Source: Phycisphaerales bacterium (GTDB lineage: Bacteria; Planctomycetota; Phycisphaerae; Phycisphaerales; SM1A02). Taken from it: 64,000 bases of DNA. This document shows, piece after piece, positions 1-64,000 of this stretch. Positions within the stretch are counted from its first letter, which is position 1. Each line of letters begins with the position of its first letter. The DNA is taken from contig SIAR01000001.1 of assembly GCA_009691705.1 (NCBI GenBank), forward strand, positions 1 through 64,000. Direction: 5' to 3'. The position numbers and the translations under genes are program-made. The notes under the pieces are model-generated. The model saw only the letters and a program-made list of their open reading frames with translations, ran no database searches and was not told the DNA's origin.

Positions 1-200
1 AGTTCGCGTCCCATCTGACTCTGCCAAGAGTCGAGCGCTTGATCGAGCATTTTGAACGTGTTCTCCATCGTGCGCCGATCATTCGACGCCAGCACCGAAC
101 TCGATACAGCAAGCGCCAGACCCATGAGAATCAGGATGATGCCGATCACGATCACCAACTCCAGCAGCGTGAATGCGCGGCGACGCGTCGTGCGCTTCAC
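1..200 (-). CDS. Type II secretion/type IV pilus pseudopilin, N-terminal part (runs off window)
   Basis: This frame is absent from the ORF track because it starts with GTG and leaves the window. The visible 66 residues begin with a basic leader, then 'RRRAFTLLELVIVIGIIL', the class III prepilin signal: cleavage is expected between Ala and Phe, with Glu at +5 of the mature chain, followed by a hydrophobic helix that anchors the subunit in the inner membrane and packs the pseudopilus core. The residue before the cleavage site is Ala rather than the usual Gly, as in the next gene. Its GTG overlaps the TGA of the upstream pseudopilin gene (GTGA), so translation is probably coupled. Which pseudopilin it is (GspH/I/J type) cannot be told from this fragment. 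It is the last visible gene of the secretion operon. Confidence 0.85.
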   Translation of the reverse strand, partial: MKRTTRRRAFTLLELVIVIGIILILMGLALAVSSSVLASNDRRTMENTFKMLDQALDSWQSQMGRE

Positions 201-1246
201 TTGCCTACCTCCACAACGTTGTCAGCGTTGAATCCAGATTCATCGACCCGGCGGTCAAAATCGGCGCTTCGATCGGGCCCCATCGACATCAGCGCAAAGT
301 CGGCCCCCTGCAACGCGCGCGAGGTGGTCGTGTCGTTGTTGCCATCGGCTAATCCGTCGACTTCGGTTCCCGCTGCGAAGGACTGCGGGCGAAGCGCGAA
401 CACGTCAGAGAGATCCCATCCCATACCCGCTCCGCCTGCCCCACCAGTACTTCGACCAGCCGTCAGACGGGGATCGCCATTGGAATATCCGCGGCGGTAG
501 TAGCGGATGGGCTGCCCCCAATAATCAACGATGCACTTGGGAGCAGTCGGATCCCAGTTGTTGTCTCCAGGACGCGCAACAATTGGTGCGCCGGTCGGAG
601 TCGTGCCAACGATCGCTCCAAAAATGGTGCCTTCTTTCAATTCGAGATATGGACCATAGCTGCGCCCAGAAACGTTGAGTGCAGTCGAAGTGTTCGCGCC
701 TGAAACCTGCGGCAGATTTCGCTGTACAAACGTGCCCAGCGGCTGAGTCGAATTGAGCGGCGTGATGTACGCCCCCCACACGCCGTCCTTGAGCGGACTG
801 CGGATTCCAACCGCTGGCATTTCCTTCGAACCAGCCGTGTTTGCAAGTGGAGTGCCAACGCCGCCGAATCCATCTTCACTGCGTCCACCAGGCCCAGTCA
901 GGTATTCGACGAGTGAGGTGATCGACACATACCGCTGCGCTGCGACCTGTTGCGGAAGAGCTGGCCCGAGCGTCGACTGAGGAATCAATAGATCGCGCAG
1001 GTACCCGGCCGATCCAGGGGGACTGCTTCCCATTGGCGCTGCTCCGAGTATTGGAGGCAGATACCCAAGATCAGCCTTGAACTGCGCGATTGCGTTGGTG
1101 AGCGTGCCCATCAGACTGCGCGTACTCGCAGTCTGAGCCGCCTTTGCCGACGATGAAAGCACAACAACCAACAGTCCCACGAGCAGCACGATCACAGCAA
1201 CGACTGTGAGCAGTTCGACGATCGTGAATGCGCGCCGTCGAATCAT
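197..1246 (-). CDS. GspG-like pseudopilin
   Basis: Predicted 349-residue pseudopilin. I place the start at the ATG giving 'MIRRRAFTIVELLTVV', 12 codons inside the ORF-track call, because prepilin leaders are short and this ATG lies 4 bp after the stop of the GspF gene. The prepilin peptidase site (Ala|Phe, Glu+5) and a transmembrane helix occupy about residues 5-30. The long remainder is periplasmic. It ends in a 'LMSMGPDRSADFDRRV' stretch, which resembles the C-terminal loop of major pseudopilins of the GspG type. At about 350 residues it is much longer than enterobacterial GspG (about 140), but long versions are common in planctomycetes. Likely role: structural subunit of the pseudopilus driven by the ATPases encoded just upstream. 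Pilus and secretion functions cannot be separated by sequence alone. Confidence 0.85.
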   Translation of the reverse strand: MIRRRAFTIVELLTVVAVIVLLVGLLVVVLSSSAKAAQTASTRSLMGTLTNAIAQFKADLGYLPPILGAAPMGSSPPGSAGYLRDLLIPQSTLGPALPQQVAAQRYVSITSLVEYLTGPGGRSEDGFGGVGTPLANTAGSKEMPAVGIRSPLKDGVWGAYITPLNSTQPLGTFVQRNLPQVSGANTSTALNVSGRSYGPYLELKEGTIFGAIVGTTPTGAPIVARPGDNNWDPTAPKCIVDYWGQPIRYYRRGYSNGDPRLTAGRSTGGAGGAGMGWDLSDVFALRPQSFAAGTEVDGLADGNNDTTTSRALQGADFALMSMGPDRSADFDRRVDESGFNADNVVEVGK

Positions 1247-1250
1247 GTGC

Positions 1251-2540
1251 TTACTTTCCGCCTCCGCCCGAAACGCTCTCAATCATCGCTACGAGTGGCA
1301 AGAAGAGCGCCAACACGATCGTTCCGACGATGCCGCCGAGAATCACCACCATGAACGGCTCGAGCAGCGAGAGCAAACTCGCAACGGCCACGTCGACCTC
1401 TTCTTCGTAGTTGTCTGCGATCTTCATGAGCATCGCGTCGAGATCTCCAGTCTCCTCACCGACGTCGATCATGTTCACGACCAGGGCATCGCACACTTTG
1501 CTATCGCGCAGTGGTTTCGAGAAAGACTCTCCCTCGCGCACCGAATCGTGCACCTTGGTAAGCGCCTTCTCGAAGACATAGTTTCCAGATGTGTCGCGCG
1601 TGATCAGAATGGCCTCAAGAATCGGCACACCAGCGGCAACGAGCGTGCCGAGCGTTCGCGTGAATCGCGCGATCGCCGTCTTCTTGATGAGCACCCCGAT
1701 GACTGGAATCTTCGTGCGAATCACGTCGGTCGCCGCTCGCCCAAACGACGTCTTGCGAATGAGTTTCATTCCGAAGAAGACGATGAACGGCGAGCACATC
1801 ACCCAGATCGCGCCTGGAACTTTTTGGCCAGGGTTCTGTCCCGCCACCCACTTGCTGGCGTCGATCAACCACACGGTAAGTGCGGGAAGCGCGACGTCAA
1901 AGTCGTTAAAGATTTCTTGAAACTTCGGAATCACGAAGTACATGATTCCAGTCACGATCGCGACGGCGATCGAGATCACCACCGCGGGATAAATCATTGC
2001 ACCGATGATGCGGCGCTTGAGTCGCTGCCCCTTCTCCATAAACTCGGCTAGTCGTTGCATGATGACGTCGAGCACTCCACCGATCTCGCCCGCGGCGACC
2101 ATCTTCACGTAGAGAGTCTCGAAGACTTTTGGGTGCTGCGCGAAGGCATCTGAGAGGGTCGATCCACCGCTCACCGACTCACACACTTCGCCCAGCACGG
2201 TCTTCAGCTTTCCTGGCTTCTGCTGGTCTTCAAGAATCTGCAGCGATCGCAGCAGTGGCAAACCTGCATCCTGCAACGTCGACATCTGGCGAGTGAAGGT
2301 GGTCAGCATCTTTGTGCTAACACCACCGAACGAGAGCGACAATCCATTCTTCTTTTTCTTCTTGTCGAGATTCTTGGCCCCCTTCTTCTTCTCGCCGCCC
2401 TTGCGTTGCTCGAGCACCGACGTCGGAAAGAGCCCCTGCGACTTGATCTTTTGCACCGCTGCTTCGCCACTCACCGCCTCAATCGTGCCCTTCTGGGTCG
2501 ATCCTGCGGAGTTGGCTGCGACATAGGAGAATGTTGGCAT
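1251..2540 (-). CDS. Type II secretion/type IV pilus inner-membrane platform protein (GspF/PilC family)
   Basis: Polytopic inner-membrane protein of 429 residues that couples the cytoplasmic ATPase to pseudopilin assembly. The N-terminal cytoplasmic part starts 'MPTFSYVAANSAGSTQKG', as in GspF/PilC. It is followed by a very lysine-rich linker at about residues 50-65. Two copies of the T2SSF domain are visible, one starting near 'TTFTRQMSTLQDAGLPL' (residue 81) and one near 'IARFTRTLGTLVAAGVPIL'. Membrane helices lie at about 179-204, 235-258 and 395-422. The gene lies 15 bp downstream of a PilB-type ATPase and 4 bp upstream of a pseudopilin, so it belongs to one operon. It is the only platform protein in the window although three ATPases are present. 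Length and domain order are normal for the family. Confidence 0.95.
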   Translation of the reverse strand: MPTFSYVAANSAGSTQKGTIEAVSGEAAVQKIKSQGLFPTSVLEQRKGGEKKKGAKNLDKKKKKNGLSLSFGGVSTKMLTTFTRQMSTLQDAGLPLLRSLQILEDQQKPGKLKTVLGEVCESVSGGSTLSDAFAQHPKVFETLYVKMVAAGEIGGVLDVIMQRLAEFMEKGQRLKRRIIGAMIYPAVVISIAVAIVTGIMYFVIPKFQEIFNDFDVALPALTVWLIDASKWVAGQNPGQKVPGAIWVMCSPFIVFFGMKLIRKTSFGRAATDVIRTKIPVIGVLIKKTAIARFTRTLGTLVAAGVPILEAILITRDTSGNYVFEKALTKVHDSVREGESFSKPLRDSKVCDALVVNMIDVGEETGDLDAMLMKIADNYEEEVDVAVASLLSLLEPFMVVILGGIVGTIVLALFLPLVAMIESVSGGGGK

Positions 2541-2555
2541 GACTGTGCTTTCCTC

Positions 2556-4319
2556 TTACTCAGAGATCGTCTCTCGAACCACTTCATCAATTGTTGTTTG
2601 ACCCTCGAACAACGCGAGCAATCCTGATTCACGCAGGGTGCGCATTCCACGCTTGCGCGACTCGACCTGCAGAACCGACGTTGAAGCCTGCTGCATGATT
2701 AGTTCGCGCAGTTCATCGTCGAGCAGCATGATTTCGAAGAGTGCCATTCGACCCATGTAACCCGTACCGGTGCACGCGGTGCATCCGCGGCCACGGTAGA
2801 GGGTGCGTCCCTGAACGTCGCTCATCCGCAAATTGAGTTCCATCAGATGCTCTTCGGAGGGAACGAACTCTTCTTTGCACTTTGTGCAGATCTTGCGCAC
2901 GAGCCGCTGCGCGACAACGGCTTCGATTGTCGCGGTCAAGAGGAATGATTCGACTCCAAGATCGAGCAGTCGCAAGATCGTGCTCGGCGCATCATTCGTA
3001 TGCAACGTCGCAAACACCAAGTGGCCGGTGAGGCTCGCTTGAATCGCAATCTGAGCGGTTTCGAGATCTCGAATCTCACCCACGAGAATGATGTCGGGGT
3101 CTTGTCGCAAGAACGAGCGCAGCAACTTGGCAAAGGTCAACTCTTGGTCAATGTTCACCTGGCACTGCATCATCCCGTCGATGTCGTACTCGACTGGATC
3201 TTCCGCAGTAAGAATCTTCGTGTCGATCTGGTTCAATTCTCGCAGGGCTGCATACAGCGTCGTCGTCTTTCCCGAACCTGTGGGACCAGTGACGAGCACG
3301 ATGCCGTTTGGTTTGTTGATGATGAGCCGCATCTTCGCGAGTTCATCTTCGCGCAAGCCGATGAGATCAAGATCAAGCTGCACGGCCGAACGATCGAGAA
3401 TACGAAGCACCACAGACTCGCCGTACATCGTCGGTAAGACTGCCACACGCAAGTCAATTGGTTGGTCTGAAATACCGGCGTAACTGATACGTCCGTCTTG
3501 TGGCAAGCGCCGTTCGGCGATGTTCAACTTTGCGAGAATCTTGACGCGGCTCACGATCGCCATTGAGATCTTCTGATCGGGAGGCGTCATTTCGTACAAC
3601 ACGCCGTCTACGCGGTAACGCACAATGAACTTGCCTTCAAACGGCTCAAGGTGAATGTCAGATGCACGATTTTCGATAGCTTGCAGCAACATGCTGTTTA
3701 CGAGTTTGACGACGGCATTGTCGCTTGCTGCGTCTTGCAAACTTCCCACGTCAATTGAATCCCCTCGCCCTTCGAGGTTCTTCACGGCGTCAGACCGCGC
3801 GACCTCGGCGAACAACTCGCTTGCATCGACGGCGCGCGAGTACTCGCGCTTGATCAGAGCATCGATCTCGCTCGCGGGCGCGATGACTACTTCGACCGTG
3901 TAGCCCGGATAGACGTTCAGTTTCAGATTGTCGATCGCCTGAAAGTTTCTCTCCGACGCCAATGCGACTGTGACTGTCTTGGCGTTCGAGTCACGGGCAA
4001 TCGGAACAACGTGCATCACCCGCGCCGTTTTGGGCGTCATCGAGTGCAAGACCTCAGGGGCAATCTTGAGCGACAGAATGCTCTGAAACCGGTAGCCCTT
4101 CTGTCCAGCGAGCGCAATGCAAAGGTCTTGGGCAGAAATGAGGCTCATCTCTATGAGAAGTTCCCCGATCTTCATTTTGGCCTTTTGGGGATCGCTCGCC
4201 CTAAGTTCGATCGCCGCGTGCACCTGTTCGCGGGTGATTTTCCCCATTTTGGTCAAGACTCGACCGAGCTTTCGGCCTTTCATCTCGGATGGGTTGAGCT
4301 CAATCATTGCGTTGCTCAT
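2556..4319 (-). CDS. PilB/GspE-type assembly ATPase
   Basis: Hexameric ATPase of 587 residues that powers pilin or pseudopilin extension at the cytoplasmic face. The N-terminal domain starts near residue 17 ('KLGRVLTKMGKITREQ'). The core has a Walker A 'GPTGSGKTTT' at about residue 345, an Asp box 'EDPVEYDIDG', Walker B 'PDIILVGEIRD', and a His box 'GHLVFATLHTND'. A C-terminal zinc site is formed by two CxxC pairs ('CTKC' and 'CTAC'), which marks the PilB/GspE branch and not PilT. It is followed by the GspF gene after 15 bp. A 144-bp gap separates it from the PilT gene upstream, long enough for its own promoter, but I could not identify a convincing one. All catalytic motifs are intact. A second, divergent PilB-like gene lies at the head of the cluster. 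Confidence 0.95.
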   Translation of the reverse strand: MSNAMIELNPSEMKGRKLGRVLTKMGKITREQVHAAIELRASDPQKAKMKIGELLIEMSLISAQDLCIALAGQKGYRFQSILSLKIAPEVLHSMTPKTARVMHVVPIARDSNAKTVTVALASERNFQAIDNLKLNVYPGYTVEVVIAPASEIDALIKREYSRAVDASELFAEVARSDAVKNLEGRGDSIDVGSLQDAASDNAVVKLVNSMLLQAIENRASDIHLEPFEGKFIVRYRVDGVLYEMTPPDQKISMAIVSRVKILAKLNIAERRLPQDGRISYAGISDQPIDLRVAVLPTMYGESVVLRILDRSAVQLDLDLIGLREDELAKMRLIINKPNGIVLVTGPTGSGKTTTLYAALRELNQIDTKILTAEDPVEYDIDGMMQCQVNIDQELTFAKLLRSFLRQDPDIILVGEIRDLETAQIAIQASLTGHLVFATLHTNDAPSTILRLLDLGVESFLLTATIEAVVAQRLVRKICTKCKEEFVPSEEHLMELNLRMSDVQGRTLYRGRGCTACTGTGYMGRMALFEIMLLDDELRELIMQQASTSVLQVESRKRGMRTLRESGLLALFEGQTTIDEVVRETISE

Positions 4320-4463
4320 AGAAAAATCGCTTCCGACGATATACGACCGATCGAGACTTCTACCTCGTCAAAATCGAAAGAATCGCGCTTTTGATCTGAC
4401 ACCTGGTATTCAAGCGCCTTTTTACCACGCAGATTAGGGAGCGGTGTGAGAAAATTTGACCAT

Positions 4464-5618
4464 TCAACCGCCCTTTATGTCCTCTTCGTCCCATTCAGGA
4501 CGTCCGATTTTTCCACCAGAACGGTGCACCTTGTCTCGAAGAGAGGCGGCGTCTTTCGCCTTATCAACCATTTCCTCTGCGTCGATTCGACCCTCTGAAT
4601 ACAGCCTCCAAAGATGGTCATCGAGCAACTGCATTCCGAACTTCTTGCCGGTTTGGATCGCTGAGTCGATGCGAAATGTCTTGTTCTCACGAATCAGGTT
4701 CGCGATTGCGGGAGTCACCATCAAGAATTCGTACGCGGCGAGTCGTCCCGGCTTGTCATTCCTAACAAGCAACACTTGGCTCAACACGGCAATCAGACTG
4801 ACTGAAAGCTGCACTCGAATCTGCTCTTGCTGATTTGTCGGAAAGGCGTCGATGATGCGGTTGATCGTTCCTGCTGCGCCAGTCGTGTGCAGAGTTCCAA
4901 AGACCAAGTGCCCGGTTTCAGCCGCGCGAATCGCTGCTTCAATCGTCTCGAGATCGCGCATTTCACCGACGAGAATGACGTCGGGATCTTGGCGTAGAAC
5001 GCGCTTGAGCGCTTCAGTAAATGATGGGACATCGTCTCCGACTTCACGCTGATTCACGATCGATTTCTTGTGATAGTGATAGAACTCAATGGGGTCTTCG
5101 ACGGTCACAATGTGCCGCTCGAAGCTCTGGTTGATGTAATCGATCATCGTCGCAAGCGAGGTCGACTTTCCGCTTCCGGTGGGACCCGTCACCAGCATCA
5201 ACCCTCGGGGACGCCGCAAGAGATCGAGGCAGATGTCAGGCAATCCAATCTCAGCGAAGGTCATGAGTCGATTGGGAATCTGCCGCATCACAAGCGCGAC
5301 AGCGCCGCGTTGTTTGAAGATGGAACACCGGAATCGCGCCGCCGTACCGAAAGCGATTCCGAAGTCTGATCCCCCGTTCTCTTGCAAGTCTTGCTGGTTC
5401 TTCTCGGGTGCGATCTGCTTCATCAGCGACATCGTGTCTTCTGCCGCAAGCACCTTGGTTGCGAGCGATCGCAGGCGTCCATTGAGACGAAGCGTCGGCG
5501 GACGCCCAACCGTCACGTGCAAATCAGATGCCCCCTGCCGTATGACCGTATCGAGCAAACGATCCATCTGCATCGAACTCGCTTCGACTCGTTGACTTGG
5601 TGTTTCTGCGCCTGACAT
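4464..5618 (-). CDS. pilT: PilT-type retraction ATPase
   Basis: ATPase of 384 residues, family of the pilus retraction motor. The start chosen (MSGAETPSQR) lies 13 codons inside the ORF-track call because GAAGGAG sits 8 bases upstream of it. Visible motifs: 'GASDLHVTVGRPPTLRLNG' near residue 29, typical of PilT/PilU; Walker A 'GPTGSGKSTS' at about 145; Asp box 'EDPIEFYH'; Walker B 'PDVILVGEMRD'; His box 'GHLVFGTLHTTGA'; and a C-terminal 'TPAIANLIRENKT' that matches the AIRNLIRE motif needed for retraction in PilT. The zinc CxxC pairs of PilB are absent, as expected. The gene lies between two PilB-like ATPase genes. A retraction motor favours a dynamic pilus (twitching or uptake) over a pure type II secretion role for at least part of this machinery; that is inference. 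Confidence 0.93.
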   Translation of the reverse strand: MSGAETPSQRVEASSMQMDRLLDTVIRQGASDLHVTVGRPPTLRLNGRLRSLATKVLAAEDTMSLMKQIAPEKNQQDLQENGGSDFGIAFGTAARFRCSIFKQRGAVALVMRQIPNRLMTFAEIGLPDICLDLLRRPRGLMLVTGPTGSGKSTSLATMIDYINQSFERHIVTVEDPIEFYHYHKKSIVNQREVGDDVPSFTEALKRVLRQDPDVILVGEMRDLETIEAAIRAAETGHLVFGTLHTTGAAGTINRIIDAFPTNQQEQIRVQLSVSLIAVLSQVLLVRNDKPGRLAAYEFLMVTPAIANLIRENKTFRIDSAIQTGKKFGMQLLDDHLWRLYSEGRIDAEEMVDKAKDAASLRDKVHRSGGKIGRPEWDEEDIKGG

Positions 5619-5662
5619 TGAAACGGACTCCTTCAGTCGTTGTGTACCGAGCCCCAAACTGA

Positions 5663-7447
5663 TCAGACCGATATCTCTGCCTGAGCGAACGTCGCCACCT
5701 CTTGCGCGGTTGTCATACCGTTGAGCACCTTGATTTTGCCATCACCCAGAAGCGTTCGCATACCACTGCGCACCGCTGCTCCTCGCAGTTTCGAAACCGT
5801 TGATCGCTGAAATGCTAGGTCGCGAATCTCGGCATTCATAACCATCATCTCGTACACGCCGCGGCGACCGCGATAACCAACGTTATCGCACTTCGCACAA
5901 CCAACGCCCTTCATGATGTTGCCGTTGGCGATCTCGGCAGCGGTGATTCCGGCGATACGCATCCAATGTGGGTCCGGGGAATCATCGCGCACTTTGCACT
6001 CTGGGCAAAGAATTCTCGCGAGTCGTTGCGCGAGCACTGCCTGAATCGAACTCGCCACAAGGAATGGCTTAACACCCATGTCTATCAATCGCGTGATCGC
6101 GCTGGGAGCATCATTCGTGTGCAACGTTGAGAAGACCAAGTGACCGGTGAGCGCCGCCTGAATTGCGATGTCGGCAACTTCACGGTCTCGAATTTCGCCC
6201 ACGAGAATAATGTTGGGGGCTTGTCGCAACATCGACTTCAAGATGACCGGAAAGGTCAGACCAATCTTCTCTCGCACCTGCACTTGGTTGATTCCTTCGA
6301 ATGAAAACTCGACTGGATCTTCGGCGGTGATGATCTTCCGGTCGGGTCGGTTGAGATCGTTGAGTGCCGAATACAACGTCGTCGTTTTTCCAGAGCCGGT
6401 GGGACCGGTCACCAAGAAAATTCCATTGGGACGGCGGATGATCTTGTTGAAGGTGTCGAGTGTGTCCTGCTGAAGTCCGAGATTGAGCAAGCCAATTCGC
6501 GCCGATTCTGGCCGCAAAATTCGCAAGACGATGCTCTCGCCCCAGTACGCCGGGCACGCACTCACCCGAAAGTCGATCGCCGACCCATCCACCACGAACT
6601 TGATGCGACCGTCTTGAGGAACACGCCGTTCGGCGATGTTGACTCCCGCCATCAGCTTGATCTTGGCCAAGATAGAACTCTGAAGTTTTTTGTCTATGCG
6701 CTCCACCTCGAGGCACGAACCGTCAATTCGATACCGCACCCGCACGGCGTCTTTCAACGGCTCAATATGGATGTCGCTTGCGCGATGCTGCACGGCATCG
6801 ATGATGAGTCGATCAACGACCTTGGTCGCCGCTCCGACCTCCGCGGCCGATGCCTGCTTTGTGGCGTCCTTACCATCGCCATCAAGCGAGGCGGTACTGC
6901 GATCCACGCTTTTGTCTTGGCTTGAGTCTCGGCTTGAGTCCCGCGTCTTATCGGTGGTGACGTTCACCGATGCGGTGATCACACTCTTTCGATTGAGAAG
7001 GCTCGGCGCTTCTCGCTCGCCCTCCACAAATCGACGAATCTGGCCGCGCGCGGCAATCAACGTCACAAACGTGCAACTCAGGCGAAACTGCAGTGACGAG
7101 AGTGCGTCGAGATCCATCGGATCATGCACCAGAATTTTCATCGAGTTGCCGGACTTCTCATCGAGCGGAAGAATCAGAAACTTCTTGATGATGTCTTCGG
7201 TGAGCAACTTTCGGTTGATTCGATTCGCCCCCTCCGGTCGATCGAGATTGACGAATTCCATCCCGAATTGTCTGCCAAGCGCCCGCGCGACATCCTCTTC
7301 GCTACATGCCTGCATCTCAACCAAAACTTCGCCAGTTCGCTTGCGAGAGTTCTTTGCAGTTGCGACCGCTTGCTCGACTTGCTCGGGCTTGGTGACCCCA
7401 GCTTCGACTAGAAGTTCACCGATCTTTTTACGTTCCTTACGAGCCAC
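5663..7447 (-). CDS. Second PilB/GspE-type ATPase, first gene of the secretion operon
   Basis: I place the start at the GTG giving 'MARKERKKIGELLVEAG', 21 codons inside the ORF-track call (which used TTG), because ACGGAG precedes it by 6 bases; this gives 594 residues. Domains: GspE N-terminal domain from about residue 8; a Ser/Asp-rich linker at about 166-194 encoded by a short direct repeat; Walker A 'GPTGSGKTTT' near 348; Asp box 'EDPVEFSFEG'; His box 'GHLVFSTLHTND'; and two CxxC zinc pairs ('CPEC', 'CAKC'). The stretch before Walker B reads 'RQAPNIILVGEIRD', where the family normally has RQDPD; the acidic Walker B Glu is present, so activity is still likely. It is clearly divergent from the other PilB in this window, so it may serve another pseudopilus or a different step. 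Confidence 0.92.
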   Translation of the reverse strand: MARKERKKIGELLVEAGVTKPEQVEQAVATAKNSRKRTGEVLVEMQACSEEDVARALGRQFGMEFVNLDRPEGANRINRKLLTEDIIKKFLILPLDEKSGNSMKILVHDPMDLDALSSLQFRLSCTFVTLIAARGQIRRFVEGEREAPSLLNRKSVITASVNVTTDKTRDSSRDSSQDKSVDRSTASLDGDGKDATKQASAAEVGAATKVVDRLIIDAVQHRASDIHIEPLKDAVRVRYRIDGSCLEVERIDKKLQSSILAKIKLMAGVNIAERRVPQDGRIKFVVDGSAIDFRVSACPAYWGESIVLRILRPESARIGLLNLGLQQDTLDTFNKIIRRPNGIFLVTGPTGSGKTTTLYSALNDLNRPDRKIITAEDPVEFSFEGINQVQVREKIGLTFPVILKSMLRQAPNIILVGEIRDREVADIAIQAALTGHLVFSTLHTNDAPSAITRLIDMGVKPFLVASSIQAVLAQRLARILCPECKVRDDSPDPHWMRIAGITAAEIANGNIMKGVGCAKCDNVGYRGRRGVYEMMVMNAEIRDLAFQRSTVSKLRGAAVRSGMRTLLGDGKIKVLNGMTTAQEVATFAQAEISV

Positions 7448-7532
7448 TCGATACTCCGTTTGTTGAACAACCTGAAGAGGCGAAATAGTAGCAAGGTGCC
7501 GTCCATCCAATCACAATTCGGCCCGAGCATCT

Positions 7533-7540
7533 GCTAACTT
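7533..7540 (+). promoter_or_regulatory. Candidate -10 box upstream of gnd-zwf
   Basis: GCTAACTT lies 53 bases before the gnd start, in the divergent gap between the secretion operon and gnd. It fits the GCTAnnnT pattern seen before several other operons here. No good -35 sequence is visible 16-18 bases upstream, so this is tentative. Confidence 0.3.
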
Positions 7541-7593
7541 CGCTGATCTAGGTACACAACGCATCGAACCAACCACTGAAAGGTGCTCTAGCC

Positions 7594-8631
7594 ATGCAAC
7601 TCGCAATGATCGGACTCGGACGAATGGGGGCGAATATGACGATTCGACTTCTCAATGCTGGTCATCAAGTCGTGGTCTTTGATCGCAACAAAGATGCAAT
7701 GGCAGAACTCGTCAAGCATGGCGCATCTTCTGCGACGTCTCTCGCCGACCTCGCCGCAAAACTCTCGGCACCCCGCAACATTTGGCTCATGATTCCCGCC
7801 GCTTACGTCGACGGCACAATCACCGATCTCACCCCCCTACTAAAGAGCGACGACACGGTCATCGATGGCGGAAACAGCTATTACAAGGATGATTTGCGCC
7901 GGTCAAAGGCGTTGGGCGCGCTTGGCATTCACTATGTCGATTGCGGCACCTCTGGCGGAGTTTGGGGACTCGAGCGCGGCTACTCGCTCATGATCGGCGG
8001 CGACCTGAAAGCTGTGCAGCGACTCGATCCGATCTTCTCGACGCTGGCTCCTGGCAAAGCGGCCGCACCGCCGACGCCAGGACGCACGTCAACCAGCACC
8101 GCTGATCAGGGATACCTGCATTGCGGTCCCTCAGGCGCTGGTCACTTCGTCAAGATGGTTCACAACGGCATTGAATATGGAATGATGGCTTCATTTGCCG
8201 AGGGTCTCAACGTGCTGCGCCATGCGAATGCCGGAATGCATGCGCAGGTCATTGACGCTGAAACAACCCCGCTGCGCGATCCGTCCGAGTTCATGTACGA
8301 ATTCAATCTCGCCGAGGTCACCGAAGTCTGGCGCCGTGGAAGCGTCGTTGCGTCGTGGCTGCTCGACCTCACCGCACAAGCGTTCGCGAGCGACACCGAA
8401 CTCAAAACCTACGCGGGACGTGTCTCCGACTCTGGCGAAGGACGCTGGACCGTGCTCGCCGCGATCGAAGAGGGGGTTCCAGTGCATGTTCTCAGCGCAG
8501 CTTTGATGGATCGCTTCGAAAGCCGTGGACAGTCTGACTTTGCCAACAAGGTTCTCTCGGCAATGCGCATGGGCTTTGGCGGTCACCTCGAAAAGCCCGC
8601 AGACAACAAATCTGCAAAGCACAACGGATAA
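7594..8631 (+). CDS. gnd: 6-phosphogluconate dehydrogenase, decarboxylating (short form)
   Basis: Converts 6-phosphogluconate to ribulose 5-phosphate and CO2 with reduction of NAD(P), in the cytoplasm. The 345-residue length fits the short (GndA/YqeC-like) class rather than the 470-residue enzyme. The N-terminal Rossmann fold has 'GLGRMGANM'. The substrate loop '[14 protein letters not shown]' and the catalytic '[16 protein letters not shown]' with its Lys, His and Asn are intact. An Arg follows the second beta strand ('VFDRNKDAM'), and cofactor preference cannot be settled from that. GAAAGGTG precedes the ATG at a normal distance. zwf follows after 5 bp, so the two oxidative pentose phosphate enzymes are co-transcribed; a 6-phosphogluconolactonase gene is not present next to them. 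Confidence 0.95.
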
Positions 8632-8636
8632 CCGAA

Positions 8637-10025
8637 ATGGCAAGTCACATTCAAGCCGATGCCATGGTGTTCTTCGGCGCAACTGGCGACCTCGCGCACA
8701 AGAAGACCTTCGCGGCACTTCAGGCTCTGGTTCGCCGCGGCGTGTTGCAGGTTCCGATCATCGCTGTTGCCAAGAGTGGCATGACACTTGATCAGCTAAA
8801 GGCACGGGCACGGGATGGCATCGAGAAGTTCGGTGGTGGTGTCGATGAAAAGGCATTCAAGACGATGTGCGGATTGCTGAGATACGTCGATGGCGACTAC
8901 GCAGATCCCCAGACTTTCGCAAATGTGCGCAAGGAACTCGGTGCGAGCGCCTGCCCCCTGCACTATCTCGCCATCCCTCCAGTGCTCTTTGGACCAGTCT
9001 CGTCACACTTGGGCACATCTGGCTGCGCCGCGGGGGCGCGGGTCGTTGTCGAAAAGCCATTCGGCCGCAATCGGAAGACTGCGACTGAATTGAATCAACT
9101 GCTGCACGCCGTCTTCGATGAATCTGCAATCTTTCGAATCGACCACTATCTCGGCAAAGAAGCCGTGCAAAACACGCTGTATTTCCGCTTTGCAAACACG
9201 ATTCTTGAACCGCTGTGGAATCGCACGCATGTGCGCCAGATTCAAATCACCATGGCAGAATCGTTCGGAGTCGAGGGACGCGGCAGTTTTTACGACGAAA
9301 CTGGCACGCTTCGGGATGTGATCCAGAACCACCTCATGCAAGTCCTCGGCTTTCTCTGCATGGAAGCTCCCAATTGGGATGACACCGAGCGCACCCGCGA
9401 CGAACAGGTCAAACTCTTTCGTGCCATCCGCACGTTGCAACCCACCGACATCGTGCGTGGACAGTTTCGTGGGTACCTGCAGGAGCCTGGAGTGCATCCA
9501 GAGTCGACCACAGAAACGTACGCGGCGATTCGCTTGCAGATAGATAACTGGCGTTGGTCCGGCGTTCCGATTTACTTGCGCGCCGGAAAACACATGCCCC
9601 TCTCAGCGACCGAGGTACGGGTCGAGTTTCATCGTCCGCCACCGGTGGTGTTTCACGAACCGTTTCCGCCGAGCCACAACTTCCTGCGCTTGCAAATCAA
9701 CCCGCGCATCGAGATCGGCATTAACGCGCAGGTCAAAGTGGATGGCGAGCGAATGATTGGCGAGCAAGTTGAACTTCTTGCGATCGATCAGCAGTCCGAC
9801 GAGATGAGTCCCTATGAGCGATTGCTCGGCGACGCACTGCGTGGTGATGGCACGCTCTTCGCGCGTCAAGACAGCGTGGATGAGTGTTGGCGCATCGTCG
9901 ATAACGTGTTGGGTGCCACCGTGCCTGCGTACGAGTACGAACTAGGAACGTGGGGGCCAGAGGCTGCCAATGATTGGCTTCTTCCTCCTGGTGGATGGCA
10001 CTCCCCCAAAGTCTCGCCCAAGTAA
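8637..10025 (+). CDS. zwf: Glucose-6-phosphate 1-dehydrogenase
   Basis: First enzyme of the oxidative pentose phosphate pathway: oxidises glucose 6-phosphate to 6-phosphogluconolactone with NADP. It has 462 residues; the family is usually 480-500. The N-terminal nucleotide site is '[17 protein letters not shown]' (family GxxGDLAxRK). The active-site signature '[13 protein letters not shown]' contains the catalytic His and substrate Lys. The Zwf C-terminal domain follows, with 'RAGKHMP' recognisable. It starts 5 bp after gnd. The stop lies 37 bp from the convergent RDD gene, with no obvious intrinsic terminator between them. The product feeds NADPH to biosynthesis together with Gnd. Confidence 0.96.
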
Positions 10026-10062
10026 CAGCCCAGATAGAAACCCGAACGCTTCGATGGCGGCA

Positions 10063-11535
10063 TCAACGGTGCTTGCGCGCCACGATCGTCTTGGTGATCG
10101 TTTCGGGAAGTCCCTGCTGCAGTGGATGGACGAATGCGAGAAAACCAAGCGCCGGAGCGAAGAGCACAACGGTCTTCAGAAGTGCGCGCACTCCGGTGCG
10201 CAGGAATCCTGCGCGCACATCACACCCGCCATCGGGAGCACGCACGATGCGACCACCAACGAGAAACTTGCCGGGGGTTGCGCGCAGCGCGAGTTCAAAG
10301 ATCAGGCACCAGACTCCCGTTACGCCCAACATGATCGACGATGGGGTTGAACTGGAGAGGTCGGGAGTCCACGACGGCATCGCGAGCAACTCATTGAGTT
10401 GCGCACCTGTCACGATCAGCGCAATGACGATCCCGGGAATCAAATCGATCGCAAGCGCGATTACTCGACGCGATAGCGGCAGCGCAACCCACTCCACACC
10501 GAGCGCTGGCGGCGGATCGATCGGCGGATGAATGATGAATCCTGCCAAGAGCATGCCGATGGTGAGTGCGCCAAGAAGCGGCAAGTGAATCCACTTACCT
10601 GTCGCACTCGGCAGTGGCACCAATGGCAGACTCTGCGCAATCGCGCCAGTCACTGGATCAATCGCGGCGATATGCACGGTGCCGCTGGCATCGCTCCATA
10701 CCAAGCGAAAACCGTCCCCCATTCCAGTCACAGTCCACGCGCCCTGCGGCGGTGTGATCTGCGCGAGTTTGCGCGGTCCAGTCGGGGCGAGGTACTGCAG
10801 AACAAATCCCGATGCGTCCGAGTGCGAAATCATCGCGGGACGAGCGCTCCCAGTTACGAGCAACTCAAATCCCTCGCCCGCGCCGATCCACACTTGGCGC
10901 TCCCAGCGCAACGGCGGAGGCTGCTTTGTGGGCATCCACGAGACAAGATCGCTTCCCTCAACATTTAGGATTGCCCACGGGGATGCTGTTGTTCCCCCCC
11001 ACGCCACGAGCATTGGCGCTTGCCGACCTGCGCCGTCCAGAGAGAGTTCACTCCAGTGCATAGGCTTCGATTCGATCAATTCGAATTCGGGCCGCGCCAC
11101 CAGCGCAATTGGACCGTCTATCGCCGGTGCCACCGCGCAAACACGATCCCCCGCTGGGATACTCGGCAACACATCTAGTCTTCCGCTCGGCTGGTAAACA
11201 ATCGAGCCCGTCGCAGGATCGCGAATGGATGAAAGTGCATAGACCGCGCTCCCCGACTTCGCATCGATTGGTGATGCCACGATCCAGAGTCGATTGTCTA
11301 TGGCGGCCAGCGCAAGGGGCAGGGCAGGAAGTCTCGTCACCTCATTGAAAAAAGAGCCATCCATTTCAAAGGTGTGATGGAGAACTATGCATCCACTCGC
11401 TTGCGGGACGGCAATCCACAGATGCGTTCCAGAACTCACCGCCCGCAGCGCGGGCTGGGGATCATCGGCGCGCCCACCCGCGAGACAGGCGAGGGCGCAA
11501 ACGCCCAGAAACAGCCCGGCGAGCAGCGACCGCAT
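10063..11535 (-). CDS. RDD-family membrane protein with an N-terminal exported domain
   Basis: 490 residues. A signal peptide ('MRSLLAGLFLGVCALACLAGG') is followed by about 290 exported residues rich in Trp and short beta-like stretches, possibly a beta-propeller; I do not recognise the exact domain. A transmembrane helix ('LPLLGALTIGMLLAGFII') precedes the C-terminal RDD domain with its start 'LSRRVIALAIDLIPG' (Arg and Asp in the usual places) and two more helices, ending in a basic tail. RDD proteins are poorly understood; some act in ion transport. The fusion of a large exported sensor-like domain to RDD is noteworthy. The ATG shares one base with the stop of the upstream lipoprotein gene (TGATG), so the two are probably translated together. 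Function unknown. Confidence 0.7.
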   Translation of the reverse strand: MRSLLAGLFLGVCALACLAGGRADDPQPALRAVSSGTHLWIAVPQASGCIVLHHTFEMDGSFFNEVTRLPALPLALAAIDNRLWIVASPIDAKSGSAVYALSSIRDPATGSIVYQPSGRLDVLPSIPAGDRVCAVAPAIDGPIALVARPEFELIESKPMHWSELSLDGAGRQAPMLVAWGGTTASPWAILNVEGSDLVSWMPTKQPPPLRWERQVWIGAGEGFELLVTGSARPAMISHSDASGFVLQYLAPTGPRKLAQITPPQGAWTVTGMGDGFRLVWSDASGTVHIAAIDPVTGAIAQSLPLVPLPSATGKWIHLPLLGALTIGMLLAGFIIHPPIDPPPALGVEWVALPLSRRVIALAIDLIPGIVIALIVTGAQLNELLAMPSWTPDLSSSTPSSIMLGVTGVWCLIFELALRATPGKFLVGGRIVRAPDGGCDVRAGFLRTGVRALLKTVVLFAPALGFLAFVHPLQQGLPETITKTIVARKHR

Positions 11536-12449
11536 CAGCGTCCATCCTCGACGACTTCAGGGCGAAGCGCCGCCTGGACATCTGTCCAATTGAAGAGCTG
11601 CGGTTTGATGCGGTCCCCTCCGAATGAGGGGGCCTCAGCAGCAAACGCACACTCGCTGTCGGGCGAACCATCGCCAGCACTCCTGCCACTCGACCAGATC
11701 GAAAAACTGATTCGAGTCGCAACTAGCGGCTGAGAAGAATCAGGTGCGCTCCCGACGGCACGCTCACCGCGAACCCACTCAAACCCGTCCAACGCGCAGC
11801 GGGCAATGACCCGCCCGTCGGCATCAAACCACTCGCACCCCACGGGCAGCAAGCTTTCGCCGCGCGCGAAAATCTGACAATCGACGAGTTTGATGCGCCA
11901 TGCGCCGCGGGTCTCATCCCAGTCAATTGAACGTACCTCTTCCCGACCGACGCGCGAGAGTCCCAGGACCTCGACCAATCGTGTTGGAACTAGCAACGCG
12001 CTCAATCCCTGCTCGTCTCCGCCCACGTTGATGGGCACCGTTGCGCGCTGCATCGACCAGGGCCGCAGCAGGGCGCGCGACGGGCGTTCGCGTGGAAACA
12101 CGATCCACCACTGCCCATCACCCGCACCTACCCAGAGAATTCTTTCGCCGAGTTTGCTTACCCGCAGACTCATTTCGGACGGAGGTCGAATGAGCAAGTC
12201 GAAATCACCATCATCAAAGTGTCCCCCCCGCTCATCGCGCCAACGAATCTCGGCGTGTCCGCGCAGTGCGACCGTCGACAGCGCCGCAACGCGGGCCGCC
12301 TGCGCTTGCGCGAATTGTTCGGCGGTGGGCACTGGACCATCCGGCGCAGCGAGATGCACTGTTGGAGTGCGACACGCCGCGAGCGTGATCAACACCAGCA
12401 CCCACATTTGAATCGCAAGCAGCCGCATGCCCGATGGCGAGCAGTTCAT
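11535..12449 (-). CDS. Predicted lipoprotein, possibly LolB/LolA-like
   Basis: 304 residues. The N-terminus has a hydrophobic stretch ending in the lipobox 'LAAC', so the protein is probably lipidated at Cys26 and sits in an outer or inner membrane. The body contains 'LSTVALRGHAEIRWRDE' and 'MSLRVSKLGERILWVGAGDGQWW', a run of beta strands that reminds me of LolB/DUF4292-type folds handling lipoproteins; this is a weak similarity by eye. The ATG overlaps the TGA of the upstream gene (ATGA); an internal ATG at codon 8 is an alternative start. It lies between a conserved cytoplasmic hypothetical and an RDD membrane protein, all behind tyrS. Role unknown, probably envelope-related. Confidence 0.6.
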   Translation of the reverse strand: MNCSPSGMRLLAIQMWVLVLITLAACRTPTVHLAAPDGPVPTAEQFAQAQAARVAALSTVALRGHAEIRWRDERGGHFDDGDFDLLIRPPSEMSLRVSKLGERILWVGAGDGQWWIVFPRERPSRALLRPWSMQRATVPINVGGDEQGLSALLVPTRLVEVLGLSRVGREEVRSIDWDETRGAWRIKLVDCQIFARGESLLPVGCEWFDADGRVIARCALDGFEWVRGERAVGSAPDSSQPLVATRISFSIWSSGRSAGDGSPDSECAFAAEAPSFGGDRIKPQLFNWTDVQAALRPEVVEDGR

Positions 12450-12976
12450 GAGTCGGTGCGGATCACTTCGCCGAGTTGGTCGGCAAGTTCTCGCATTTCA
12501 TCGGCGCGAACGCCTGGATTGGCTACCCGAATCGGAAGTGCTGACGGATCGGATCCGCGTGGACGAAATGTCCAGTACTCGACTTCATCGTCATGAACGA
12601 TTCCGTCGAGACGGATGATCTTGCGGCGCAGCAGCACCAGTGCGAGAATCCACCGAAATCCCCTGCGCCGAGCATCGGTTTCATCGCCCATGCGCTGCAC
12701 CATCTCGAGCAGCGTTTCGTCGTCGACAAATGTCTGCTTGCGATCACCTGGCTCAGGAGCAAGCGAACGCCAGAAACAGACGAGCGCATCGGGGCGCGCA
12801 CCTTGATCCCACACCTCCGCTGCGAAGTCGAACCGCTGCAACATCGGCCGCCCCTCTCCATCGAGCGCGTCGACCAGTGCCGCGACAAACTCCTGAGATG
12901 CGAGGATGGGTTGCTGCGACAAAGCGCACACACCCGAGAATCTGCCGAGTTCATATGTTCCAGCGGTCCCTGCCAT
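12446..12976 (-). CDS. Conserved planctomycete-type hypothetical protein
   Basis: 176 residues, soluble, no signal peptide. It opens with 'GRFSGVCALSQQPILASQEFVAALVDA', where a Cys pattern of the form C-x-x-S/T-x-x-P-I is followed by a conserved aromatic block 'CFWRSLAPEPGDRKQTFVDDETLLEMV', then 'FRWILALVLLRRKIIRL'. I believe homologues occur in other planctomycetes but have no function to offer. Acidic and charged overall. It starts 20 bp after tyrS and its stop overlaps the start of the lipoprotein gene, so it is part of the tyrS operon. The single Cys near the N-terminus is not enough to predict a metal site. Confidence 0.65.
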   Translation of the reverse strand: MAGTAGTYELGRFSGVCALSQQPILASQEFVAALVDALDGEGRPMLQRFDFAAEVWDQGARPDALVCFWRSLAPEPGDRKQTFVDDETLLEMVQRMGDETDARRRGFRWILALVLLRRKIIRLDGIVHDDEVEYWTFRPRGSDPSALPIRVANPGVRADEMRELADQLGEVIRTDS

Positions 12977-12996
12977 TGTTTGATCCTATCGGCAAC

Positions 12997-14277
12997 TCAT
13001 GCGGTCAATTGCGCCACGGCCCAGTTGCGCTTCCCACGGCGGATGAACGCGAATCTTCCGTGGAGGAAAGAGTCACGACTGAGCGTAGTTTCGACGGCAG
13101 CCCGCGCTCCGTTGACCTGCACCGCCCCAGATTCAAGAAACTCACGCGCCTCGCGCTTGCTCGCTGCGAGTCCCGTCTCAAGAAGAAGTTCAAGAACGGA
13201 CTTCGCAACCACGCCACCGCTCGCTCCCGGCAGCGAACAGCCAGGCAACTCTTGGGCCACATCCCGCGCCGACCGTTCGTCGAGCGATCGAACGTCTCCA
13301 CGAAAGAGAGCGGACGCGCATTCCGCTGCCCGCCGCGACTCGGATTCGCCGTGCACCATCGTCGTCATCTCATCTGCAAGCGCCTTCTGCGCCGGGCGAG
13401 CAGCGGGGTCGTTCGCTTGCTCTGCTGCGATCGACTCGACGCGCGACTGCGAAAGAAATGTAAACCAACGCAGAAACTTCAGCGCATCTTCATCAGCAGA
13501 GTTCAACCAATACTGATGAAAGCGATAGGGACTCGTGCGGTCGGCATTCAAATAGATCGCACCGCTCTCTGACTTGCCGATCTTTGTGCCATCGGACTTC
13601 GTAACCAGTTGATTTGTCACTCCAAAGGCATCGCCACCAGCAATACGGCGCACAAGATCGATGCCCGAACAGATGTTGCCCCACTGATCTGCACCACCAA
13701 GTTGCACAGTGCAGCCAGCCGTTCGATAGAGATGCAAGAAGTCGTACGCCTGCAGGATCATGTAACTGAACTCGGTGTACGAGATCCCCTGCTCGCGTTG
13801 TGTCAAACGACTTGCGACTGAATCACGGGCGACCATCTGGTTAACCGAAAAGTGTTTTCCAACATCGCGCAGAACTTCGATGAATCCCAATCGCAATAGC
13901 CAGTCGGCGTTGTCGACAATGCTCGCGGCGTTGTGACCAGAGAAGTCGAGCACGCGTGCGAAGATCGGTCGCTGCCGCGCGATGTTGTGGTGCACCTGCT
14001 CTGAGTCGATGAGTTGTCGCTCGCTGCTCTTTCCGCTGGGATCCCCGATCAGCCCAGTCGCTCCGCCCATCAAGACAAGGGGACGATGACCAGCTTGCTG
14101 CCAGCGGGCGAGCATCGTGATTGGAAGCAGATTGCCAACGGTGAGACTGTCACTCGTTGGATCGAACCCGCAGTACGCCAACCTGCCAGGGGTCACAAGA
14201 TGGCCCGCAAGCAACTCTGAGGTCGTTTGGTGCAGTAATCCGCGCCAAGTCAGGTCGGCAATGAATCCAAATGTCAT
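12997..14277 (-). CDS. tyrS: Tyrosyl-tRNA synthetase
   Basis: Charges tRNA-Tyr with tyrosine. 426 residues, the normal bacterial length. Class I catalytic domain with 'CGFDPTSDSLTVGNLLPI' around residues 36-52, where the HIGH signature is replaced by TVGN; 'LMGGATGLIGDPSGKSSERQL' and the tRNA-binding KMSKS loop variant 'KIGKSESGAIYLN' are intact. A C-terminal S4 RNA-binding domain ('SKREAREFLESGAVQVNGA') follows. The loss of both HIGH histidines is unusual, as the first His normally stabilises the transition state; this could be a lineage trait. It is the first gene of a four-gene minus-strand operon. No Shine-Dalgarno sequence precedes the ATG and a TATAGA box lies 8 bases upstream, so the mRNA may be leaderless. 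Confidence 0.95.
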   Translation of the reverse strand: MTFGFIADLTWRGLLHQTTSELLAGHLVTPGRLAYCGFDPTSDSLTVGNLLPITMLARWQQAGHRPLVLMGGATGLIGDPSGKSSERQLIDSEQVHHNIARQRPIFARVLDFSGHNAASIVDNADWLLRLGFIEVLRDVGKHFSVNQMVARDSVASRLTQREQGISYTEFSYMILQAYDFLHLYRTAGCTVQLGGADQWGNICSGIDLVRRIAGGDAFGVTNQLVTKSDGTKIGKSESGAIYLNADRTSPYRFHQYWLNSADEDALKFLRWFTFLSQSRVESIAAEQANDPAARPAQKALADEMTTMVHGESESRRAAECASALFRGDVRSLDERSARDVAQELPGCSLPGASGGVVAKSVLELLLETGLAASKREAREFLESGAVQVNGARAAVETTLSRDSFLHGRFAFIRRGKRNWAVAQLTA

Positions 14278-14285
14278 CGTGGGAT

Positions 14286-14291
14286 TCTATA
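14286..14291 (-). promoter_or_regulatory. Candidate -10 box for tyrS, giving a leaderless mRNA
   Basis: On the minus strand TATAGA ends 8 bases before the tyrS ATG, with no Shine-Dalgarno sequence between. Transcription starting about 7 bases after a -10 box would begin at or next to the start codon. No clear -35 sequence is visible. Confidence 0.35.
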
Positions 14292-14357
14292 GAGGAGGGC
14301 GGCGAGGTTCGGCCATCAGCAACCCCGAGTTCCTCCACAGAACTTCTTTCAAGGCAC

Positions 14358-14386
14358 TTGCGCCAATACTGGCTCGGCGCTACATT
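14358..14386 (+). promoter_or_regulatory. Promoter of the rplK-rplA-rplJ-rplL operon
   Basis: TTGCGC (-35), a 17-base spacer and TACATT (-10, within GCTACATT) lie about 107 bases before the rplK ATG. The same -35 hexamer appears before rpoB. This would leave a leader of about 100 bases, in which an L1-binding autoregulatory site could lie; I could not identify one with confidence. Confidence 0.6.
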
Positions 14387-14492
14387 CCTCGACTCTTCAA
14401 TCTCAGACCGCACGAACTACTTGAATGCGCCGGATCTTGGCTGAGCCGGCACCACCCCTCGTTGGGGACATTTGGGTAGGAGGTTCAAAACC

Positions 14493-14918
14493 ATGGCCAA
14501 GAAAATAACAAAACAGTTCAAGATTCTTGCCCCCGGTGGCAAGGCGACTCCCGCACCACCTCTAGGACCCGTACTTGGCGCTAACGGCGTCAATCCTGGT
14601 CAATTCATCTCTAAGTTCAATGACGCGACCCGCGAACTCAATGGACGCGTTGTTGGTTGCATCGTCACGGTCTACGCAGACCGAACGTTTGATCTTGAGA
14701 TCAAGAGTTCTCCATCATCAGTCTTGATCGCCACTGCGCTCAAGATTGAGAAGGGTTCTGGAAAGCCAAACACCGACAAAGTCGGAAAGCTCTCCCAAGC
14801 ACAACTGCGCAAGATCGCAGAGGACAAAATGAAAGATCTCAATGCGGGCAGTATTGAAGCCGCGATGCGAGTGATCGCAGGAACCGCACGCTCAATGGGC
14901 GTCACGGTGGAGGCATAA
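14493..14918 (+). CDS. rplK: 50S ribosomal protein L11
   Basis: 141 residues, normal length. It binds 23S rRNA at the GTPase centre. The start is the ATG of 'MAKKITKQFKILAPGGKATPAPPLGP', seven codons inside the ORF-track call and preceded by a strong TAGGAGGT. The N-terminal domain has the family block 'PPLGPVLGANGVNPGQF', and the C-terminal RNA-binding domain ends in 'AAMRVIAGTARSMGVTVEA'. It leads the ribosomal cluster; nusG and secE, which often precede it in other bacteria, are not upstream here, where the tyrS operon diverges instead. rplA follows after 4 bp. Confidence 0.98.
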   Translation: MAKKITKQFKILAPGGKATPAPPLGPVLGANGVNPGQFISKFNDATRELNGRVVGCIVTVYADRTFDLEIKSSPSSVLIATALKIEKGSGKPNTDKVGKLSQAQLRKIAEDKMKDLNAGSIEAAMRVIAGTARSMGVTVEA

Positions 14919-14922
14919 TCCA

Positions 14923-15621
14923 ATGGCAGTAAAAGCACCAGTCGTAATCGGTCACAGCAAGCGCGTGCGCGCCAATCAGGCGTTCATCGCAAAGACTCTG
15001 AGTTCACCCGCCGATGGAGTGAAGGCCCTTCGCAAGTTCAAGGCGACGAAGTTTGACCAATCGGTCAACGTCGTCGTCCACCTTGGAATTGATCCAAAGG
15101 TTGCCGATCAGGCCCTGCGCGGCGCGATCTCTTTCCCCAAGGGCGTTGGAAAGACCGCCCGCGTCATCTGCTTCTGCAACAGTGATAAGGCCGCCGCTGC
15201 GAGAGCCGCGGGCGCTGTTGAAGTCGGTGGAGAAGATCTCGTTGCAAAGATCGAAGGCGGATGGATGGACTTCGAAGTCGCCGTCGCGAGCCCTGACATG
15301 ATGCGCGTCGTGAGTCGTCTGGGAAAGGTGCTCGGTCCAAAGGGACTGATGCCATCCCCCAAGGCCGGCACGGTCACCGCCGACGTTGCGACCGCGGTTC
15401 GCGAATACGTCGCAGGAAAGGTCGAGTACCGAAATGATGATGGTGGCAACGTGCACTGTCTCATCGGAAAGTTGTCATTCAGCGACGAGGATCTCGTCAC
15501 GAATCTCGAACATTTCATCGGCGTGATCAACAAGGTCAAGCCGTCATCATCCAAAGGCCTGTATATCAAGAAGTGCGTCATCAGCGCATCGATGAGTCCT
15601 GGCGTGCAAATCGCCCTCTGA
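14923..15621 (+). CDS. rplA: 50S ribosomal protein L1
   Basis: 232 residues, normal length. L1 binds 23S rRNA at the mobile stalk near the E site and, in many bacteria, represses its own operon by binding the mRNA leader. Family blocks seen: 'KFDQSVNVVVHLGIDPK', 'RGAISFPKGVGKTARVICFC', the signature 'LGKVLGPKGLMPSPKAGTV', and 'VEYRNDDGGNVHCLIGKLSF'. It starts 4 bp after rplK and ends 28 bp before rplJ. Nothing odd. Confidence 0.98.
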   Translation: MAVKAPVVIGHSKRVRANQAFIAKTLSSPADGVKALRKFKATKFDQSVNVVVHLGIDPKVADQALRGAISFPKGVGKTARVICFCNSDKAAAARAAGAVEVGGEDLVAKIEGGWMDFEVAVASPDMMRVVSRLGKVLGPKGLMPSPKAGTVTADVATAVREYVAGKVEYRNDDGGNVHCLIGKLSFSDEDLVTNLEHFIGVINKVKPSSSKGLYIKKCVISASMSPGVQIAL

Positions 15622-15649
15622 TCACACCCGCATTCATCAAGGTGAACCA

Positions 15650-16198
15650 ATGAGCAAACCAATCAAGAACATGATCGTCGGCGAATACAAGAAGCGCTTT
15701 GCCGATGTTGAAGGAGCAGTGCTGATCGAGATTCGCGGCATGCCCGCGAAAGCGACCACCAATCTGCGCGCCCAATTGCGGGCGACAGACGTCAGCGTCA
15801 CTGTGATCAAGAACACTCTCGCGCAGCGCGCATTCGAGGGAACGCCGCTGGCATCGCTCGCACCTGGACTCAAGGGTCCACGGGCGATTGTGTATGGCAA
15901 GACGAGCGTGGTCACGATCGCGCGTCAAATCGTCAAGGCAGCCAAAGAGCATGACAAACTCGCCCTCATGGGTGCGTGCCTCGACGGCTCGTGGTTTGAT
16001 GGCAAGGACGGCGTTGTGCGGCTGAGCAAGTTCCCAACCCGCGAAGAAGCGCAGTCGCAGTTGATCACGCTGATTCTATCTCCAGCGCGCAAGACCCTCT
16101 CTGTCGTGAAGGCACCAGGTGCGCGGTTGCTTGGAGTCGTGAAAGAAATCCAAACCCGCCTAGAGAATGGCGAGACCATTTCTGCGAGAGCAAACTAA
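15650..16198 (+). CDS. rplJ: 50S ribosomal protein L10
   Basis: 182 residues. L10 forms the base of the ribosomal stalk and binds the L7/L12 dimers through its C-terminal helix. The N-terminal domain shows 'VEGAVLIEIRGMPAKATTNLRAQLRATDVSVTVIKNTLAQRA', matching the family. AAGGTG precedes the ATG. rplL follows after 96 bp that contain two small hairpins. The order rplK-rplA-rplJ-rplL is the standard bacterial one. In other bacteria L10 with L7/L12 binds the rplJ leader to repress translation; only 28 bases separate rplA and rplJ, so such a site would have to extend into rplA. Confidence 0.96.
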   Translation: MSKPIKNMIVGEYKKRFADVEGAVLIEIRGMPAKATTNLRAQLRATDVSVTVIKNTLAQRAFEGTPLASLAPGLKGPRAIVYGKTSVVTIARQIVKAAKEHDKLALMGACLDGSWFDGKDGVVRLSKFPTREEAQSQLITLILSPARKTLSVVKAPGARLLGVVKEIQTRLENGETISARAN

Positions 16199-16226
16199 CC
16201 AAATCTTTTGAACCGCGATCCACTGG

Positions 16227-16259
16227 TCCCCTCGGGGATGAAATGATGCCTTGTGGCAT
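16227..16259 (+). other. Two small hairpins in the rplJ-rplL gap
   Basis: TCCC-CTCG-GGGA is followed by ATGCC-TTGT-GGCAT in the 96-base gap upstream of rplL. Neither is followed by a T run, so they are not intrinsic terminators. They might act in mRNA processing or in raising L7/L12 output relative to L10; this is speculative. Confidence 0.35.
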
Positions 16260-16294
16260 TGCCTATGGAACGCAATCTTGTAAGGAGTTTCGAC

Positions 16295-16696
16295 ATGTCT
16301 GACACAAAAACATTTGACGCAAAAATTACATCCATGGGCGACTCGATCGCTTCTCTGACTCTCAAAGAGGCCGTGGAATTGGCCGAATACATGAAGGACA
16401 AGTACGGCATCGAGCCAGCCGCTGCAGGCGCAGTGATGGTTGCGGGTGGCGACGGTGGCAACGCGGCTCCAGCTGCTGTTGAGCAATCCGAATTCACCGT
16501 CATCCTCGAGAACTCGGGTGCGACCAAGATCAACGTGATCAAAGTTGTGCGCGAAGCGACCGGTCTTGGTCTGAAAGAAGCCAAGGACCTCGTCGATGCC
16601 GCTCCAAAGGCAATCAAGGAGCACATCAGCAAGGAAGATGCCGACAAGCTCAAGGCGGCCCTCGAAGCAGCCGGCGGCAAAGTCACTCTGAAGTGA
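16295..16696 (+). CDS. rplL: 50S ribosomal protein L7/L12
   Basis: 133 residues. Acidic stalk protein present in several copies per ribosome; recruits translation factors. The start is at '[11 protein letters not shown]', 14 codons inside the ORF-track call, with AAGGAG upstream. The N-terminal dimerisation domain ('[18 protein letters not shown]'), an Ala/Gly-rich hinge and the C-terminal domain ('[20 protein letters not shown] ... AAGGKVTLK') are all present. It ends the ribosomal operon: a strong intrinsic terminator lies 72 bases downstream. The N-terminus is a little longer than in E. coli. Confidence 0.97.
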
Positions 16697-16768
16697 GTCG
16701 GGTTTTCCCTGATTCAGCTCGCTAGCCAGCCAGACCACTCCCTTCAAGGGCGTTCTGACGCAACCCCA

Positions 16769-16798
16769 AAACCCCGCCCGACCAGGCGGGGTTTTTTT
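16769..16798 (+). terminator. Intrinsic terminator after rplL
   Basis: AAAACCCCGCC - loop CGACCA - GGCGGGGTTTT, an 11-bp perfect stem running into a T tract of at least six. It would separate ribosomal-protein from RNA-polymerase transcription, unlike the read-through arrangement common in other bacteria. Confidence 0.9.
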
Positions 16799-16831
16799 AT
16801 GAAAAAATTAGAGATTGCTCCCATCCTCCCC

Positions 16832-16861
16832 TTGCGCAAACCTTTGAGCCATTGCTAGACT
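16832..16861 (+). promoter_or_regulatory. Candidate promoter of rpoB-rpoC
   Basis: TTGCGC (-35), 18-base spacer, TAGACT (-10, within GCTAGACT). It lies downstream of the rplL terminator and upstream of rpoB, and shares its -35 hexamer with the rplK promoter. Confidence 0.5.
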
Positions 16862-16996
16862 TCGGGACTTGGCGCGCGCCCCCGCATTTGTCCGGAAACT
16901 CATGAATCATCGGCTGCAACGAGTCACATCGCTGGCAGTTCTGCTGACGATCCATGAGGGCGCATTGGGTTGGAACGAGAATCTTCAGAGGTGACC

Positions 16997-19900
16997 ATGA
17001 CCACGAGAAACGTCCGTGACTATTCGAAGCGCGGAGACGCGATTCCTGTTCCGAACTTGACCCGAGTGCAGCAAGCTGCATACGAGCGATTCTTGCAAAA
17101 AGATGTCGCCTCGAACGAGCGCAGCAAGCACCTCGGATTGCAGTCGCTTCTGCTCGAAATCTTTCCAGTCGAGAGTTACGACGGACAGATGAAACTCGAG
17201 TTCAAGTCGTACTCGTTTGGCGAACCACAGCACACCGAGGCCGAGTGTCGTGAATTGCGCTTGACCTACGGATATCCGTGGCGCGTGAAGATGCTGCTCA
17301 CCCGCGAAGGAACCGCCGAAAAACTCGAAGAAGATATTTATCTTGGCGACATCCCGATTCTTCTTGGCGGTGGTGAGTTCATCGTCAACGGTTCTGAACG
17401 CGTCATCGTCAGCCAGTTGCATCGATCCCCTGGTGTCGACTTCTCGATCGCATCGAGTTTCGGCGACCGTCCCCTGCACAGCGCACGCATCATTCCTGAA
17501 CGCGGTTCGTGGATCGAACTCGAAGTCACCAAGAAGGACGTCCTTGCCATGCGCATCGACCAGTCCACGAAGTTGGCTGCGACAACCTTCCTGCGCGCGA
17601 TGGACGAGAAATTCTCTGACACTGAGAAGATCCTGGAACTCTTCTACGACGTCGAAGAAGTGCGCGTGGAGAAACTTCGCGCCGAGCATTACTCCGCCGA
17701 ACTCATCATCGATCAGGACACGGGCGAAGAACTCTGCAAGATCGGTCTGCCATTTGGCGACAAGGTTGCAACGATTCAAGCGAGCGCTCTCAAGTCGGTG
17801 CGCGCGATCTGCAATCCAGGTGATCCGCTGATCTTGAACACGATCGCAGAAGAGAAGCTCGACTTCCTTGCCGAAGCGACCGAGCACGAAGCTGCGCTCT
17901 TGCGTCTCTACGCACGCCTGCGTCCTGGCAATCCTCCGCAGATCGACAAGGCGAAGGATCTCTTCCTCGAGAAGTTCCTCGACACCAATCGCTATCGCCT
18001 GGGTCGCGTTGGACGCTTCCGTGTTAACCGCAAGTTCTCCGACGATGTCGATTACAAGCAGATTGACGAGAAGCACGAGAATGCGCAGCACCTACGTGCC
18101 GAAGATTTCCTCGCGGTCATTCGGTACATCATGGAGTTGCGACGCCCGACAGATCCAAATCGCAAGTCGCGCGCCCACATCGATGACATTGATCATTTGG
18201 GAAATCGCCGACTGCGAACCTTGGACGAACTTTCGACCGAGGAGATGCGCAAGGGCTTCCTCAAACTGAAGCGCACTGTGCAAGAGCGCATGAGTGTCAA
18301 GGACCCTGCCGACACCTCGTACAAGATCGCTGACCTCGTCAACTCAAAGTCGATCTCAAGCGCGATTGAATTCTTCTTTGGTCGCAGCGAACTTTCACAA
18401 GTCGTTGATCAGACCAATCCGCTTTCGATGCTCGTGCACGAACGCCGCCTCTCCGCACTTGGACCAGGCGGCTTGAATCGCAAGCGCGCTGGATTCGAAG
18501 TGCGCGACGTGCATATCTCTCATTACGGCCGCATCTGCCCGATCGAAACCCCTGAAGGTGCGAACATCGGACTCATTGCGAGCCTCGGTATCTACGCCGG
18601 CGTTGATGATTATGGCTTTCTGCTCACTCCTTACCGCGAGATCAAATCGCGCAAGGCGACCGGAAAGACGATCAGTCTGCGCGCCGATGAAGAATTGAAG
18701 AGTGTGCTTGCGCCAAGCGAAACGCTGAGTACCGCCGGCAACATCAGCCAAGAACTTGTGCTTGTACGCAAGGGTGGCGATCTCGTCACCGCAGAGTCCA
18801 AAGAAGTAGAGTTCGTTGACATCAGCCCCAAGCAGACCGTTGGTGTGTCTGCCGCGCTCATTCCATTCTTGGAACATGACGATGCCAATCGCGCCCTCAT
18901 GGGTTCGAACATGCAGCGGCAGGCGGTTCCGTTGATCAAGGTCGATCCCCCGCTCGTCTCAACGGGCATGGAGAAGATCGTCGGCAAGTACAGCGGGATG
19001 ATTGTGCGGGCAGAGCGGGCTGGAGTTGTCACGATGGTCGACGCCGAACGCGTAATCATCGATAACGCCGACGAGTATCTGCTACGCAAGTTTGTTGGAC
19101 TCAACGAGAAGACATGCCAGAATCAGAAACCGATCGTGCGGCTCGGGCAGCGCGTGAAGGCTGGCGAGATTCTTGCCGACGGTGCCAGTACATCCAAAGG
19201 TGAGTTGGCGATCGGCAAGAATGTGCTTGTCGCCTTCAACACCTTTGACGGTTACAACTTTGAAGATGCGATCGTGATCAGCGAACGCCTCGTGAAGGAT
19301 GACACGTTCACCTCAATCCATATCGAATCGTTCGATGTGGAAGTGCGTGAAACGAAACTGGGCCGTCAGGAGTTCACCGCGGACATCCCAAATGTCTCCG
19401 AGCAGATGCTTCGTAACCTCGATGAACATGGTGTGATTCGCGTGGGAGCACGCGTTAGCCCCGGTGACGTCTTGGTTGGAAAGGTCAGCCCAAAGTCTAA
19501 GAGCGAACTCTCTCCCGAAGAGAAATTGCTGCATGCGATCTTCGGACGCGCTGGAGAAGACGTAAAGAATGATTCGCTCGAAGTTCCTGCGGGAACCGAA
19601 GGCGTCGTTATCGGTGCGAAGCGATTCAGCCGCCGTCAACACCAGAATGACGAACAGCGGCGGCAGCTCAAGAAGGACATCACTGCCTACGAGCATTTGA
19701 TGGATGGCAAGTGCATTCAACTCTTCCGTCAGATGGCGACCGAAATCAATCGCATCATCGGAACAGAGATGGTCGATCCATCGACGCGTCAGCGCATCGG
19801 TGCGAGCGACATTCCTGATGTCATCCTCGAACAGATCGAAGGCTTCAGCGAGAAGTGGATCAAGGGCTCGAAAGAGACCCGCGAACAAGCGCTGGTGACC

Positions 19901-20830
19901 CATGGTCAGTTCTGGCCGCGCATCCAGAAGTTGCTTCGCGAGAAGGAACGACGCGTCAATCACATGAAGCGCGGCGACGAGCTTCCTTCGGGCGTTCTCG
20001 AAATGGTCAAGGTCTATCTGGCCACCAAGCGACAGTTGTCGGTCGGTGACAAGATGGCCGGTCGCCACGGAAACAAGGGAGTCATTGCCCGCATCGTTCC
20101 TGAGGCAGACATGCCCTTCCTTGAAGACGGCACACCAGTCGAGGTGTTGCTCAATCCACTCGGTGTGCCAAGCCGAATGAACGTCGGACAGATCTTGGAG
20201 ACCCATCTCGGTTGGGCAGCCCGCGTGCTCGGATTCCAGGCCGTGACCCCAGTCTTCGACGGCGCGAAAGAGATCGAAGTCTTCGACGCGATCCGTGAAG
20301 CCAACGCCCATGTCAATGCGCGCGTGTCATCGTTCGAGGCAACTGGAAAGGATCCAGGAGGCATTCGTGAATTGCTTGCGCTCATGCCTGAGGACGGCAA
20401 GGTTCAGTTGTTTGACGGTCGCACTGGAGAGGCGTTCAACCAACGCACTTCGATCGGCTACATGTACATCTTGAAGTTGCACCACTTGGTCGATGACAAG
20501 ATTCATGCTCGATCGACTGGACCGTACAGCCTTATCACTCAGCAACCGCTGGGCGGAAAGGCGCGCACTGGAGGTCAGCGATTCGGTGAGATGGAAGTGT
20601 GGGCACTCGAGGCTTATGGCGCCGCGTATGTGCTGCAAGAACTTCTCACAGTGAAGAGCGACGACATTGAAGGTCGACAGAAGATCTACGAGTCGATGGT
20701 GAAGGGCGACAACACATTGCAGGCTGGAATGCCAGTGGTGTTCGACGTGTTGTGCCAGGAAATCAAGGGTCTCTGCCTCAACATTCAGCTTGAAAAAGTT
20801 GGTGGCGAAGCGGCGGCTCCGGTCATCTAA
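16997..20830 (+). CDS. rpoB: RNA polymerase beta subunit
   Basis: 1277 residues. The start is the ATG of '[16 protein letters not shown]', preceded by AGAGGTG; the track's earlier TTG is less likely. Landmarks in order: N-terminal protrusion and lobes with '[20 protein letters not shown]'; the rifampicin region with '[19 protein letters not shown]'; '[20 protein letters not shown]'; '[20 protein letters not shown]'; and the C-terminal '[20 protein letters not shown]'. It forms the catalytic cleft with beta prime. In the rifampicin pocket the positions equal to E. coli Asp516, His526 and Ser531 are kept, but Gln510, Phe514 and Met515 are Glu, Val and Val. rpoC follows after 65 bp. Length is slightly below E. 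coli (1342), reflecting shorter lineage inserts. Confidence 0.98.
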
Positions 20831-20895
20831 AGCTCGGTCTAGTTTGATTTGATTGGTTCGTTCCGAAATTTGATTCATTTGCGAAGGATCCACAT

Positions 20896-23800
20896 ATGAA
20901 CAGCATGGCAGAAAGCGTTTTCGATCGTGTCAACGACTACGGCGCGGTTCGCATTCAACTTGCGAGCCCCAACGACATCCGAAGCTGGAGTTTCGGAGAA
21001 GTCAAGAAACCTGAGACGATCAACTACCGCACGTATCGCCCTGAACGCGACGGTCTCTTCTGCGAGCGAATCTTCGGACCTGAGCGCGACTACGAATGCG
21101 CCTGCGGCAAGTACAAGGGCACGAAGTACAAAGGCATCATCTGCGATCGCTGCGGCGTGAAGGTGACACACTCGCGGGTGCGTCGCAAGCGCATGGGGCA
21201 CATCAATCTTGCCGCCCCTGCCGTGCATATCTGGTTCTTCAAGGCCTTGCCAAGTCGCCTGGGAACTCTGCTCGGAATGCGCACGGGCGACATCGAGAAA
21301 GTCGTGTACTTCCAGGACTACGTTGTCACCAATCCAGGAACGACCGACCTCGAATTCAAGCAAGTCTTGACCGACGACGAGTACCGCGAACAAGTCGCCA
21401 AGAATGGCAGCAATTTCACCGCCATGATGGGCGCAGAAGCGATTCGCGAATTGCTCTCTGCGGACATGCTCGATCTCAACAAAGAGGCTGTGGTTATCCG
21501 CGACGAATTGCGCGAGACCAAGAGCAAGCAGAAGGCAAAGGATCTCTCGAAGCGACTCAAGCTCGTTGAGCAGATTCGCGGATCCGCCAATGACCCGCAG
21601 TGGATGGTGCTCGATGTGGTTCCGGTGATTCCACCCGATTTGCGTCCGCTCGTTCTCTTGCAGAGCGGCAACTTTGCGACCAGCGATCTCAACGATCTCT
21701 ATCGCCGAATCATCAACCGAAACAACCGCCTCAAGAAACTCATGGATCTCAATGCTCCTGAGGTCATCATCCGCAATGAGAAGCGCATGTTGCAGCAGGC
21801 CGTCGACGCGCTGTTTGACAATGGTCGTTGCCGCCGTCCAGTACTCGGATCGAGCAATCGTCCCCTGAAGTCGATCACCGACATGATCAAGGGCAAGCAG
21901 GGTCGATTCCGCGAGAATTTGCTCGGCAAGCGCGTCGATTACTCGGCGCGTTCGGTCATCGTGGTTGGTCCTGAACTGAAGTTGTGGCAGTGCGGACTTC
22001 CAAAGAAGATCGCACTTGAACTCTTCCAACCGTTCATCATTCGCAAGCTCAAGGAGCATGGACTAGCCGACACGATCAAGAGTGCCAAGCGCATGCTTGA
22101 ACGCCGGGCTCCTGAGGTTTGGGACATTCTCGAGCAAGTGACGAAGAACCATCCCGTTCTTCTGAACCGTGCGCCAACGTTGCATCGCATGGGTATTCAG
22201 GCGTTTGAACCGGTGCTTGTCGAGGGAAATGCCATCAAGATTCACCCCCTCGTTTGCGCTGGATACAACGCAGACTTTGACGGCGATCAGATGGCAGTGC
22301 ATTTGCCGCTTTCGCTTGAGGCTCAGATCGAAGCGCAAGTGCTCATGATGAGCACGCACAACATCTTCAGCCCTGCGAACGGAAACCCCATTGTGAGTCC
22401 TTCGCAGGACATCGTCATGGGCGTCTACTTCCTGACGTGCTCCCCGATCGAGATGCCAGTCGATGTCAGCGGAAAGCGCTCTGCGATTCCGACCTTCGGC
22501 AATGTGCACGAACTGCTGCTGGCGTACGACCTGCGCAAGATCGGCGTGCATGAATGGATTGACATCCGCCTCGATCGTTTCACAGAAGTCATCAACGGAC
22601 AGACCGACTCTCCCGTTGCGACTCCTGCCCATCGTCGCATTCGCACGACGGTGGGACGTGTTCTGTTCTCTGAAATCCTCGCAACCGGAATGCCGTTCTA
22701 CAACTGCTCACTGGGAAAGAAGGGTTCGGCGCGCGTCATCGACGACACATTCGCTCGTCGCGGCAAAGCTGCAACGATCGAGTTGCTCGACGCGCTCAAG
22801 GAAACTGGATTCAAGGCGAGCACGACCAGCGGTCTCTCGTTCGGGATCACCGATCTGCACATCCCTGAGAACAAGGAGAAACTGATCAGCGATACCCAGA
22901 AGAAGGTCGACAAAGCCCAGCAGAATTACGATGACGGCAACATCACTGATGACGAACGCCGCAATCGCGTGCTGGATGCCTGGGCGCAGTGCCGCGATGG
23001 GCTTTCGGCTGTGCTGCTCGAGACTCTCAAGAACGATCGCAAGAACAGCCCCGCTGGCTCGACCGTCATCGCAGGAAACGTTGCCGGACTTCCTTCGAAG
23101 CCCAGCCCTTCTGCGCGTTATCTCAATCCTGTGTATCTGTTCATGGACTCAGGCGCGCGAGGTAACAAGACCCAGATGCAGCAGCTCGCGGGTATGCGCG
23201 GTCTGATGGCCAAGCCAAGCGGCGAAGTCATCGAGACGCCGATCAAGTCGAATTTCCGTGAAGGTCTCTCAGTGATTGAATACTTCTCTTCGACGCACGG
23301 GGCGCGTAAGGGACTTTCGGATACCGCGCTCAAGACTGCGGATTCGGGATACCTGACACGCAAGTTGTGTGACGTAGCTCAGTCCGTCGTCGTCATCGAG
23401 CATGATTGCGGTCAGACCCGTGGCATCGCGAAGGAAGCCGTGTACAAGGGTGAAGAAGTAGACGTTCCGCTGCGTGACGTCATCAAGGGGCGAACTAGCT
23501 GTGAGCACATCGTTGACCCCCGCACCGATCGTCCGATCGTCGCGCGCAACGAGATCATCACCGCTGAGAAGGCCCGCGCAGTCGAAGAACTCGGCCTCCG
23601 CACTGTATTCGTGCGCAGTCCACTCACCTGCCAGACCTCGCGCGGAGTTTGTGCAACCTGCTACGGAATGGACATGTCCACTGGCAAGTTGGTTGAAGAG
23701 GGATTAGCCGTCGGAATCATTGCGGCGCAGTCCATCGGTGAACCTGGAACACAGCTCACAATGCGCACTTTCCACACCGGTGGAATCGCGGTGAGTGCAA

Positions 23801-25374
23801 CCACTGAGAACCAGTGGAAGGTCACCCAGTCTGGAACCGTTGAGTACGTCGACTGCGGTGATGTCACAGTCGTCGATGGCGACAAGTCGCATCGAATCGC
23901 ACTGCGCAAAACTGGTGAAGTGCGCGTTCTCGATGCAAAGGGTCGCGAACTCGAGAAGTACAAGGTTCCCTACGGCGCCCTGCTGGTGGCTGCTTCGGGC
24001 GAACAGGTTCGCAAGGGACACTCCGTGTTGGAATGGGACGTTCACGTTTCGCCGATTCTTGCGGAGAAGTCTGGAACGATTCGGTTCCGCGACATCGAAG
24101 AGGGCGAGACCGTCCGCGTCGAACACAAGGCGAACAAGGATGAAATGGTCGTCATCGAACACAAGGGTGAGAAGCATCCGCGGCTCACCATTGAAGATGC
24201 TTCCGGAAAGGTGCTTGATTTGCACCATCTTCCCGCCAAGGCACACATCGAGGCGAAAGATGGTCAGGTCATTCAAGCTGGTCAGCGCATCGCGTTCACA
24301 CCCAAGGGCACGGCACGATCGGCCGACATCGTCGGTGGTTTGCCACGCGTGACTGAGATTTTTGAAGCACGCATCCCCCGCGACCCCGCAGTCCTCGCCC
24401 GCATCTCGGGACGGGTCGAACTCTTGCCAAACGAACGGCGCGGCAAGATGACGATTCGTGTTCATGCCGAGGGTGGCAAGGAAGAACTCGCCGAAGACCA
24501 CTACGTGCTGCAAGGCAAGCGACTGCTTGTGCATTCAGGAGACGTTGTGGAAGCAGGCGATCCACTCACTGAAGGTGCATTGACTCCGTCTGAGATTCTT
24601 GCCATCAAGGGTGAGGATGAGTTGTATCGATACATGCTCACGGAAGTGCAGAATGTCTATCGAGCTCAGGGAGTGCCGATCTCTGACAAGCACATCGAAG
24701 TTGTCTTGCGCCAGATGCTCAGCAAGGTGAAGGTCGTTGAAGTTGGCGACACAGCCATTCTTCCAAACGATGTCATCGAGCGCTATATGTTCCGCGAAGT
24801 CAACGAGGCGCTGACGAACATGCTCAAGGTCGATGATGCCGGCGGCACGACTTTGGTCAAGGGTGGCTTGTGTGCAAAGGACGAAGTCAAGCAGGCAAAC
24901 GCCGAAGCTGAACTTGCGGGCAAACAGCCTGCGAAGACGCGACGCGCGAAGCCAGCACGCGGCCGAACACTTCTCTTGGGAATCACCAAGGCATCGCTTC
25001 AAGCGGAGAGTTTCCTCTCGGGTGCCAGCTTCCAAGAAACCACCAAGGTTCTCACCGAAGCAGCACTGAAGGGTGCAGTCGATAACTTGGTTGGCCTGAA
25101 AGAAAACGTCTTGCTCGGGCATTTGATCCCCGCAGGAACTGGTTTTGAGGCCTACACCAATCTCACGATGCGCTACCTCGTTGAGAGCACCGATGAAGAA
25201 TTCGGTGAAGCGGCTGAGATGCAAGCTGCAGCGATAGCTGCGGAAGCGCTCGGAGCCGATCGCGTTGGAACCGCAGCAACCATCAAAGACCTCGCCGCTG
25301 TAACCCCAGCAAAGGAACTTGCCGTGGGTGCCAGCGAATCATCATCGTTTGATGGCGGCGATTCTGAGGGGTAA
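20896..25374 (+). CDS. rpoC: RNA polymerase beta' subunit
   Basis: 1492 residues. N-terminal zinc ribbon '[20 protein letters not shown]', the catalytic magnesium loop '[16 protein letters not shown]', the bridge helix/trigger loop region around '[24 protein letters not shown]', a second zinc site with Cys from 'SCEHIVDP' and '[15 protein letters not shown]', and a C-terminal '[20 protein letters not shown]' are all present. The start ATG has AAGGA upstream; an alternative ATG is three codons later. It closes the rpoBC operon; no intrinsic terminator is visible in the 48 bases before the next plus-strand gene, so read-through into the YkgJ genes is possible. Confidence 0.98.
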
Positions 25375-25422
25375 CTCCTCGGACGCCTCCACATATTCGC
25401 TCTCGATCGACTGCTGATTTCA

Positions 25423-25899
25423 ATGTCGAACACCCCTGCACCAGAACCTTGGTTCAAAGACGGGCTTCGTTTTTCATGCACCCAGTGTGGCAACTGCTGC
25501 ACTGGGGGTCCCGGAGCGGTGTGGTACACGGCGCAAGAGGGGCGCACCATGGCTGCGACGTTGGGGATAAGTGAGGAAGAATTCACAGCGCAGTACACCA
25601 GAGCGATTGGTTCGCGACGATCACTCAATGAACGCGAGACTTCACACGGATTCGACTGCGTCTTCCTAGACCGCGAAAGCAAGGAAGGCGTTGCCCTCTG
25701 CCGCATTTACAAGACCAGACCATCGCAGTGCGGCACCTGGCCGTTCTGGCCCGACAATCTCACATCCGAGCGCGCGTGGAAGGCAGCGAAAGCACGCACC
25801 CCCTGCCCCGGAATGGATTCTGGCCCTCTCATTCCCTCCGATCAGATTGGAATCTTGCGCGAGCGCGACCAAGTTGACAACGCCTCTGCCCCGTGGTGA
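25423..25899 (+). CDS. YkgJ-family cysteine cluster protein
   Basis: 158 residues, soluble. The Cys motif 'CTQCGNCCTGGPGAVW' near residue 25 and later 'CVFLD', 'CRIYKTRPSQCGTWPFW' and 'CPG' make up the eight or so conserved cysteines of the YkgJ (zinc- or iron-chelating) family. The biochemical role of the family is not well established; members are often proposed to bind Zn or Fe-S and some may act in Fe-S or metal handling. It lies 48 bp after rpoC and 16 bp before a second, divergent member of the same family. No Shine-Dalgarno sequence is seen before the ATG. Confidence 0.8.
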   Translation: MSNTPAPEPWFKDGLRFSCTQCGNCCTGGPGAVWYTAQEGRTMAATLGISEEEFTAQYTRAIGSRRSLNERETSHGFDCVFLDRESKEGVALCRIYKTRPSQCGTWPFWPDNLTSERAWKAAKARTPCPGMDSGPLIPSDQIGILRERDQVDNASAPW

Positions 25900-25915
25900 C
25901 TAAGGGGCAGTCGCT

Positions 25916-26449
25916 GTGAATCCATTCATCCCTACTGCTTCGCCGAGTGACTCCACAATGCGGGCTTGGTGGAGTGCATCGGCGCTTCCCGCGGTTGAAG
26001 GTGCACTTGGGGCTCTCCATGAGTATGCAGCGCATGTTGCCGACGCGCAGCGTCCAGTCTGCCTCTCGTCGGGCAAGTGCTGCAACTTTCAGTCCCATGG
26101 ACACATGCTGGTCGTGACGGGACTCGAAGCACTGTGGGTGTGGCGCCAGGCTGCGCGTCCGCTGCGCTCGTCGGCAGCCAACGCAGCGCAAGCCGCGGGA
26201 GTGTGCGGTTATCTTGATGGATCACTCTGCTCGATCCACGCGGTGCGGCCGACCGGTTGTCGGTCGTACTTTTGCGATCGTGGGGATGGACAGTGGCAGT
26301 CGACCCTCAGCGAACGTTTGCACAACTCGATAACGCAGTTGCACGACGAACACGACATTCCATATCTGTACGCAGAGTGGACCTGGCTGTTGGCGCACGT
26401 CACGCGCGCCCATGAGCAAGGGGTTTTTTCTGAGCCTCTCCCTTCGTAA
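25916..26449 (+). CDS. Second YkgJ-like cysteine cluster protein
   Basis: 177 residues from a GTG start with AGGGG upstream. Cysteines occur in 'CLSSGKCCNFQSHGHML' and 'CGYLDGSLCSIHAVRPTGCRSYFCD', which repeats the layout of the preceding gene (CxxxxCC, then C...C...RP..C...FC) but with different spacing and low overall identity. It is probably a diverged paralogue rather than a recent duplication. Expected to coordinate a metal through these cysteines; substrate unknown. The next gene starts 9 bp downstream, so the three probably form one unit. Confidence 0.75.
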   Translation: MNPFIPTASPSDSTMRAWWSASALPAVEGALGALHEYAAHVADAQRPVCLSSGKCCNFQSHGHMLVVTGLEALWVWRQAARPLRSSAANAAQAAGVCGYLDGSLCSIHAVRPTGCRSYFCDRGDGQWQSTLSERLHNSITQLHDEHDIPYLYAEWTWLLAHVTRAHEQGVFSEPLPS

Positions 26450-26458
26450 GATCTCGAC

Positions 26459-27421
26459 ATGCGTGACTACGAGCTTCGCCGCGACATCGAGCGTTCTGAA
26501 GTCGAGGGATACAAGTTTCCCCTTGGAATCGAACCGATTTCTCTGCCCGCGCCCAAACAGGGGTACACGCTCGAGTACACCCCCGGTGAAGATGGCGACC
26601 CAGACACCTACGCGTTTCACATCGTCCTAAGCCACGACCGATTGAGCGCTGTGCTTGCAGACGCATTTGCCCTGCTTCCCGAAGATGTTGTGCCGATTGT
26701 CGAGATTGGATCACGCGACGCATATCGAGCGCTGGATGTCTACCTCGGAGCGGAGGAAGTTCCCGTCAACGAGTTCTTGAACATCTGGAAGAGATTTGAA
26801 CCGCTGCTGCTTGAAGATGGATCGATCGGCGCGGGCGCGAATGCTGAGCAACCGTTCATTGAGGTCTTTCTCGACACTTGGAAGGGGTTACTAATCAACG
26901 TGCCCATCGCAATGCGCCGTGAGGTCGAAGGCATACTCGCACGCCACGGGCTGCGCGAGGTGCTTGAGACGTGGCCGCATGATCTTGATCATTCTCCAGA
27001 CCCACCATCACAGTTACGCGAGGTACTGCGCACCGACGATGATCAGAGCCCCGATCTCGACGAGATACTGCTTCAGCTGCGCGAAGCGTGGGGACTCGAA
27101 CTCGACGTCGACCCCGAAGTGAACGTCGACGAGAGTGGCCGACGCCTCGGGATGGTGCTTTGGCACGCGATCGTGCTGGCGGTGCGCGAAGATCGTCGGG
27201 GCAAGGGTGGATATGTGACAGTCTGGGCAACGGCAGGAAGCCTCTCCGAAATGGAACGTCTCGTGAATGACCACGTTGAAAAGCACATGCCTCAGTGGAG
27301 TTTTGAAGGGTTTTTCTCGGTTGATCGGGTCGCCTTTGATGAGCGACCCGAAGAACTCAGCGATCTCATGCTGCGCCGCTTGAAAGCAGAAGTGCACATG
27401 ACAGCGATCGATGAGTGGTGA
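26459..27421 (+). CDS. Hypothetical acidic protein
   Basis: 320 residues, no signal peptide or membrane helix, strongly acidic. I do not recognise a family. Visible features: an N-terminal beta-rich segment ('PKQGYTLEYTPGEDGDPDTYAFHIVLSHDRL'), a central region with 'EDVVPIVEIGSRDAYRALDVYLG', an Asp/Pro-rich stretch 'DLDHSPDPPSQLREVLRTDD' near the middle that may be a linker, and a second half with 'GKGGYVTVWATAGSLSEMERLVNDHVEKHMPQWSFEGFFSVDRV'. It follows the YkgJ pair after 9 bp and ends 10 bp from the convergent livF. Candidate -10 TAAGAT lies 6 bases before the ATG, so it could also be transcribed alone without a leader. Function unknown. Confidence 0.6.
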   Translation: MRDYELRRDIERSEVEGYKFPLGIEPISLPAPKQGYTLEYTPGEDGDPDTYAFHIVLSHDRLSAVLADAFALLPEDVVPIVEIGSRDAYRALDVYLGAEEVPVNEFLNIWKRFEPLLLEDGSIGAGANAEQPFIEVFLDTWKGLLINVPIAMRREVEGILARHGLREVLETWPHDLDHSPDPPSQLREVLRTDDDQSPDLDEILLQLREAWGLELDVDPEVNVDESGRRLGMVLWHAIVLAVREDRRGKGGYVTVWATAGSLSEMERLVNDHVEKHMPQWSFEGFFSVDRVAFDERPEELSDLMLRRLKAEVHMTAIDEW

Positions 27422-27431
27422 CTCGTGGCGA

Positions 27432-28148
27432 TCAGTCTCCGAGATATGCGCTTCGAATTCGGTCGTCCCGAAGGAGATCTTGGGCATCACCGCCGATGGT
27501 GACCTTGCCCGTCTCGATCACATAGCCGCGCGAGGAAAGACCAAGCGCGCCGCGCGCATTCTGCTCAACAAGCAACACAGTGAGCCCCCCGCGATTCAAT
27601 TCACGGATCGCTGAGAAAATGCGCGTCACAAGGAGTGGCGCGATCCCCATCGACGGTTCATCCATCATGAGCAGTTTGGGACGGCTCATCAGTGCGCGCC
27701 CGATGGCGAGCATCTGTTGCTCTCCTCCCGAGAGTGTGCCCGCCAGCTGTCCTCCCCGATCTTTCAAGACTGGAAAGAGTTCGTGCACATGTCGCAAATC
27801 ATCCGCAACGGCCGTGATGTCATCGCGCAGATAGGCGCCAAGCTTGAGGTTTTCATCCACGCTCATGCGGGCGAAAACACGTCGACCCTCGGGCACCTGC
27901 ACGAGTCCGCGGGCGATGACTTGGTCGCCACGCAGTCCGATCATCGACTCGCCGCAAAATCGCACATCTCCACTGCGGGGGGTGATGATCTGGCTGATCG
28001 CCAGAAGGGTTGTGCTCTTTCCAGCGCCGTTAGATCCAATGAGGGCAACGATCTCCCCTGCCTCGACGCTCAGCGAGACTCCGCGCAGAACTTCGACCGG
28101 ACCGTAGGCCGCATGCACATCTTTCACTTCAAGGATGGGAACCGTCAT
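27432..28148 (-). CDS. livF: Branched-chain amino-acid ABC transporter ATPase LivF
   Basis: 238 residues, the normal LivF length. Cytoplasmic ATPase of a HAAT-family importer. Walker A 'GSNGAGKSTT', signature 'LSGGEQQMLAIGRALM', Walker B 'LLMMDEPSMGIAP', and the family block 'EGRRVFARMSVDENLKLGAY' are all intact. Its ATG overlaps the TGA of livG (ATGA). It is the last gene of the five-gene liv operon. Its partner LivG is highly unusual (see that entry), while LivF is normal. Confidence 0.95.
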   Translation of the reverse strand: MTVPILEVKDVHAAYGPVEVLRGVSLSVEAGEIVALIGSNGAGKSTTLLAISQIITPRSGDVRFCGESMIGLRGDQVIARGLVQVPEGRRVFARMSVDENLKLGAYLRDDITAVADDLRHVHELFPVLKDRGGQLAGTLSGGEQQMLAIGRALMSRPKLLMMDEPSMGIAPLLVTRIFSAIRELNRGGLTVLLVEQNARGALGLSSRGYVIETGKVTIGGDAQDLLRDDRIRSAYLGD

Positions 28149-29179
28149 CCGTGGCTCTCCGTTCCTAGATACGCCTCAACGCACGCAGGATTCGCGCGGA
28201 TCTCAGCGGGAGTTCCCTCCGCGATTTGCCGTCCATATTGCAAGACAAGAATGCGATCAGAGACGCCCATCACGAGTCGCATGTGATGCTCAATCAGGAC
28301 AACGGTGGTGCCCGCGTCGCGTACCCGGCGAATGAGCGCAATGAGATCAACGATCTCTGAATGATTCATTCCAGCAGCTGGTTCATCGAGCAAGATGAGC
28401 CGGGGCTTCCCCGCTAGCGCCCGAGCGATCTCAAGCCTGCGTCGAAATCCGTACGGCAAACTTCCCGCAGCATCATGGCTACGGTCGGCCAAGCCCACAA
28501 ACGACAGTAACTCCAACGCCTCGGCATGAAAACGCGTTCGCTCGGCATGGAATCGCGGTGAACGAAAGAGCGCGCTCCAGAACCCCGCGCGCATTCGGTG
28601 ATCCATACCGACGAGGACGTTTTGAACGAGACTGAGCTCGTTGAAGAGTCGGATGTTTTGAAATGTTCGCGCGACTCCCGCGCGCGCGATCAGATCTGGC
28701 GTGCGCCGCGATCGCCACCAAAGCACCAACGCGGCGCCACCGCCTGCTAGGCCGCCCAGAATTGCAGCCAAAACCCCCGATGCGAACGAGAGTCCACACA
28801 GCGCGCCAAACAAATCGCGCAGCCCATTGCTCCATGGGAACGGCTGCGCGTAGACGTAGTTCTCGATGATCGAAGCCTGCCAGAGATTTTGGATATTGAC
28901 TGCGATGACGGTCGCGAGAGCGCAGGCGAGTGAGGTGAGCGCGATCCGAATCGCAGATCTCCAAGAAAACGTAAGGCACACGACGCGATCGAAAAACTGC
29001 ACAACTCCTGCGGTCGGTTCATAGATGCCAGTGATCGCATTGAAGAGCGTTGTCTTTCCAGCACCATTGGGACCGATCACCGCATAGATCTGGTGTTCTT
29101 GCACTGTGAACGAGACATCCTGAACTGCGACCAAGCCGCCAAACCGCATCGTGATTGCCTGCGCGCTGAGAGCGCTCAT
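28145..29179 (-). CDS. livG: LivG-type ABC ATPase with an inserted transmembrane hairpin
   Basis: 344 residues, against about 255 for the family. The N-terminal part is ordinary LivG: 'MRFGGLVAVQDVSF', Walker A 'GPNGAGKTTLFNAIT' at about residue 36. After 'GIYEPTAGVVQFFDR' the expected short segment is replaced by about 100 residues (62-165) containing two hydrophobic stretches, about 76-95 ('AIRIALTSLACALATVIAV') and 123-155 ('LFGALCGLSFASGVLAAILG'), then the Q-loop 'RTFQNIRLF', signature-region 'YGFRRRLEIARALA', Walker B 'LILLDEPAAGMN' and the C-terminal LivG block resume. There is no frameshift; the frame stays open. The insert would tether the nucleotide-binding domain to the membrane. 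It overlaps livM upstream and livF downstream by 4 bp each. Confidence 0.9.
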   Translation of the reverse strand: MSALSAQAITMRFGGLVAVQDVSFTVQEHQIYAVIGPNGAGKTTLFNAITGIYEPTAGVVQFFDRVVCLTFSWRSAIRIALTSLACALATVIAVNIQNLWQASIIENYVYAQPFPWSNGLRDLFGALCGLSFASGVLAAILGGLAGGGAALVLWWRSRRTPDLIARAGVARTFQNIRLFNELSLVQNVLVGMDHRMRAGFWSALFRSPRFHAERTRFHAEALELLSFVGLADRSHDAAGSLPYGFRRRLEIARALAGKPRLILLDEPAAGMNHSEIVDLIALIRRVRDAGTTVVLIEHHMRLVMGVSDRILVLQYGRQIAEGTPAEIRANPACVEAYLGTESHG

Positions 29180-30192
29180 GTCGCCCTCCGTTCAATGCGC
29201 GGCGGAACAAGCCCATGCGGTTTCAAGCGAACTGCAAGCACTAGAGCCAACCCGAAAATCAGGTATTTCCAGTTGTTTGGCGAGAGCAGCACATTCGACT
29301 GCCCGCCTATTCCCATCGTCTCGAGGACTGCCGTCGCCTTGACGAGCACGATGGAATTGAGACCGATCATCACGAGTGCGCCAACTAGCACGCCGACGAT
29401 GCTTCCGATTCCACCCACGATGACGATGCATAGCGCGAGAATCGAAACCTGAAAGTCGTAGTTGCTCGGCTCGCCGGTTGAACTCAGCACACTCGTTGAT
29501 AGCCCACCAGCGAACGCCGCGATCGCAGCGGCCGCAGAAAAGGCGAGCATCTTGATTCGCTCGACACGAATCCCCATTGACCGCGATGCCAACTCATCCT
29601 CGCGAATACTGAACCACGCCCGTCCGAGTCGTGACCTTTCAAGATTGCGAATCGCCAATATGACAACGATGAGCAAGGCGAGCAAGAGGTAGTACCACTT
29701 GTATTCATCCTCGGCGGTCCACATCGTGCCCCCCAATGACGGCGCTGGCACGGGATTGATCCCCTGCGTTCCCTTCGTCACGACATCGAGATTCTTCAGA
29801 ACATCTTGCACGATCTCGCCGAAGCCAAGGGTCACAATTGCGAGGTAGTCGCCACGCAGTCGCAGCGTCGGCGCGCCGAGCAAGAATCCTGCGAGCGCTC
29901 CAACGGGAAGCGTCAACAGCAATCCAGGCCAGAATCCGATCTGGAAGGGGTAGATCTCGCAGGTGAGGATGGCGAAGGCATACGCACCAATTGCCATAAA
30001 TGCGGCGATTCCAAGATTCAGCAACCCTGCGTAGCCGGTGACGACATTTAAACCGAGCGCGAGAATCGCATACAAAAACACGCCGCGAACAGCCTCGCTG
30101 ACATGCGCTGGTTGCGGAAGGAATAGTTCGATTAACGGAAGCACGGCCGCGATGCCGAGGATGCAGACAATTGGGCCGGGTCGCCAACGCAT
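29176..30192 (-). CDS. livM: Branched-chain amino-acid ABC permease LivM
   Basis: 338 residues from the ATG of 'MRWRPGPIVCILG', 2 bp after livH; the track's start 32 codons earlier lies inside livH and is unlikely. Polytopic permease with about nine hydrophobic helices. The family block 'YAGLLNLGIAAFMAIGAYAFAIL' and the cytoplasmic 'SRLGRAWFSIREDELASRSMGI' (EAA-like coupling region facing the ATPases) are clear, as is 'GGIGSIVGVLVGALVM'. Forms the membrane channel with LivH. Its stop overlaps the livG start (ATGA). Confidence 0.94.
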   Translation of the reverse strand: MRWRPGPIVCILGIAAVLPLIELFLPQPAHVSEAVRGVFLYAILALGLNVVTGYAGLLNLGIAAFMAIGAYAFAILTCEIYPFQIGFWPGLLLTLPVGALAGFLLGAPTLRLRGDYLAIVTLGFGEIVQDVLKNLDVVTKGTQGINPVPAPSLGGTMWTAEDEYKWYYLLLALLIVVILAIRNLERSRLGRAWFSIREDELASRSMGIRVERIKMLAFSAAAAIAAFAGGLSTSVLSSTGEPSNYDFQVSILALCIVIVGGIGSIVGVLVGALVMIGLNSIVLVKATAVLETMGIGGQSNVLLSPNNWKYLIFGLALVLAVRLKPHGLVPPRIERRAT

Positions 30193-30194
30193 CG

Positions 30195-31151
30195 TTAGAC
30201 CTTCTCCCGGCGGGTCGAGCCCAAGAGACCACTGGGTCGGAAAATCAAAATCAAGATGAGTATTCCAAAGACAATCGTGTTGGTCCACCGCGTCTCGACG
30301 TACTGATCACTCATGGCACGCACACAGCCGATCGTGAGACCGCCGAGCACCGCGCCTGGAAGACTTCCGATGCCGCCGAGCACAGCCGCCGTGAACGCGT
30401 CCATCCCGGCGCGGTATCCCATCTGGAAGCCGATGGTGTTGTTGTAAAGCGCGTACACCACGCTGGCGAACCCGCCCAGCGCACCACCGATGAAGAACGT
30501 GATGCCAATGACACGGTCGACAGGGATTCCCATCAGCGCTGCAGCGGTGGCGTCCTGCGCGACTGCCCGCATCGCGCGACCAAGTCGGGTGCGTTTCACC
30601 AAGTACACGAGAGCGATCATCAGCGGCACGGTCACGACCAGCACCGCGACATCGGCCGGGACAATACGAATCGCACTCTCGCCCAGAATGTTGAATTGCG
30701 GAATCAATTGCGGAAAGTCCTTGGGCGCGGCGGCGGCGACACCGCCCGCGAAGACCTCCATTGGCATCCCCCCCCAAAAAAGGCCGAGATTCGTGCAGAT
30801 AAATGAACAGCCGATCGCTGAGACGAGCAGCGAGAGTTTCGAAGCGCGGCGCAGGGGACGATATGCAACTCGGTCGAGCGACCAGTTCAAACATCCACAG
30901 AACCCCGCGCTCGCCAGCAGCATGATCGCAACACCCGCGAGCTGCCAGTGACTTGGCCACGCCTCCATCCCGAGTGCTCCCAACAGGGTGAGCGCCAAGA
31001 ACGCGCCCAACATAAAGACATCACCGTGCGCAAAGTTGATCAACTCGATGATGCCATAGACCATCGTGTAGCCAAGCGCGACCAGCGCAATGATCATGCC
31101 GTTCGAGAGCCCCGTAATCAATTGTTGGAGGAAGACCTCGTAGTCCTGCAT
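30195..31151 (-). CDS. livH: Branched-chain amino-acid ABC permease LivH
   Basis: 318 residues, polytopic. The N-terminus 'GLSNGMIIALVALGYTMVYGIIELINFAHGDVFMLGAF' is the LivH signature, and 'TRLGRAMRAVAQDATAAALMGI' is the cytoplasmic coupling loop. 'AVLGGIGSLPGAVLGGL' near the C-terminus is also typical. Partner of LivM. It lies 24 bp after livK and 2 bp before livM. Nothing unusual. Confidence 0.95.
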   Translation of the reverse strand: MQDYEVFLQQLITGLSNGMIIALVALGYTMVYGIIELINFAHGDVFMLGAFLALTLLGALGMEAWPSHWQLAGVAIMLLASAGFCGCLNWSLDRVAYRPLRRASKLSLLVSAIGCSFICTNLGLFWGGMPMEVFAGGVAAAAPKDFPQLIPQFNILGESAIRIVPADVAVLVVTVPLMIALVYLVKRTRLGRAMRAVAQDATAAALMGIPVDRVIGITFFIGGALGGFASVVYALYNNTIGFQMGYRAGMDAFTAAVLGGIGSLPGAVLGGLTIGCVRAMSDQYVETRWTNTIVFGILILILIFRPSGLLGSTRREKV

Positions 31152-31175
31152 GCAGTGCTCGATCGACTCTCTGAC

Positions 31176-32384
31176 TCAGCCTCCAAGCACCTTGACGAAA
31201 GCGAACTTGCCGTTCGTTACGGTTTGCCCGCTCAACACTTGGCTTGAAGTGTCACCATTGGCATCGAATGACCACTTGCCGAGCACTCCATCAAAGTCTC
31301 TTGTCGCTGCAACAGCGGCGAGGATTCCTGCGCGATCCATCGTCTTTGCATTGGCGATCGCCTGCAACACAACGCGGGCAGCTTCGTAGCCATACGCCGC
31401 ATATGCCTCAGGATCACCGCCATATTTGGCGCGGTATGCCTCGCGAAAATTCGCGCCTCGACCCAGCAGTTGATCTGCAGGAAGACCGCCGAAGGTGATG
31501 TATGTCTTGTCATTTAGATTCGAATCGCCCGCCGCCTCGATGAAAGCTTGCTCAAAGCAACCATCGGGCACCATGTACATCCCCTCGTAGCCACCCGTAC
31601 GAAGGTCCTTGGCAATCTGGCCCGCATTGGTCTGGGTCGTGCCGCCGAAGTAAACCAAATCTGGCGAGACAGCCTTGATCTTTGTCACAAGCGACCGGTA
31701 GTTCGCTGCCTTCGAATCAGTGCCTTCAAACCCAACGACCTCAACAGAAATCGTCTTGGCGTGCGCCTGAAAAACGTCGGCGATGCCTTTGCCATAGAGC
31801 TCTCTGTCGTGCAAGATGAAGACCTTTTTCGCGCCGAGTTGCTTTGCCCAATCGGCGGCTTGCACTCCCTGCAAGTCGTCGGTTGGAACGATTCGAAAGT
31901 AATTGATCTTGCCGGATGGCCGGTAGACCATCGGTTCGTTCGGCTCGCCCTTTCCAGGCTTCGTGAGTCCGGGATAAGTATTGGCAGGACTCACCATGAC
32001 GATGCCAGCGCGATTGAGAATTGGCATTGCCATTTTCGCTGCGCCAGAATTGAACGTGCCGATGTATGCCACGCATGACGGGTCCTTAGTCGCTGCATTG
32101 GCGTTCTGTGCCTCCAACGCGCCATCCCAGTTGCCGCGCTGCGGGCTCGCATCATCGAGATCTTGATAGGCGATCGTCCATCCATCGACTTGGCCGTTCA
32201 CCTCAGCGATTGCCAGCTTGATTCCGTTCACAATGGTCGTGGTCTGGGCATTGGCACTGCCCGTGCGCGGCAGACTCGAGATAATCGTGAGCGTTCCCTT
32301 GGTCTCCGTCGACTGCGCGAGAGTTACAGCTGTCATTGCGCTGGTGAAGACGAGCGCGAGGGCGAATAGCGGTTGTTTCTTCAT
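31176..32384 (-). CDS. livK: Amino-acid ABC transporter substrate-binding protein (LivK-type)
   Basis: 402 residues with a Sec signal peptide ('MKKQPLFALALVFTSAMTAVTLAQS'). Periplasmic-binding-protein fold type I (Peripla_BP_6): 'TLTIISSLPRTGSANAQTTTIVNGIKLAIAEVNG' at the start, 'YIGTFNSGAAKMAMPILNRAGIVMVSPANTYPGLT' for ligand contacts, 'KVFILHDRELYGKGIADVFQAHAK', and 'FREAYRAKYGGDPEAYAAYGYEAARV'. It probably captures branched-chain or other amino acids and delivers them to LivHM. Substrate range cannot be told from sequence; members of this family also bind urea and amides. It is the first gene of the operon, with a possible promoter just upstream. Confidence 0.92.
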   Translation of the reverse strand: MKKQPLFALALVFTSAMTAVTLAQSTETKGTLTIISSLPRTGSANAQTTTIVNGIKLAIAEVNGQVDGWTIAYQDLDDASPQRGNWDGALEAQNANAATKDPSCVAYIGTFNSGAAKMAMPILNRAGIVMVSPANTYPGLTKPGKGEPNEPMVYRPSGKINYFRIVPTDDLQGVQAADWAKQLGAKKVFILHDRELYGKGIADVFQAHAKTISVEVVGFEGTDSKAANYRSLVTKIKAVSPDLVYFGGTTQTNAGQIAKDLRTGGYEGMYMVPDGCFEQAFIEAAGDSNLNDKTYITFGGLPADQLLGRGANFREAYRAKYGGDPEAYAAYGYEAARVVLQAIANAKTMDRAGILAAVAATRDFDGVLGKWSFDANGDTSSQVLSGQTVTNGKFAFVKVLGG

Positions 32385-32423
32385 TGTGTTTCCGTTGACT
32401 TGTTTTTCTTGACTTGTTGCTGA

Positions 32424-32451
32424 GTGCTACCTTGCGAAATCCTAGCGACAA
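32424..32451 (-). promoter_or_regulatory. Possible livK promoter
   Basis: Minus strand: TTGTCG, 16-base spacer, TAGCAC, about 40 bases before the livK ATG. Downstream, the 9-base motif ACAAGTCAA occurs twice, the copies starting about 15 bases apart, and could be an operator half-site pair. Weak evidence. Confidence 0.3.
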
Positions 32452-32470
32452 TCATCTGGGGTGATGAAGT

Positions 32471-33616
32471 TCAACGCGTCGAAGCGCGTTGCACCGCGAG
32501 AATGACCGCAGCCGACTCTTCTCCTGGGTCGTGCCCCGCGAACGAGGCTGTCACCAGCCGCATCCCAGCGCTGACTTGCTCACGAAGTTTTTGGTCCCCT
32601 GCGAACCGCAGCGCCGCTTCGATGATCGGGGTCGACGATCCAGCCCACGGCACAAACTCAGGCACGAGCGTGCGCTGCGCCAGAATGTTTGGAAGCAACC
32701 TCCAAGGAGATCGCAACATTACCTTCGCGCCCCACGATGCCACGCGACTTGTTTGGTAAACCCCGATGAGCGGCTTGTGCGCGCGTGTCATGTCCAGCGA
32801 GACAGTTCCAGAGACAGCGACTGCGAAGTCGCACCATGCGGCGGCGCGATCGATGACGCCCGTCAGCACCGTGGTGCGCTCAGGAAGTTCACCCACAACC
32901 TGCGTAAACCTTCGCGCGATGTTCGGATTCGCCGCCGCGATCAGGGTCGAAGTCTGGCTAAACTTTGCCCGCACTGCGGCCGCGACTTCCATGAGCAACG
33001 GCGCATTGCGATCGACTTCGATCGAGCGTGATCCTGGCAACAACAAGAGGCGAGGATCACCCGTTGGGGCAACGGTCCACGCGCCCGCACTCTGCACTAA
33101 GTCGTGTGGATCATTGAGCACGGGATGGCCCACAAACGTTGCCGGCACTCCGCGCTCGCGAAACCAACTCTCTTCGAATGGAAGGAGGCAGATCACATGG
33201 TCGGTCAGTCGGCGCAACTTTCGAATTCGCCATGGTCCCCAGGCCCAAATCTGCGGCGCGACGAGGTGCACAACCTTTGCCCCGCGCCGTTTCAGTCGCG
33301 CGCACATAGGAAAATTTGCGGCAGGTGAATCAACTGGCACATGCACCGAAACGGCGTGCATTTCTGCCCACCGGCTGATCTCTTGAGCAGTCTTTCGAAT
33401 CGCAAGCACTTTACGAAGCGCGGGGATTCCCATCTCTCCATCGTCGGCGGTGCGCCCCATCATCTCTGCGCCGGCGGCTTGCATCTTTGGACCGCCCCAC
33501 GCAACGATGCGAAGGTGCGGCTCGCGCCGAAGAATGGCCGCAATGACTGGCGCAGCGTGCGCATCCCCAGAGGGCTCGAACGCCGTGAACAGAATCACCG
33601 ATTTCGAGACGGTCAT
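32471..33616 (-). CDS. lpxB: Lipid-A-disaccharide synthase
   Basis: 381 residues. Condenses UDP-2,3-diacylglucosamine with lipid X to form the lipid A disaccharide at the inner membrane. Family blocks: 'AFEPSGDAHAAPVIAAILR', 'WGGPKMQAAGAEMMG', 'PQIWAWGPWRIRKLRRLTDHVICLLPFEESWF' and 'FVGHPVLND', followed by the C-terminal nucleotide-binding half ('LLLLPGSRSIEVDRN'). Normal length. Its presence supports a lipid-A-bearing outer membrane. It is transcribed divergently from aspS across a 72-bp gap. No other lpx genes are nearby. Confidence 0.9.
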   Translation of the reverse strand: MTVSKSVILFTAFEPSGDAHAAPVIAAILRREPHLRIVAWGGPKMQAAGAEMMGRTADDGEMGIPALRKVLAIRKTAQEISRWAEMHAVSVHVPVDSPAANFPMCARLKRRGAKVVHLVAPQIWAWGPWRIRKLRRLTDHVICLLPFEESWFRERGVPATFVGHPVLNDPHDLVQSAGAWTVAPTGDPRLLLLPGSRSIEVDRNAPLLMEVAAAVRAKFSQTSTLIAAANPNIARRFTQVVGELPERTTVLTGVIDRAAAWCDFAVAVSGTVSLDMTRAHKPLIGVYQTSRVASWGAKVMLRSPWRLLPNILAQRTLVPEFVPWAGSSTPIIEAALRFAGDQKLREQVSAGMRLVTASFAGHDPGEESAAVILAVQRASTR

Positions 33617-33651
33617 TCACCAAGAGTAGTCGCACCTCTACGCACCGTCTC

Positions 33652-33659
33652 GCTACCAT
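33652..33659 (+). promoter_or_regulatory. Candidate -10 box for aspS
   Basis: GCTACCAT lies 29 bases before the aspS ATG in the lpxB/aspS divergent gap. It fits the local GCTAnnnT pattern; no good -35 is visible. Confidence 0.3.
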
Positions 33660-33688
33660 CCCGACCCCGCTTCGAACGAGACTTCTTG

Positions 33689-35473
33689 ATGCTGAAACGA
33701 ACTCAATACTGTGGTCAACTTCGACCCGCCCATGCTGGACAAACTGTCACTCTGTGCGGATGGATCAACACCTACCGCGAGCAGGGCAAGGGTTTGTTTT
33801 TCATTGACCTTCGTGACAAAGAAGGACTCGCGCAAGTGGTCTTTGGTACCGAATCGAGCGATGCTGCACTGATCGAGAGCGCTCGAACGCTGCGCCGTGA
33901 AGACGTCGTTGGAGTGCGTGGAACAGTGCGTCTGCGAACCGGTGGCGCGAATCCAAAGCTAGCTAGTGGCGAGGTCGAACTCGTCGCAGAGTCGCTCGAG
34001 ATTTTCAACAAAGCTGAAAACCCGCCTATTTTGCCCGACGAGCATGATGCCGAGAAAATAAATGAAGAAACACGGCTGAAATACCGCTACATCGATTTGC
34101 GACGCCCTCGGATGCAACACATTCTCAAGACGCGTTCGCGCATCACGCAGTTCACGCGCGACTACTTCGCGAAGCACAACTTTCTCGAGATCGAAACACC
34201 CCTGCTCATCAAGAGCACACCCGAAGGGGCGCGTGATTTCGTCGTCCCAAGCCGTCTCCATCCGGGACAGTGGTACGCCCTTCCGCAGAGCCCGCAGCTC
34301 TTCAAGCAGATCTTGATGGTTGCTGGATGCGATCGCTACTTGCAAATCTGCCGGTGCCTGCGGGATGAAGATCCCCGCGCCGATCGTCAAGCTGAGTTCA
34401 GCCAGATTGATCTCGAAATGAGTTTCGTCGAACGCACGGACATCATGGACATGATGAGCGGATTCGTCGCCGGACTCTGGACAGAACTCTTCTCGTACGA
34501 CGTCGGCGTGCTGCCGCGCATCACCTGGGCGGATGCGATGGAACGGTATGGCATCGACCGACCTGACACGCGATTCGAACTCTTTATCCAAGATGTTTCA
34601 GACATCGCTGCGAAGAGCGACTTTCAGGTCTTCACACAAGCGCTCGCAAAGTGCAGTCCCACAGGACGCCCCGGCGTCGTCAAAGCGCTGCGCATTCCAG
34701 GCGGCGCAGAGAAACTCACGCGCAAGATCACCGATGGATACAGCGAGTGGGTCAAGACCTTTCGCGCCGGCGGGGTTCCCGTTGTCAAGTACTCGGCCGC
34801 AGGATTCGAATCGGGGATAGCCAAGTTCATTGGTCCAATTGCCGACGAACTAAAGGCGCGGCTACAACTGGAACCCGGCGACACAGTTCTCTTTGCCGCG
34901 GATACGTGGGAGATTGCCACTAAAACGATGGGAGAACTGCGTCTGCGCGTGGCGCGCGACCTCGACTTGATTCCCAAGGGCAAATGGAATTTCGTGTGGG
35001 TTATTGACTTTCCAATGTTTGAGTGGGACGACGATGGCAAGCGCTGGGTCGCGCTGCACCATCCCTTCACGAGCCCAAACCCAGACCAGTTTGAGATCTT
35101 GCAAAGTGACCCGGGGGCGTGCCTCTCGGCGGGATACGACCTCGTGCTCAACGGTAGTGAAATCGCGGGAGGCTCGATTCGAATGCACCGTCCAGACGTG
35201 CAGCAGAAGGTCTTTGAACTCATTGGACTCTCTCAAGAAGAGGCGGTCGCAAAGTTTGGGTTCTTGCTCTCAGCGCTGCGCCATGGTGCCCCTCCGCATG
35301 GCGGCATCGCATTTGGTCTCGATCGACTCGTGATGCATGTCGTGGGCACCGACAATATCCGCGACGTAATAGCGTTTCCAAAGACGCAATCTGGCGGAGA
35401 TCTCATGATCGAAGCTCCCAGCGCGATCAGCCCCGATCAACTGCGCGAACTCAACGTCAAAAACACCCTCTGA
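33689..35473 (+). CDS. aspS: Aspartyl-tRNA synthetase
   Basis: 594 residues from the ATG of 'MLKRTQYCGQLRPAHAGQ'; the track's start 116 codons upstream overlaps lpxB and lacks family sequence. Anticodon-binding OB fold ('VTLCGWINTYREQGKGLFFIDLRDKEG'), class II catalytic domain with 'RYIDLRRP', motif 2 'CLRDEDPRADRQAEFSQIDLE', the bacterial GAD insertion, and motif 3 'HGGIAFGLDRLVMHV' followed by 'IAFPKT'. Whether it is discriminating (Asp only) or also charges tRNA-Asn cannot be decided here. It converges with trxB 21 bp downstream. Confidence 0.95.
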   Translation: MLKRTQYCGQLRPAHAGQTVTLCGWINTYREQGKGLFFIDLRDKEGLAQVVFGTESSDAALIESARTLRREDVVGVRGTVRLRTGGANPKLASGEVELVAESLEIFNKAENPPILPDEHDAEKINEETRLKYRYIDLRRPRMQHILKTRSRITQFTRDYFAKHNFLEIETPLLIKSTPEGARDFVVPSRLHPGQWYALPQSPQLFKQILMVAGCDRYLQICRCLRDEDPRADRQAEFSQIDLEMSFVERTDIMDMMSGFVAGLWTELFSYDVGVLPRITWADAMERYGIDRPDTRFELFIQDVSDIAAKSDFQVFTQALAKCSPTGRPGVVKALRIPGGAEKLTRKITDGYSEWVKTFRAGGVPVVKYSAAGFESGIAKFIGPIADELKARLQLEPGDTVLFAADTWEIATKTMGELRLRVARDLDLIPKGKWNFVWVIDFPMFEWDDDGKRWVALHHPFTSPNPDQFEILQSDPGACLSAGYDLVLNGSEIAGGSIRMHRPDVQQKVFELIGLSQEEAVAKFGFLLSALRHGAPPHGGIAFGLDRLVMHVVGTDNIRDVIAFPKTQSGGDLMIEAPSAISPDQLRELNVKNTL

Positions 35474-35494
35474 CTTCGCGTCAACAGCGGCGGG

Positions 35495-36478
35495 TCAGTG
35501 CACGCCCTTGGCAGCGAGCCACCGCTCGCACTCAAGCGCAGCTTGGCATCCCATGCCCGCAGCGGTGATCGCCTGTCGATACTGCGCGTCAGCAACATCC
35601 CCCGCCGCAAACACTCCGTCAAGGTTTGTTGCCGACGAGCGCGATAAGAGTGCGACATATCCCGCCGCATCGAGTGCGACACCGCTGCCAGCTAGGAATC
35701 CAGTTGCAGGCGAGTGGCCAATCGCGACAAAGAGACCACTCACCGCGAGCAACGATCGTTCGCCGCTCACTGTGTCTTCGAGTTCGACCGCTTCAATTCG
35801 TTCGCCGCCGACAACGTTGACTAATTTCTTGTTCCAGACTGGCACCGCATTGGGCGCAGCGAAAAGACGGTCCTGCATGACCTTCGAGGCCCGAAACGAG
35901 TCGCGGCGGTGTATCACGTGCACCTTTGAAGCAAACTTAGTGAGATATGTCGCTTCTTCCATCGCCGTGTCGCCGCCACCGACGACCGCGAGTTCTTTGC
36001 CGCGATAGACCGGCAGTGCACCATCGCACACAGCGCAGGCGCTCACTCCGCCACCCGTGATTGCAAGGCGTAGTTCATTTGGCGCTCCAACCCAGTTGGC
36101 CGTCGCTCCTGTTGCGATGATCACGCTGTGGGCGCGAATCTTCTGCCCACTCGCCAATGTCAACACGAATGGGCGCGACTGAAAGTCGCATGATGTGACA
36201 TCGTCATCGCAGACGCGCGTGCCAAACCGCTTCGCCTGCTGTTGAAAATGCTCCATGAGCTCGGGGCCGGTCACGCCAGTGGGAAATCCTGGATAATTCT
36301 CGACCTCGGTCGTCAGCATCAACTGACCACCTGGAAGCACCGGGGCCGGATCAGACCGCGGCACACCCACGATGCAGAGCGGCGCAAGATTGGCACGCGC
36401 GCAGTAGATCGCTGCGGTCCATCCCGCAGGTCCTGATCCGATGATCACGACCCTTTCGATCGAAGCGGACGACGTCAT
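35495..36478 (-). CDS. trxB: Thioredoxin reductase
   Basis: 327 residues. NADPH-dependent flavoenzyme that reduces thioredoxin. FAD-binding 'IIGSGPAGWTAAIYCARANL', 'PGGQLMLTTEVENYPGFP', redox-active site 'CAVCDG' (family CATC/CAVC), NADPH-binding 'VVGGGDTAMEEATYLTKFASKVHVIHRRD', and C-terminal 'GVFAAGDVADAQYRQAITAAGMGCQAAL'. Fully conserved. Its ATG overlaps the stop of an upstream secreted protein of unknown role (ATGA), so the two are probably translated together. Confidence 0.96.
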   Translation of the reverse strand: MTSSASIERVVIIGSGPAGWTAAIYCARANLAPLCIVGVPRSDPAPVLPGGQLMLTTEVENYPGFPTGVTGPELMEHFQQQAKRFGTRVCDDDVTSCDFQSRPFVLTLASGQKIRAHSVIIATGATANWVGAPNELRLAITGGGVSACAVCDGALPVYRGKELAVVGGGDTAMEEATYLTKFASKVHVIHRRDSFRASKVMQDRLFAAPNAVPVWNKKLVNVVGGERIEAVELEDTVSGERSLLAVSGLFVAIGHSPATGFLAGSGVALDAAGYVALLSRSSATNLDGVFAAGDVADAQYRQAITAAGMGCQAALECERWLAAKGVH

Positions 36479-37947
36479 TTCAGCAGTCCCTCTTCACGCG
36501 CTAGCGCGCGAATTGGGGGCCACAGGACGAGGTCGCCAACGAGCGCGTCGGTCGAATGCTGGGCACCACCATCATCCTCGTGGTTGCCACCGAGTGCCCA
36601 GACAAGACAGCCAGTCGCCCAGACTCGTCCCAGCGGAGTCTCGATTGCCTGACGATCACGCAATGGTTTGAACTGCAATCGACCGTACTTCTTGTCGTAA
36701 GGGTCAAAGTCAAACTTCTTCTGAAAGAAAACTGCGTAGGCCCGCTCTTTGTCCTTGGGCCATGTGTGTTTGAACTCGCCGTAGTAGCCGCAAAGCCCCG
36801 CTGACATGATCGTTCCATTCACCTCCGCTATCACCACGTTGCGCCACACGAATGCCTTCTCGAGGTCGCGCACCATCGCGACAACTGCGGCATACTTGAT
36901 TGGATTCGTGCGCGAGAGTTCGGTCGCCATTTGGTGGAGTGTCGTGAATGGACGCACACGCCACCGTCGCCACCAATCGTCGTACACATCGGCGAGCTTG
37001 TCGTTGCTTGCTTCAAGCGATCCGTGGACCGCTGAAATGCGACGCCACATCTCTTGGGTGTTGAAGCGTTGCAACGCCCCTTCTTGCGACTCCTGGGCGC
37101 CAACCACGCTTGCGAATTTTTCTGGGTCGAGGCCTGTCTCTCCAGACTCTGGCGTCAGGGCATTTCGCAGCACTGTCTCTGCGATGACGCGATCGCCTTC
37201 GGGAAGTTGAAGGCGACGCAGTTTCTCATTGTCGGATGGCTTGAGAAATGTGTACTCCTTGAGCGCGGCATTCTGAAGCACACCCACCGGAATCTTGTCG
37301 AGGTAGGACCACATGAAATCTCTGTGAATGGAGAGGTTCTCTGCGAGGTTTTCGAGCGCAAAGAGTTTCTCTTCGAGCATCGTTTGTTCGCAGAGTTGCC
37401 GCAGCAGTCGCGCGTAGGCGATCCCCACAGAGAATGCCTCTTGAAACTCGCCCGCCTCACCGCGGCGATACATCTCGGCGGTTGCGTATGCGCCGATCGC
37501 CTCGATGGCCTTGAAGTACCCATATTGCACTCGTCCAACATCTGCGCCTTGGGCGATCGAAATGACGATGCCGGCCTTGACCCACTTTGAGTCCACTCCA
37601 CTCGTGCCGTAGGGCAATCCAAAGACTGAAGCGAACTGCGCAGCGATGAGCGCCTCCCCCATCGCGCCGTTTGCCTTCGCCCACCGCGATACTTCTGCCC
37701 ATCGGTCCATTTTTGACCAAATCGTGCCTTGGTTGAAACCATCGCCGAATTCGATAGGCGGCGGAGTCAACTTTAGAAACGCATCGACGATCGTTGCTGC
37801 GCTCTTGTTTTTCTCACTGACATCCTTGAGAGGCTTGTTGAGTGCCGAGACCACCGCAACATCCTGTGACCATCCAATATTGGATGTCCAGTTGATTGAG
37901 ACGAAGAGCAAAGTTGAAAGACCGATGCGCGATATAAGCACGTTCAT
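36475..37947 (-). CDS. Secreted conserved hypothetical protein coupled to trxB
   Basis: 490 residues from the ATG of 'MNVLISRIGLSTLLFVSINW', which starts a signal peptide; the track's longer form lacks one and crosses the purD promoter. The mature part is largely helical, with an early 'RWAEVSRWAKANGAMGEALIAAQ' block and a C-terminal 'GDLVLWPPIRALAREEGLLK' ending. I believe this ending is conserved in other planctomycete proteins; function unknown to me. It overlaps trxB by 4 bp. Possible link to exported redox or envelope work is only suggested by that neighbour. No catalytic motif is visible. Confidence 0.65.
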   Translation of the reverse strand: MNVLISRIGLSTLLFVSINWTSNIGWSQDVAVVSALNKPLKDVSEKNKSAATIVDAFLKLTPPPIEFGDGFNQGTIWSKMDRWAEVSRWAKANGAMGEALIAAQFASVFGLPYGTSGVDSKWVKAGIVISIAQGADVGRVQYGYFKAIEAIGAYATAEMYRRGEAGEFQEAFSVGIAYARLLRQLCEQTMLEEKLFALENLAENLSIHRDFMWSYLDKIPVGVLQNAALKEYTFLKPSDNEKLRRLQLPEGDRVIAETVLRNALTPESGETGLDPEKFASVVGAQESQEGALQRFNTQEMWRRISAVHGSLEASNDKLADVYDDWWRRWRVRPFTTLHQMATELSRTNPIKYAAVVAMVRDLEKAFVWRNVVIAEVNGTIMSAGLCGYYGEFKHTWPKDKERAYAVFFQKKFDFDPYDKKYGRLQFKPLRDRQAIETPLGRVWATGCLVWALGGNHEDDGGAQHSTDALVGDLVLWPPIRALAREEGLLK

Positions 37948-37990
37948 AAGAAACTCAAGAGTAGCAGACCGATTCAGACTCTTGCGGCGA

Positions 37991-37996
37991 TACACT
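37991..37996 (+). promoter_or_regulatory. Candidate -10 box for purD
   Basis: TACACT lies 42 bases before the purD ATG, in the divergent gap with the trxB-linked gene. A clear -35 is lacking. Confidence 0.25.
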
Positions 37997-38038
37997 CGCC
38001 GTTTCGCGCCAAATCGCCTCTTGAAAGCTGACCACCCA

Positions 38039-39376
38039 ATGACCGCAGAACCGATCCCTGAAAAGTTGAATGTACTCCTCATCGGAACAGGTGGACGCGA
38101 GCATGCGTTGGCGTGGCGACTCAGCCAATCTCCGCATTTGGGAAAACTCTGGGTCGACTCATCGGCGAATGCTGGGTTGCTTGAAATTGGTTCAGCCTGC
38201 CCAGAAGAGTTCTCGCTGAAGCGCAAGTATTACCTCGAGCGTTGGCTCGTTCAAGAGAAAATCGGTTTCGTCATCATCGGTCCCGAAGGTCCACTCAGCG
38301 AAGGAATGGTCGACGCCTTGGCTTCACCTGATCGGCCGATCTTTGGACCCACCCGCGCAGCGGCACGCCTCGAATGGGACAAGGCGTACGCAAAGTCGAT
38401 CATGCGCCAAACGTCTATTCCCACCGCCGAAGGGCGCGTCTGCACAACGCTGAACGCCGCGCTGACCTATGTCACCGAGCGTGATGAACCGTGCGTCGTA
38501 AAGGCGACTGGCCTGTGCGCGGGCAAGGGAGTGAGCGTCTGCAAGAACAAAGAAGAAGCAATCGCGGCTGTCAAGCGCTGCATGGAAGTGCGCGAGTTTG
38601 GCGCGGCCGGCGACGCAGTCGTAATCGAAGAGCGACTCGAGGGACAAGAAGTATCGGTGCTCGCACTCGTGGATGGCAGAACGATCACGCTGCTCGACAC
38701 CGTGCAAGATCACAAACAAGTTGGCGAGGGCGACACGGGCCCGAACACTGGTGGAATGGGCGCGTTCTGCCCAACGCCGCTTTTGAACGACGACGACTTG
38801 CAGGCGATTGCGCGCGACGTTTTCGTTCCAGCGATTGATGGACTCCGCCGCCAAGGAATAGAGTTTCGCGGGGTGCTTTTCGCAGGTCTGATGCTCACGC
38901 CAGCTGGTCCAAAGGTGCTCGAATTCAACTGCAGGTTTGGCGATCCTGAAACACAAGTGCTCATGGCCCGTTTTCAAGGCGACCTACTGAAAACTCTCTG
39001 GCTAACTGCCACTGGTCGACTCGATGAAGTCGAATTCTCGTTCGACCCTCGAACGGCGTGTTGCGTTGTTGTTTGTTCAGAGGGTTACCCAGGGAGTTCA
39101 CCCAAGGGGCGGCCGATTCGCGGACTCGTACCCATTGATCGCATTGGAATCACTGGTGATTTCCCGATGATGTTTCATGGCGCAACAAAGAACGAGAAAG
39201 GCGGCGGAACCGTTACAAACGGTGGCCGAGTCGTCGGTGTGACCTGCCTGGGACAAGGGCTCGCCGAAGCAGCCAAAAGTGCGACCGCGAGCGCCGCTTC
39301 GATCGAGTTCAATGGGGCTTTTCATCGACGAGATATTGGATACCGCGTCTTACGCCAACGCCAAAATTCGTCGTGA
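38039..39376 (+). CDS. purD: Phosphoribosylamine-glycine ligase (GAR synthetase)
   Basis: 445 residues from the ATG of 'MTAEPIPEKLNVLLIGTGGREHAL'; the track's extension of 131 codons runs antisense to the neighbouring gene and is not credible. ATP-grasp ligase of purine synthesis: joins glycine to phosphoribosylamine. Blocks: 'GTGGREHALAWRLSQS', 'GPEGPLSEGMVDAL', 'CVVKATGLCAGKGVSVC', 'GDTGPNTGGMGAFCPTP', 'EFNCRFGDPETQVLM'. The N-terminal ten residues are a modest extension. No other pur genes adjoin it. Confidence 0.95.
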   Translation: MTAEPIPEKLNVLLIGTGGREHALAWRLSQSPHLGKLWVDSSANAGLLEIGSACPEEFSLKRKYYLERWLVQEKIGFVIIGPEGPLSEGMVDALASPDRPIFGPTRAAARLEWDKAYAKSIMRQTSIPTAEGRVCTTLNAALTYVTERDEPCVVKATGLCAGKGVSVCKNKEEAIAAVKRCMEVREFGAAGDAVVIEERLEGQEVSVLALVDGRTITLLDTVQDHKQVGEGDTGPNTGGMGAFCPTPLLNDDDLQAIARDVFVPAIDGLRRQGIEFRGVLFAGLMLTPAGPKVLEFNCRFGDPETQVLMARFQGDLLKTLWLTATGRLDEVEFSFDPRTACCVVVCSEGYPGSSPKGRPIRGLVPIDRIGITGDFPMMFHGATKNEKGGGTVTNGGRVVGVTCLGQGLAEAAKSATASAASIEFNGAFHRRDIGYRVLRQRQNSS

Positions 39377-39441
39377 GCCACTTTTCTCGATCTTTGGGTA
39401 GTGTTGGCAGCGAGAATCGGCATCCATGCGTAATAACAAGT

Positions 39442-39477
39442 GCTACACTCTCTTATAACTCAATCTGTTTTTGAGTT
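39442..39477 (+). promoter_or_regulatory. Candidate -10 box and leader hairpin before the subtilase-like gene
   Basis: GCTACACT at the left end is followed by a perfect 7-bp inverted repeat AACTCAA - TCTGTTT - TTGAGTT. No T tract follows, so this is more likely a leader hairpin or operator than a purD terminator. The box matches the one before the tRNA-Ser gene exactly. No clear -35. Confidence 0.35.
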
Positions 39478-39540
39478 GAGAACGCCCCTGCTTCGAATGC
39501 AACACTCGTCGTTTCGCTTAAATTTGGAGTTTATTTCCTT

Positions 39541-42501
39541 ATGCGCCTCTACCTCACCCTGATTCTGACCATTGGTCTCATCACTCTTCACTGCGAAGTC
39601 AACGCAATTCCTGAAAAGAACATGGGGCGCGCAGAGCGGATTTCAACACGTGCCGTAAAGGCGCCCCTGCCGCACGAAGTAGTTGCCAAGGACGCACGCA
39701 GATTGGTAATGCCGATCGACAGCGCGCGCGGAACTCCACAGCACACTGGTCGACTCATTGTGATGTTTGATCCCAATCAGACCGTGCGCGCGCCAAGAAC
39801 TGCGAGCAATGAACTCTTCAGTCTCAATGGTGTCGACCTCGCCCAATCAACGGCGCTGTTGGCGAAGTATGGCGCAACCATTCGTCAGGCAATCAATGCC
39901 GATCCAGTGATGCTTGCCGATCTGCGCAGTCGTGCAGAATCGCGGAGCAACAAACCGATGCCTGACTTGGCTTCGATGATGTATCTCGAGGGGATCGCAC
40001 CAAGCCAACTGCTCGGTGCCGCGCGCGAGTTTCTTGCGCTCGGTGAAGTCGTGTGGGTCGAGATCGAAGCCAAGACACAACTCTCGCAGGGTACGCCCTA
40101 CTGCGCCTCATGCGGAGCTGGCCAGGGCTGCACGTCACTTCCGTGCAACTATCCACACCCTGGCACCGTCACGGTTGGGGGAGGCCCAGTTGGATACTGC
40201 TCAGACCAAGCGACTTGCACCCTCGTAATCACAATTCGGCCAGGGTGCGCAACCTCTTGGGATGAAGTTTGCGCGACACTTGCGAACCTGCTCGGTCCAT
40301 CCGCATTCGGCGGCGCTAGCACCTACGACACGTGCCTTCAGCCTCAATCGGATCCACCACCACCATTTAATCAACCTTGGTCGCCGCTCGAAGAGTCGTT
40401 GATGCTTCAGACTTCGCCATTCATTGCACATACAATTCCTGGATCGATCAACTCAGATTGCTGCAGAGCCGTCTGCTTCGAGGATGTGACCTGTTGCACA
40501 ATCGCTTGGGACGCTGACTGCGCATCCCTTGCAATCGGTTTCTACGACGACTGCTACTCGACGGCTGGCTACACGGTTCCAGGTGGCAGCGGTAATCCAC
40601 AAACTCCAAACCCGCAAGCGCCGTCGCCTCTATTCGATGCGACGATGCTCGAAGAACCACCGCCGCCGGAAGCGGCGCCGGGGAGTGCCCCACTCGCCCT
40701 TTACACAACTGCGCAACGGGCGCCAAATCCCTACACAGGACCTAATCCGCCACCGGCTGATTTCGGACCTTTCACGACCTTCGCATCGGTCACGGGTTTT
40801 CGTGGTGGCGGCATTGACATCGATGCCATCGTGGCTCTGCTCGAACAGTTTCCTGGAACGAACGGACCTCAACTGTCGCGAATCAAGATCGCACTCGTTG
40901 AGCCCTCTGCTCTTGTGAACCACGAGGACCTGATTGACCCAGTGACCGGGCTCACGAAGATCACGGTTGAATCAGGGCAGACGCCTCTGATCATCAATGA
41001 TCAGACATCGCCTCCACCGACTTTTTCTGGATCATTCGACACCGCTCCCGCCCACGGAACTGCCTCTCTAGGAGTTCTCTTTGCCAATGCCAACAGCATT
41101 GGAGTGACCGGAATTGTGCCAGACGCCGACGCGTACTTCTTTCCAACCGAGTCGTTCGAAGAGAATGGTCGGACACTGACCGCGATGACAAACGCAGTCA
41201 ATCTGCTTTCAGCAGTCACGAGTGCGGATCCGAATCCTGGAAACATCATTGTGATGCCGGTCGCCGAGTTGAATCAACCACTCAACACAGTCCAATCGCG
41301 TGCAACGATCATTGAGATTGGACTTGGTCTCGGGGTCACTTTTGTTCTCGCGGCAGGCAACGGCGCCCAAGAGGTGAATGCGCCTATTACAGGCACTGAC
41401 CTGGCAATTGTCGTCGGAGGCGTTTGGCCTGGATTTCAGGCGATTGTCGCCCCCCCTGGCGCAACGGTTTATCCCATCGGGCTGAACTACTGCCGCACGG
41501 GCATTAGCAACTACTCTACCCGCGTGACGGTCTCTGGGTGGGGTTCTGGGGTTTGCACCCTGGGTTATGGCGATCTCTTCTGCGGGACGAGCGGTCCGGT
41601 CTCGACTAATCCAGCCGTTGCGCAGTACGAAGTGAATCGCTTGCGTTCATACACAGCGGCTTGGGGTGGAACGAGTGCTGCTACCGCGCAGATTGGTGGG
41701 GTGGTTGGCCTCATTCAGGCCCTCGCGAAACAGGTCTACGAAGGACAGCCCTTCAGCCCTGAGAACATGAACGAACTCTTGCGCGATCCAAACAACATCT
41801 ATCCACAGTGTGGACTGACACTGAACGATCGTCCGGGTTTTATAACAGCTGGCTATGGCGACACGGTGAGTAACGGGACTCAGGCGCCAGTTGCTGGCTT
41901 CCCAAACATGCGCCGCCTTGGGGTTTCAACAATCAACGGCGATTTTTACGACGGCAACCAATCGACCTTTAAGATCGTTTGCGGCACACTAGTTTCAGGG
42001 ACGCAATTCAGCATTCGTGACTCGGACCAAAAGTATGTCAAGGCTCGAACCGCCCGTCCACGGGGCAGTCAGTCATCGTCGGGACTTGGACCACCGCTGG
42101 TGTATCCACCTTCTGCTCGCATCTTGGATGTTCAAGTCATTCGCACGACTGACCTTGCTGTTCCTGCCGACCTCGAGCGCGTCTCTGTCTCTGTAACCGG
42201 GCGCGCCTCGAGTGTGGGAAGCGCCCTTGTGATGGTGTTTCTGTACGACGGCGCGATGAACCGATGGAAATTCCTTCCTCCCTTTGCCGCGACGTTCACA
42301 ACGGTGGATCAGACCTTGCAATTCACCATCGGCGCGTGCGCAACTCCTGCGAGTTATGCCTACAGCGACGGCGGAGTCAAAATGGCAGCGCGCGTTGTTG
42401 TCTTCCCACTAGGCGGCCTCGGCCAGACTCAGATTTGGCTTGACCAAGTGCTGATTAACTACAACTCCGACCTCATCCTTGTTCCCCCTCCTTGCCCATG
42501 A
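39541..42501 (+). CDS. Secreted subtilisin-like (S8-type) protein with catalytic Asp replaced by Glu
   Basis: 986 residues with a signal peptide (cleavage near 'NA|IPEK'). Residues about 180-360 form a Cys-rich region with 'CATSWDEVCATLA' and 'CCRAVCFEDVTCCTIAWDADC', repeats of a CC...WD..C type known from planctomycete exoproteins. The S8 fold follows: 'IKIALVEPSALVNHEDL' (where Asp is expected, Glu454 stands), 'AHGTASLGVLFA' (His505), 'LAAGNGAQ' (oxyanion Asn607) and 'GGTSAATAQIGGVVGLI' (Ser712). The C-terminal 200 residues look like a beta sandwich. So three of four key positions are intact. It might be a peptidase with a Glu relay or a pseudo-enzyme. First of four exoprotein genes in a row; GGAG precedes the ATG. 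Confidence 0.75.
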   Translation: MRLYLTLILTIGLITLHCEVNAIPEKNMGRAERISTRAVKAPLPHEVVAKDARRLVMPIDSARGTPQHTGRLIVMFDPNQTVRAPRTASNELFSLNGVDLAQSTALLAKYGATIRQAINADPVMLADLRSRAESRSNKPMPDLASMMYLEGIAPSQLLGAAREFLALGEVVWVEIEAKTQLSQGTPYCASCGAGQGCTSLPCNYPHPGTVTVGGGPVGYCSDQATCTLVITIRPGCATSWDEVCATLANLLGPSAFGGASTYDTCLQPQSDPPPPFNQPWSPLEESLMLQTSPFIAHTIPGSINSDCCRAVCFEDVTCCTIAWDADCASLAIGFYDDCYSTAGYTVPGGSGNPQTPNPQAPSPLFDATMLEEPPPPEAAPGSAPLALYTTAQRAPNPYTGPNPPPADFGPFTTFASVTGFRGGGIDIDAIVALLEQFPGTNGPQLSRIKIALVEPSALVNHEDLIDPVTGLTKITVESGQTPLIINDQTSPPPTFSGSFDTAPAHGTASLGVLFANANSIGVTGIVPDADAYFFPTESFEENGRTLTAMTNAVNLLSAVTSADPNPGNIIVMPVAELNQPLNTVQSRATIIEIGLGLGVTFVLAAGNGAQEVNAPITGTDLAIVVGGVWPGFQAIVAPPGATVYPIGLNYCRTGISNYSTRVTVSGWGSGVCTLGYGDLFCGTSGPVSTNPAVAQYEVNRLRSYTAAWGGTSAATAQIGGVVGLIQALAKQVYEGQPFSPENMNELLRDPNNIYPQCGLTLNDRPGFITAGYGDTVSNGTQAPVAGFPNMRRLGVSTINGDFYDGNQSTFKIVCGTLVSGTQFSIRDSDQKYVKARTARPRGSQSSSGLGPPLVYPPSARILDVQVIRTTDLAVPADLERVSVSVTGRASSVGSALVMVFLYDGAMNRWKFLPPFAATFTTVDQTLQFTIGACATPASYAYSDGGVKMAARVVVFPLGGLGQTQIWLDQVLINYNSDLILVPPPCP

Positions 42502-42657
42502 ACTCTCCTATGGCGTCAGCGCACAGTCATCAATCCCTAGGAATAAACACCTTTCTTTCGTCTTCGCTTGACTTTTTATCAATCCACCCTATGTTGCTTT
42601 TATTGCCTGCGGGGCGTCGCAGGGTTGTGAAGGTTATTGGGATGGCAACACCCCAAT
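42502..42657 (+). promoter_or_regulatory. Promoter and structured leader of the metalloprotease gene
   Basis: TTGACT (42568), 16-base spacer, TATGTT (42590) makes a good sigma-70-like promoter. Two hairpins lie in the leader: CCTGCG - GGGCGT - CGCAGG (from 42606) and ATTGGG - 10-base loop - CCCAAT (from 42636). Neither has a T tract. The start codon, 44 bases further on, has no evident Shine-Dalgarno sequence. Confidence 0.5.
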
Positions 42658-42701
42658 CATTTGAACATGATTCGCCCCTCGCAGAGCCTTGAGAACCATT
42701 C

Positions 42702-45700
42702 ATGAAAACTGCCACCTATTCAATGATCGCATTGACTTGTCTGACGCTGACCTCACTCTCGATCGCCACGACTGGGTCGGGACGTGGGAAGGGCGCGACG
42801 CGCGCCACCCCGATGCCAACCAAGATCGCGCAAGCAATCGATGGCATGCAGGCCGAGTCGAAGGCTGCACGCACGCTTCCACAGCTCGGAGTGAGTCGCG
42901 CTGACCTATCTGCGCTCGGGCGCGCGGGTGGTGCATCCCCCAACGTGACTGCTGAGACCATTCGATCGCTAAAGGTTGGCGATCAGATGCTCTTCGCAAC
43001 CACTGATGGCACCGTGCTCGATCTAGTTGTCTCGCGCCGTGGATGGACCGGCGCAGATGAGAAACAAATCTACTTCAGTAGCGGTGAGACGGGGAATGCC
43101 ATCTACGGAATCATTTCGCAAGTTGGCCCTCGCTTGACTGGGTATTTTCTTGCGCGCAGTGGCGTTTCGTACGCGTTGTCAGCGCTACCCGAGAGCGGTT
43201 ACCAGTTGACCGTTCGTCCAAACTACGGGGCGCTTGAGTGTGGTGTCGACCGTGTTCGACCAGCGAATCCAAATGCAATGGGAGATCCGATCCAAGCGCA
43301 GGGTGGCTTGGCTGGTGGTATGACCCCCTGTCCTCCTGAGGTGATCCCTTTCGAGATTCCCGCTGGACTTCGGCGAGACGGCGGAATCATCATCGACGTG
43401 CTCTTTGTCTTCTCGGTCGATGCCAATGATGCTGTGGTTGCCAGCGGATCGACGGTGTATGACCAGGCCGTTCTTACGGTCGCGCAAGCGAATGTGGCGC
43501 TCAAGAACTCTACCGGTCAAGGCGCGACAACATTCAATGGTCAAGACGCAGACAACCAACTCAACACCCAGTGCGGCTACGGCGTGTATCCCGCTCCAGG
43601 TGCTGCAGCATTCACAACCCCGCCCACGAGCCCAATCTCTTGCGGAGCGGATCCGATCAATCCGGCCACGGTCTCAGCACACGAAGCACGAGCTGGCGTG
43701 ACTCCTGCCGAGAGCGATGTCTGCACGCCACGGCTTCGTCTCGTTGGTGCACTCGTCGCGGACGGTTTCTTCGGTCAAGAGGAACCATTCGTGAGCACTG
43801 GACAAGGAGTCGATCTCACCCGTCTCGAGAACTACAACGATGGAATCCTCGACTACGTGCAGACGTGGCGTGACGCCCTCGGCGCAGACTCGGTCGCTCT
43901 CGTCGGCATGGGCTACGGCTCAGATAGCGCGTTCGTCGGACTCGCAAGCGTCATGAATGATGCGAACAACGGCGCACAAGGAATTGCGGGGCTTTCGATT
44001 CCAGCGAATCCTCATCCCATTGTCGATACGGCCGCGGGTGCACTTGGACCTTCGAGCGTTTCGACGCTTCAGGCTTTTTCTGAGTCGCCATACTGTCTGC
44101 TCGACTATACGATTCTGGGCGACCTCACGTACGCGCACGAACTTGGCCACAACTTTGGTTGCCAACACGATCATGATGCGCCAAGCGCTGCGCCACAGGA
44201 TGCACTCTTTCCCGATTCGTTCGGATTCGGCGACGACAACTTTCGAACCGTGATGGCCTATGCAGCTGGAGGAAACGTGCGTTTGCCTGGATTCTCGAAC
44301 CCTGAGAAGACGTGGGCGGACTACGAGGGACCGGACAACGCAAACACTGCAGCCGGTCTCGAATTCGACTTTGACTGCAGTGCGATTTCTCCAGATGGTC
44401 TGGGCACCCATGCTCAATACGTTCCGGGAAGTGGCGTTGGTCCGGGCGACTGCGATCAAGAGGGAGATGACGATCCGAGTTCGCCAGCAGCGATGGTGAT
44501 CGCGTCGGATGTCACCATCGACGATGCGGGGCAAGAGTGCGCGAACAATGCGCGCTCGATTTCTCAAGCGAAATTCGATTTTGCACGGTTTCGCTGCAGC
44601 ATCTTCCCAGTCGCTGACTGCAACAACAATCTCATTGATGACTTTGTTGAGGCTCTCGATGGCACCAACGATGATTGTGATTCGAACGGCATTCCCGATG
44701 ATTGCGAAACAGCTCAGGAAGATCCCGGCATTCCAAGCCCGATCGATTGCAACCAGAATCAGATCCCCGACGCGTGCGACATCGCGAACGGTGAGAGCCA
44801 GGACACGAATGCCAACAGCATTCCCGACGAATGTGAAGACCAGAGCCTGCTCTTTCGCGAGAACTTTGAAACGATCGCGCTGGGAACACACGATGGCGCG
44901 CTACCTATCGCCAAAGTGTCAGCCGAAGCGCTTGCGCAGATTCGCCTAACGGACCCAGACTTTCCAGATTACTTCGCGACGATCGAGACGAGCGATATGA
45001 ATCCCGATCCAACGGACACCGGCTTTATCTTCACCGACATCATTCCGTCGCTGTTTCAGTACGGGCTCGGCCGAAATGGGAATCTGGTCCTCAACGGTGC
45101 TTTGGGGCAGGGATTCGCGATTGCCTTCGGTTCGCGCGGCTATGGACAGCGACTGAGTTTCAACTCCGTAACGGGCGATTTTCCGTCGGGTAACGGGTTT
45201 ACGACCATTGTTTGCGCGCGCTCCATTACGGAGTGCCGCCTGTACATCAATGCGGCTGACTTTGAGGATCATTTCGCTGCGAATCCCCCTCTGCCACAAC
45301 TCGCCAACTTCGGCTATCTCGAAGAGAATCTCGTCACCGTTCAGGGCATCGACATTGACGATGCCACTGGTGCCGAAGTCGTAGTCTTCCAACAATCATT
45401 CGATCTCAGAACGATCGAGACTCCAGCCGTGCCGAGCGGACTTCAGTTTGTTCGCATCGCTGCTGCGGTGGGTGATCCCGCAATCGTCTTTGACAAGATC
45501 GCGATCACTGGAGCGTTCGTTGCCATGGATAATGTCTCGTTTGATCGCGGACAGATCTTTGCCGAGTGCATCGCTGACATCGCCGGTGGCATTCCCATCG
45601 GCGGGGTCCCAACCCCCGATGGTCGGGTTGGCGCTGAAGACTTACTGCTCATTCTTGCCGCATTTGACGCGGCAAACCCAGTCGATCCGACCGATCCAAT

Positions 45701-45806
45701 CGCAGTGCTTGCCGATGTCAACGATGACGGCTTTGTCGATGCGTCCGATTTGCTCGAGATTCTCTCGAGCTTTGGCAACTGCCCAGGCGGCGTCGCCGGT
45801 CCGTAA
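42702..45806 (+). CDS. Secreted reprolysin-type metalloprotease with Ca-binding repeats and dockerin-like tail
   Basis: 1034 residues with a Sec signal peptide. After a roughly 200-residue N-terminal region comes a metzincin domain: zinc site 'HELGHNFGCQHDHD' at residue 479 (HExxHxxGxxHD) and a Met-turn 'RTVMAYAAG'. All three His and the catalytic Glu are present, so it should be active on protein outside the cell. Next come Asp/Asn-rich repeats ('DCNNNLIDDFVEALDGTNDD', 'CDSNGIPDDCE', 'DTNANSIPDECED') of the thrombospondin type-3 kind, a beta-rich domain of about 230 residues, and a C-terminal pair of EF-hand-like loops ('TPDGRVGAEDLLLILAAF', 'DVNDDGFVDASDLLEIL'), a dockerin-like module. No cohesin is in the window. 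It has its own promoter. Confidence 0.85.
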   Translation: MKTATYSMIALTCLTLTSLSIATTGSGRGKGATRATPMPTKIAQAIDGMQAESKAARTLPQLGVSRADLSALGRAGGASPNVTAETIRSLKVGDQMLFATTDGTVLDLVVSRRGWTGADEKQIYFSSGETGNAIYGIISQVGPRLTGYFLARSGVSYALSALPESGYQLTVRPNYGALECGVDRVRPANPNAMGDPIQAQGGLAGGMTPCPPEVIPFEIPAGLRRDGGIIIDVLFVFSVDANDAVVASGSTVYDQAVLTVAQANVALKNSTGQGATTFNGQDADNQLNTQCGYGVYPAPGAAAFTTPPTSPISCGADPINPATVSAHEARAGVTPAESDVCTPRLRLVGALVADGFFGQEEPFVSTGQGVDLTRLENYNDGILDYVQTWRDALGADSVALVGMGYGSDSAFVGLASVMNDANNGAQGIAGLSIPANPHPIVDTAAGALGPSSVSTLQAFSESPYCLLDYTILGDLTYAHELGHNFGCQHDHDAPSAAPQDALFPDSFGFGDDNFRTVMAYAAGGNVRLPGFSNPEKTWADYEGPDNANTAAGLEFDFDCSAISPDGLGTHAQYVPGSGVGPGDCDQEGDDDPSSPAAMVIASDVTIDDAGQECANNARSISQAKFDFARFRCSIFPVADCNNNLIDDFVEALDGTNDDCDSNGIPDDCETAQEDPGIPSPIDCNQNQIPDACDIANGESQDTNANSIPDECEDQSLLFRENFETIALGTHDGALPIAKVSAEALAQIRLTDPDFPDYFATIETSDMNPDPTDTGFIFTDIIPSLFQYGLGRNGNLVLNGALGQGFAIAFGSRGYGQRLSFNSVTGDFPSGNGFTTIVCARSITECRLYINAADFEDHFAANPPLPQLANFGYLEENLVTVQGIDIDDATGAEVVVFQQSFDLRTIETPAVPSGLQFVRIAAAVGDPAIVFDKIAITGAFVAMDNVSFDRGQIFAECIADIAGGIPIGGVPTPDGRVGAEDLLLILAAFDAANPVDPTDPIAVLADVNDDGFVDASDLLEILSSFGNCPGGVAGP

Positions 45807-45839
45807 TCATTCAACAACCACGTAATAGAGAACACAACC

Positions 45840-47690
45840 ATGCTTACCTCGCTCTATCTCGCAACCGAACTTTTTCTACTTCAAAAGGGATCTGGTGACG
45901 CCGTTATCTCTGAACTAAAGCAAGACGCGGTCTTGGTCATCCGAGAAAGAGTCGAAGCGGGAGAGAGTGAGCGGCTCTCTGTGAGCACGCCGTTCTCAGC
46001 CGCTGGAATGCCTCCAGTGGGACTAGCTGAACTTCGGGCGATGGTGCAGCGATCCGCTGAGGTTGCTGATCGCCCCGCACTCTCGTTCATTGTTGATGAG
46101 ACCATTGGAGGTGAACCCAAGATTTTCAAGGGTGATGGGGACGAAGGCGGGATCGCTGGCCTCGACCTTGCATTCGACATCCAGTTTTCGGTGACGACTG
46201 ATTCGGCAATTCCCTCAGCCCAACTAGCAGAGTTCACCCAGGCTCTCGCCGATGTGGAGACGTATCTGGAATCGCAAATCGCGTCAGAAAACGTGACGCT
46301 GGTTTTTGAGATTGGATACGTGCCACTCAATCCCGGTCGACTTGGAGTGACGACGTGTCACTATTCAGTCGAACAGTACGAAACGATCGGTCAGGCAATC
46401 GTCTCGGCCGCCGATCTAGATGATGTTCAGTGCATGCCCGTGGCCACGACTGCGCCTGTGCGATACAGCGGAGTATCGATCGCAGTGACCCCTGAGAACC
46501 GCGTGTTTCTCCTTCGCTCTCTCAAGAAGGCGCTTGGAATTGCTGATGGCGGTGGACTTGGTGTGCCAACAACGGAGGGACGCATCACCATGAATTCGGC
46601 AATACAGTGGGACTTCGACCCATCCGATGGACTGACCATCGGCACGACCCTGCTCTACTCGTTTCAAGATCACCTGATTCGCGAACTCCTTCAGGGGCTT
46701 GGTTTCGTCGCCGGTGCAGACTTTCTGGTGCGTGATTGCACGATGATGGACCTGATTCGCTTTCAACGCGACGTCACCGACGAGCAGTGGCTCATCAACA
46801 GCAACACTGATGTCTTTGGTCCACCTCACCCTCCCGCTGCGGTCACCTGCGCTCAATTCTCAGCCATAGTGATTGGATTCATTAACGGTGGACAGCAGTT
46901 CCCGGGTTGGGCTCTTGATTACAACCCCGGACTCAATCGTGCCGCGATCGATGAGTACGCCGCGGTGCTGCTTGCCGCTGGCCAAGGTGCCGACATCGCC
47001 GCTGCTCGTGTGCTGGCGAGTACTGAAATGCTCACCGATGCGGGTGGACCAACGCCAACCCGCTACATGACCGACCAGATGTGCGGCAAACTCAACCTGT
47101 TTACTGGGCTTCCTGAGAGTGCATCTCAAGGCAACGTATTCGACGATGCGAGGCTCCCCGTGGCCGCGATCCCAGCGAACCAGAAGACCGCGTACCCCGA
47201 CGGGGCAACTCAGTCGCTCAAGTCCGTTACGGTGGGAGCGATCGCTGCGACCACTCGGTGCATCGCCGTCGATTTTCGTGAGAAGTCGTACACGCTAACA
47301 ACCGGGGTCACAGTGGTTGAGTTTCGCGGCGCGATGCCGCGCACTGTTGCTCGTAACACGCAATCAGACGCTTCAATCATAAATTTCCTTCAGGACACCG
47401 CGCGCCTGCCGAGTGACTTTGAGCTCGAGATGTTCGACGGATCGCCAGTGCGCGCATGCTTTATTTTGCAGAACGAACTCGCACCTGTTGGAACACGCTG
47501 CATCATGGGGGAGTCAATCGGCAAGGGAGTGACTTTTTACAGTCGTAACGCGCTGAACTCGTATGTGGCGCCACTGGGATTGCAACCAGATTTCGTCACG
47601 AGACGCGAACTGCTGCTTCTTGACACTCTGGGGTGGAAGATGACCGCAGCAGTGCTTGATGCGACTGACGAGGGTGATACGACCCACTGA
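45840..47690 (+). CDS. Inactivated metalloprotease-like protein (zinc motif lost)
   Basis: 616 residues. The layout recalls the secreted metalloproteases that NCBI groups as NF038122 (recalled, not checked): a beta-rich N-terminal half, a zinc helix, a 'DLxRF' block, and an end of 'xLLLDTLGW'. At the place of the zinc helix it has 'HLIRELLQGLGFVAGADF', where the family has HEIGHALGF: His to Arg at 281 and His to Gln at 285, with the Glu kept. The following 'CTMMDLIRFQRD' fits the family. So the fold seems kept but zinc binding lost. No convincing signal peptide: the N-terminus 'MLTSLYLATELFLLQKGSG' is only weakly hydrophobic. It starts 33 bp after the active metalloprotease gene. Confidence 0.65.
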   Translation: MLTSLYLATELFLLQKGSGDAVISELKQDAVLVIRERVEAGESERLSVSTPFSAAGMPPVGLAELRAMVQRSAEVADRPALSFIVDETIGGEPKIFKGDGDEGGIAGLDLAFDIQFSVTTDSAIPSAQLAEFTQALADVETYLESQIASENVTLVFEIGYVPLNPGRLGVTTCHYSVEQYETIGQAIVSAADLDDVQCMPVATTAPVRYSGVSIAVTPENRVFLLRSLKKALGIADGGGLGVPTTEGRITMNSAIQWDFDPSDGLTIGTTLLYSFQDHLIRELLQGLGFVAGADFLVRDCTMMDLIRFQRDVTDEQWLINSNTDVFGPPHPPAAVTCAQFSAIVIGFINGGQQFPGWALDYNPGLNRAAIDEYAAVLLAAGQGADIAAARVLASTEMLTDAGGPTPTRYMTDQMCGKLNLFTGLPESASQGNVFDDARLPVAAIPANQKTAYPDGATQSLKSVTVGAIAATTRCIAVDFREKSYTLTTGVTVVEFRGAMPRTVARNTQSDASIINFLQDTARLPSDFELEMFDGSPVRACFILQNELAPVGTRCIMGESIGKGVTFYSRNALNSYVAPLGLQPDFVTRRELLLLDTLGWKMTAAVLDATDEGDTTH

Positions 47691-47735
47691 ACTTTTTTTG
47701 AGGTACCCGCAGAGGCGCTTCTTGGCCTCGCGCCA

Positions 47736-47776
47736 AAAGCCGCTGACGACGGGTTCGTTAGCGGCTTTGTCGTTTT
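47736..47776 (+). terminator. Intrinsic terminator between the two inactivated metalloprotease-like genes
   Basis: AAAGCCGCTGACGA - CGGGT - TCGTTAGCGGCTTT, a 14-bp stem with one G-T pair, followed by GTCGTTTTC. The trailing T run is short but the stem is long; it should end the 42.7-47.7 kb transcript. Confidence 0.75.
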
Positions 47777-47791
47777 CTAACCGGGACGCGT

Positions 47792-47799
47792 GCTATATG
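47792..47799 (+). promoter_or_regulatory. Candidate extended -10 box for the next exoprotein
   Basis: TGCTATATG lies just after the terminator and about 25 bases before the next start codon. TGnTATATG is a plausible extended -10; no clear -35. Confidence 0.3.
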
Positions 47800-47822
47800 T
47801 CCGCTTTTGTTACTCTTGGATC

Positions 47823-49604
47823 ATGCCGAATTCACTTGCAACGTTTTCTCCTGCGATTGTGGTTCTCTGCTCGGGGTTGACCGCCGCCCCGCCGTCGACC
47901 GATGAGGTCCCGACGATTGTCCAATCCTCACCGGTGGTGCACGAGTGGGATTTTCCAGCGCGCGGGGCGAACTTTGGCGAGTCTGGGTCGGTGTGGATTC
48001 CGCTGATGGCTCCCGGCGCACCACAGATGAACCAGAAGCAGTTCGCAGAGTGCGTTTCCCAGATTCAGCGCACCCAAGCGCACGACGAAGTCGACGGCCA
48101 GGAGTTTGTTGTCACGAGCGGCGGCGATGGTGGAATTGCGAGTGGGTCAAATGTCATTTTCACAATCGGTTCGGTTCCTGTCGGCGTCGTGATACCTGTC
48201 ATTGCGGCAACACAACAGGTTGCGAACTATCTAAGCCTGGCGATTCTCACCCCGACGAATATCAACATCAAGTTGCAGTTTCAACCACTCGCCGCGGGAA
48301 TAGTCGCCACCGCAGCGCCGCGCATTTCTAGTCAACCCGTATCCCCTTCGCTCGCCAGCCTCATTAATTCTGGCCATTCAGGATCGCACCTCGACGATGC
48401 CCGTTTTCTCCCCAATCCCCCCGCCCCCTACGGCAGCGGTCCTGCGGCAAATTCTCGGCTTCGCGTTTTTTATTCGGCGTTGCAATCGAACGGAAACAAC
48501 CGCTACACCTCCGAAGATCGCATTTTCTGGACTGCAGCAAATCTGCGCGCAGCGTGGGTCTACACCCTCCCTGCACTCTCAGCATTCGACGGAACGATCA
48601 CCTTTACAACCAGCGCTGGCATCTTTAACAACTACGTGTTTGACCCATCGATCGTGCCATTTCCGGCTGCTGGCACTTCCTATCAGGACTGGCTGATTCG
48701 GGCGACGGCGATCACCATGGGATGGCTCTCAACCATTCAAACAAACCTTGTTGGCGACGTTGCCGTCTTTGACCTTTACCGATTTCGAAACGACATGCTT
48801 GCCGAGAACACAAACGGCATTCAGCCTGGTCCCTCGAGCCCAACCGACTTTGGATACCTCACGCAAGAACCATCGGCATTCAATTCTATTTTCGCAAACG
48901 TCGATTGCGATGACGTGACTCTTGCGATCGAACTCGCAATTGCAAATGCGACGAGTTACTCTGATCCACATCTTGGTTCCTTTGCTCCCGACTACAACCC
49001 CGGCGGGTATCGACAGTTTCGAACACTGCTTGCGTCGAGCGGTCCTTTCGTGACGATCAATGGCCAGTCGGCATTCGTCGCATCAAACTTTGGAACTCCG
49101 CTCGCAGGATTCTCGGCGTACGGCACGGCAGTTCGAAATCAGTTTGGTGGTAGCGGCATCATTGACGATGCCCAACTCGTTCCACCACCGGCGATGGCTC
49201 AGCGCACGCGGTACATCGACTGCAACATGCCCGGCTACGTAACCAATGGCGGCTATTGCTTCTTGATTGATTACAATCCAGTGTTCCCTGGTTACTACGG
49301 TCGCTCGGTTGTCCGCGGTCTCAACCTTCCGGATGGTGAACAGATTCTGAACTTCGTCACAGGACTCAACGGTTCGACGAGCGATAATTCGGGCAGTGGA
49401 GTCGACATGGAAGTTGCCGTGATGGATGACACGAATGCCGTAACTGGATTTCTGCTCAACCCAGCGCCTCCATTTCCACTGACGACTCCGTTCCTAATGG
49501 GTGGCGCGGCAATTCCAAGCGGATTCACCGCGTTCCCAACTTTCTTCTCACCAACCGAACTGAAAGTGCTTGATTCCATTGGTTGGGATGCCCCACAACC
49601 CTAA
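47823..49604 (+). CDS. Second inactivated metalloprotease-like protein
   Basis: 593 residues from the ATG of 'MPNSLATFSPAIVVLC', which begins a signal peptide; the track's start is 11 codons earlier. It has the same layout as the preceding gene, with low identity. At the zinc helix it reads 'WLIRATAITMGWLSTI', where HExxHxxGW would be expected: His293 is Arg, the Glu is Ala, and the second His is Ile. The DLxRF block follows as 'DVAVFDLYRFRND', and the C-terminus ends 'LKVLDSIGWDAP', like the active family. All visible zinc ligands and the catalytic Glu are gone, so it cannot be a protease by that mechanism. Probably a secreted binding protein evolved from one. Its end overlaps pgeF by 17 bp. 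Confidence 0.65.
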   Translation: MPNSLATFSPAIVVLCSGLTAAPPSTDEVPTIVQSSPVVHEWDFPARGANFGESGSVWIPLMAPGAPQMNQKQFAECVSQIQRTQAHDEVDGQEFVVTSGGDGGIASGSNVIFTIGSVPVGVVIPVIAATQQVANYLSLAILTPTNINIKLQFQPLAAGIVATAAPRISSQPVSPSLASLINSGHSGSHLDDARFLPNPPAPYGSGPAANSRLRVFYSALQSNGNNRYTSEDRIFWTAANLRAAWVYTLPALSAFDGTITFTTSAGIFNNYVFDPSIVPFPAAGTSYQDWLIRATAITMGWLSTIQTNLVGDVAVFDLYRFRNDMLAENTNGIQPGPSSPTDFGYLTQEPSAFNSIFANVDCDDVTLAIELAIANATSYSDPHLGSFAPDYNPGGYRQFRTLLASSGPFVTINGQSAFVASNFGTPLAGFSAYGTAVRNQFGGSGIIDDAQLVPPPAMAQRTRYIDCNMPGYVTNGGYCFLIDYNPVFPGYYGRSVVRGLNLPDGEQILNFVTGLNGSTSDNSGSGVDMEVAVMDDTNAVTGFLLNPAPPFPLTTPFLMGGAAIPSGFTAFPTFFSPTELKVLDSIGWDAPQP

Positions 49605-50301
49605 GTCGCTCTCATTAAACCCGGGATGGGAGTCTTCTCGCTTCGTTGAGCGCAGGATCGCGCACTGGTTCTCATCACGCGAAACACCATCCGCGCTGTG
49701 GATCGCTCAGCATCTGGCTGGTTGCGATGCGCGTCCTGCACGGGTGCGGCAAGTGCACGGTGGCCGCTGCGTCCTGGCAAGCGCATGCATGGGCGAGACT
49801 TTGCTCGAGGCAGATGCCATCATCTCAAACGATCCGCTGACCGTTCCAATGGTGTCGACGGCGGATTGTGTGCCAGTGCTTGTCGTCTGCACCGCCTCGC
49901 GCAGTTGCGCAGCAATACATGCGGGATGGCGTGGCATCGCCGCGAACATTGTGCAGAACACAATCACCGCAATGAAAAATAGTTTCGGCGCCCTGCCAGA
50001 ATCAATGATCGTCGCGATTGGTCCCTGCGCCGGACGAGACCGTTACGAGGTCGGCGAAGAGGTCATCAAGGCTTGGAGCGCGTTGGGTCTCAGTTCTGCA
50101 TTGCATTCACTCCATGCACCCGCAAAGGCAATGGCCGACTGCGCCGCCGCCGTGCGGATGCAGTTCGAAGTCTGCGGCATTCCACCCGATTCGATTGATG
50201 ACAACCCTCCCTGCACAATTTCTGACCTGCGATTTGTGAGTCATCGACGCGAGCCTGAAAATAAACTTCGAATGCTTGCTGCAATCGCGGCGCCGATGTG
50301 A
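49588..50301 (+). CDS. pgeF: Peptidoglycan editing factor PgeF / polyphenol-oxidase (YfiH) family protein
   Basis: 237 residues from the ATG at 'MPHNPKSLSLN', which overlaps the preceding gene by 17 bp; a longer start six codons upstream is possible. DUF152/Cu-oxidase_4 family: 'RVRQVHGGRCVLAS', 'MVSTADCVPVLVV', 'CAAIHAGWRGIAANIVQN', 'IGPCAGRDRYEVGEEV', with the conserved His and Cys metal ligands in place. E. coli YfiH removes mis-inserted residues from peptidoglycan precursors and family members also act as laccases or purine nucleoside phosphorylases. Which applies here is not clear. tRNA-Ser follows after 21 bp. Confidence 0.85.
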   Translation: MPHNPKSLSLNPGWESSRFVERRIAHWFSSRETPSALWIAQHLAGCDARPARVRQVHGGRCVLASACMGETLLEADAIISNDPLTVPMVSTADCVPVLVVCTASRSCAAIHAGWRGIAANIVQNTITAMKNSFGALPESMIVAIGPCAGRDRYEVGEEVIKAWSALGLSSALHSLHAPAKAMADCAAAVRMQFEVCGIPPDSIDDNPPCTISDLRFVSHRREPENKLRMLAAIAAPM

Positions 50302-50303
50302 TT

Positions 50304-50311
50304 GCTACACT
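50304..50311 (+). promoter_or_regulatory. Candidate -10 box for tRNA-Ser(GCT)
   Basis: GCTACACT lies 11 bases before the mature tRNA 5' end, the right distance for a start at or just before the tRNA. It overlaps the pgeF-tRNA junction. The -35 region is poor. The box is identical to the one upstream of the subtilase-like gene. Confidence 0.4.
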
Positions 50312-50322
50312 CGCTGACCGTT

Positions 50323-50413
50323 GGACAGGTGGCCGAGCGGTTGAAGGCGTCGGTTTGCTAAACCGATGTAGGGGCTTATACCCCTACCGTGGGTTCGAAT
50401 CCCGCCCTGTCCG
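50323..50413 (+). tRNA. tRNA-Ser (anticodon GCT)
   Basis: 91 bases with acceptor GGACAGG/CCTGTCC and G discriminator, D-arm with GGCCGAGCGGTTGAAGGC, anticodon stem GGTTT/AAACC around GCT (50357-50359), a long variable arm 'GTAGGGGCTTATACCCCTAC', and T-arm GTGGGTTCGAATCCCGC. The long variable arm and GCT anticodon give serine (AGC/AGU codons). The 3' CCA is not encoded. Confidence 0.95.
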
Positions 50414-50446
50414 TTGTCTCTTTACGTTTGCTGCAAGGTCGATTTC

Positions 50447-51109
50447 ATGGATGGTTTGATCGAACAGCTTCCACGACTCTTCACTGAGCTCGATGTTTTT
50501 TTGAGCGACCTCGTGCGGACCTCTGGGGGATGGACCTATGCGATTTTGTTCTTGATCATCTTCTGCGAAACGGGATTGGTTGTGACTCCCTTTCTACCCG
50601 GAGACAGTTTGCTCTTCGCTCTGGGGGCCATTTGCGCCCGAAAGATTGGCCTCGATCCGTGGATATGCGGAGCAGTCATACTGGTTGCCGCGGTGTGTGG
50701 CGATACGGTCAACTACCACGTTGGGCGGTGGGTTGGTCCGCGGGCATTCACGGGCAAGGTTCCTCTTCTACGCGTTGCATACCTCGAACGCACTCGACAG
50801 TTCTTTGATCGGCACGGTCCCAAGGCTGTCGTGCTGGCGCGATTTGTACCGATCGTGCGCACCTTTGCCCCCTTCTTCGCAGGAGTCGGCAAGATGCACT
50901 TTAGAACATTCATTGGTTACTGCCTAGGCGGAGGAGTGCTGTGGGTTGTGCTGTTGGTGGGGGCGGGATTTGTGTTCGGCGAGATTCCGATTGTGAAGCG
51001 CAACTTTGAGGCGGTCGTCGTTGCGATCGTCGTGATTTCTGTGCTTCCGATCGCAATTGAGTGGTGGCGCAGTCGACGCAAGGCCGTGGGTGGTCGTGGT
51101 GCGCGGTAG
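50447..51109 (+). CDS. DedA-family membrane protein
   Basis: 220 residues from the ATG of 'MDGLIEQLPRLF'; the track's earlier start overlaps the tRNA. Polytopic inner-membrane protein of the DedA/SNARE-associated superfamily, whose members flip lipid carriers such as undecaprenyl phosphate or keep membrane homeostasis. The motif 'CETGLVVTPFLPGDSLLFALGAI' near residue 40 and the later 'ARFVPIVRTFAPFFAGVGKM' (the F/YxGRxxPxxR-like block) are typical. About five hydrophobic segments. It lies downstream of tRNA-Ser and 12 bp before sucC. Specific substrate unknown. Confidence 0.88.
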   Translation: MDGLIEQLPRLFTELDVFLSDLVRTSGGWTYAILFLIIFCETGLVVTPFLPGDSLLFALGAICARKIGLDPWICGAVILVAAVCGDTVNYHVGRWVGPRAFTGKVPLLRVAYLERTRQFFDRHGPKAVVLARFVPIVRTFAPFFAGVGKMHFRTFIGYCLGGGVLWVVLLVGAGFVFGEIPIVKRNFEAVVVAIVVISVLPIAIEWWRSRRKAVGGRGAR

Positions 51110-51121
51110 CATTAGCGACCC

Positions 51122-52327
51122 ATGAAGATTCACGAGTTTCAAGCGCGCGAACTGCTCGACAAAGCTGGTATTCCAGTTCCAAAGAGCACGATGGTTCAAA
51201 GCGTTGACGCCGCCGAGGCGGCAGCGCGCACACTCTTTGCCGGCGGATCGAAGATGGTTGTCGTGAAGGCGCAAGTGCATGCTGGCGGCCGCGGGAAGGC
51301 TGGATTTGTGCGGGTCGTCACGAGTGCCCAAGAGGCGCTCACTGCTGCCGAGTTCATGCTCGGCAATCGCATGATCAGCGCCCAAACTCCCCCCGAGGGA
51401 CTCGAGGTGCAACGCCTGCTAGTGGCCGATGCGGTCGATATCGCTCATGAGTTTTATGCGGCGGTACTGGTTGATCGCGCCCGTCGTACAAACACGTTGA
51501 TCGCGAGCGCTGAGGGCGGCGTCGACATCGAAAAGGTAGCTGCGGAGCGTCCTGATGCGCTCATCAAGCTCGCACTCGATCCAATCATTGGATTGCAACC
51601 CTTTCAGGCGCGCAGTGTCGCGCTCGCTCTTGGCTTCAAGGGCAAGGCAATCGCGCAGGCTGGGCGTGTGTTCGCGAGTCTCTGCGCGCTGCAGCGATCC
51701 ACGGATGCCACTCTGGTTGAAGTGAATCCCCTGGTGCTAACTCCAGCGAGTGCCGCCCATCCAGATGGTCAAGTCATGGCGATCGATGCGAAGTTCGAAT
51801 TCGATGACAGCGCGCTTTTTCGTCACGCAGATATCAGTGCGATGAAAGATCCAAGCGAAGAGAATCCCGCTGAGATTCGTGCTGAATCGTTTGGGCTTTC
51901 ATATGTCGCGCTGGATGGCAACATTGGTTGCCTCGTTAACGGCGCGGGACTCGCAATGAGCACGATGGACATCATCAAGCTGCATGGCGGCGAGCCCGCT
52001 AATTTTCTCGATGTCGGTGGAAGCGCGACTGAAGAGGCAGTAACCGAGGCATTTCGAATCATCTTGAGCGACAATCGCGTGCAAGGTGTGCTCGTCAATA
52101 TCTTTGGTGGCATCATGCAGTGCGATCGAATCGCCCGCGCCATTGTTGGCGCAGCGAAGACGATTGGATTTCGTGTGCCGCTGGTCGTGCGGCTTGAGGG
52201 GACCAACGTTGTGCAGGCGCGGGCGATCCTTGAAGCGGCTCGCGCCGAGATTCCAACGATGCAAACGGCCTCCGATCTCAGTGATGCTGCGGCTAAAATC
52301 GTCAGCGCCGTCACAGTCGCGGCGTAA
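51122..52327 (+). CDS. sucC: Succinyl-CoA ligase, beta subunit
   Basis: 401 residues, normal length. TCA cycle enzyme that makes ATP or GTP from succinyl-CoA, together with SucD. ATP-grasp domain with '[20 protein letters not shown]', and C-terminal '[28 protein letters not shown]' and '[20 protein letters not shown]' are intact. sucD, which almost always follows, is absent; a HAD phosphatase gene comes 7 bp after instead. The alpha subunit must be elsewhere. No Shine-Dalgarno sequence precedes the ATG. Confidence 0.95.
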
Positions 52328-52334
52328 GAAACAC

Positions 52335-53042
52335 ATGCTCGTACTGTTTGATATTGACGGGACACTTCTGCGCACGGCTGGGGCTGGCATCGATGCGATG
52401 CTGGCCTGTGCCCGCGAACTCTTTCCAGCACGCACCTTTTCGTTCGACAACGTTTCGATTTCGGGGCGCCTCGACCGATTGATCTGGCGCGACCTCCAGA
52501 CAAACGCGCAGGTCGAACCATCGACCGATCACGATGCGGTGTTTCGGGCGCGGTATGGACACCACCTCGAGCAGGCGTTTCTCGCCGGCGCGCAATCGAT
52601 GCCGCTGCGGGGTGCGCAGGCGCTTGTCGACGAACTTCACAAACGATCCCACGGCGGCGTGGGACTCCTCACAGGAAACTACGAGCACACTGGTCGACTT
52701 AAGGTTGCCAAAGCAGGCTTCTCGCTTGATCCATTTCAGTTCAACGCCTGGGCTGATGATGGATGGCATCGCCGCGACTTGCCGCCGATCGCCATCGCCC
52801 GTTACTGCGTAATGACAGGGCGCGCCATGAGTCCGGCGCAAACTGTGATCATCGGAGATACTCCGCTCGACATCGACTGTGCGCACTTCAATGGATGTCG
52901 AGCGATCGCTGTTGCCACCGGAGCGCACAGCAGCGACGAACTGCAATCGCACACGCCAGACCTTCTCGTGAAGGACCTTGACGATTGGCGCTCAGTCGCG
53001 CAGTGGATTTCAGATCAGACGCAGAGCGAAACGCTGGCTTAG
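52335..53042 (+). CDS. HAD-family phosphatase (phosphoglycolate phosphatase-like)
   Basis: 235 residues from the ATG of '[16 protein letters not shown]'; the track's 83-codon extension lies in sucC in another frame. HAD motif I 'DIDGT' with nucleophile Asp, motif II in 'GVGLLTGNY' (Thr), a Lys near '[10 protein letters not shown]', and motif III '[12 protein letters not shown]'. A helical cap lies between motifs I and II, as in the Gph/PGP group. Probably removes phosphate from a small metabolite; substrate unknown. It starts 7 bp after sucC and converges with a small minus-strand gene, overlapping by 4 bases. Confidence 0.85.
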
Positions 53043-53347
53043 GAGATTTCGAGAAAGCGCTGCACAGCCATGACATCGGGAATGATGTGTGGCGTGACGC
53101 GCAGAGTGAACTTCGCCCCCAACTCCGCACCAACACAGCGTGTGGCTGGAATGCGAGAGGTCCACATGCGTCCACCACGCTGATTGACCGGATTGTCGCG
53201 ACCGCGGCGCCGAGCAACACGCGTGAGCGTGCGTTGTACCGCAGGTTGAAGGCGCATCAATCGCTCGATCGTCTTGCGATGGCGAGCTTCGAGGGGCACT
53301 TTCTTTACAGAAATGGTGACAGTTGTTCCAGCGGTCAATGCAGTCAT
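53039..53347 (-). CDS. Small basic conserved-looking hypothetical protein
   Basis: 102 residues from the ATG of 'MTALTAGTTVTISVKKVPLE', preceded by TTGGAG at good distance; the track's longer start is less likely. Basic: 'RHRKTIERLMRLQPAVQRTLTRVARRRGRDNP' is strongly cationic and could bind RNA. I do not recognise the family with certainty. It follows the beta-hydroxyacid dehydrogenase gene after 43 bp and overlaps the HAD gene tail to tail by 4 bases. Codon use looks like its neighbours, so it is probably a real gene. Confidence 0.55.
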   Translation of the reverse strand: MTALTAGTTVTISVKKVPLEARHRKTIERLMRLQPAVQRTLTRVARRRGRDNPVNQRGGRMWTSRIPATRCVGAELGAKFTLRVTPHIIPDVMAVQRFLEIS

Positions 53348-53390
53348 ATTGAGCTCCAAAAGAGAGGGCGGAGGGTACACAAAGGCCCTC

Positions 53391-54272
53391 TCAAACGCAA
53401 CCGCGCTCATAGTGCAGAAACAGTCCATGCGTGCCACGCTCGCCGAGATTGCCATCCTGAGCCATCCGATAGAGCCTTTCGGCGAGTTCTAGCCCGGGTA
53501 GTTGCAACCCGCTCTGTCGGCACTCCGCGAGGGCGATGCCGAGGTCTTTGACGAAGTGATCGATAAGAAAACCAGGTGCGAAGTCGCCGCGGATGATTCG
53601 CGGCGCGAGGTTTGCGAGCGACCAGCTCCCGGCGGCTCCCGCTGACACCGACTCGAGAAGTTTCGCAGCATCGAGGCCGGTTGCGCGGGCGAAGATCAGT
53701 GCCTCACAGATTCCGATCATCGTCGATGCAATCAAGATCTGATTGGCGATCTTGGCCTGCTGTCCACAGCCCGCTCCCCCTTGGTGCACGATCGTCTTTC
53801 CCATTAGCCCAAAAAGCGGTCGCGCTGAGTCGAAAGCCTCGACCGATCCGCCGACAAGAATCGAGAGGGTCGCATTGCGAGCCCCGATATCGCCTCCGGT
53901 CACAGGAGCATCGAGGGACGCAACTCCGCGGCCTCGAGCGGCCTCGTCGATCTTGCGGGCGAGCGCGGGGCGGCTGCTCGTCATATCGACCATCAATGCC
54001 GGCGGGCTAGCCGCCGCGAGCGTTCCGCTCTTGCCAAGGTAAACCTCTTCAACATCGCTGGGCATACTCACCATCGAGAAGAGCACGTCCTGCTCGTGGG
54101 CGGTCGCCGCTGGTGTCTCCCCCCACTGTGCGCCGCGGTCGAGCAGCGAGCGCGCACTGGCCGGTGTGCGCGTGTGAATCGTCACCGTGTGACCGGCATC
54201 CATCAAGTGACCGACCATTGAAGAGCCCATCACTCCACAGCCGATCCATCCAATGCGCTTTGTGGTTTGCAT
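53391..54272 (-). CDS. NAD(P)-dependent beta-hydroxyacid dehydrogenase (GarR/3-hydroxyisobutyrate family)
   Basis: 293 residues. N-terminal Rossmann fold 'WIGCGVMGSSMVGHLMDAGH' with 'IHTRTPASA' after the second strand (Arg suggests NADP), substrate-binding 'DAPVTGGDIGARNATLSILVGG', catalytic 'GAGCGQQAKIANQILIAS' with its Lys, and a helical C-terminal domain 'DFAPGFLIDHFVKDLGIAL'. Family members reduce tartronate semialdehyde, succinic semialdehyde or methylmalonate semialdehyde. The substrate cannot be predicted here. Divergent from moxR across 74 bp. Confidence 0.88.
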   Translation of the reverse strand: MQTTKRIGWIGCGVMGSSMVGHLMDAGHTVTIHTRTPASARSLLDRGAQWGETPAATAHEQDVLFSMVSMPSDVEEVYLGKSGTLAAASPPALMVDMTSSRPALARKIDEAARGRGVASLDAPVTGGDIGARNATLSILVGGSVEAFDSARPLFGLMGKTIVHQGGAGCGQQAKIANQILIASTMIGICEALIFARATGLDAAKLLESVSAGAAGSWSLANLAPRIIRGDFAPGFLIDHFVKDLGIALAECRQSGLQLPGLELAERLYRMAQDGNLGERGTHGLFLHYERGCV

Positions 54273-54346
54273 CGACGCGAGAATACGATTGAATTATGCT
54301 AATCAGGGCGTTCGAACCACAATGAATCGGACAACGTACTAACAGG

Positions 54347-55381
54347 ATGCATCCAACTATGACACATTCACAGCATGGAAGTCAGACGAATCCACCGCGG
54401 GACATCGCCGGCCTTGAACGCCGAGTTGAGGCCGCGAGCAAACCATTTCGCCACCTTGTCGATCAGATCCAACGGGTGATCGTGGGGCAAGATTCGCTCA
54501 TTGAGGGGTTGCTCTGCAGCCTCTTGATGAATGGACACGTGCTAATCGAAGGCGTTCCAGGACTCGCCAAGACAACCGCCGTCAGTTGTCTTGCCAAGGG
54601 AATCAACACGGGATTTCGGCGCATTCAATTCACGCCCGACCTCTTGCCTGCCGACCTCGTTGGGACATTGATCTACCGCCAAAACACTGGAGAGTTCACA
54701 GTCAAGCAAGGTCCGATCTTTTCAAACATCGTGCTCGCGGATGAAATCAATCGCGCTCCCGCGAAAGTGCAGTCTGCATTGCTCGAGGCGATGCAAGAGC
54801 GACAAGTGACAATCGGCGACACGACCTATCCACTGCCCGATCCATTTCTCGTGCTCGCGACCCAGAATCCTATTGAACAAGAAGGCACGTACCCACTGCC
54901 CGAAGCGCAAGTCGACCGCTTTGCCATGAAACTGGTGGTGACCTATCCGACGCAGAAAGAGGAGCGGCTCATTCTCGATCGCATGGCGAATACGCAGAAC
55001 AAACTGACCGTCGACGCAGTGCTCAATCCAAGCGACATCGCGGCGGCCCGCGCGATCGTCGATGAGATTTTCATGGATGACCGCATGAAGGACTACATCG
55101 TCGATCTAGTGATCTCGACGCGCAATCCGAAACCGCACAAGGTGCCCATTGAGGGACTCGTGCAGTACGGCTGCTCACCGCGCGCGACTATTGCGCTCAC
55201 CTTGGCAGCGAAGGCGAAGGCCTTTCTTGATGGGCGCGGGTACGTCGTTCCGCAGGATGTCAAGGATGTTGCGCCAAACGTATTGCGGCATCGACTCGGT
55301 CTTTCATACGAAGCGGAAGCGGAAGAGAAGACCGCCGATGACATCGTGCGAGCATTGCTCGATCATGTGCCAGTGCCTTGA
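54347..55381 (+). CDS. moxR: MoxR-type AAA+ ATPase
   Basis: 344 residues. MoxR ATPases act as chaperones for assembly of complexes that include von Willebrand factor A (VWA) proteins. Walker A 'EGVPGLAKTTAVS', Walker B 'VLADEINRAPAKVQSALLEAMQE', sensor 1 'VLATQNPIEQEGTYPLPEAQVDRF', and the C-terminal lid with 'GCSPRATIALTLAAKAKAFL' are intact. It heads the Bat operon, with a DUF58 gene 25 bp downstream. An internal ATG four codons later is an alternative start; neither has a clear Shine-Dalgarno sequence. Confidence 0.93.
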   Translation: MHPTMTHSQHGSQTNPPRDIAGLERRVEAASKPFRHLVDQIQRVIVGQDSLIEGLLCSLLMNGHVLIEGVPGLAKTTAVSCLAKGINTGFRRIQFTPDLLPADLVGTLIYRQNTGEFTVKQGPIFSNIVLADEINRAPAKVQSALLEAMQERQVTIGDTTYPLPDPFLVLATQNPIEQEGTYPLPEAQVDRFAMKLVVTYPTQKEERLILDRMANTQNKLTVDAVLNPSDIAAARAIVDEIFMDDRMKDYIVDLVISTRNPKPHKVPIEGLVQYGCSPRATIALTLAAKAKAFLDGRGYVVPQDVKDVAPNVLRHRLGLSYEAEAEEKTADDIVRALLDHVPVP

Positions 55382-55406
55382 TCGCGGGTGCTGCACCAAC
55401 GCATGA

Positions 55407-56303
55407 ATGAAAGGGAACCCAGTGCTGACTGCCGAGACCATTCGCAAGATTCGTCGCATTGAGATTCGCACCTCGCGCGTCGTGCAAGAGGCCGTTGCGG
55501 GTCGCTATCTCTCTGCATTTAAGGGACGCGGGATGGAATTCGAAGAAGTGCGTCCCTATGAAGCCGGCGACGATGTGCGAGCGATCGACTGGAACGTCTC
55601 GGCGCGCGCTGGCTCTCCACACATCAAACTGTTCCGCGAAGAACGCGAACTCACTGTGATGTTGGCGATTGATCTCTCGGGCTCACTTCGCTTCGGATCG
55701 CACGGGCAATTGAAGCGCGAACTTGTTGCTGAGGTTGCCGCGACACTTGCATTCAGCGCCACCCGCAACAATGACAAGGTCGGCTTGCTGCTCTTCACAA
55801 ATCAAATCGAACGATTTGTTCCGCCGCGCAAGGGACGGCGCCACGTTCTGCGCATCGTGCGCGATCTACTGGCGCACACCCCAACGGGAAGTGGAACCGA
55901 CCTCGCTGGCGCGCTCGACGAATTGAATCGAATCCAGCGGCGGAAGGCGGTCGTGTTCGTGATCAGCGACTTTTTGGATGGTGGTTGGGAAAGACCGATG
56001 GCGATCGCACGCCGTCGCCACGACGTGATCCCTGTGGCGATTTCGGATCGGCGCGAACGCCTGTTGCCCGCCATTGGATTGATCGAGCTCGAGGACGAAG
56101 AGAGTGGCAAGCGCATCGTCGTGGACACGGCGAGTCGTCGCGTGCGCCAAGAGTTCAGCGCGCAGGCGCAGTTGCGATCGGAGCGGTTTCAGGCGGTTCT
56201 GCGGCAAATGAAGATCGAGCCACTCATGCTTGAAACTGGCCTCGACTATGTCGAACCGATCACTGCGTACTTTCGAAAGCGGGAGGCCCGCAGAAGCCGA
56301 TGA
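55407..56303 (+). CDS. DUF58 protein (VWA-like, Bat operon)
   Basis: 298 residues. 'GRYLSAFKGRGMEFEEVRPYEAGDDVRAIDWNVSAR' is the DUF58 signature, followed by 'MLAIDLSGSLRFGS', a MIDAS-like motif (DxSxS) of a VWA-type fold. DUF58 genes nearly always sit between moxR and the VWA genes. A GTG five codons downstream with AGGGA in front is an alternative start. Cytoplasmic by sequence. Its stop overlaps the next start (ATGA). Confidence 0.92.
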   Translation: MKGNPVLTAETIRKIRRIEIRTSRVVQEAVAGRYLSAFKGRGMEFEEVRPYEAGDDVRAIDWNVSARAGSPHIKLFREERELTVMLAIDLSGSLRFGSHGQLKRELVAEVAATLAFSATRNNDKVGLLLFTNQIERFVPPRKGRRHVLRIVRDLLAHTPTGSGTDLAGALDELNRIQRRKAVVFVISDFLDGGWERPMAIARRRHDVIPVAISDRRERLLPAIGLIELEDEESGKRIVVDTASRRVRQEFSAQAQLRSERFQAVLRQMKIEPLMLETGLDYVEPITAYFRKREARRSR

Positions 56304-57376
56304 GATCTCGCACCATTCCACTTTGGGCACTTCTGACTGGAGCGCTTTTCGCGAATGTGGCGAATGCGCAGGTTCTCACCCAACAGCCAGCCAAAAGGCC
56401 TGTGACTGCGGCGGCCGTGCCGGTTGCCCCCGCTGAACCACAAACACCACCGCCTTCGACCGTGCCATCGCGCCCATCGAAGGTTGTCGATTTGCGCACG
56501 AGCGCTGCTGGAGTGACTGCGGTGCTCACCGCGCCTGGGGACGTGATTGAGGTTGGACAGGATCTTCCGTTCCAGCTCACGATCACCGCCGAGGCTGCCG
56601 TGACTCTCACGCCGCTCGATCTTGCAGAATCGCTCGGGGCGTTTGATCTGCGCGAGAGTGATCGAGTGTCAAGTCGCGATGGCGAGCGCAGAGTCACAAC
56701 AGTGCACTTCGTGGCGACGACCTATGCGAGCGGCCAGCTTGAACTTCCGACAATTGAAATCGCCTTCAAGAGTGCCGATGGCGCAGCGCACACCCTTTCG
56801 ATTGGACCGCTCCCCATCGAAGTGGTGAGTCTGGTGGGAGCAGAGTTCGATCCAAACAATTACCGAGATATCAAGGGAGCAGTCGCGATCAACCAGGGCG
56901 GATGGTTGTGGTGGATAGTCGCGGGAGTTCTCGCACTGGTGATTGCCGCACTCGCGGTACTGACAATTCGACGCCGCAAGGCCGCCAACTTGCGCGTGCT
57001 CACTGCGGACGAGTGGGCCAACCAAGAGCTTGAACTGCTCGCCCGCGAAGGTCTGATCGAACGGGGAGAAGTGCATCGGTTTTGGGTGCGCCTCTCTGGA
57101 ACTCTGCGGGAGTATGTCGAACGGCAGTTCGCCATCGCAGCGCCAGAACAGACAACGAAAGAGTTTCTTGCCCAAGCTGCGGCCCATCCCGCGATCGATG
57201 CCTCGCACCGGCACATGCTCGCGCGATTCCTCAGCGCTGCCGACATGGTGAAATTCGCTGCGCACGAACCGCCCCAGGATGAGTGTCGCAATGGACTGGC
57301 CTCTGCCCACGACTTTGTGCGTGACACGACACCTGTGCGCACCGATGTCACACTGCCGACGGGAGCCGCCGTATGA
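56300..57376 (+). CDS. BatD-like membrane protein with short cytoplasmic tail
   Basis: 358 residues. Signal peptide ('MRSRTIPLWALLTGALFANVANAQ'), a Pro/Ala-rich stretch, a beta-sandwich-like exported part with 'VGQDLPFQLTITAEAAVTLTPLDLAE', one transmembrane helix ('WLWWIVAGVLALVIAALAVL'), and a cytoplasmic helical end 'ELELLAREGLIERGEVHRFWVRLSGTLREYVERQF'. It sits where other Bat operons have a DUF4381 gene, but is fused to an exported domain. Overlaps both neighbours by 4 bp (ATGA). A second, larger BatD-like gene occurs downstream. Confidence 0.75.
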   Translation: MRSRTIPLWALLTGALFANVANAQVLTQQPAKRPVTAAAVPVAPAEPQTPPPSTVPSRPSKVVDLRTSAAGVTAVLTAPGDVIEVGQDLPFQLTITAEAAVTLTPLDLAESLGAFDLRESDRVSSRDGERRVTTVHFVATTYASGQLELPTIEIAFKSADGAAHTLSIGPLPIEVVSLVGAEFDPNNYRDIKGAVAINQGGWLWWIVAGVLALVIAALAVLTIRRRKAANLRVLTADEWANQELELLAREGLIERGEVHRFWVRLSGTLREYVERQFAIAAPEQTTKEFLAQAAAHPAIDASHRHMLARFLSAADMVKFAAHEPPQDECRNGLASAHDFVRDTTPVRTDVTLPTGAAV

Positions 57377-58470
57377 CGACGTTTCAATTGCTTGCCTGGT
57401 GGCTCTTGCCGATCGCGGTCCTCGCTCCGCTGGGAGTGTGGCGATGTGTGTCGCACCGTCGCCGGGTGCGCATTGGGTTTTCGTCAGCCGCCGTTGCGGC
57501 TGCCGGTGGAACAAGCCATTTCGTGCGCTTGCGTTGGGTGCCCAGCGCGCTGCGCTGCGGGGCGATCGGGCTTCTGGCGTTCTGCCTTGCCCGACCAGTG
57601 ATTGCGAATTCACAGACCAAGGTATTCGTCGAGGGTGCGGCGATCCAATTCGTGGTCGATCGCTCGGGATCAATGCGCGCGCTTGACTTCGAACTCGATG
57701 GGGCACGATCAAATCGTCTCGATGCCGTGAAGCGGGTCGGAAGTGCGTTCATTCGCGGGGGCGATGGATTGCTCGGACGACCAGACGATCTCGTTGGGCT
57801 CATCGTCTTCGCACGATTTGCCGACAGCCTTTCGCCATTGACCGTCGATCATGGCTACATGGTTGATGCGCTCAACAAAGTGCAACCCGCGGTTGATCAA
57901 TCCGAGGATGGAACTGCCATCGGCGACGCGGTCGCCCTCGGCGTCGACCGACTTCGCGACGCAATGTCCAACGCCAAGACGGCTGATGGTCGGCAACCAA
58001 TCCGCAGCGCAGCATTGATATTGATGACCGACGGAGAGAACAATGCCGGCGATGTCGATCCGCGCGTTGCGGCAGACCTTGCTGCAACGTATGGAATCAA
58101 GATTTACGCAATCGGAGTTGGAACGCGCGGTATGGCCCCCTTTCCAATGGGAGTCGATCCACGTGGACGGCAGATCATTCGCAACGTGCCAGTCTCGATT
58201 GACGAAGCACTTCTAACTGACATTGCCAAGCGAACAGGCGGGGCGTACTTTCGCGCAACCGATACCAAGAGCTTGCAAGCGATCTATGAGCAGATCGACC
58301 AGATGGAAAAAACCACCACGGAGCAGCGTCAATCGTTGCACTTCACAGATCTCGCGGTGCAGTCCTTTAACTTTTCAGGATTCTCGGTGCCGCCCTTTCT
58401 CGTCGGCGTGGTGCTCCTCATCTGCGCTGAACTCTTGCTCGTGTCAACGCGTTTTCGGAGTGTGAACTAG
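57373..58470 (+). CDS. BatA-like VWA membrane protein
   Basis: 365 residues. N-terminal hydrophobic segments ('WWLLPIAVLAPLGVW', 'LRCGAIGLLAFCLARPVI'), then a VWA domain with the MIDAS motif 'VDRSGSMRALDF' (DxSxS), a conserved Thr in the middle ('DGTAIGDAVALGVDRL') and 'LMTDGENNAGDVDPRVAA' (Asp). C-terminal transmembrane helix 'FLVGVVLLICAELLLV'. Bat (aerotolerance) proteins are thought to form a membrane-bound complex with MoxR. ATG overlaps the preceding stop. Confidence 0.9.
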   Translation: MTTFQLLAWWLLPIAVLAPLGVWRCVSHRRRVRIGFSSAAVAAAGGTSHFVRLRWVPSALRCGAIGLLAFCLARPVIANSQTKVFVEGAAIQFVVDRSGSMRALDFELDGARSNRLDAVKRVGSAFIRGGDGLLGRPDDLVGLIVFARFADSLSPLTVDHGYMVDALNKVQPAVDQSEDGTAIGDAVALGVDRLRDAMSNAKTADGRQPIRSAALILMTDGENNAGDVDPRVAADLAATYGIKIYAIGVGTRGMAPFPMGVDPRGRQIIRNVPVSIDEALLTDIAKRTGGAYFRATDTKSLQAIYEQIDQMEKTTTEQRQSLHFTDLAVQSFNFSGFSVPPFLVGVVLLICAELLLVSTRFRSVN

Positions 58471-58495
58471 ACGGCACGCATTTGCGATCGACCCT

Positions 58496-59557
58496 ATGGA
58501 ACTCGAGTTCAACAACATCGTGGCACTGCACTGGCTCTGGCTTGTCGCCATCTTGGCGGCGCTCGGCGTGTCCACAGCATTCTGGCGAGTGCGTGCCATG
58601 CACACATTCATAGCGAACCCACTGTTGTCACGGGTTGCTCCCACGTTTTCGCCCTGGCGTCCAGCCATCCGAACGCTGTTGGTTCTTGGCGCGCTTGTGG
58701 CCGTGGTCGTCGCGCTCATGGATCCCAGATGGGGAGTGCAGAGCGAGGAGGTCAAGCGTCGCGGCGCCGATGTGATGTTCGTGATCGATGTGAGTCGTTC
58801 TATGCTCGCAGAGGATGCAACCCCGAGTCGTTTGAGCCGCGCCAAGGCCTTCGTGGGCGATGCGGTTTCACAGATGGGTGGTGACCGTGTTGGCGTGGTT
58901 GATTTCGCAGGCGTCGCCGCGCTTCGCACGCCATTGACGCTCAACTACGGAGCGGTGATGACGAGCGTCGACGACCTTGAACCCAAAGACTCGATGCGCG
59001 GCGGTTCGATGCTCGGGGATGCTCTGAACAAGGCAGCGGAGAGTTTTTCGAGCGACGCGGTTGCGGGTCGCGCGATCGTTGTGCTTTCCGATGGTGAAGA
59101 CATGGGAAGCGATCCCGTCAACGTGGCGAAAGCGATTTTCGACACGCAAGGAATTCGCATCTTCACCGTTGGAATCGGTGATTCTGCCGATGGTGCCCGC
59201 ATCCCAATTGATCGTGACGGGCAGCGCACATGGGTGGTGCATGATGGGCAAGAAGTCTGGACCAAGATGGACGGCGCAACGCTGCGCGATGTCGCAAAGA
59301 GCGGCGGCGGCATATTCATTCCGGCGGGCCGAGCGCAGGTCGACCTCGGCGAGCTTCTCCAGCGTTCGCTTGCCGATCTCGAGCGGGGCGAGTTCGAGAC
59401 TTCAACGATTATGCGAACGATTCCGCGCTTTCAATGGCCGGCTGGACTCGCACTGCTCTTGCTCGTCGTCGAGTGCCTCATCCCAGATCGCATCTCGCCC
59501 CGGGCAGCGCGGGCAAGGGTGGTCAACACTCTCACACTGCCAGGAATACGCGCATGA
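58496..59557 (+). CDS. BatB-like VWA membrane protein
   Basis: 353 residues, a paralogue of the preceding gene. Hydrophobic segments near the N-terminus, a VWA domain with MIDAS 'IDVSRSMLAEDATPSRL', the Thr-loop replaced by 'MRGGSMLGDALNKAA', and 'VLSDGEDMGSDPVNVAKAI'; C-terminal helix 'WPAGLALLLLVVECLI'. 25 bp after batA-like; overlaps the next gene by 4 bases. No Shine-Dalgarno sequence, so it may depend on translation of the upstream gene. Confidence 0.9.
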   Translation: MELEFNNIVALHWLWLVAILAALGVSTAFWRVRAMHTFIANPLLSRVAPTFSPWRPAIRTLLVLGALVAVVVALMDPRWGVQSEEVKRRGADVMFVIDVSRSMLAEDATPSRLSRAKAFVGDAVSQMGGDRVGVVDFAGVAALRTPLTLNYGAVMTSVDDLEPKDSMRGGSMLGDALNKAAESFSSDAVAGRAIVVLSDGEDMGSDPVNVAKAIFDTQGIRIFTVGIGDSADGARIPIDRDGQRTWVVHDGQEVWTKMDGATLRDVAKSGGGIFIPAGRAQVDLGELLQRSLADLERGEFETSTIMRTIPRFQWPAGLALLLLVVECLIPDRISPRAARARVVNTLTLPGIRA

Positions 59558-60591
59558 TTTCTCGCGCCCGCTCGATGATTGCGATTGCGTTTCTTGCTCT
59601 CTGTGGCGGGATGAGTCATGGTCAGCAAGTGAGCCCGCCCGCGGCTCTCCCCAGTGGGGTCGCAGCAGCGGCGACATCCAACAAATCTACGATTGATGGG
59701 AAGGCATTTCGTAGCGCCATCAATGATGCGAACGCTGCGATGGCGCGCGATGACTTCGCTGGCGCCGAAGCGGCCTACGGGCGCGCTGTGGCGGCCGACC
59801 CCACGAGCGCACCCGCGCTTTTCAATCAGGGAGTCGCGCAGTATCGCGCTGGGCATCTCAAGGCCGCCGCAGATTCTTTCGCTGGCGCCTCGCAATCTGC
59901 AGATGCCTCGCTGGCGGCGCATGCGATGTTCAATCAAGGCAACGCGATCTACGCCGATGCACTGGCGCAACTCGACACCGATCCGGCGCAGGGTGGGGCA
60001 GACGCTGGCGCGGACAATCCTGCGATCAAACAAGCGCTCGAAGCAACACGCAGCGCGTTGACGCACTTCAAGGATGCTGCCTCTGCCGATCAGAGTGATC
60101 GAGATGCACGGGTGAACGCCGAGACTGCGGCACGCTTGTTGAAGCAACTTGAAGAGATGCACAAGCAGCAGGAGCAACAGAAGAAAGAACAGGATCAAGA
60201 ACAGAAGGAAAAGCAGAAGCAGAAGCAAGAACAGAAGCAAGACCAAGAACAGAAGCAAGACCAAGAACAGAAGCAAGACCAAGAACAGAAGCAAGAGCAG
60301 AGCGACGAACAGAAACCATCGGACAAGAAGGGCGAATCGGACACTCCTGAGGAGTCGCCAGAACCGCAGCAGCCCACCCCCCAACCTGAGTCGAAGGAGA
60401 CTCCCGACAGTTCGCAGGACAAGCCGCATGAGCAGTCAAAGGGTGCGGGCGAAGTTGTCAAAGATGCGCCGCTCACCAAAGAAGAAGCAGAGCGTCTGCT
60501 GCAGGCTGTTCGTGACCGAGAGAAAGCGCGCCGAGAGGCGAAGGACCAGGCACAACGCACGAAACAGGCTCCGGCGAGTCGCGACTGGTAG
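59554..60591 (+). CDS. BatC-like TPR protein with Gln/Lys-rich low-complexity tail
   Basis: 345 residues from the ATG of 'MISRARSMIAIAFLAL' (signal peptide); the track's earlier start lies in the batB-like gene. TPR-like repeats around residues 35-180 ('AMARDDFAGAEAAYGRAVAADPTSAPALFNQGVAQYRAG', quoted in pieces here as the start 'AMARDDFAGAEAAYGRAV'), then a long Gln/Lys/Glu/Asp region with three perfect 18-bp repeats and a charged end. Exported or periplasmic, likely a scaffold for the VWA proteins. ATGA overlap with batB-like. Confidence 0.85.
   Translation: MISRARSMIAIAFLALCGGMSHGQQVSPPAALPSGVAAAATSNKSTIDGKAFRSAINDANAAMARDDFAGAEAAYGRAVAADPTSAPALFNQGVAQYRAGHLKAAADSFAGASQSADASLAAHAMFNQGNAIYADALAQLDTDPAQGGADAGADNPAIKQALEATRSALTHFKDAASADQSDRDARVNAETAARLLKQLEEMHKQQEQQKKEQDQEQKEKQKQKQEQKQDQEQKQDQEQKQDQEQKQEQSDEQKPSDKKGESDTPEESPEPQQPTPQPESKETPDSSQDKPHEQSKGAGEVVKDAPLTKEEAERLLQAVRDREKARREAKDQAQRTKQAPASRDW
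60241..60294 (+). repeat. Three tandem perfect 18-bp repeats inside the batC-like gene
   Basis: GACCAAGAACAGAAGCAA occurs three times head to tail, encoding DQEQKQ each time, with a partial copy just before. In-frame slippage would change the length of the low-complexity tail by six residues per unit without breaking the gene. Confidence 0.9.
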
Positions 60592-60628
60592 AACTTCGAC
60601 GCAAAGAACTTTGAACACCAAATTGAAC

Positions 60629-62488
60629 ATGATCGCTCAGCACCCTTGGCACTTCGCACGAACACTCTGCGCTCTCGCACTGTCGCAGGCTCTTTCATTC
60701 TCTGGATGGGCCGCAGACGTGCAGTTCAATCTCTCGCCGCGCGAAACGTGGATCGGCAGCCCATCCATCCTGAAGATCATTGTGCAAGGTGGTGCCCAGA
60801 TTTCTGACCCCACACTCCCGCGCGTGCAGGGGTTGGACTTTGAAGTGCAGCCCGGGCGCAGTTCAATGAACTCGATGAGCATGGTCAATGGAACGATCAC
60901 GCGCTCTAGCACGACGACGATTTCAGTGATGATTACCCCTGCGGTCGCGGGTGTTTTTACAGTGCCACCCGTCAGCATCATTGTGGATGGCCAAACGTAC
61001 ACGAGTGCCGCCACGACCATCTCGGCAGTCGTTTCGACCACCGGCGACTTGCTGCGCGCTGAGGTGATAGGAGATTCGCCAGAGGTATGGATCGGTCAAC
61101 CACTTGGTCTCACACTTCGAATATTCGTCAAGCCTTTTCGCAGCACTGAGCACAAAGTGACCCTGGGCGAGGCAGACATGTGGCAGTTCATTGATCAGGA
61201 ACGATGCGACTTTGGTCCGTTCACTGCGTCGATGCGAGAACTCGCCCAGCGCGGACAACGACCGCTCGGCCGCGAAGAACTCATCGACGGCATCTCCTAT
61301 CTCACCTACGACCTACGCGGCGAGATCATGCCGGTTAAGAGTGGTGTGCCGACGTTTGACGATGTGCGCATCGCGTGGAACTATCCAATGCGACTCAATG
61401 CGACGCGCGGATTATTTGGCGGCAACGAACTTTCGGTCTCTGCAACCAAGCCAATCAGTGCCGTGCCAACCGTGGCTGAGATTTCGGTCCTCGCCTTGCC
61501 GCTCGAAGGACAGCCGGCGAGTTTTCAGGGAGCCGTAGGATCATTTACGGTTCGGGCAAGCGCGAAACCGCTGCGCGTTGCGGTGGGCGATCCAATCACA
61601 CTCACCTTCGCCATCACAGATTCTGGCAAGGGTGGTGGACTAGCGCAATTGCATCCACCGCTTCTTGATACCCCCGAACTTCTCGCGAACTTTAGAATTC
61701 CAACCGAGCCGCTCGCCGGAACGGTGAGTGGTAACCAAAAGACATTTACGCAAACTCTTCGCCCGACTCGCCCTGGAATCGACGCGATTCCGCCCATTCC
61801 GTTCTCATGGTTTGACACCACAACAGGCTCATACCGCACGGCGCAGAGTGATCCAATTGCAATTGATGTCGTCGCATCCGATCACATTTCCTCCGATGCA
61901 ATCTTGGGGACAGCACCTCTCACCGACTCAGCGCGTTCGAAGGTGACTGCCAGCACTGGTGGATTCTTGGCGAGCATCCATCCAACTCTTTCGATGGTGC
62001 GAAATCAATCGCAGGATTGGACTGTTGCGATTGGATGGGGAGTCGCCACGGGCGCACTGCTCGTGCCACCACTCGTGTGCGCTGGCGTGTTAGTAGTTCG
62101 TCGCCGCGCGCAGCGCTTTGCGGGCGATGCCGGTGCGGTGCGCGAAGCAGCGGCGAGTCAATCGGCAGCGAAGCGGATCGCGGGCGGGGAGTTCGCCCAG
62201 GCAGTGGCCGGTTACATCGCCGATCGGTTGCGCCTACCGAGCGGCAGCGTCACGCGACGTGAGGCGGCGAACGCACTGCAATGGGCAGGCGCAACTGCTG
62301 AGTTATGCGCTGAGGTCGAGGTACGGCTCATGGCGGCAGACCGGGCAAGGTTTCAGGCGGCACCCACCACCAGTGCAGTCAACGAATCAAGCCAATCGCA
62401 GCGTGCCCAAGCCGAGCAGTGTTTGCGGGCGCTTGAGAGACTCGACTGGCACGCGGCGCGCACTGCGCGCAAGGAGCAACTGAGATGA
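60629..62488 (+). CDS. BatD-like exported beta-domain protein
   Basis: 619 residues from the ATG of 'MIAQHPWHFARTLCALALSQAL', a signal peptide start; the track's 160-codon extension is read in a different frame of the batC-like gene. Repeated immunoglobulin-like beta domains ('QFNLSPRETWIGSPSILKI', 'VGDPITLTFAITDSGKGG'), then one transmembrane helix ('VAIGWGVATGALLVPPLV') near residue 475 and a helical cytoplasmic end. Typical of BatD (oxygen-tolerance family). Next gene overlaps by 4 bases. Confidence 0.88.
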   Translation: MIAQHPWHFARTLCALALSQALSFSGWAADVQFNLSPRETWIGSPSILKIIVQGGAQISDPTLPRVQGLDFEVQPGRSSMNSMSMVNGTITRSSTTTISVMITPAVAGVFTVPPVSIIVDGQTYTSAATTISAVVSTTGDLLRAEVIGDSPEVWIGQPLGLTLRIFVKPFRSTEHKVTLGEADMWQFIDQERCDFGPFTASMRELAQRGQRPLGREELIDGISYLTYDLRGEIMPVKSGVPTFDDVRIAWNYPMRLNATRGLFGGNELSVSATKPISAVPTVAEISVLALPLEGQPASFQGAVGSFTVRASAKPLRVAVGDPITLTFAITDSGKGGGLAQLHPPLLDTPELLANFRIPTEPLAGTVSGNQKTFTQTLRPTRPGIDAIPPIPFSWFDTTTGSYRTAQSDPIAIDVVASDHISSDAILGTAPLTDSARSKVTASTGGFLASIHPTLSMVRNQSQDWTVAIGWGVATGALLVPPLVCAGVLVVRRRAQRFAGDAGAVREAAASQSAAKRIAGGEFAQAVAGYIADRLRLPSGSVTRREAANALQWAGATAELCAEVEVRLMAADRARFQAAPTTSAVNESSQSQRAQAEQCLRALERLDWHAARTARKEQLR

Positions 62489-63381
62489 GTCGACCACATT
62501 GCTACTGGAATCTGGCAGTTGTTCAACTTTGCTCTCTGCTGGTGATGGTCACCGCGGCGCACACCGCGCCAACCCAGAACGGCAACGCATCTGGGCGTCG
62601 AATGGATCAAGCGCGCCTAGCGATCGCGATAGCGGCGCAGCAGAAGTTCGACGATGGAATGAGTGCTCTGGCAAGTGATCCCACGCGGGCGCAACAGTTC
62701 TTTCAGGAGTCTGCGAGCGACTATCAAAAGCTCACCGATCTTGATATTCACAACGGCGAACTATTTTTCAATCTAGCCAATGCGCTCGTGCAATCGGGCG
62801 AGTACGGCCGGGGGATCGGCGCACTGCTCGACGCCCAGCGCCTGCTCCCCGCTGATGGGCGAGTCGCAACGAACTTGGCACACGCGCGTTCACTGGTCTC
62901 ATCGAGTGCCGCGGCGTCCACGCTGGTGCGTCCGATCGACCGAATCGCTTCCTACTGGACCGGTTCGCAGTGGACTTCCTACAGCGCCCGCCTGTGGGGA
63001 GTGATTTTGCTCTGGACTGCACTCTGGCTAATCCTCGCCACGGGGTTTGCAACTGGTTGGCAGCGACGGGTCCATTGGCGCGGAACGATCGCCACAGTCG
63101 CAGTTCTATTGCTCATGGTCGGCGCGACAGTCGCCATCGATCTCGCGCGGGCGCGAATGGATCCACTGGGTGTTGTCATTCACGATGGCGTGATAGCACG
63201 CAAGGGAAATGGCGATGGATTTGCGCCGGCGTTTACCGATCCACTCAAAGAGGGAGCCGAGTTCACGATGGTTGAATTGCGACCAGGGTGGTATCGCATC
63301 GAGCTGGCCGACGGACAATCGGGATGGGTCAAAGTCTCTGACGCCCACGTCACCGGTCAGACGCGCCAGGGCCGCGGCTGA
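62485..63381 (+). CDS. BatE-like TPR/SH3 membrane protein
   Basis: 298 residues. N-terminal signal peptide or anchor, TPR-like helices ('NGELFFNLANALVQSGEYGRG'), two transmembrane helices ('LWGVILLWTALWLILATG', 'TIATVAVLLLMVGATVAIDL'), and a C-terminal SH3-type domain ending 'ELRPGWYRIELADGQSGWVK'. Last gene of the Bat operon; tRNA-Ser(CGA) on the other strand follows after 10 bp. No intrinsic terminator is visible. Confidence 0.85.
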   Translation: MSRPHCYWNLAVVQLCSLLVMVTAAHTAPTQNGNASGRRMDQARLAIAIAAQQKFDDGMSALASDPTRAQQFFQESASDYQKLTDLDIHNGELFFNLANALVQSGEYGRGIGALLDAQRLLPADGRVATNLAHARSLVSSSAAASTLVRPIDRIASYWTGSQWTSYSARLWGVILLWTALWLILATGFATGWQRRVHWRGTIATVAVLLLMVGATVAIDLARARMDPLGVVIHDGVIARKGNGDGFAPAFTDPLKEGAEFTMVELRPGWYRIELADGQSGWVKVSDAHVTGQTRQGRG

Positions 63382-63391
63382 AGCGAAACAA

Positions 63392-63479
63392 CGGAGAGGG
63401 TGAGATTCGAACTCACGGTGAGCACGAGGCCCACACCAGTTTTCGAGACTGGCTCCTTCAACCGCTCGGACACCTCTCC
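63392..63479 (-). tRNA. tRNA-Ser (anticodon CGA)
   Basis: 88 bases on the minus strand: acceptor GGAGAGG/CCTCTCC with G discriminator, D-arm TCCGAGCGGTTGAAGGA, anticodon stem CCAGT/ACTGG with loop CTCGAAA (anticodon CGA), long variable arm, T-arm GTGAGTTCGAATCTCAC. Reads UCG. No encoded CCA. It lies between the Bat operon and a secreted protein gene and is head-to-tail with neither. Confidence 0.95.
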
Positions 63480-63529
63480 AGGTCTCCCAAGTATCGCCGC
63501 GCAGTGCCAACCTGTCCAGTCCGCTGCTC

Positions 63530-64000
63530 TCAACCGGTCCAGTCACTGAGAACAGTTGCGAGATCGCTTCCGTTGACGATGCCATCGTTGTTGATGTCGG
63601 CGGCACCGCCAGTCGCTCCCCACGCCGCGAGAAGGCTCGCAAGATCTTGACCGTTCACGGAGCCGTCGCCATTGATATCGCCCGGGTGCTGAGACTCACA
63701 GAGGTCAGCAGTTCCGTTGCCGTTGGAATCAGCGCACGTCGTGCTAGCACCATGCCATGTTGCGCCAGCGGCGGCGGCGTCGCTTTGGGTCATCACGAGA
63801 CAGAATCCATTTGGAAAGCAGGCCGCGCCCTGAGGCAGCGGACAGCTCGTCGATGCACATGAAGTTCCGGTGCCCTGGTAGTTGCCACCCTGCTGCGCGC
63901 ACACAGCGGCGCTGACAGGTCCAACGCACGAGCCCGAGGGCAGGCAGCATGCCCCTTGTGGGAAGCAGAGATAGGTCGCGCACTGACTTCCCTCTGGCCC
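63530..64000 (-). CDS. Secreted protein with dockerin-like C-terminus (N-terminal part off window)
   Basis: The frame stays open to the window edge, so the 124-residue ORF in the track is only its tail; 156 residues are visible. Repeats of the form GxCC/ACF...G.C ('GACCLPSGSCVGP', 'GAACFPNGFCLVMTQSDAAA') are typical of planctomycete exoproteins. A 'DSNGNGTADLCE' Ca-binding segment follows, then two dockerin-like loops, 'DINGDGSVNGQDLASLL' and 'DINNDGIVNGSDLATVL', ending 16 residues later. Presumably anchors or sorts the protein outside the cell. No cohesin gene is visible. Confidence 0.8.
   Translation of the reverse strand, partial: GPEGSQCATYLCFPQGACCLPSGSCVGPVSAAVCAQQGGNYQGTGTSCASTSCPLPQGAACFPNGFCLVMTQSDAAAAGATWHGASTTCADSNGNGTADLCESQHPGDINGDGSVNGQDLASLLAAWGATGGAADINNDGIVNGSDLATVLSDWTG

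Follow-up and report, generated by a model that had tools for sequence, protein, structure and literature searches.

Two zinc-less relatives of the NF038122 metalloproteases, inherited together with a dockerin-bearing M12B protease gene in planctomycetes

Gene content of the locus

The window (the whole stretch of 64,000 nucleotides that was analysed) encodes two large adjacent proteins, hereafter ORF1 and ORF2, whose reading frames and positions are those of the original prediction. As that prediction also had it, the pair directly follows an active metalloprotease gene: ORF1 begins 33 bases after an M12B gene carrying AHELGHNFGCQHDHD. The features are as follows.

39541..42501, + strand: subtilase (S8) gene; His motif HGT and Ser motif GTSA kept, the position of the catalytic Asp occupied by Glu (VEPSALVNHEDL); Pfam S8 E 5e-12
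42702..45806, + strand: M12B reprolysin-like metalloprotease, intact HExxHxxGxxH, C-terminal GC-type dockerin; Reprolysin_5 E 6.8e-12
45840..47690, + strand: ORF1, zinc-less NF038122 pseudoprotease, 616 aa (from profile match, tree and hhalign)
46680..46706, + strand: former zinc helix of ORF1, RELLQGLGF, residues 281-289
46773..47321, + strand: ~180-residue stretch of ORF1, absent from intact relatives (profile alignment)
47430..47462, + strand: position of the lost third ligand in ORF1, MFDGSPVRACF (Phe in place of the His seen in DGSPYQASHF)
47702..47768, + strand: conserved 3' element after ORF1, consisting of GGTACCCGCAGAGGC, a small hairpin and then a terminator-like hairpin (47736-47768)
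47823..49604, + strand: ORF2, the second of the zinc-less NF038122 pseudoproteases; alternative start at the GTG at 47790
48699..48725, + strand: former zinc helix of ORF2, RATAITMGW (profile alignment)

Judged from its orthologues, ORF2 likely starts at the ATG at 47823; read from the GTG, it would span 47790-49604 (604 aa). The dockerin of the M12B protein scored 28 bits against a cut-off of 29 in one dockerin_GC search and 31.9 bits in another. Because no terminator-like hairpin was found within the 33-base gap and a strong one lies 3' of ORF1, between ORF1 and ORF2, the M12B gene and ORF1 look like one unit and ORF2 like a second. Gene order in the genus is purD, subtilase, M12B with dockerin, ORF1, (ORF2), a PgeF-like gene (Cu-oxidase_4), VTT and sucC, and the core of this order is also kept in genomes G180 and G125.

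Relationship to the NF038122 family

Both proteins match the NCBIfam model NF038122 ('metallo_LGF'; ORF1: 61.5 bits, E 1.3e-16; ORF2: 41 bits, E 2.3e-10), in each case under the curated cut-off of 80 bits for membership as an enzyme, and a Pfam search returned no match for either. When whole lineages were compared, the ORF1 profile aligned with that of the intact NF038122 family at an hhalign probability of 100 (E 3.6e-40) and the ORF2 profile at 99.6 (E 3.8e-24), in agreement with the predicted kinship to a metalloprotease family. ORF1 and ORF2 are 24% identical over 359 aligned positions (BLASTP E 9e-07), and their profiles align at E 2.8e-38. On these alignments we consider common descent with NF038122 across the core to be beyond doubt, and both proteins to be divergent relatives of its metalloproteases. 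The fold is presumed from profile homology; AlphaFold2 models, built from shallow alignments (10 and 12 rows), reached pLDDT values of 36 and 32. No relative turned up in PDB sequence searches made with ORF1 alone, with an ORF1/ORF2 profile or with an intact relative, and no paper mentioning NF038122 was found in the literature collection searched.

The N-terminus of ORF1 reads as an atypical signal peptide, with no basic residue ahead of the hydrophobic stretch, and four Cys residues are kept in nearly all ORF1 orthologues. Based on the conserved Cys and the hydrophobic N-termini, export of both proteins is likely. ORF1 residues ~463-472 mark the spot at which other genomes carry extra modules.

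Loss of the zinc ligands

The intact relatives (n = 21) share exactly three invariant His residues, the pair of HExxH and a third in 'DGSPxQASHF', immediately ahead of IMDP; given its invariance, the third is presumably a zinc ligand. In profile alignments, RELLQGLGF (ORF1) and RATAITMGW (ORF2) are placed, as predicted, opposite HEVGHAMGF of the intact relatives (SFQDHLIRELLQGLGF is aligned to SFTDVLIHEVGHAMGF, and SYQDWLIRATAITMGW to the same segment). Neither protein retains HExxH, ORF1 reading RELLQ and ORF2 RATAI. At the three ligand positions, ORF1 has Arg, Gln and Phe. In ORF2, the two helix positions are Arg and Ile, and the third region lacks His. The ligand loss proposed from the helix thus stands; the third His (in SHF before IMDP), which the prediction had overlooked, is gone as well.

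Relocated histidine ligands were ruled out, since no His is invariant among the ORF1 orthologues or among the ORF2 orthologues. One ORF1 His, three residues before the Arg, is kept in nine of the ten genus orthologues, and no His of the ORF2 orthologues is conserved at 80% or more. As far as can be read from their sequences, ORF1 and ORF2 have lost the capacity for zinc-dependent cleavage.

Evolutionary history of the ligand loss

Complete ORF1 orthologues were identified in 10 genomes of the genus, including the source genome (identity 80% to about 47%), and complete ORF2 orthologues in four. HExxH is absent in 17 further homologues from three genera, and mutation in the source strain alone is rejected because close orthologues lack the motif too. 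Two other genera of the family have relatives: one is represented by G180, in which one ORF1-like gene adjoins one ORF2-like gene, and the other by G125 and its congener G124, G125 having two adjacent pseudoprotease genes. HExxH was kept in all other family members read in the order sample.

In the maximum-likelihood tree, all 19 proteins without HExxH fall on one side of a branch with 100/100 support and the 21 intact proteins on the other. On the former side, ORF1 groups with G180_A (97/97; G180_A is a long branch, which makes its placement less sure) and ORF2 with G180_B (100/99) in separate clades. The first His is replaced by Arg in 18 of the 19 pseudoprotease sequences, in both lineages, and the helix of G180_B, RQIVQSLGW, represents an in-between state; both observations agree with a single ancestral loss. 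Because the 19 proteins share one side of the 100/100 branch and the ORF1 and ORF2 clades span genera, the data are most simply explained by one early loss of the ligands followed by a tandem duplication, which would be old because ORF1-like and ORF2-like genes adjoin in another genus as well. Here our results depart from the original prediction, in which the two proteins had decayed differently: independent decay is rejected by the tree and the shared Arg.

Loss of the first His is not confined to this group: a distant relative in the phylum sample (G703, L236) reads REIGHGLGF at the zinc helix, a separate loss. This protein has a long C-terminal part with a stretch that appears von Willebrand-A-like by eye.

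Selective constraint

Both frames have remained open under constraint, as had been proposed, with dN/dS values of 0.06-0.09 for each ORF (NG86; source genome, G021 and G008), similar to those of sucC (0.05-0.09) and below those of PgeF (0.17-0.25), although dS is near saturation and the values are rough. Catalytic residues lost throughout the orthologues and purifying selection on the frame together characterize pseudoenzymes, and we regard ORF1 and ORF2 as long-established pseudoproteases, the catalytic loss being read from sequence. The best-conserved window of ORF1 consists of the 36 residues surrounding the former zinc helix (mean pairwise identity 0.81 vs 0.51), whereas the corresponding segment of ORF2 is not specially conserved. 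Because the helix window is the most conserved one only in ORF1, this suggests that the old cleft of ORF1 still does something and that the use of ORF2 has diverged.

Co-inheritance with the M12B gene

Of 181 family genomes, 15 have the M12B orthologue, and exactly these 15 have the pseudoproteases (Fisher p 3e-22, kinship ignored), two of the 15 being counted through fragments (G024, at contig ends; G007, decayed). In two congeners, G018 and G022, PgeF directly follows the subtilase with a clean join, and M12B, ORF1 and ORF2 are all absent. The M12B motif HExxHxxGxxH is intact in all orthologues covering it, except the decayed copy of G007 (L064), which reads HKLGH and runs out of frame into the ORF1 C-terminus; we read this as joint decay of M12B and ORF1, although the junction could be an assembly error. 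Intact NF038122 members are not tied to M12B, which is found in three of their six carriers. In several genomes whose locus is complete (e.g., G020, G011, G010, G017), ORF2 is absent, and these absences, together with the terminator-like hairpin between the two genes, indicate that it is dispensable to the M12B-ORF1 pair. Based on this linkage, we argue that the M12B protease and the pseudoproteases serve a common task.

Possible roles of the pseudoproteases

The roles first envisaged were inhibitor, binding protein or surface structure, and the linkage narrows these towards a partner of the M12B protease. Homology, ligand loss, purifying constraint, co-inheritance and joint loss, all of them observed, are best accommodated if ORF1 and ORF2 are non-catalytic partners of the M12B-dockerin protease, to which we give an even chance; co-inheritance also fits a common task without contact. 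In such a history, an NF038122 zinc protease would have lost its three His ligands once, early in the group, and a tandem duplication of the ligand-less gene would have preceded the split of the sampled genera. The products, most likely exported, may bind protein through the remodelled cleft and the variable module near ORF1 residue 465, and would either modulate the upstream M12B-dockerin metalloprotease or bring substrate to it. A precedent for a pseudoprotease partner of a metalloprotease is iRhom2/ADAM17 (PMC11248996), and a role as decoy or accessory protein has been proposed for inactive ADAM-like zincins (PMC3650047).

The main rival is a surface scaffold or adhesin, in which the dead protease fold would display variable modules beside the M12B protease without acting with it. 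ORF1-like and ORF2-like proteins do carry different modules, all inserted in one C-terminal region: ~200 aa of repeats in ORF1 of G017 and G019, >250 aa of propeller-like repeats in G180_B and an unrelated stretch of ~180 aa in G180_A. The four Cys of ORF1 also suggest an extracytoplasmic place. However, perfect co-occurrence with M12B across the 181 genomes and joint loss would be unexpected for an unrelated adhesin, and family searches (NCBIfam, Pfam) found no anchor or sorting signal, which leaves this reading rather unlikely. The repeats of G017 (L013) and G019 (L014) are T/A/G-rich, of the type 'YxIxTxGTTDFTxxGAxSNTxGxxFTATGxGxGTGTA', and had no match in Pfam, NCBIfam or PHROGs.

Gene adjacency and co-inheritance would also be expected of dedicated substrates processed by M12B, and perhaps also by the subtilase, but such a role leaves the high conservation of the former active-site segment of ORF1 unexplained, and we consider it improbable. 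ORF1 and ORF2 could also be cryptic enzymes with a new activity that dispenses with the HExxH zinc site, acting through retained polar residues such as Arg281, Glu282 and Gln285 of ORF1, which are invariant across the ten genus orthologues. ORF2, however, lacks the Glu and the Gln, no His is invariant in either set of orthologues, and we know of no metal-free catalysis in zincins, so that a cryptic activity appears very improbable. Least credible of all are decaying pseudogenes, functionless remnants to which the lost catalytic residues and the decayed copy in G007 might point: frames open in three genera, the low dN/dS and the conserved gene order contradict them. With the partnership with M12B as the preferred reading, gene order, co-occurrence and joint loss in natural genomes single out one candidate partner for the inactive paralogues, so that as few as two or three purified proteins would suffice to test the question.

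Comparison with known systems

ORF1 and ORF2 resemble NF038122 metalloproteases in their homology over the HExxH-containing core, which in the G124/G125 pseudoproteases covers the entire protein up to the (F/L)D-x-(I/L)GW at the C-terminus. They differ in having lost the three His ligands, in scoring under the cut-off and in carrying ~180 additional residues ahead of the region of the former third ligand. Zincins inactivated by conserved substitutions are already known, and it is the linkage of the pseudoproteases to M12B that is new here. In the CLCA/ADAM pseudoproteases, the HExxH substitution is likewise evolutionarily conserved, and the change of the first His to Arg is among those over-represented in inactive zincins, the roles of which were described as not well understood (PMC3650047); these proteins belong to another family, whereas those described here are bacterial, tied to one active protease gene and duplicated in tandem. 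The iRhom2-ADAM17 pair (PMC11248996) works in a comparable way, a pseudoprotease serving an active metalloprotease, but has a rhomboid membrane fold and unrelated sequence, and the interaction proposed here is putative.

For freshwater CL500-3 planctomycetes, a 'planctosome' that resembles the cellulosome and includes M12B endopeptidases with dockerins has been hypothesised (PMC6461901). The gene upstream of ORF1 is of the same dockerin-bearing, M12B Reprolysin_4-like type, a likeness of gene features, and the planctosome passages of that paper do not describe pseudoproteases. Named records matching the genus are planctomycete MAGs, of which two are Phycisphaerales from deep Lake Baikal and others are probably freshwater. 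We tentatively suggest, as a possibility somewhat short of even, that zinc-less zincins regulate or feed a dockerin-carrying M12B protease within an extracellular peptide-degrading complex of freshwater planctomycetes, which would add candidate components to the machinery proposed for peptide degradation in lake planctomycetes. Pfam Cohesin had no match in 19 genus genomes, a search that a divergent cohesin would escape; the source genome (G000) has 27 dockerin_GC matches and no Pfam cohesin match.

Other conserved features of the locus

The 3' element has no Rfam match. It follows ORF1 in eight genomes and is present as a single copy in the source genome, whereas none was detected in G010, in G014 or at the sites without ORF1. 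In it, GGTACCCGC precedes the small hairpin, which shows changes that keep the pairs, and the terminator-like hairpin comes last. The Glu at the catalytic Asp position of the subtilase occurs in all nine cassette orthologues aligned, plus G008, G024, G019 and G016. It is common to the genus and G180 orthologues, and more distant relatives have Asp or Glu.
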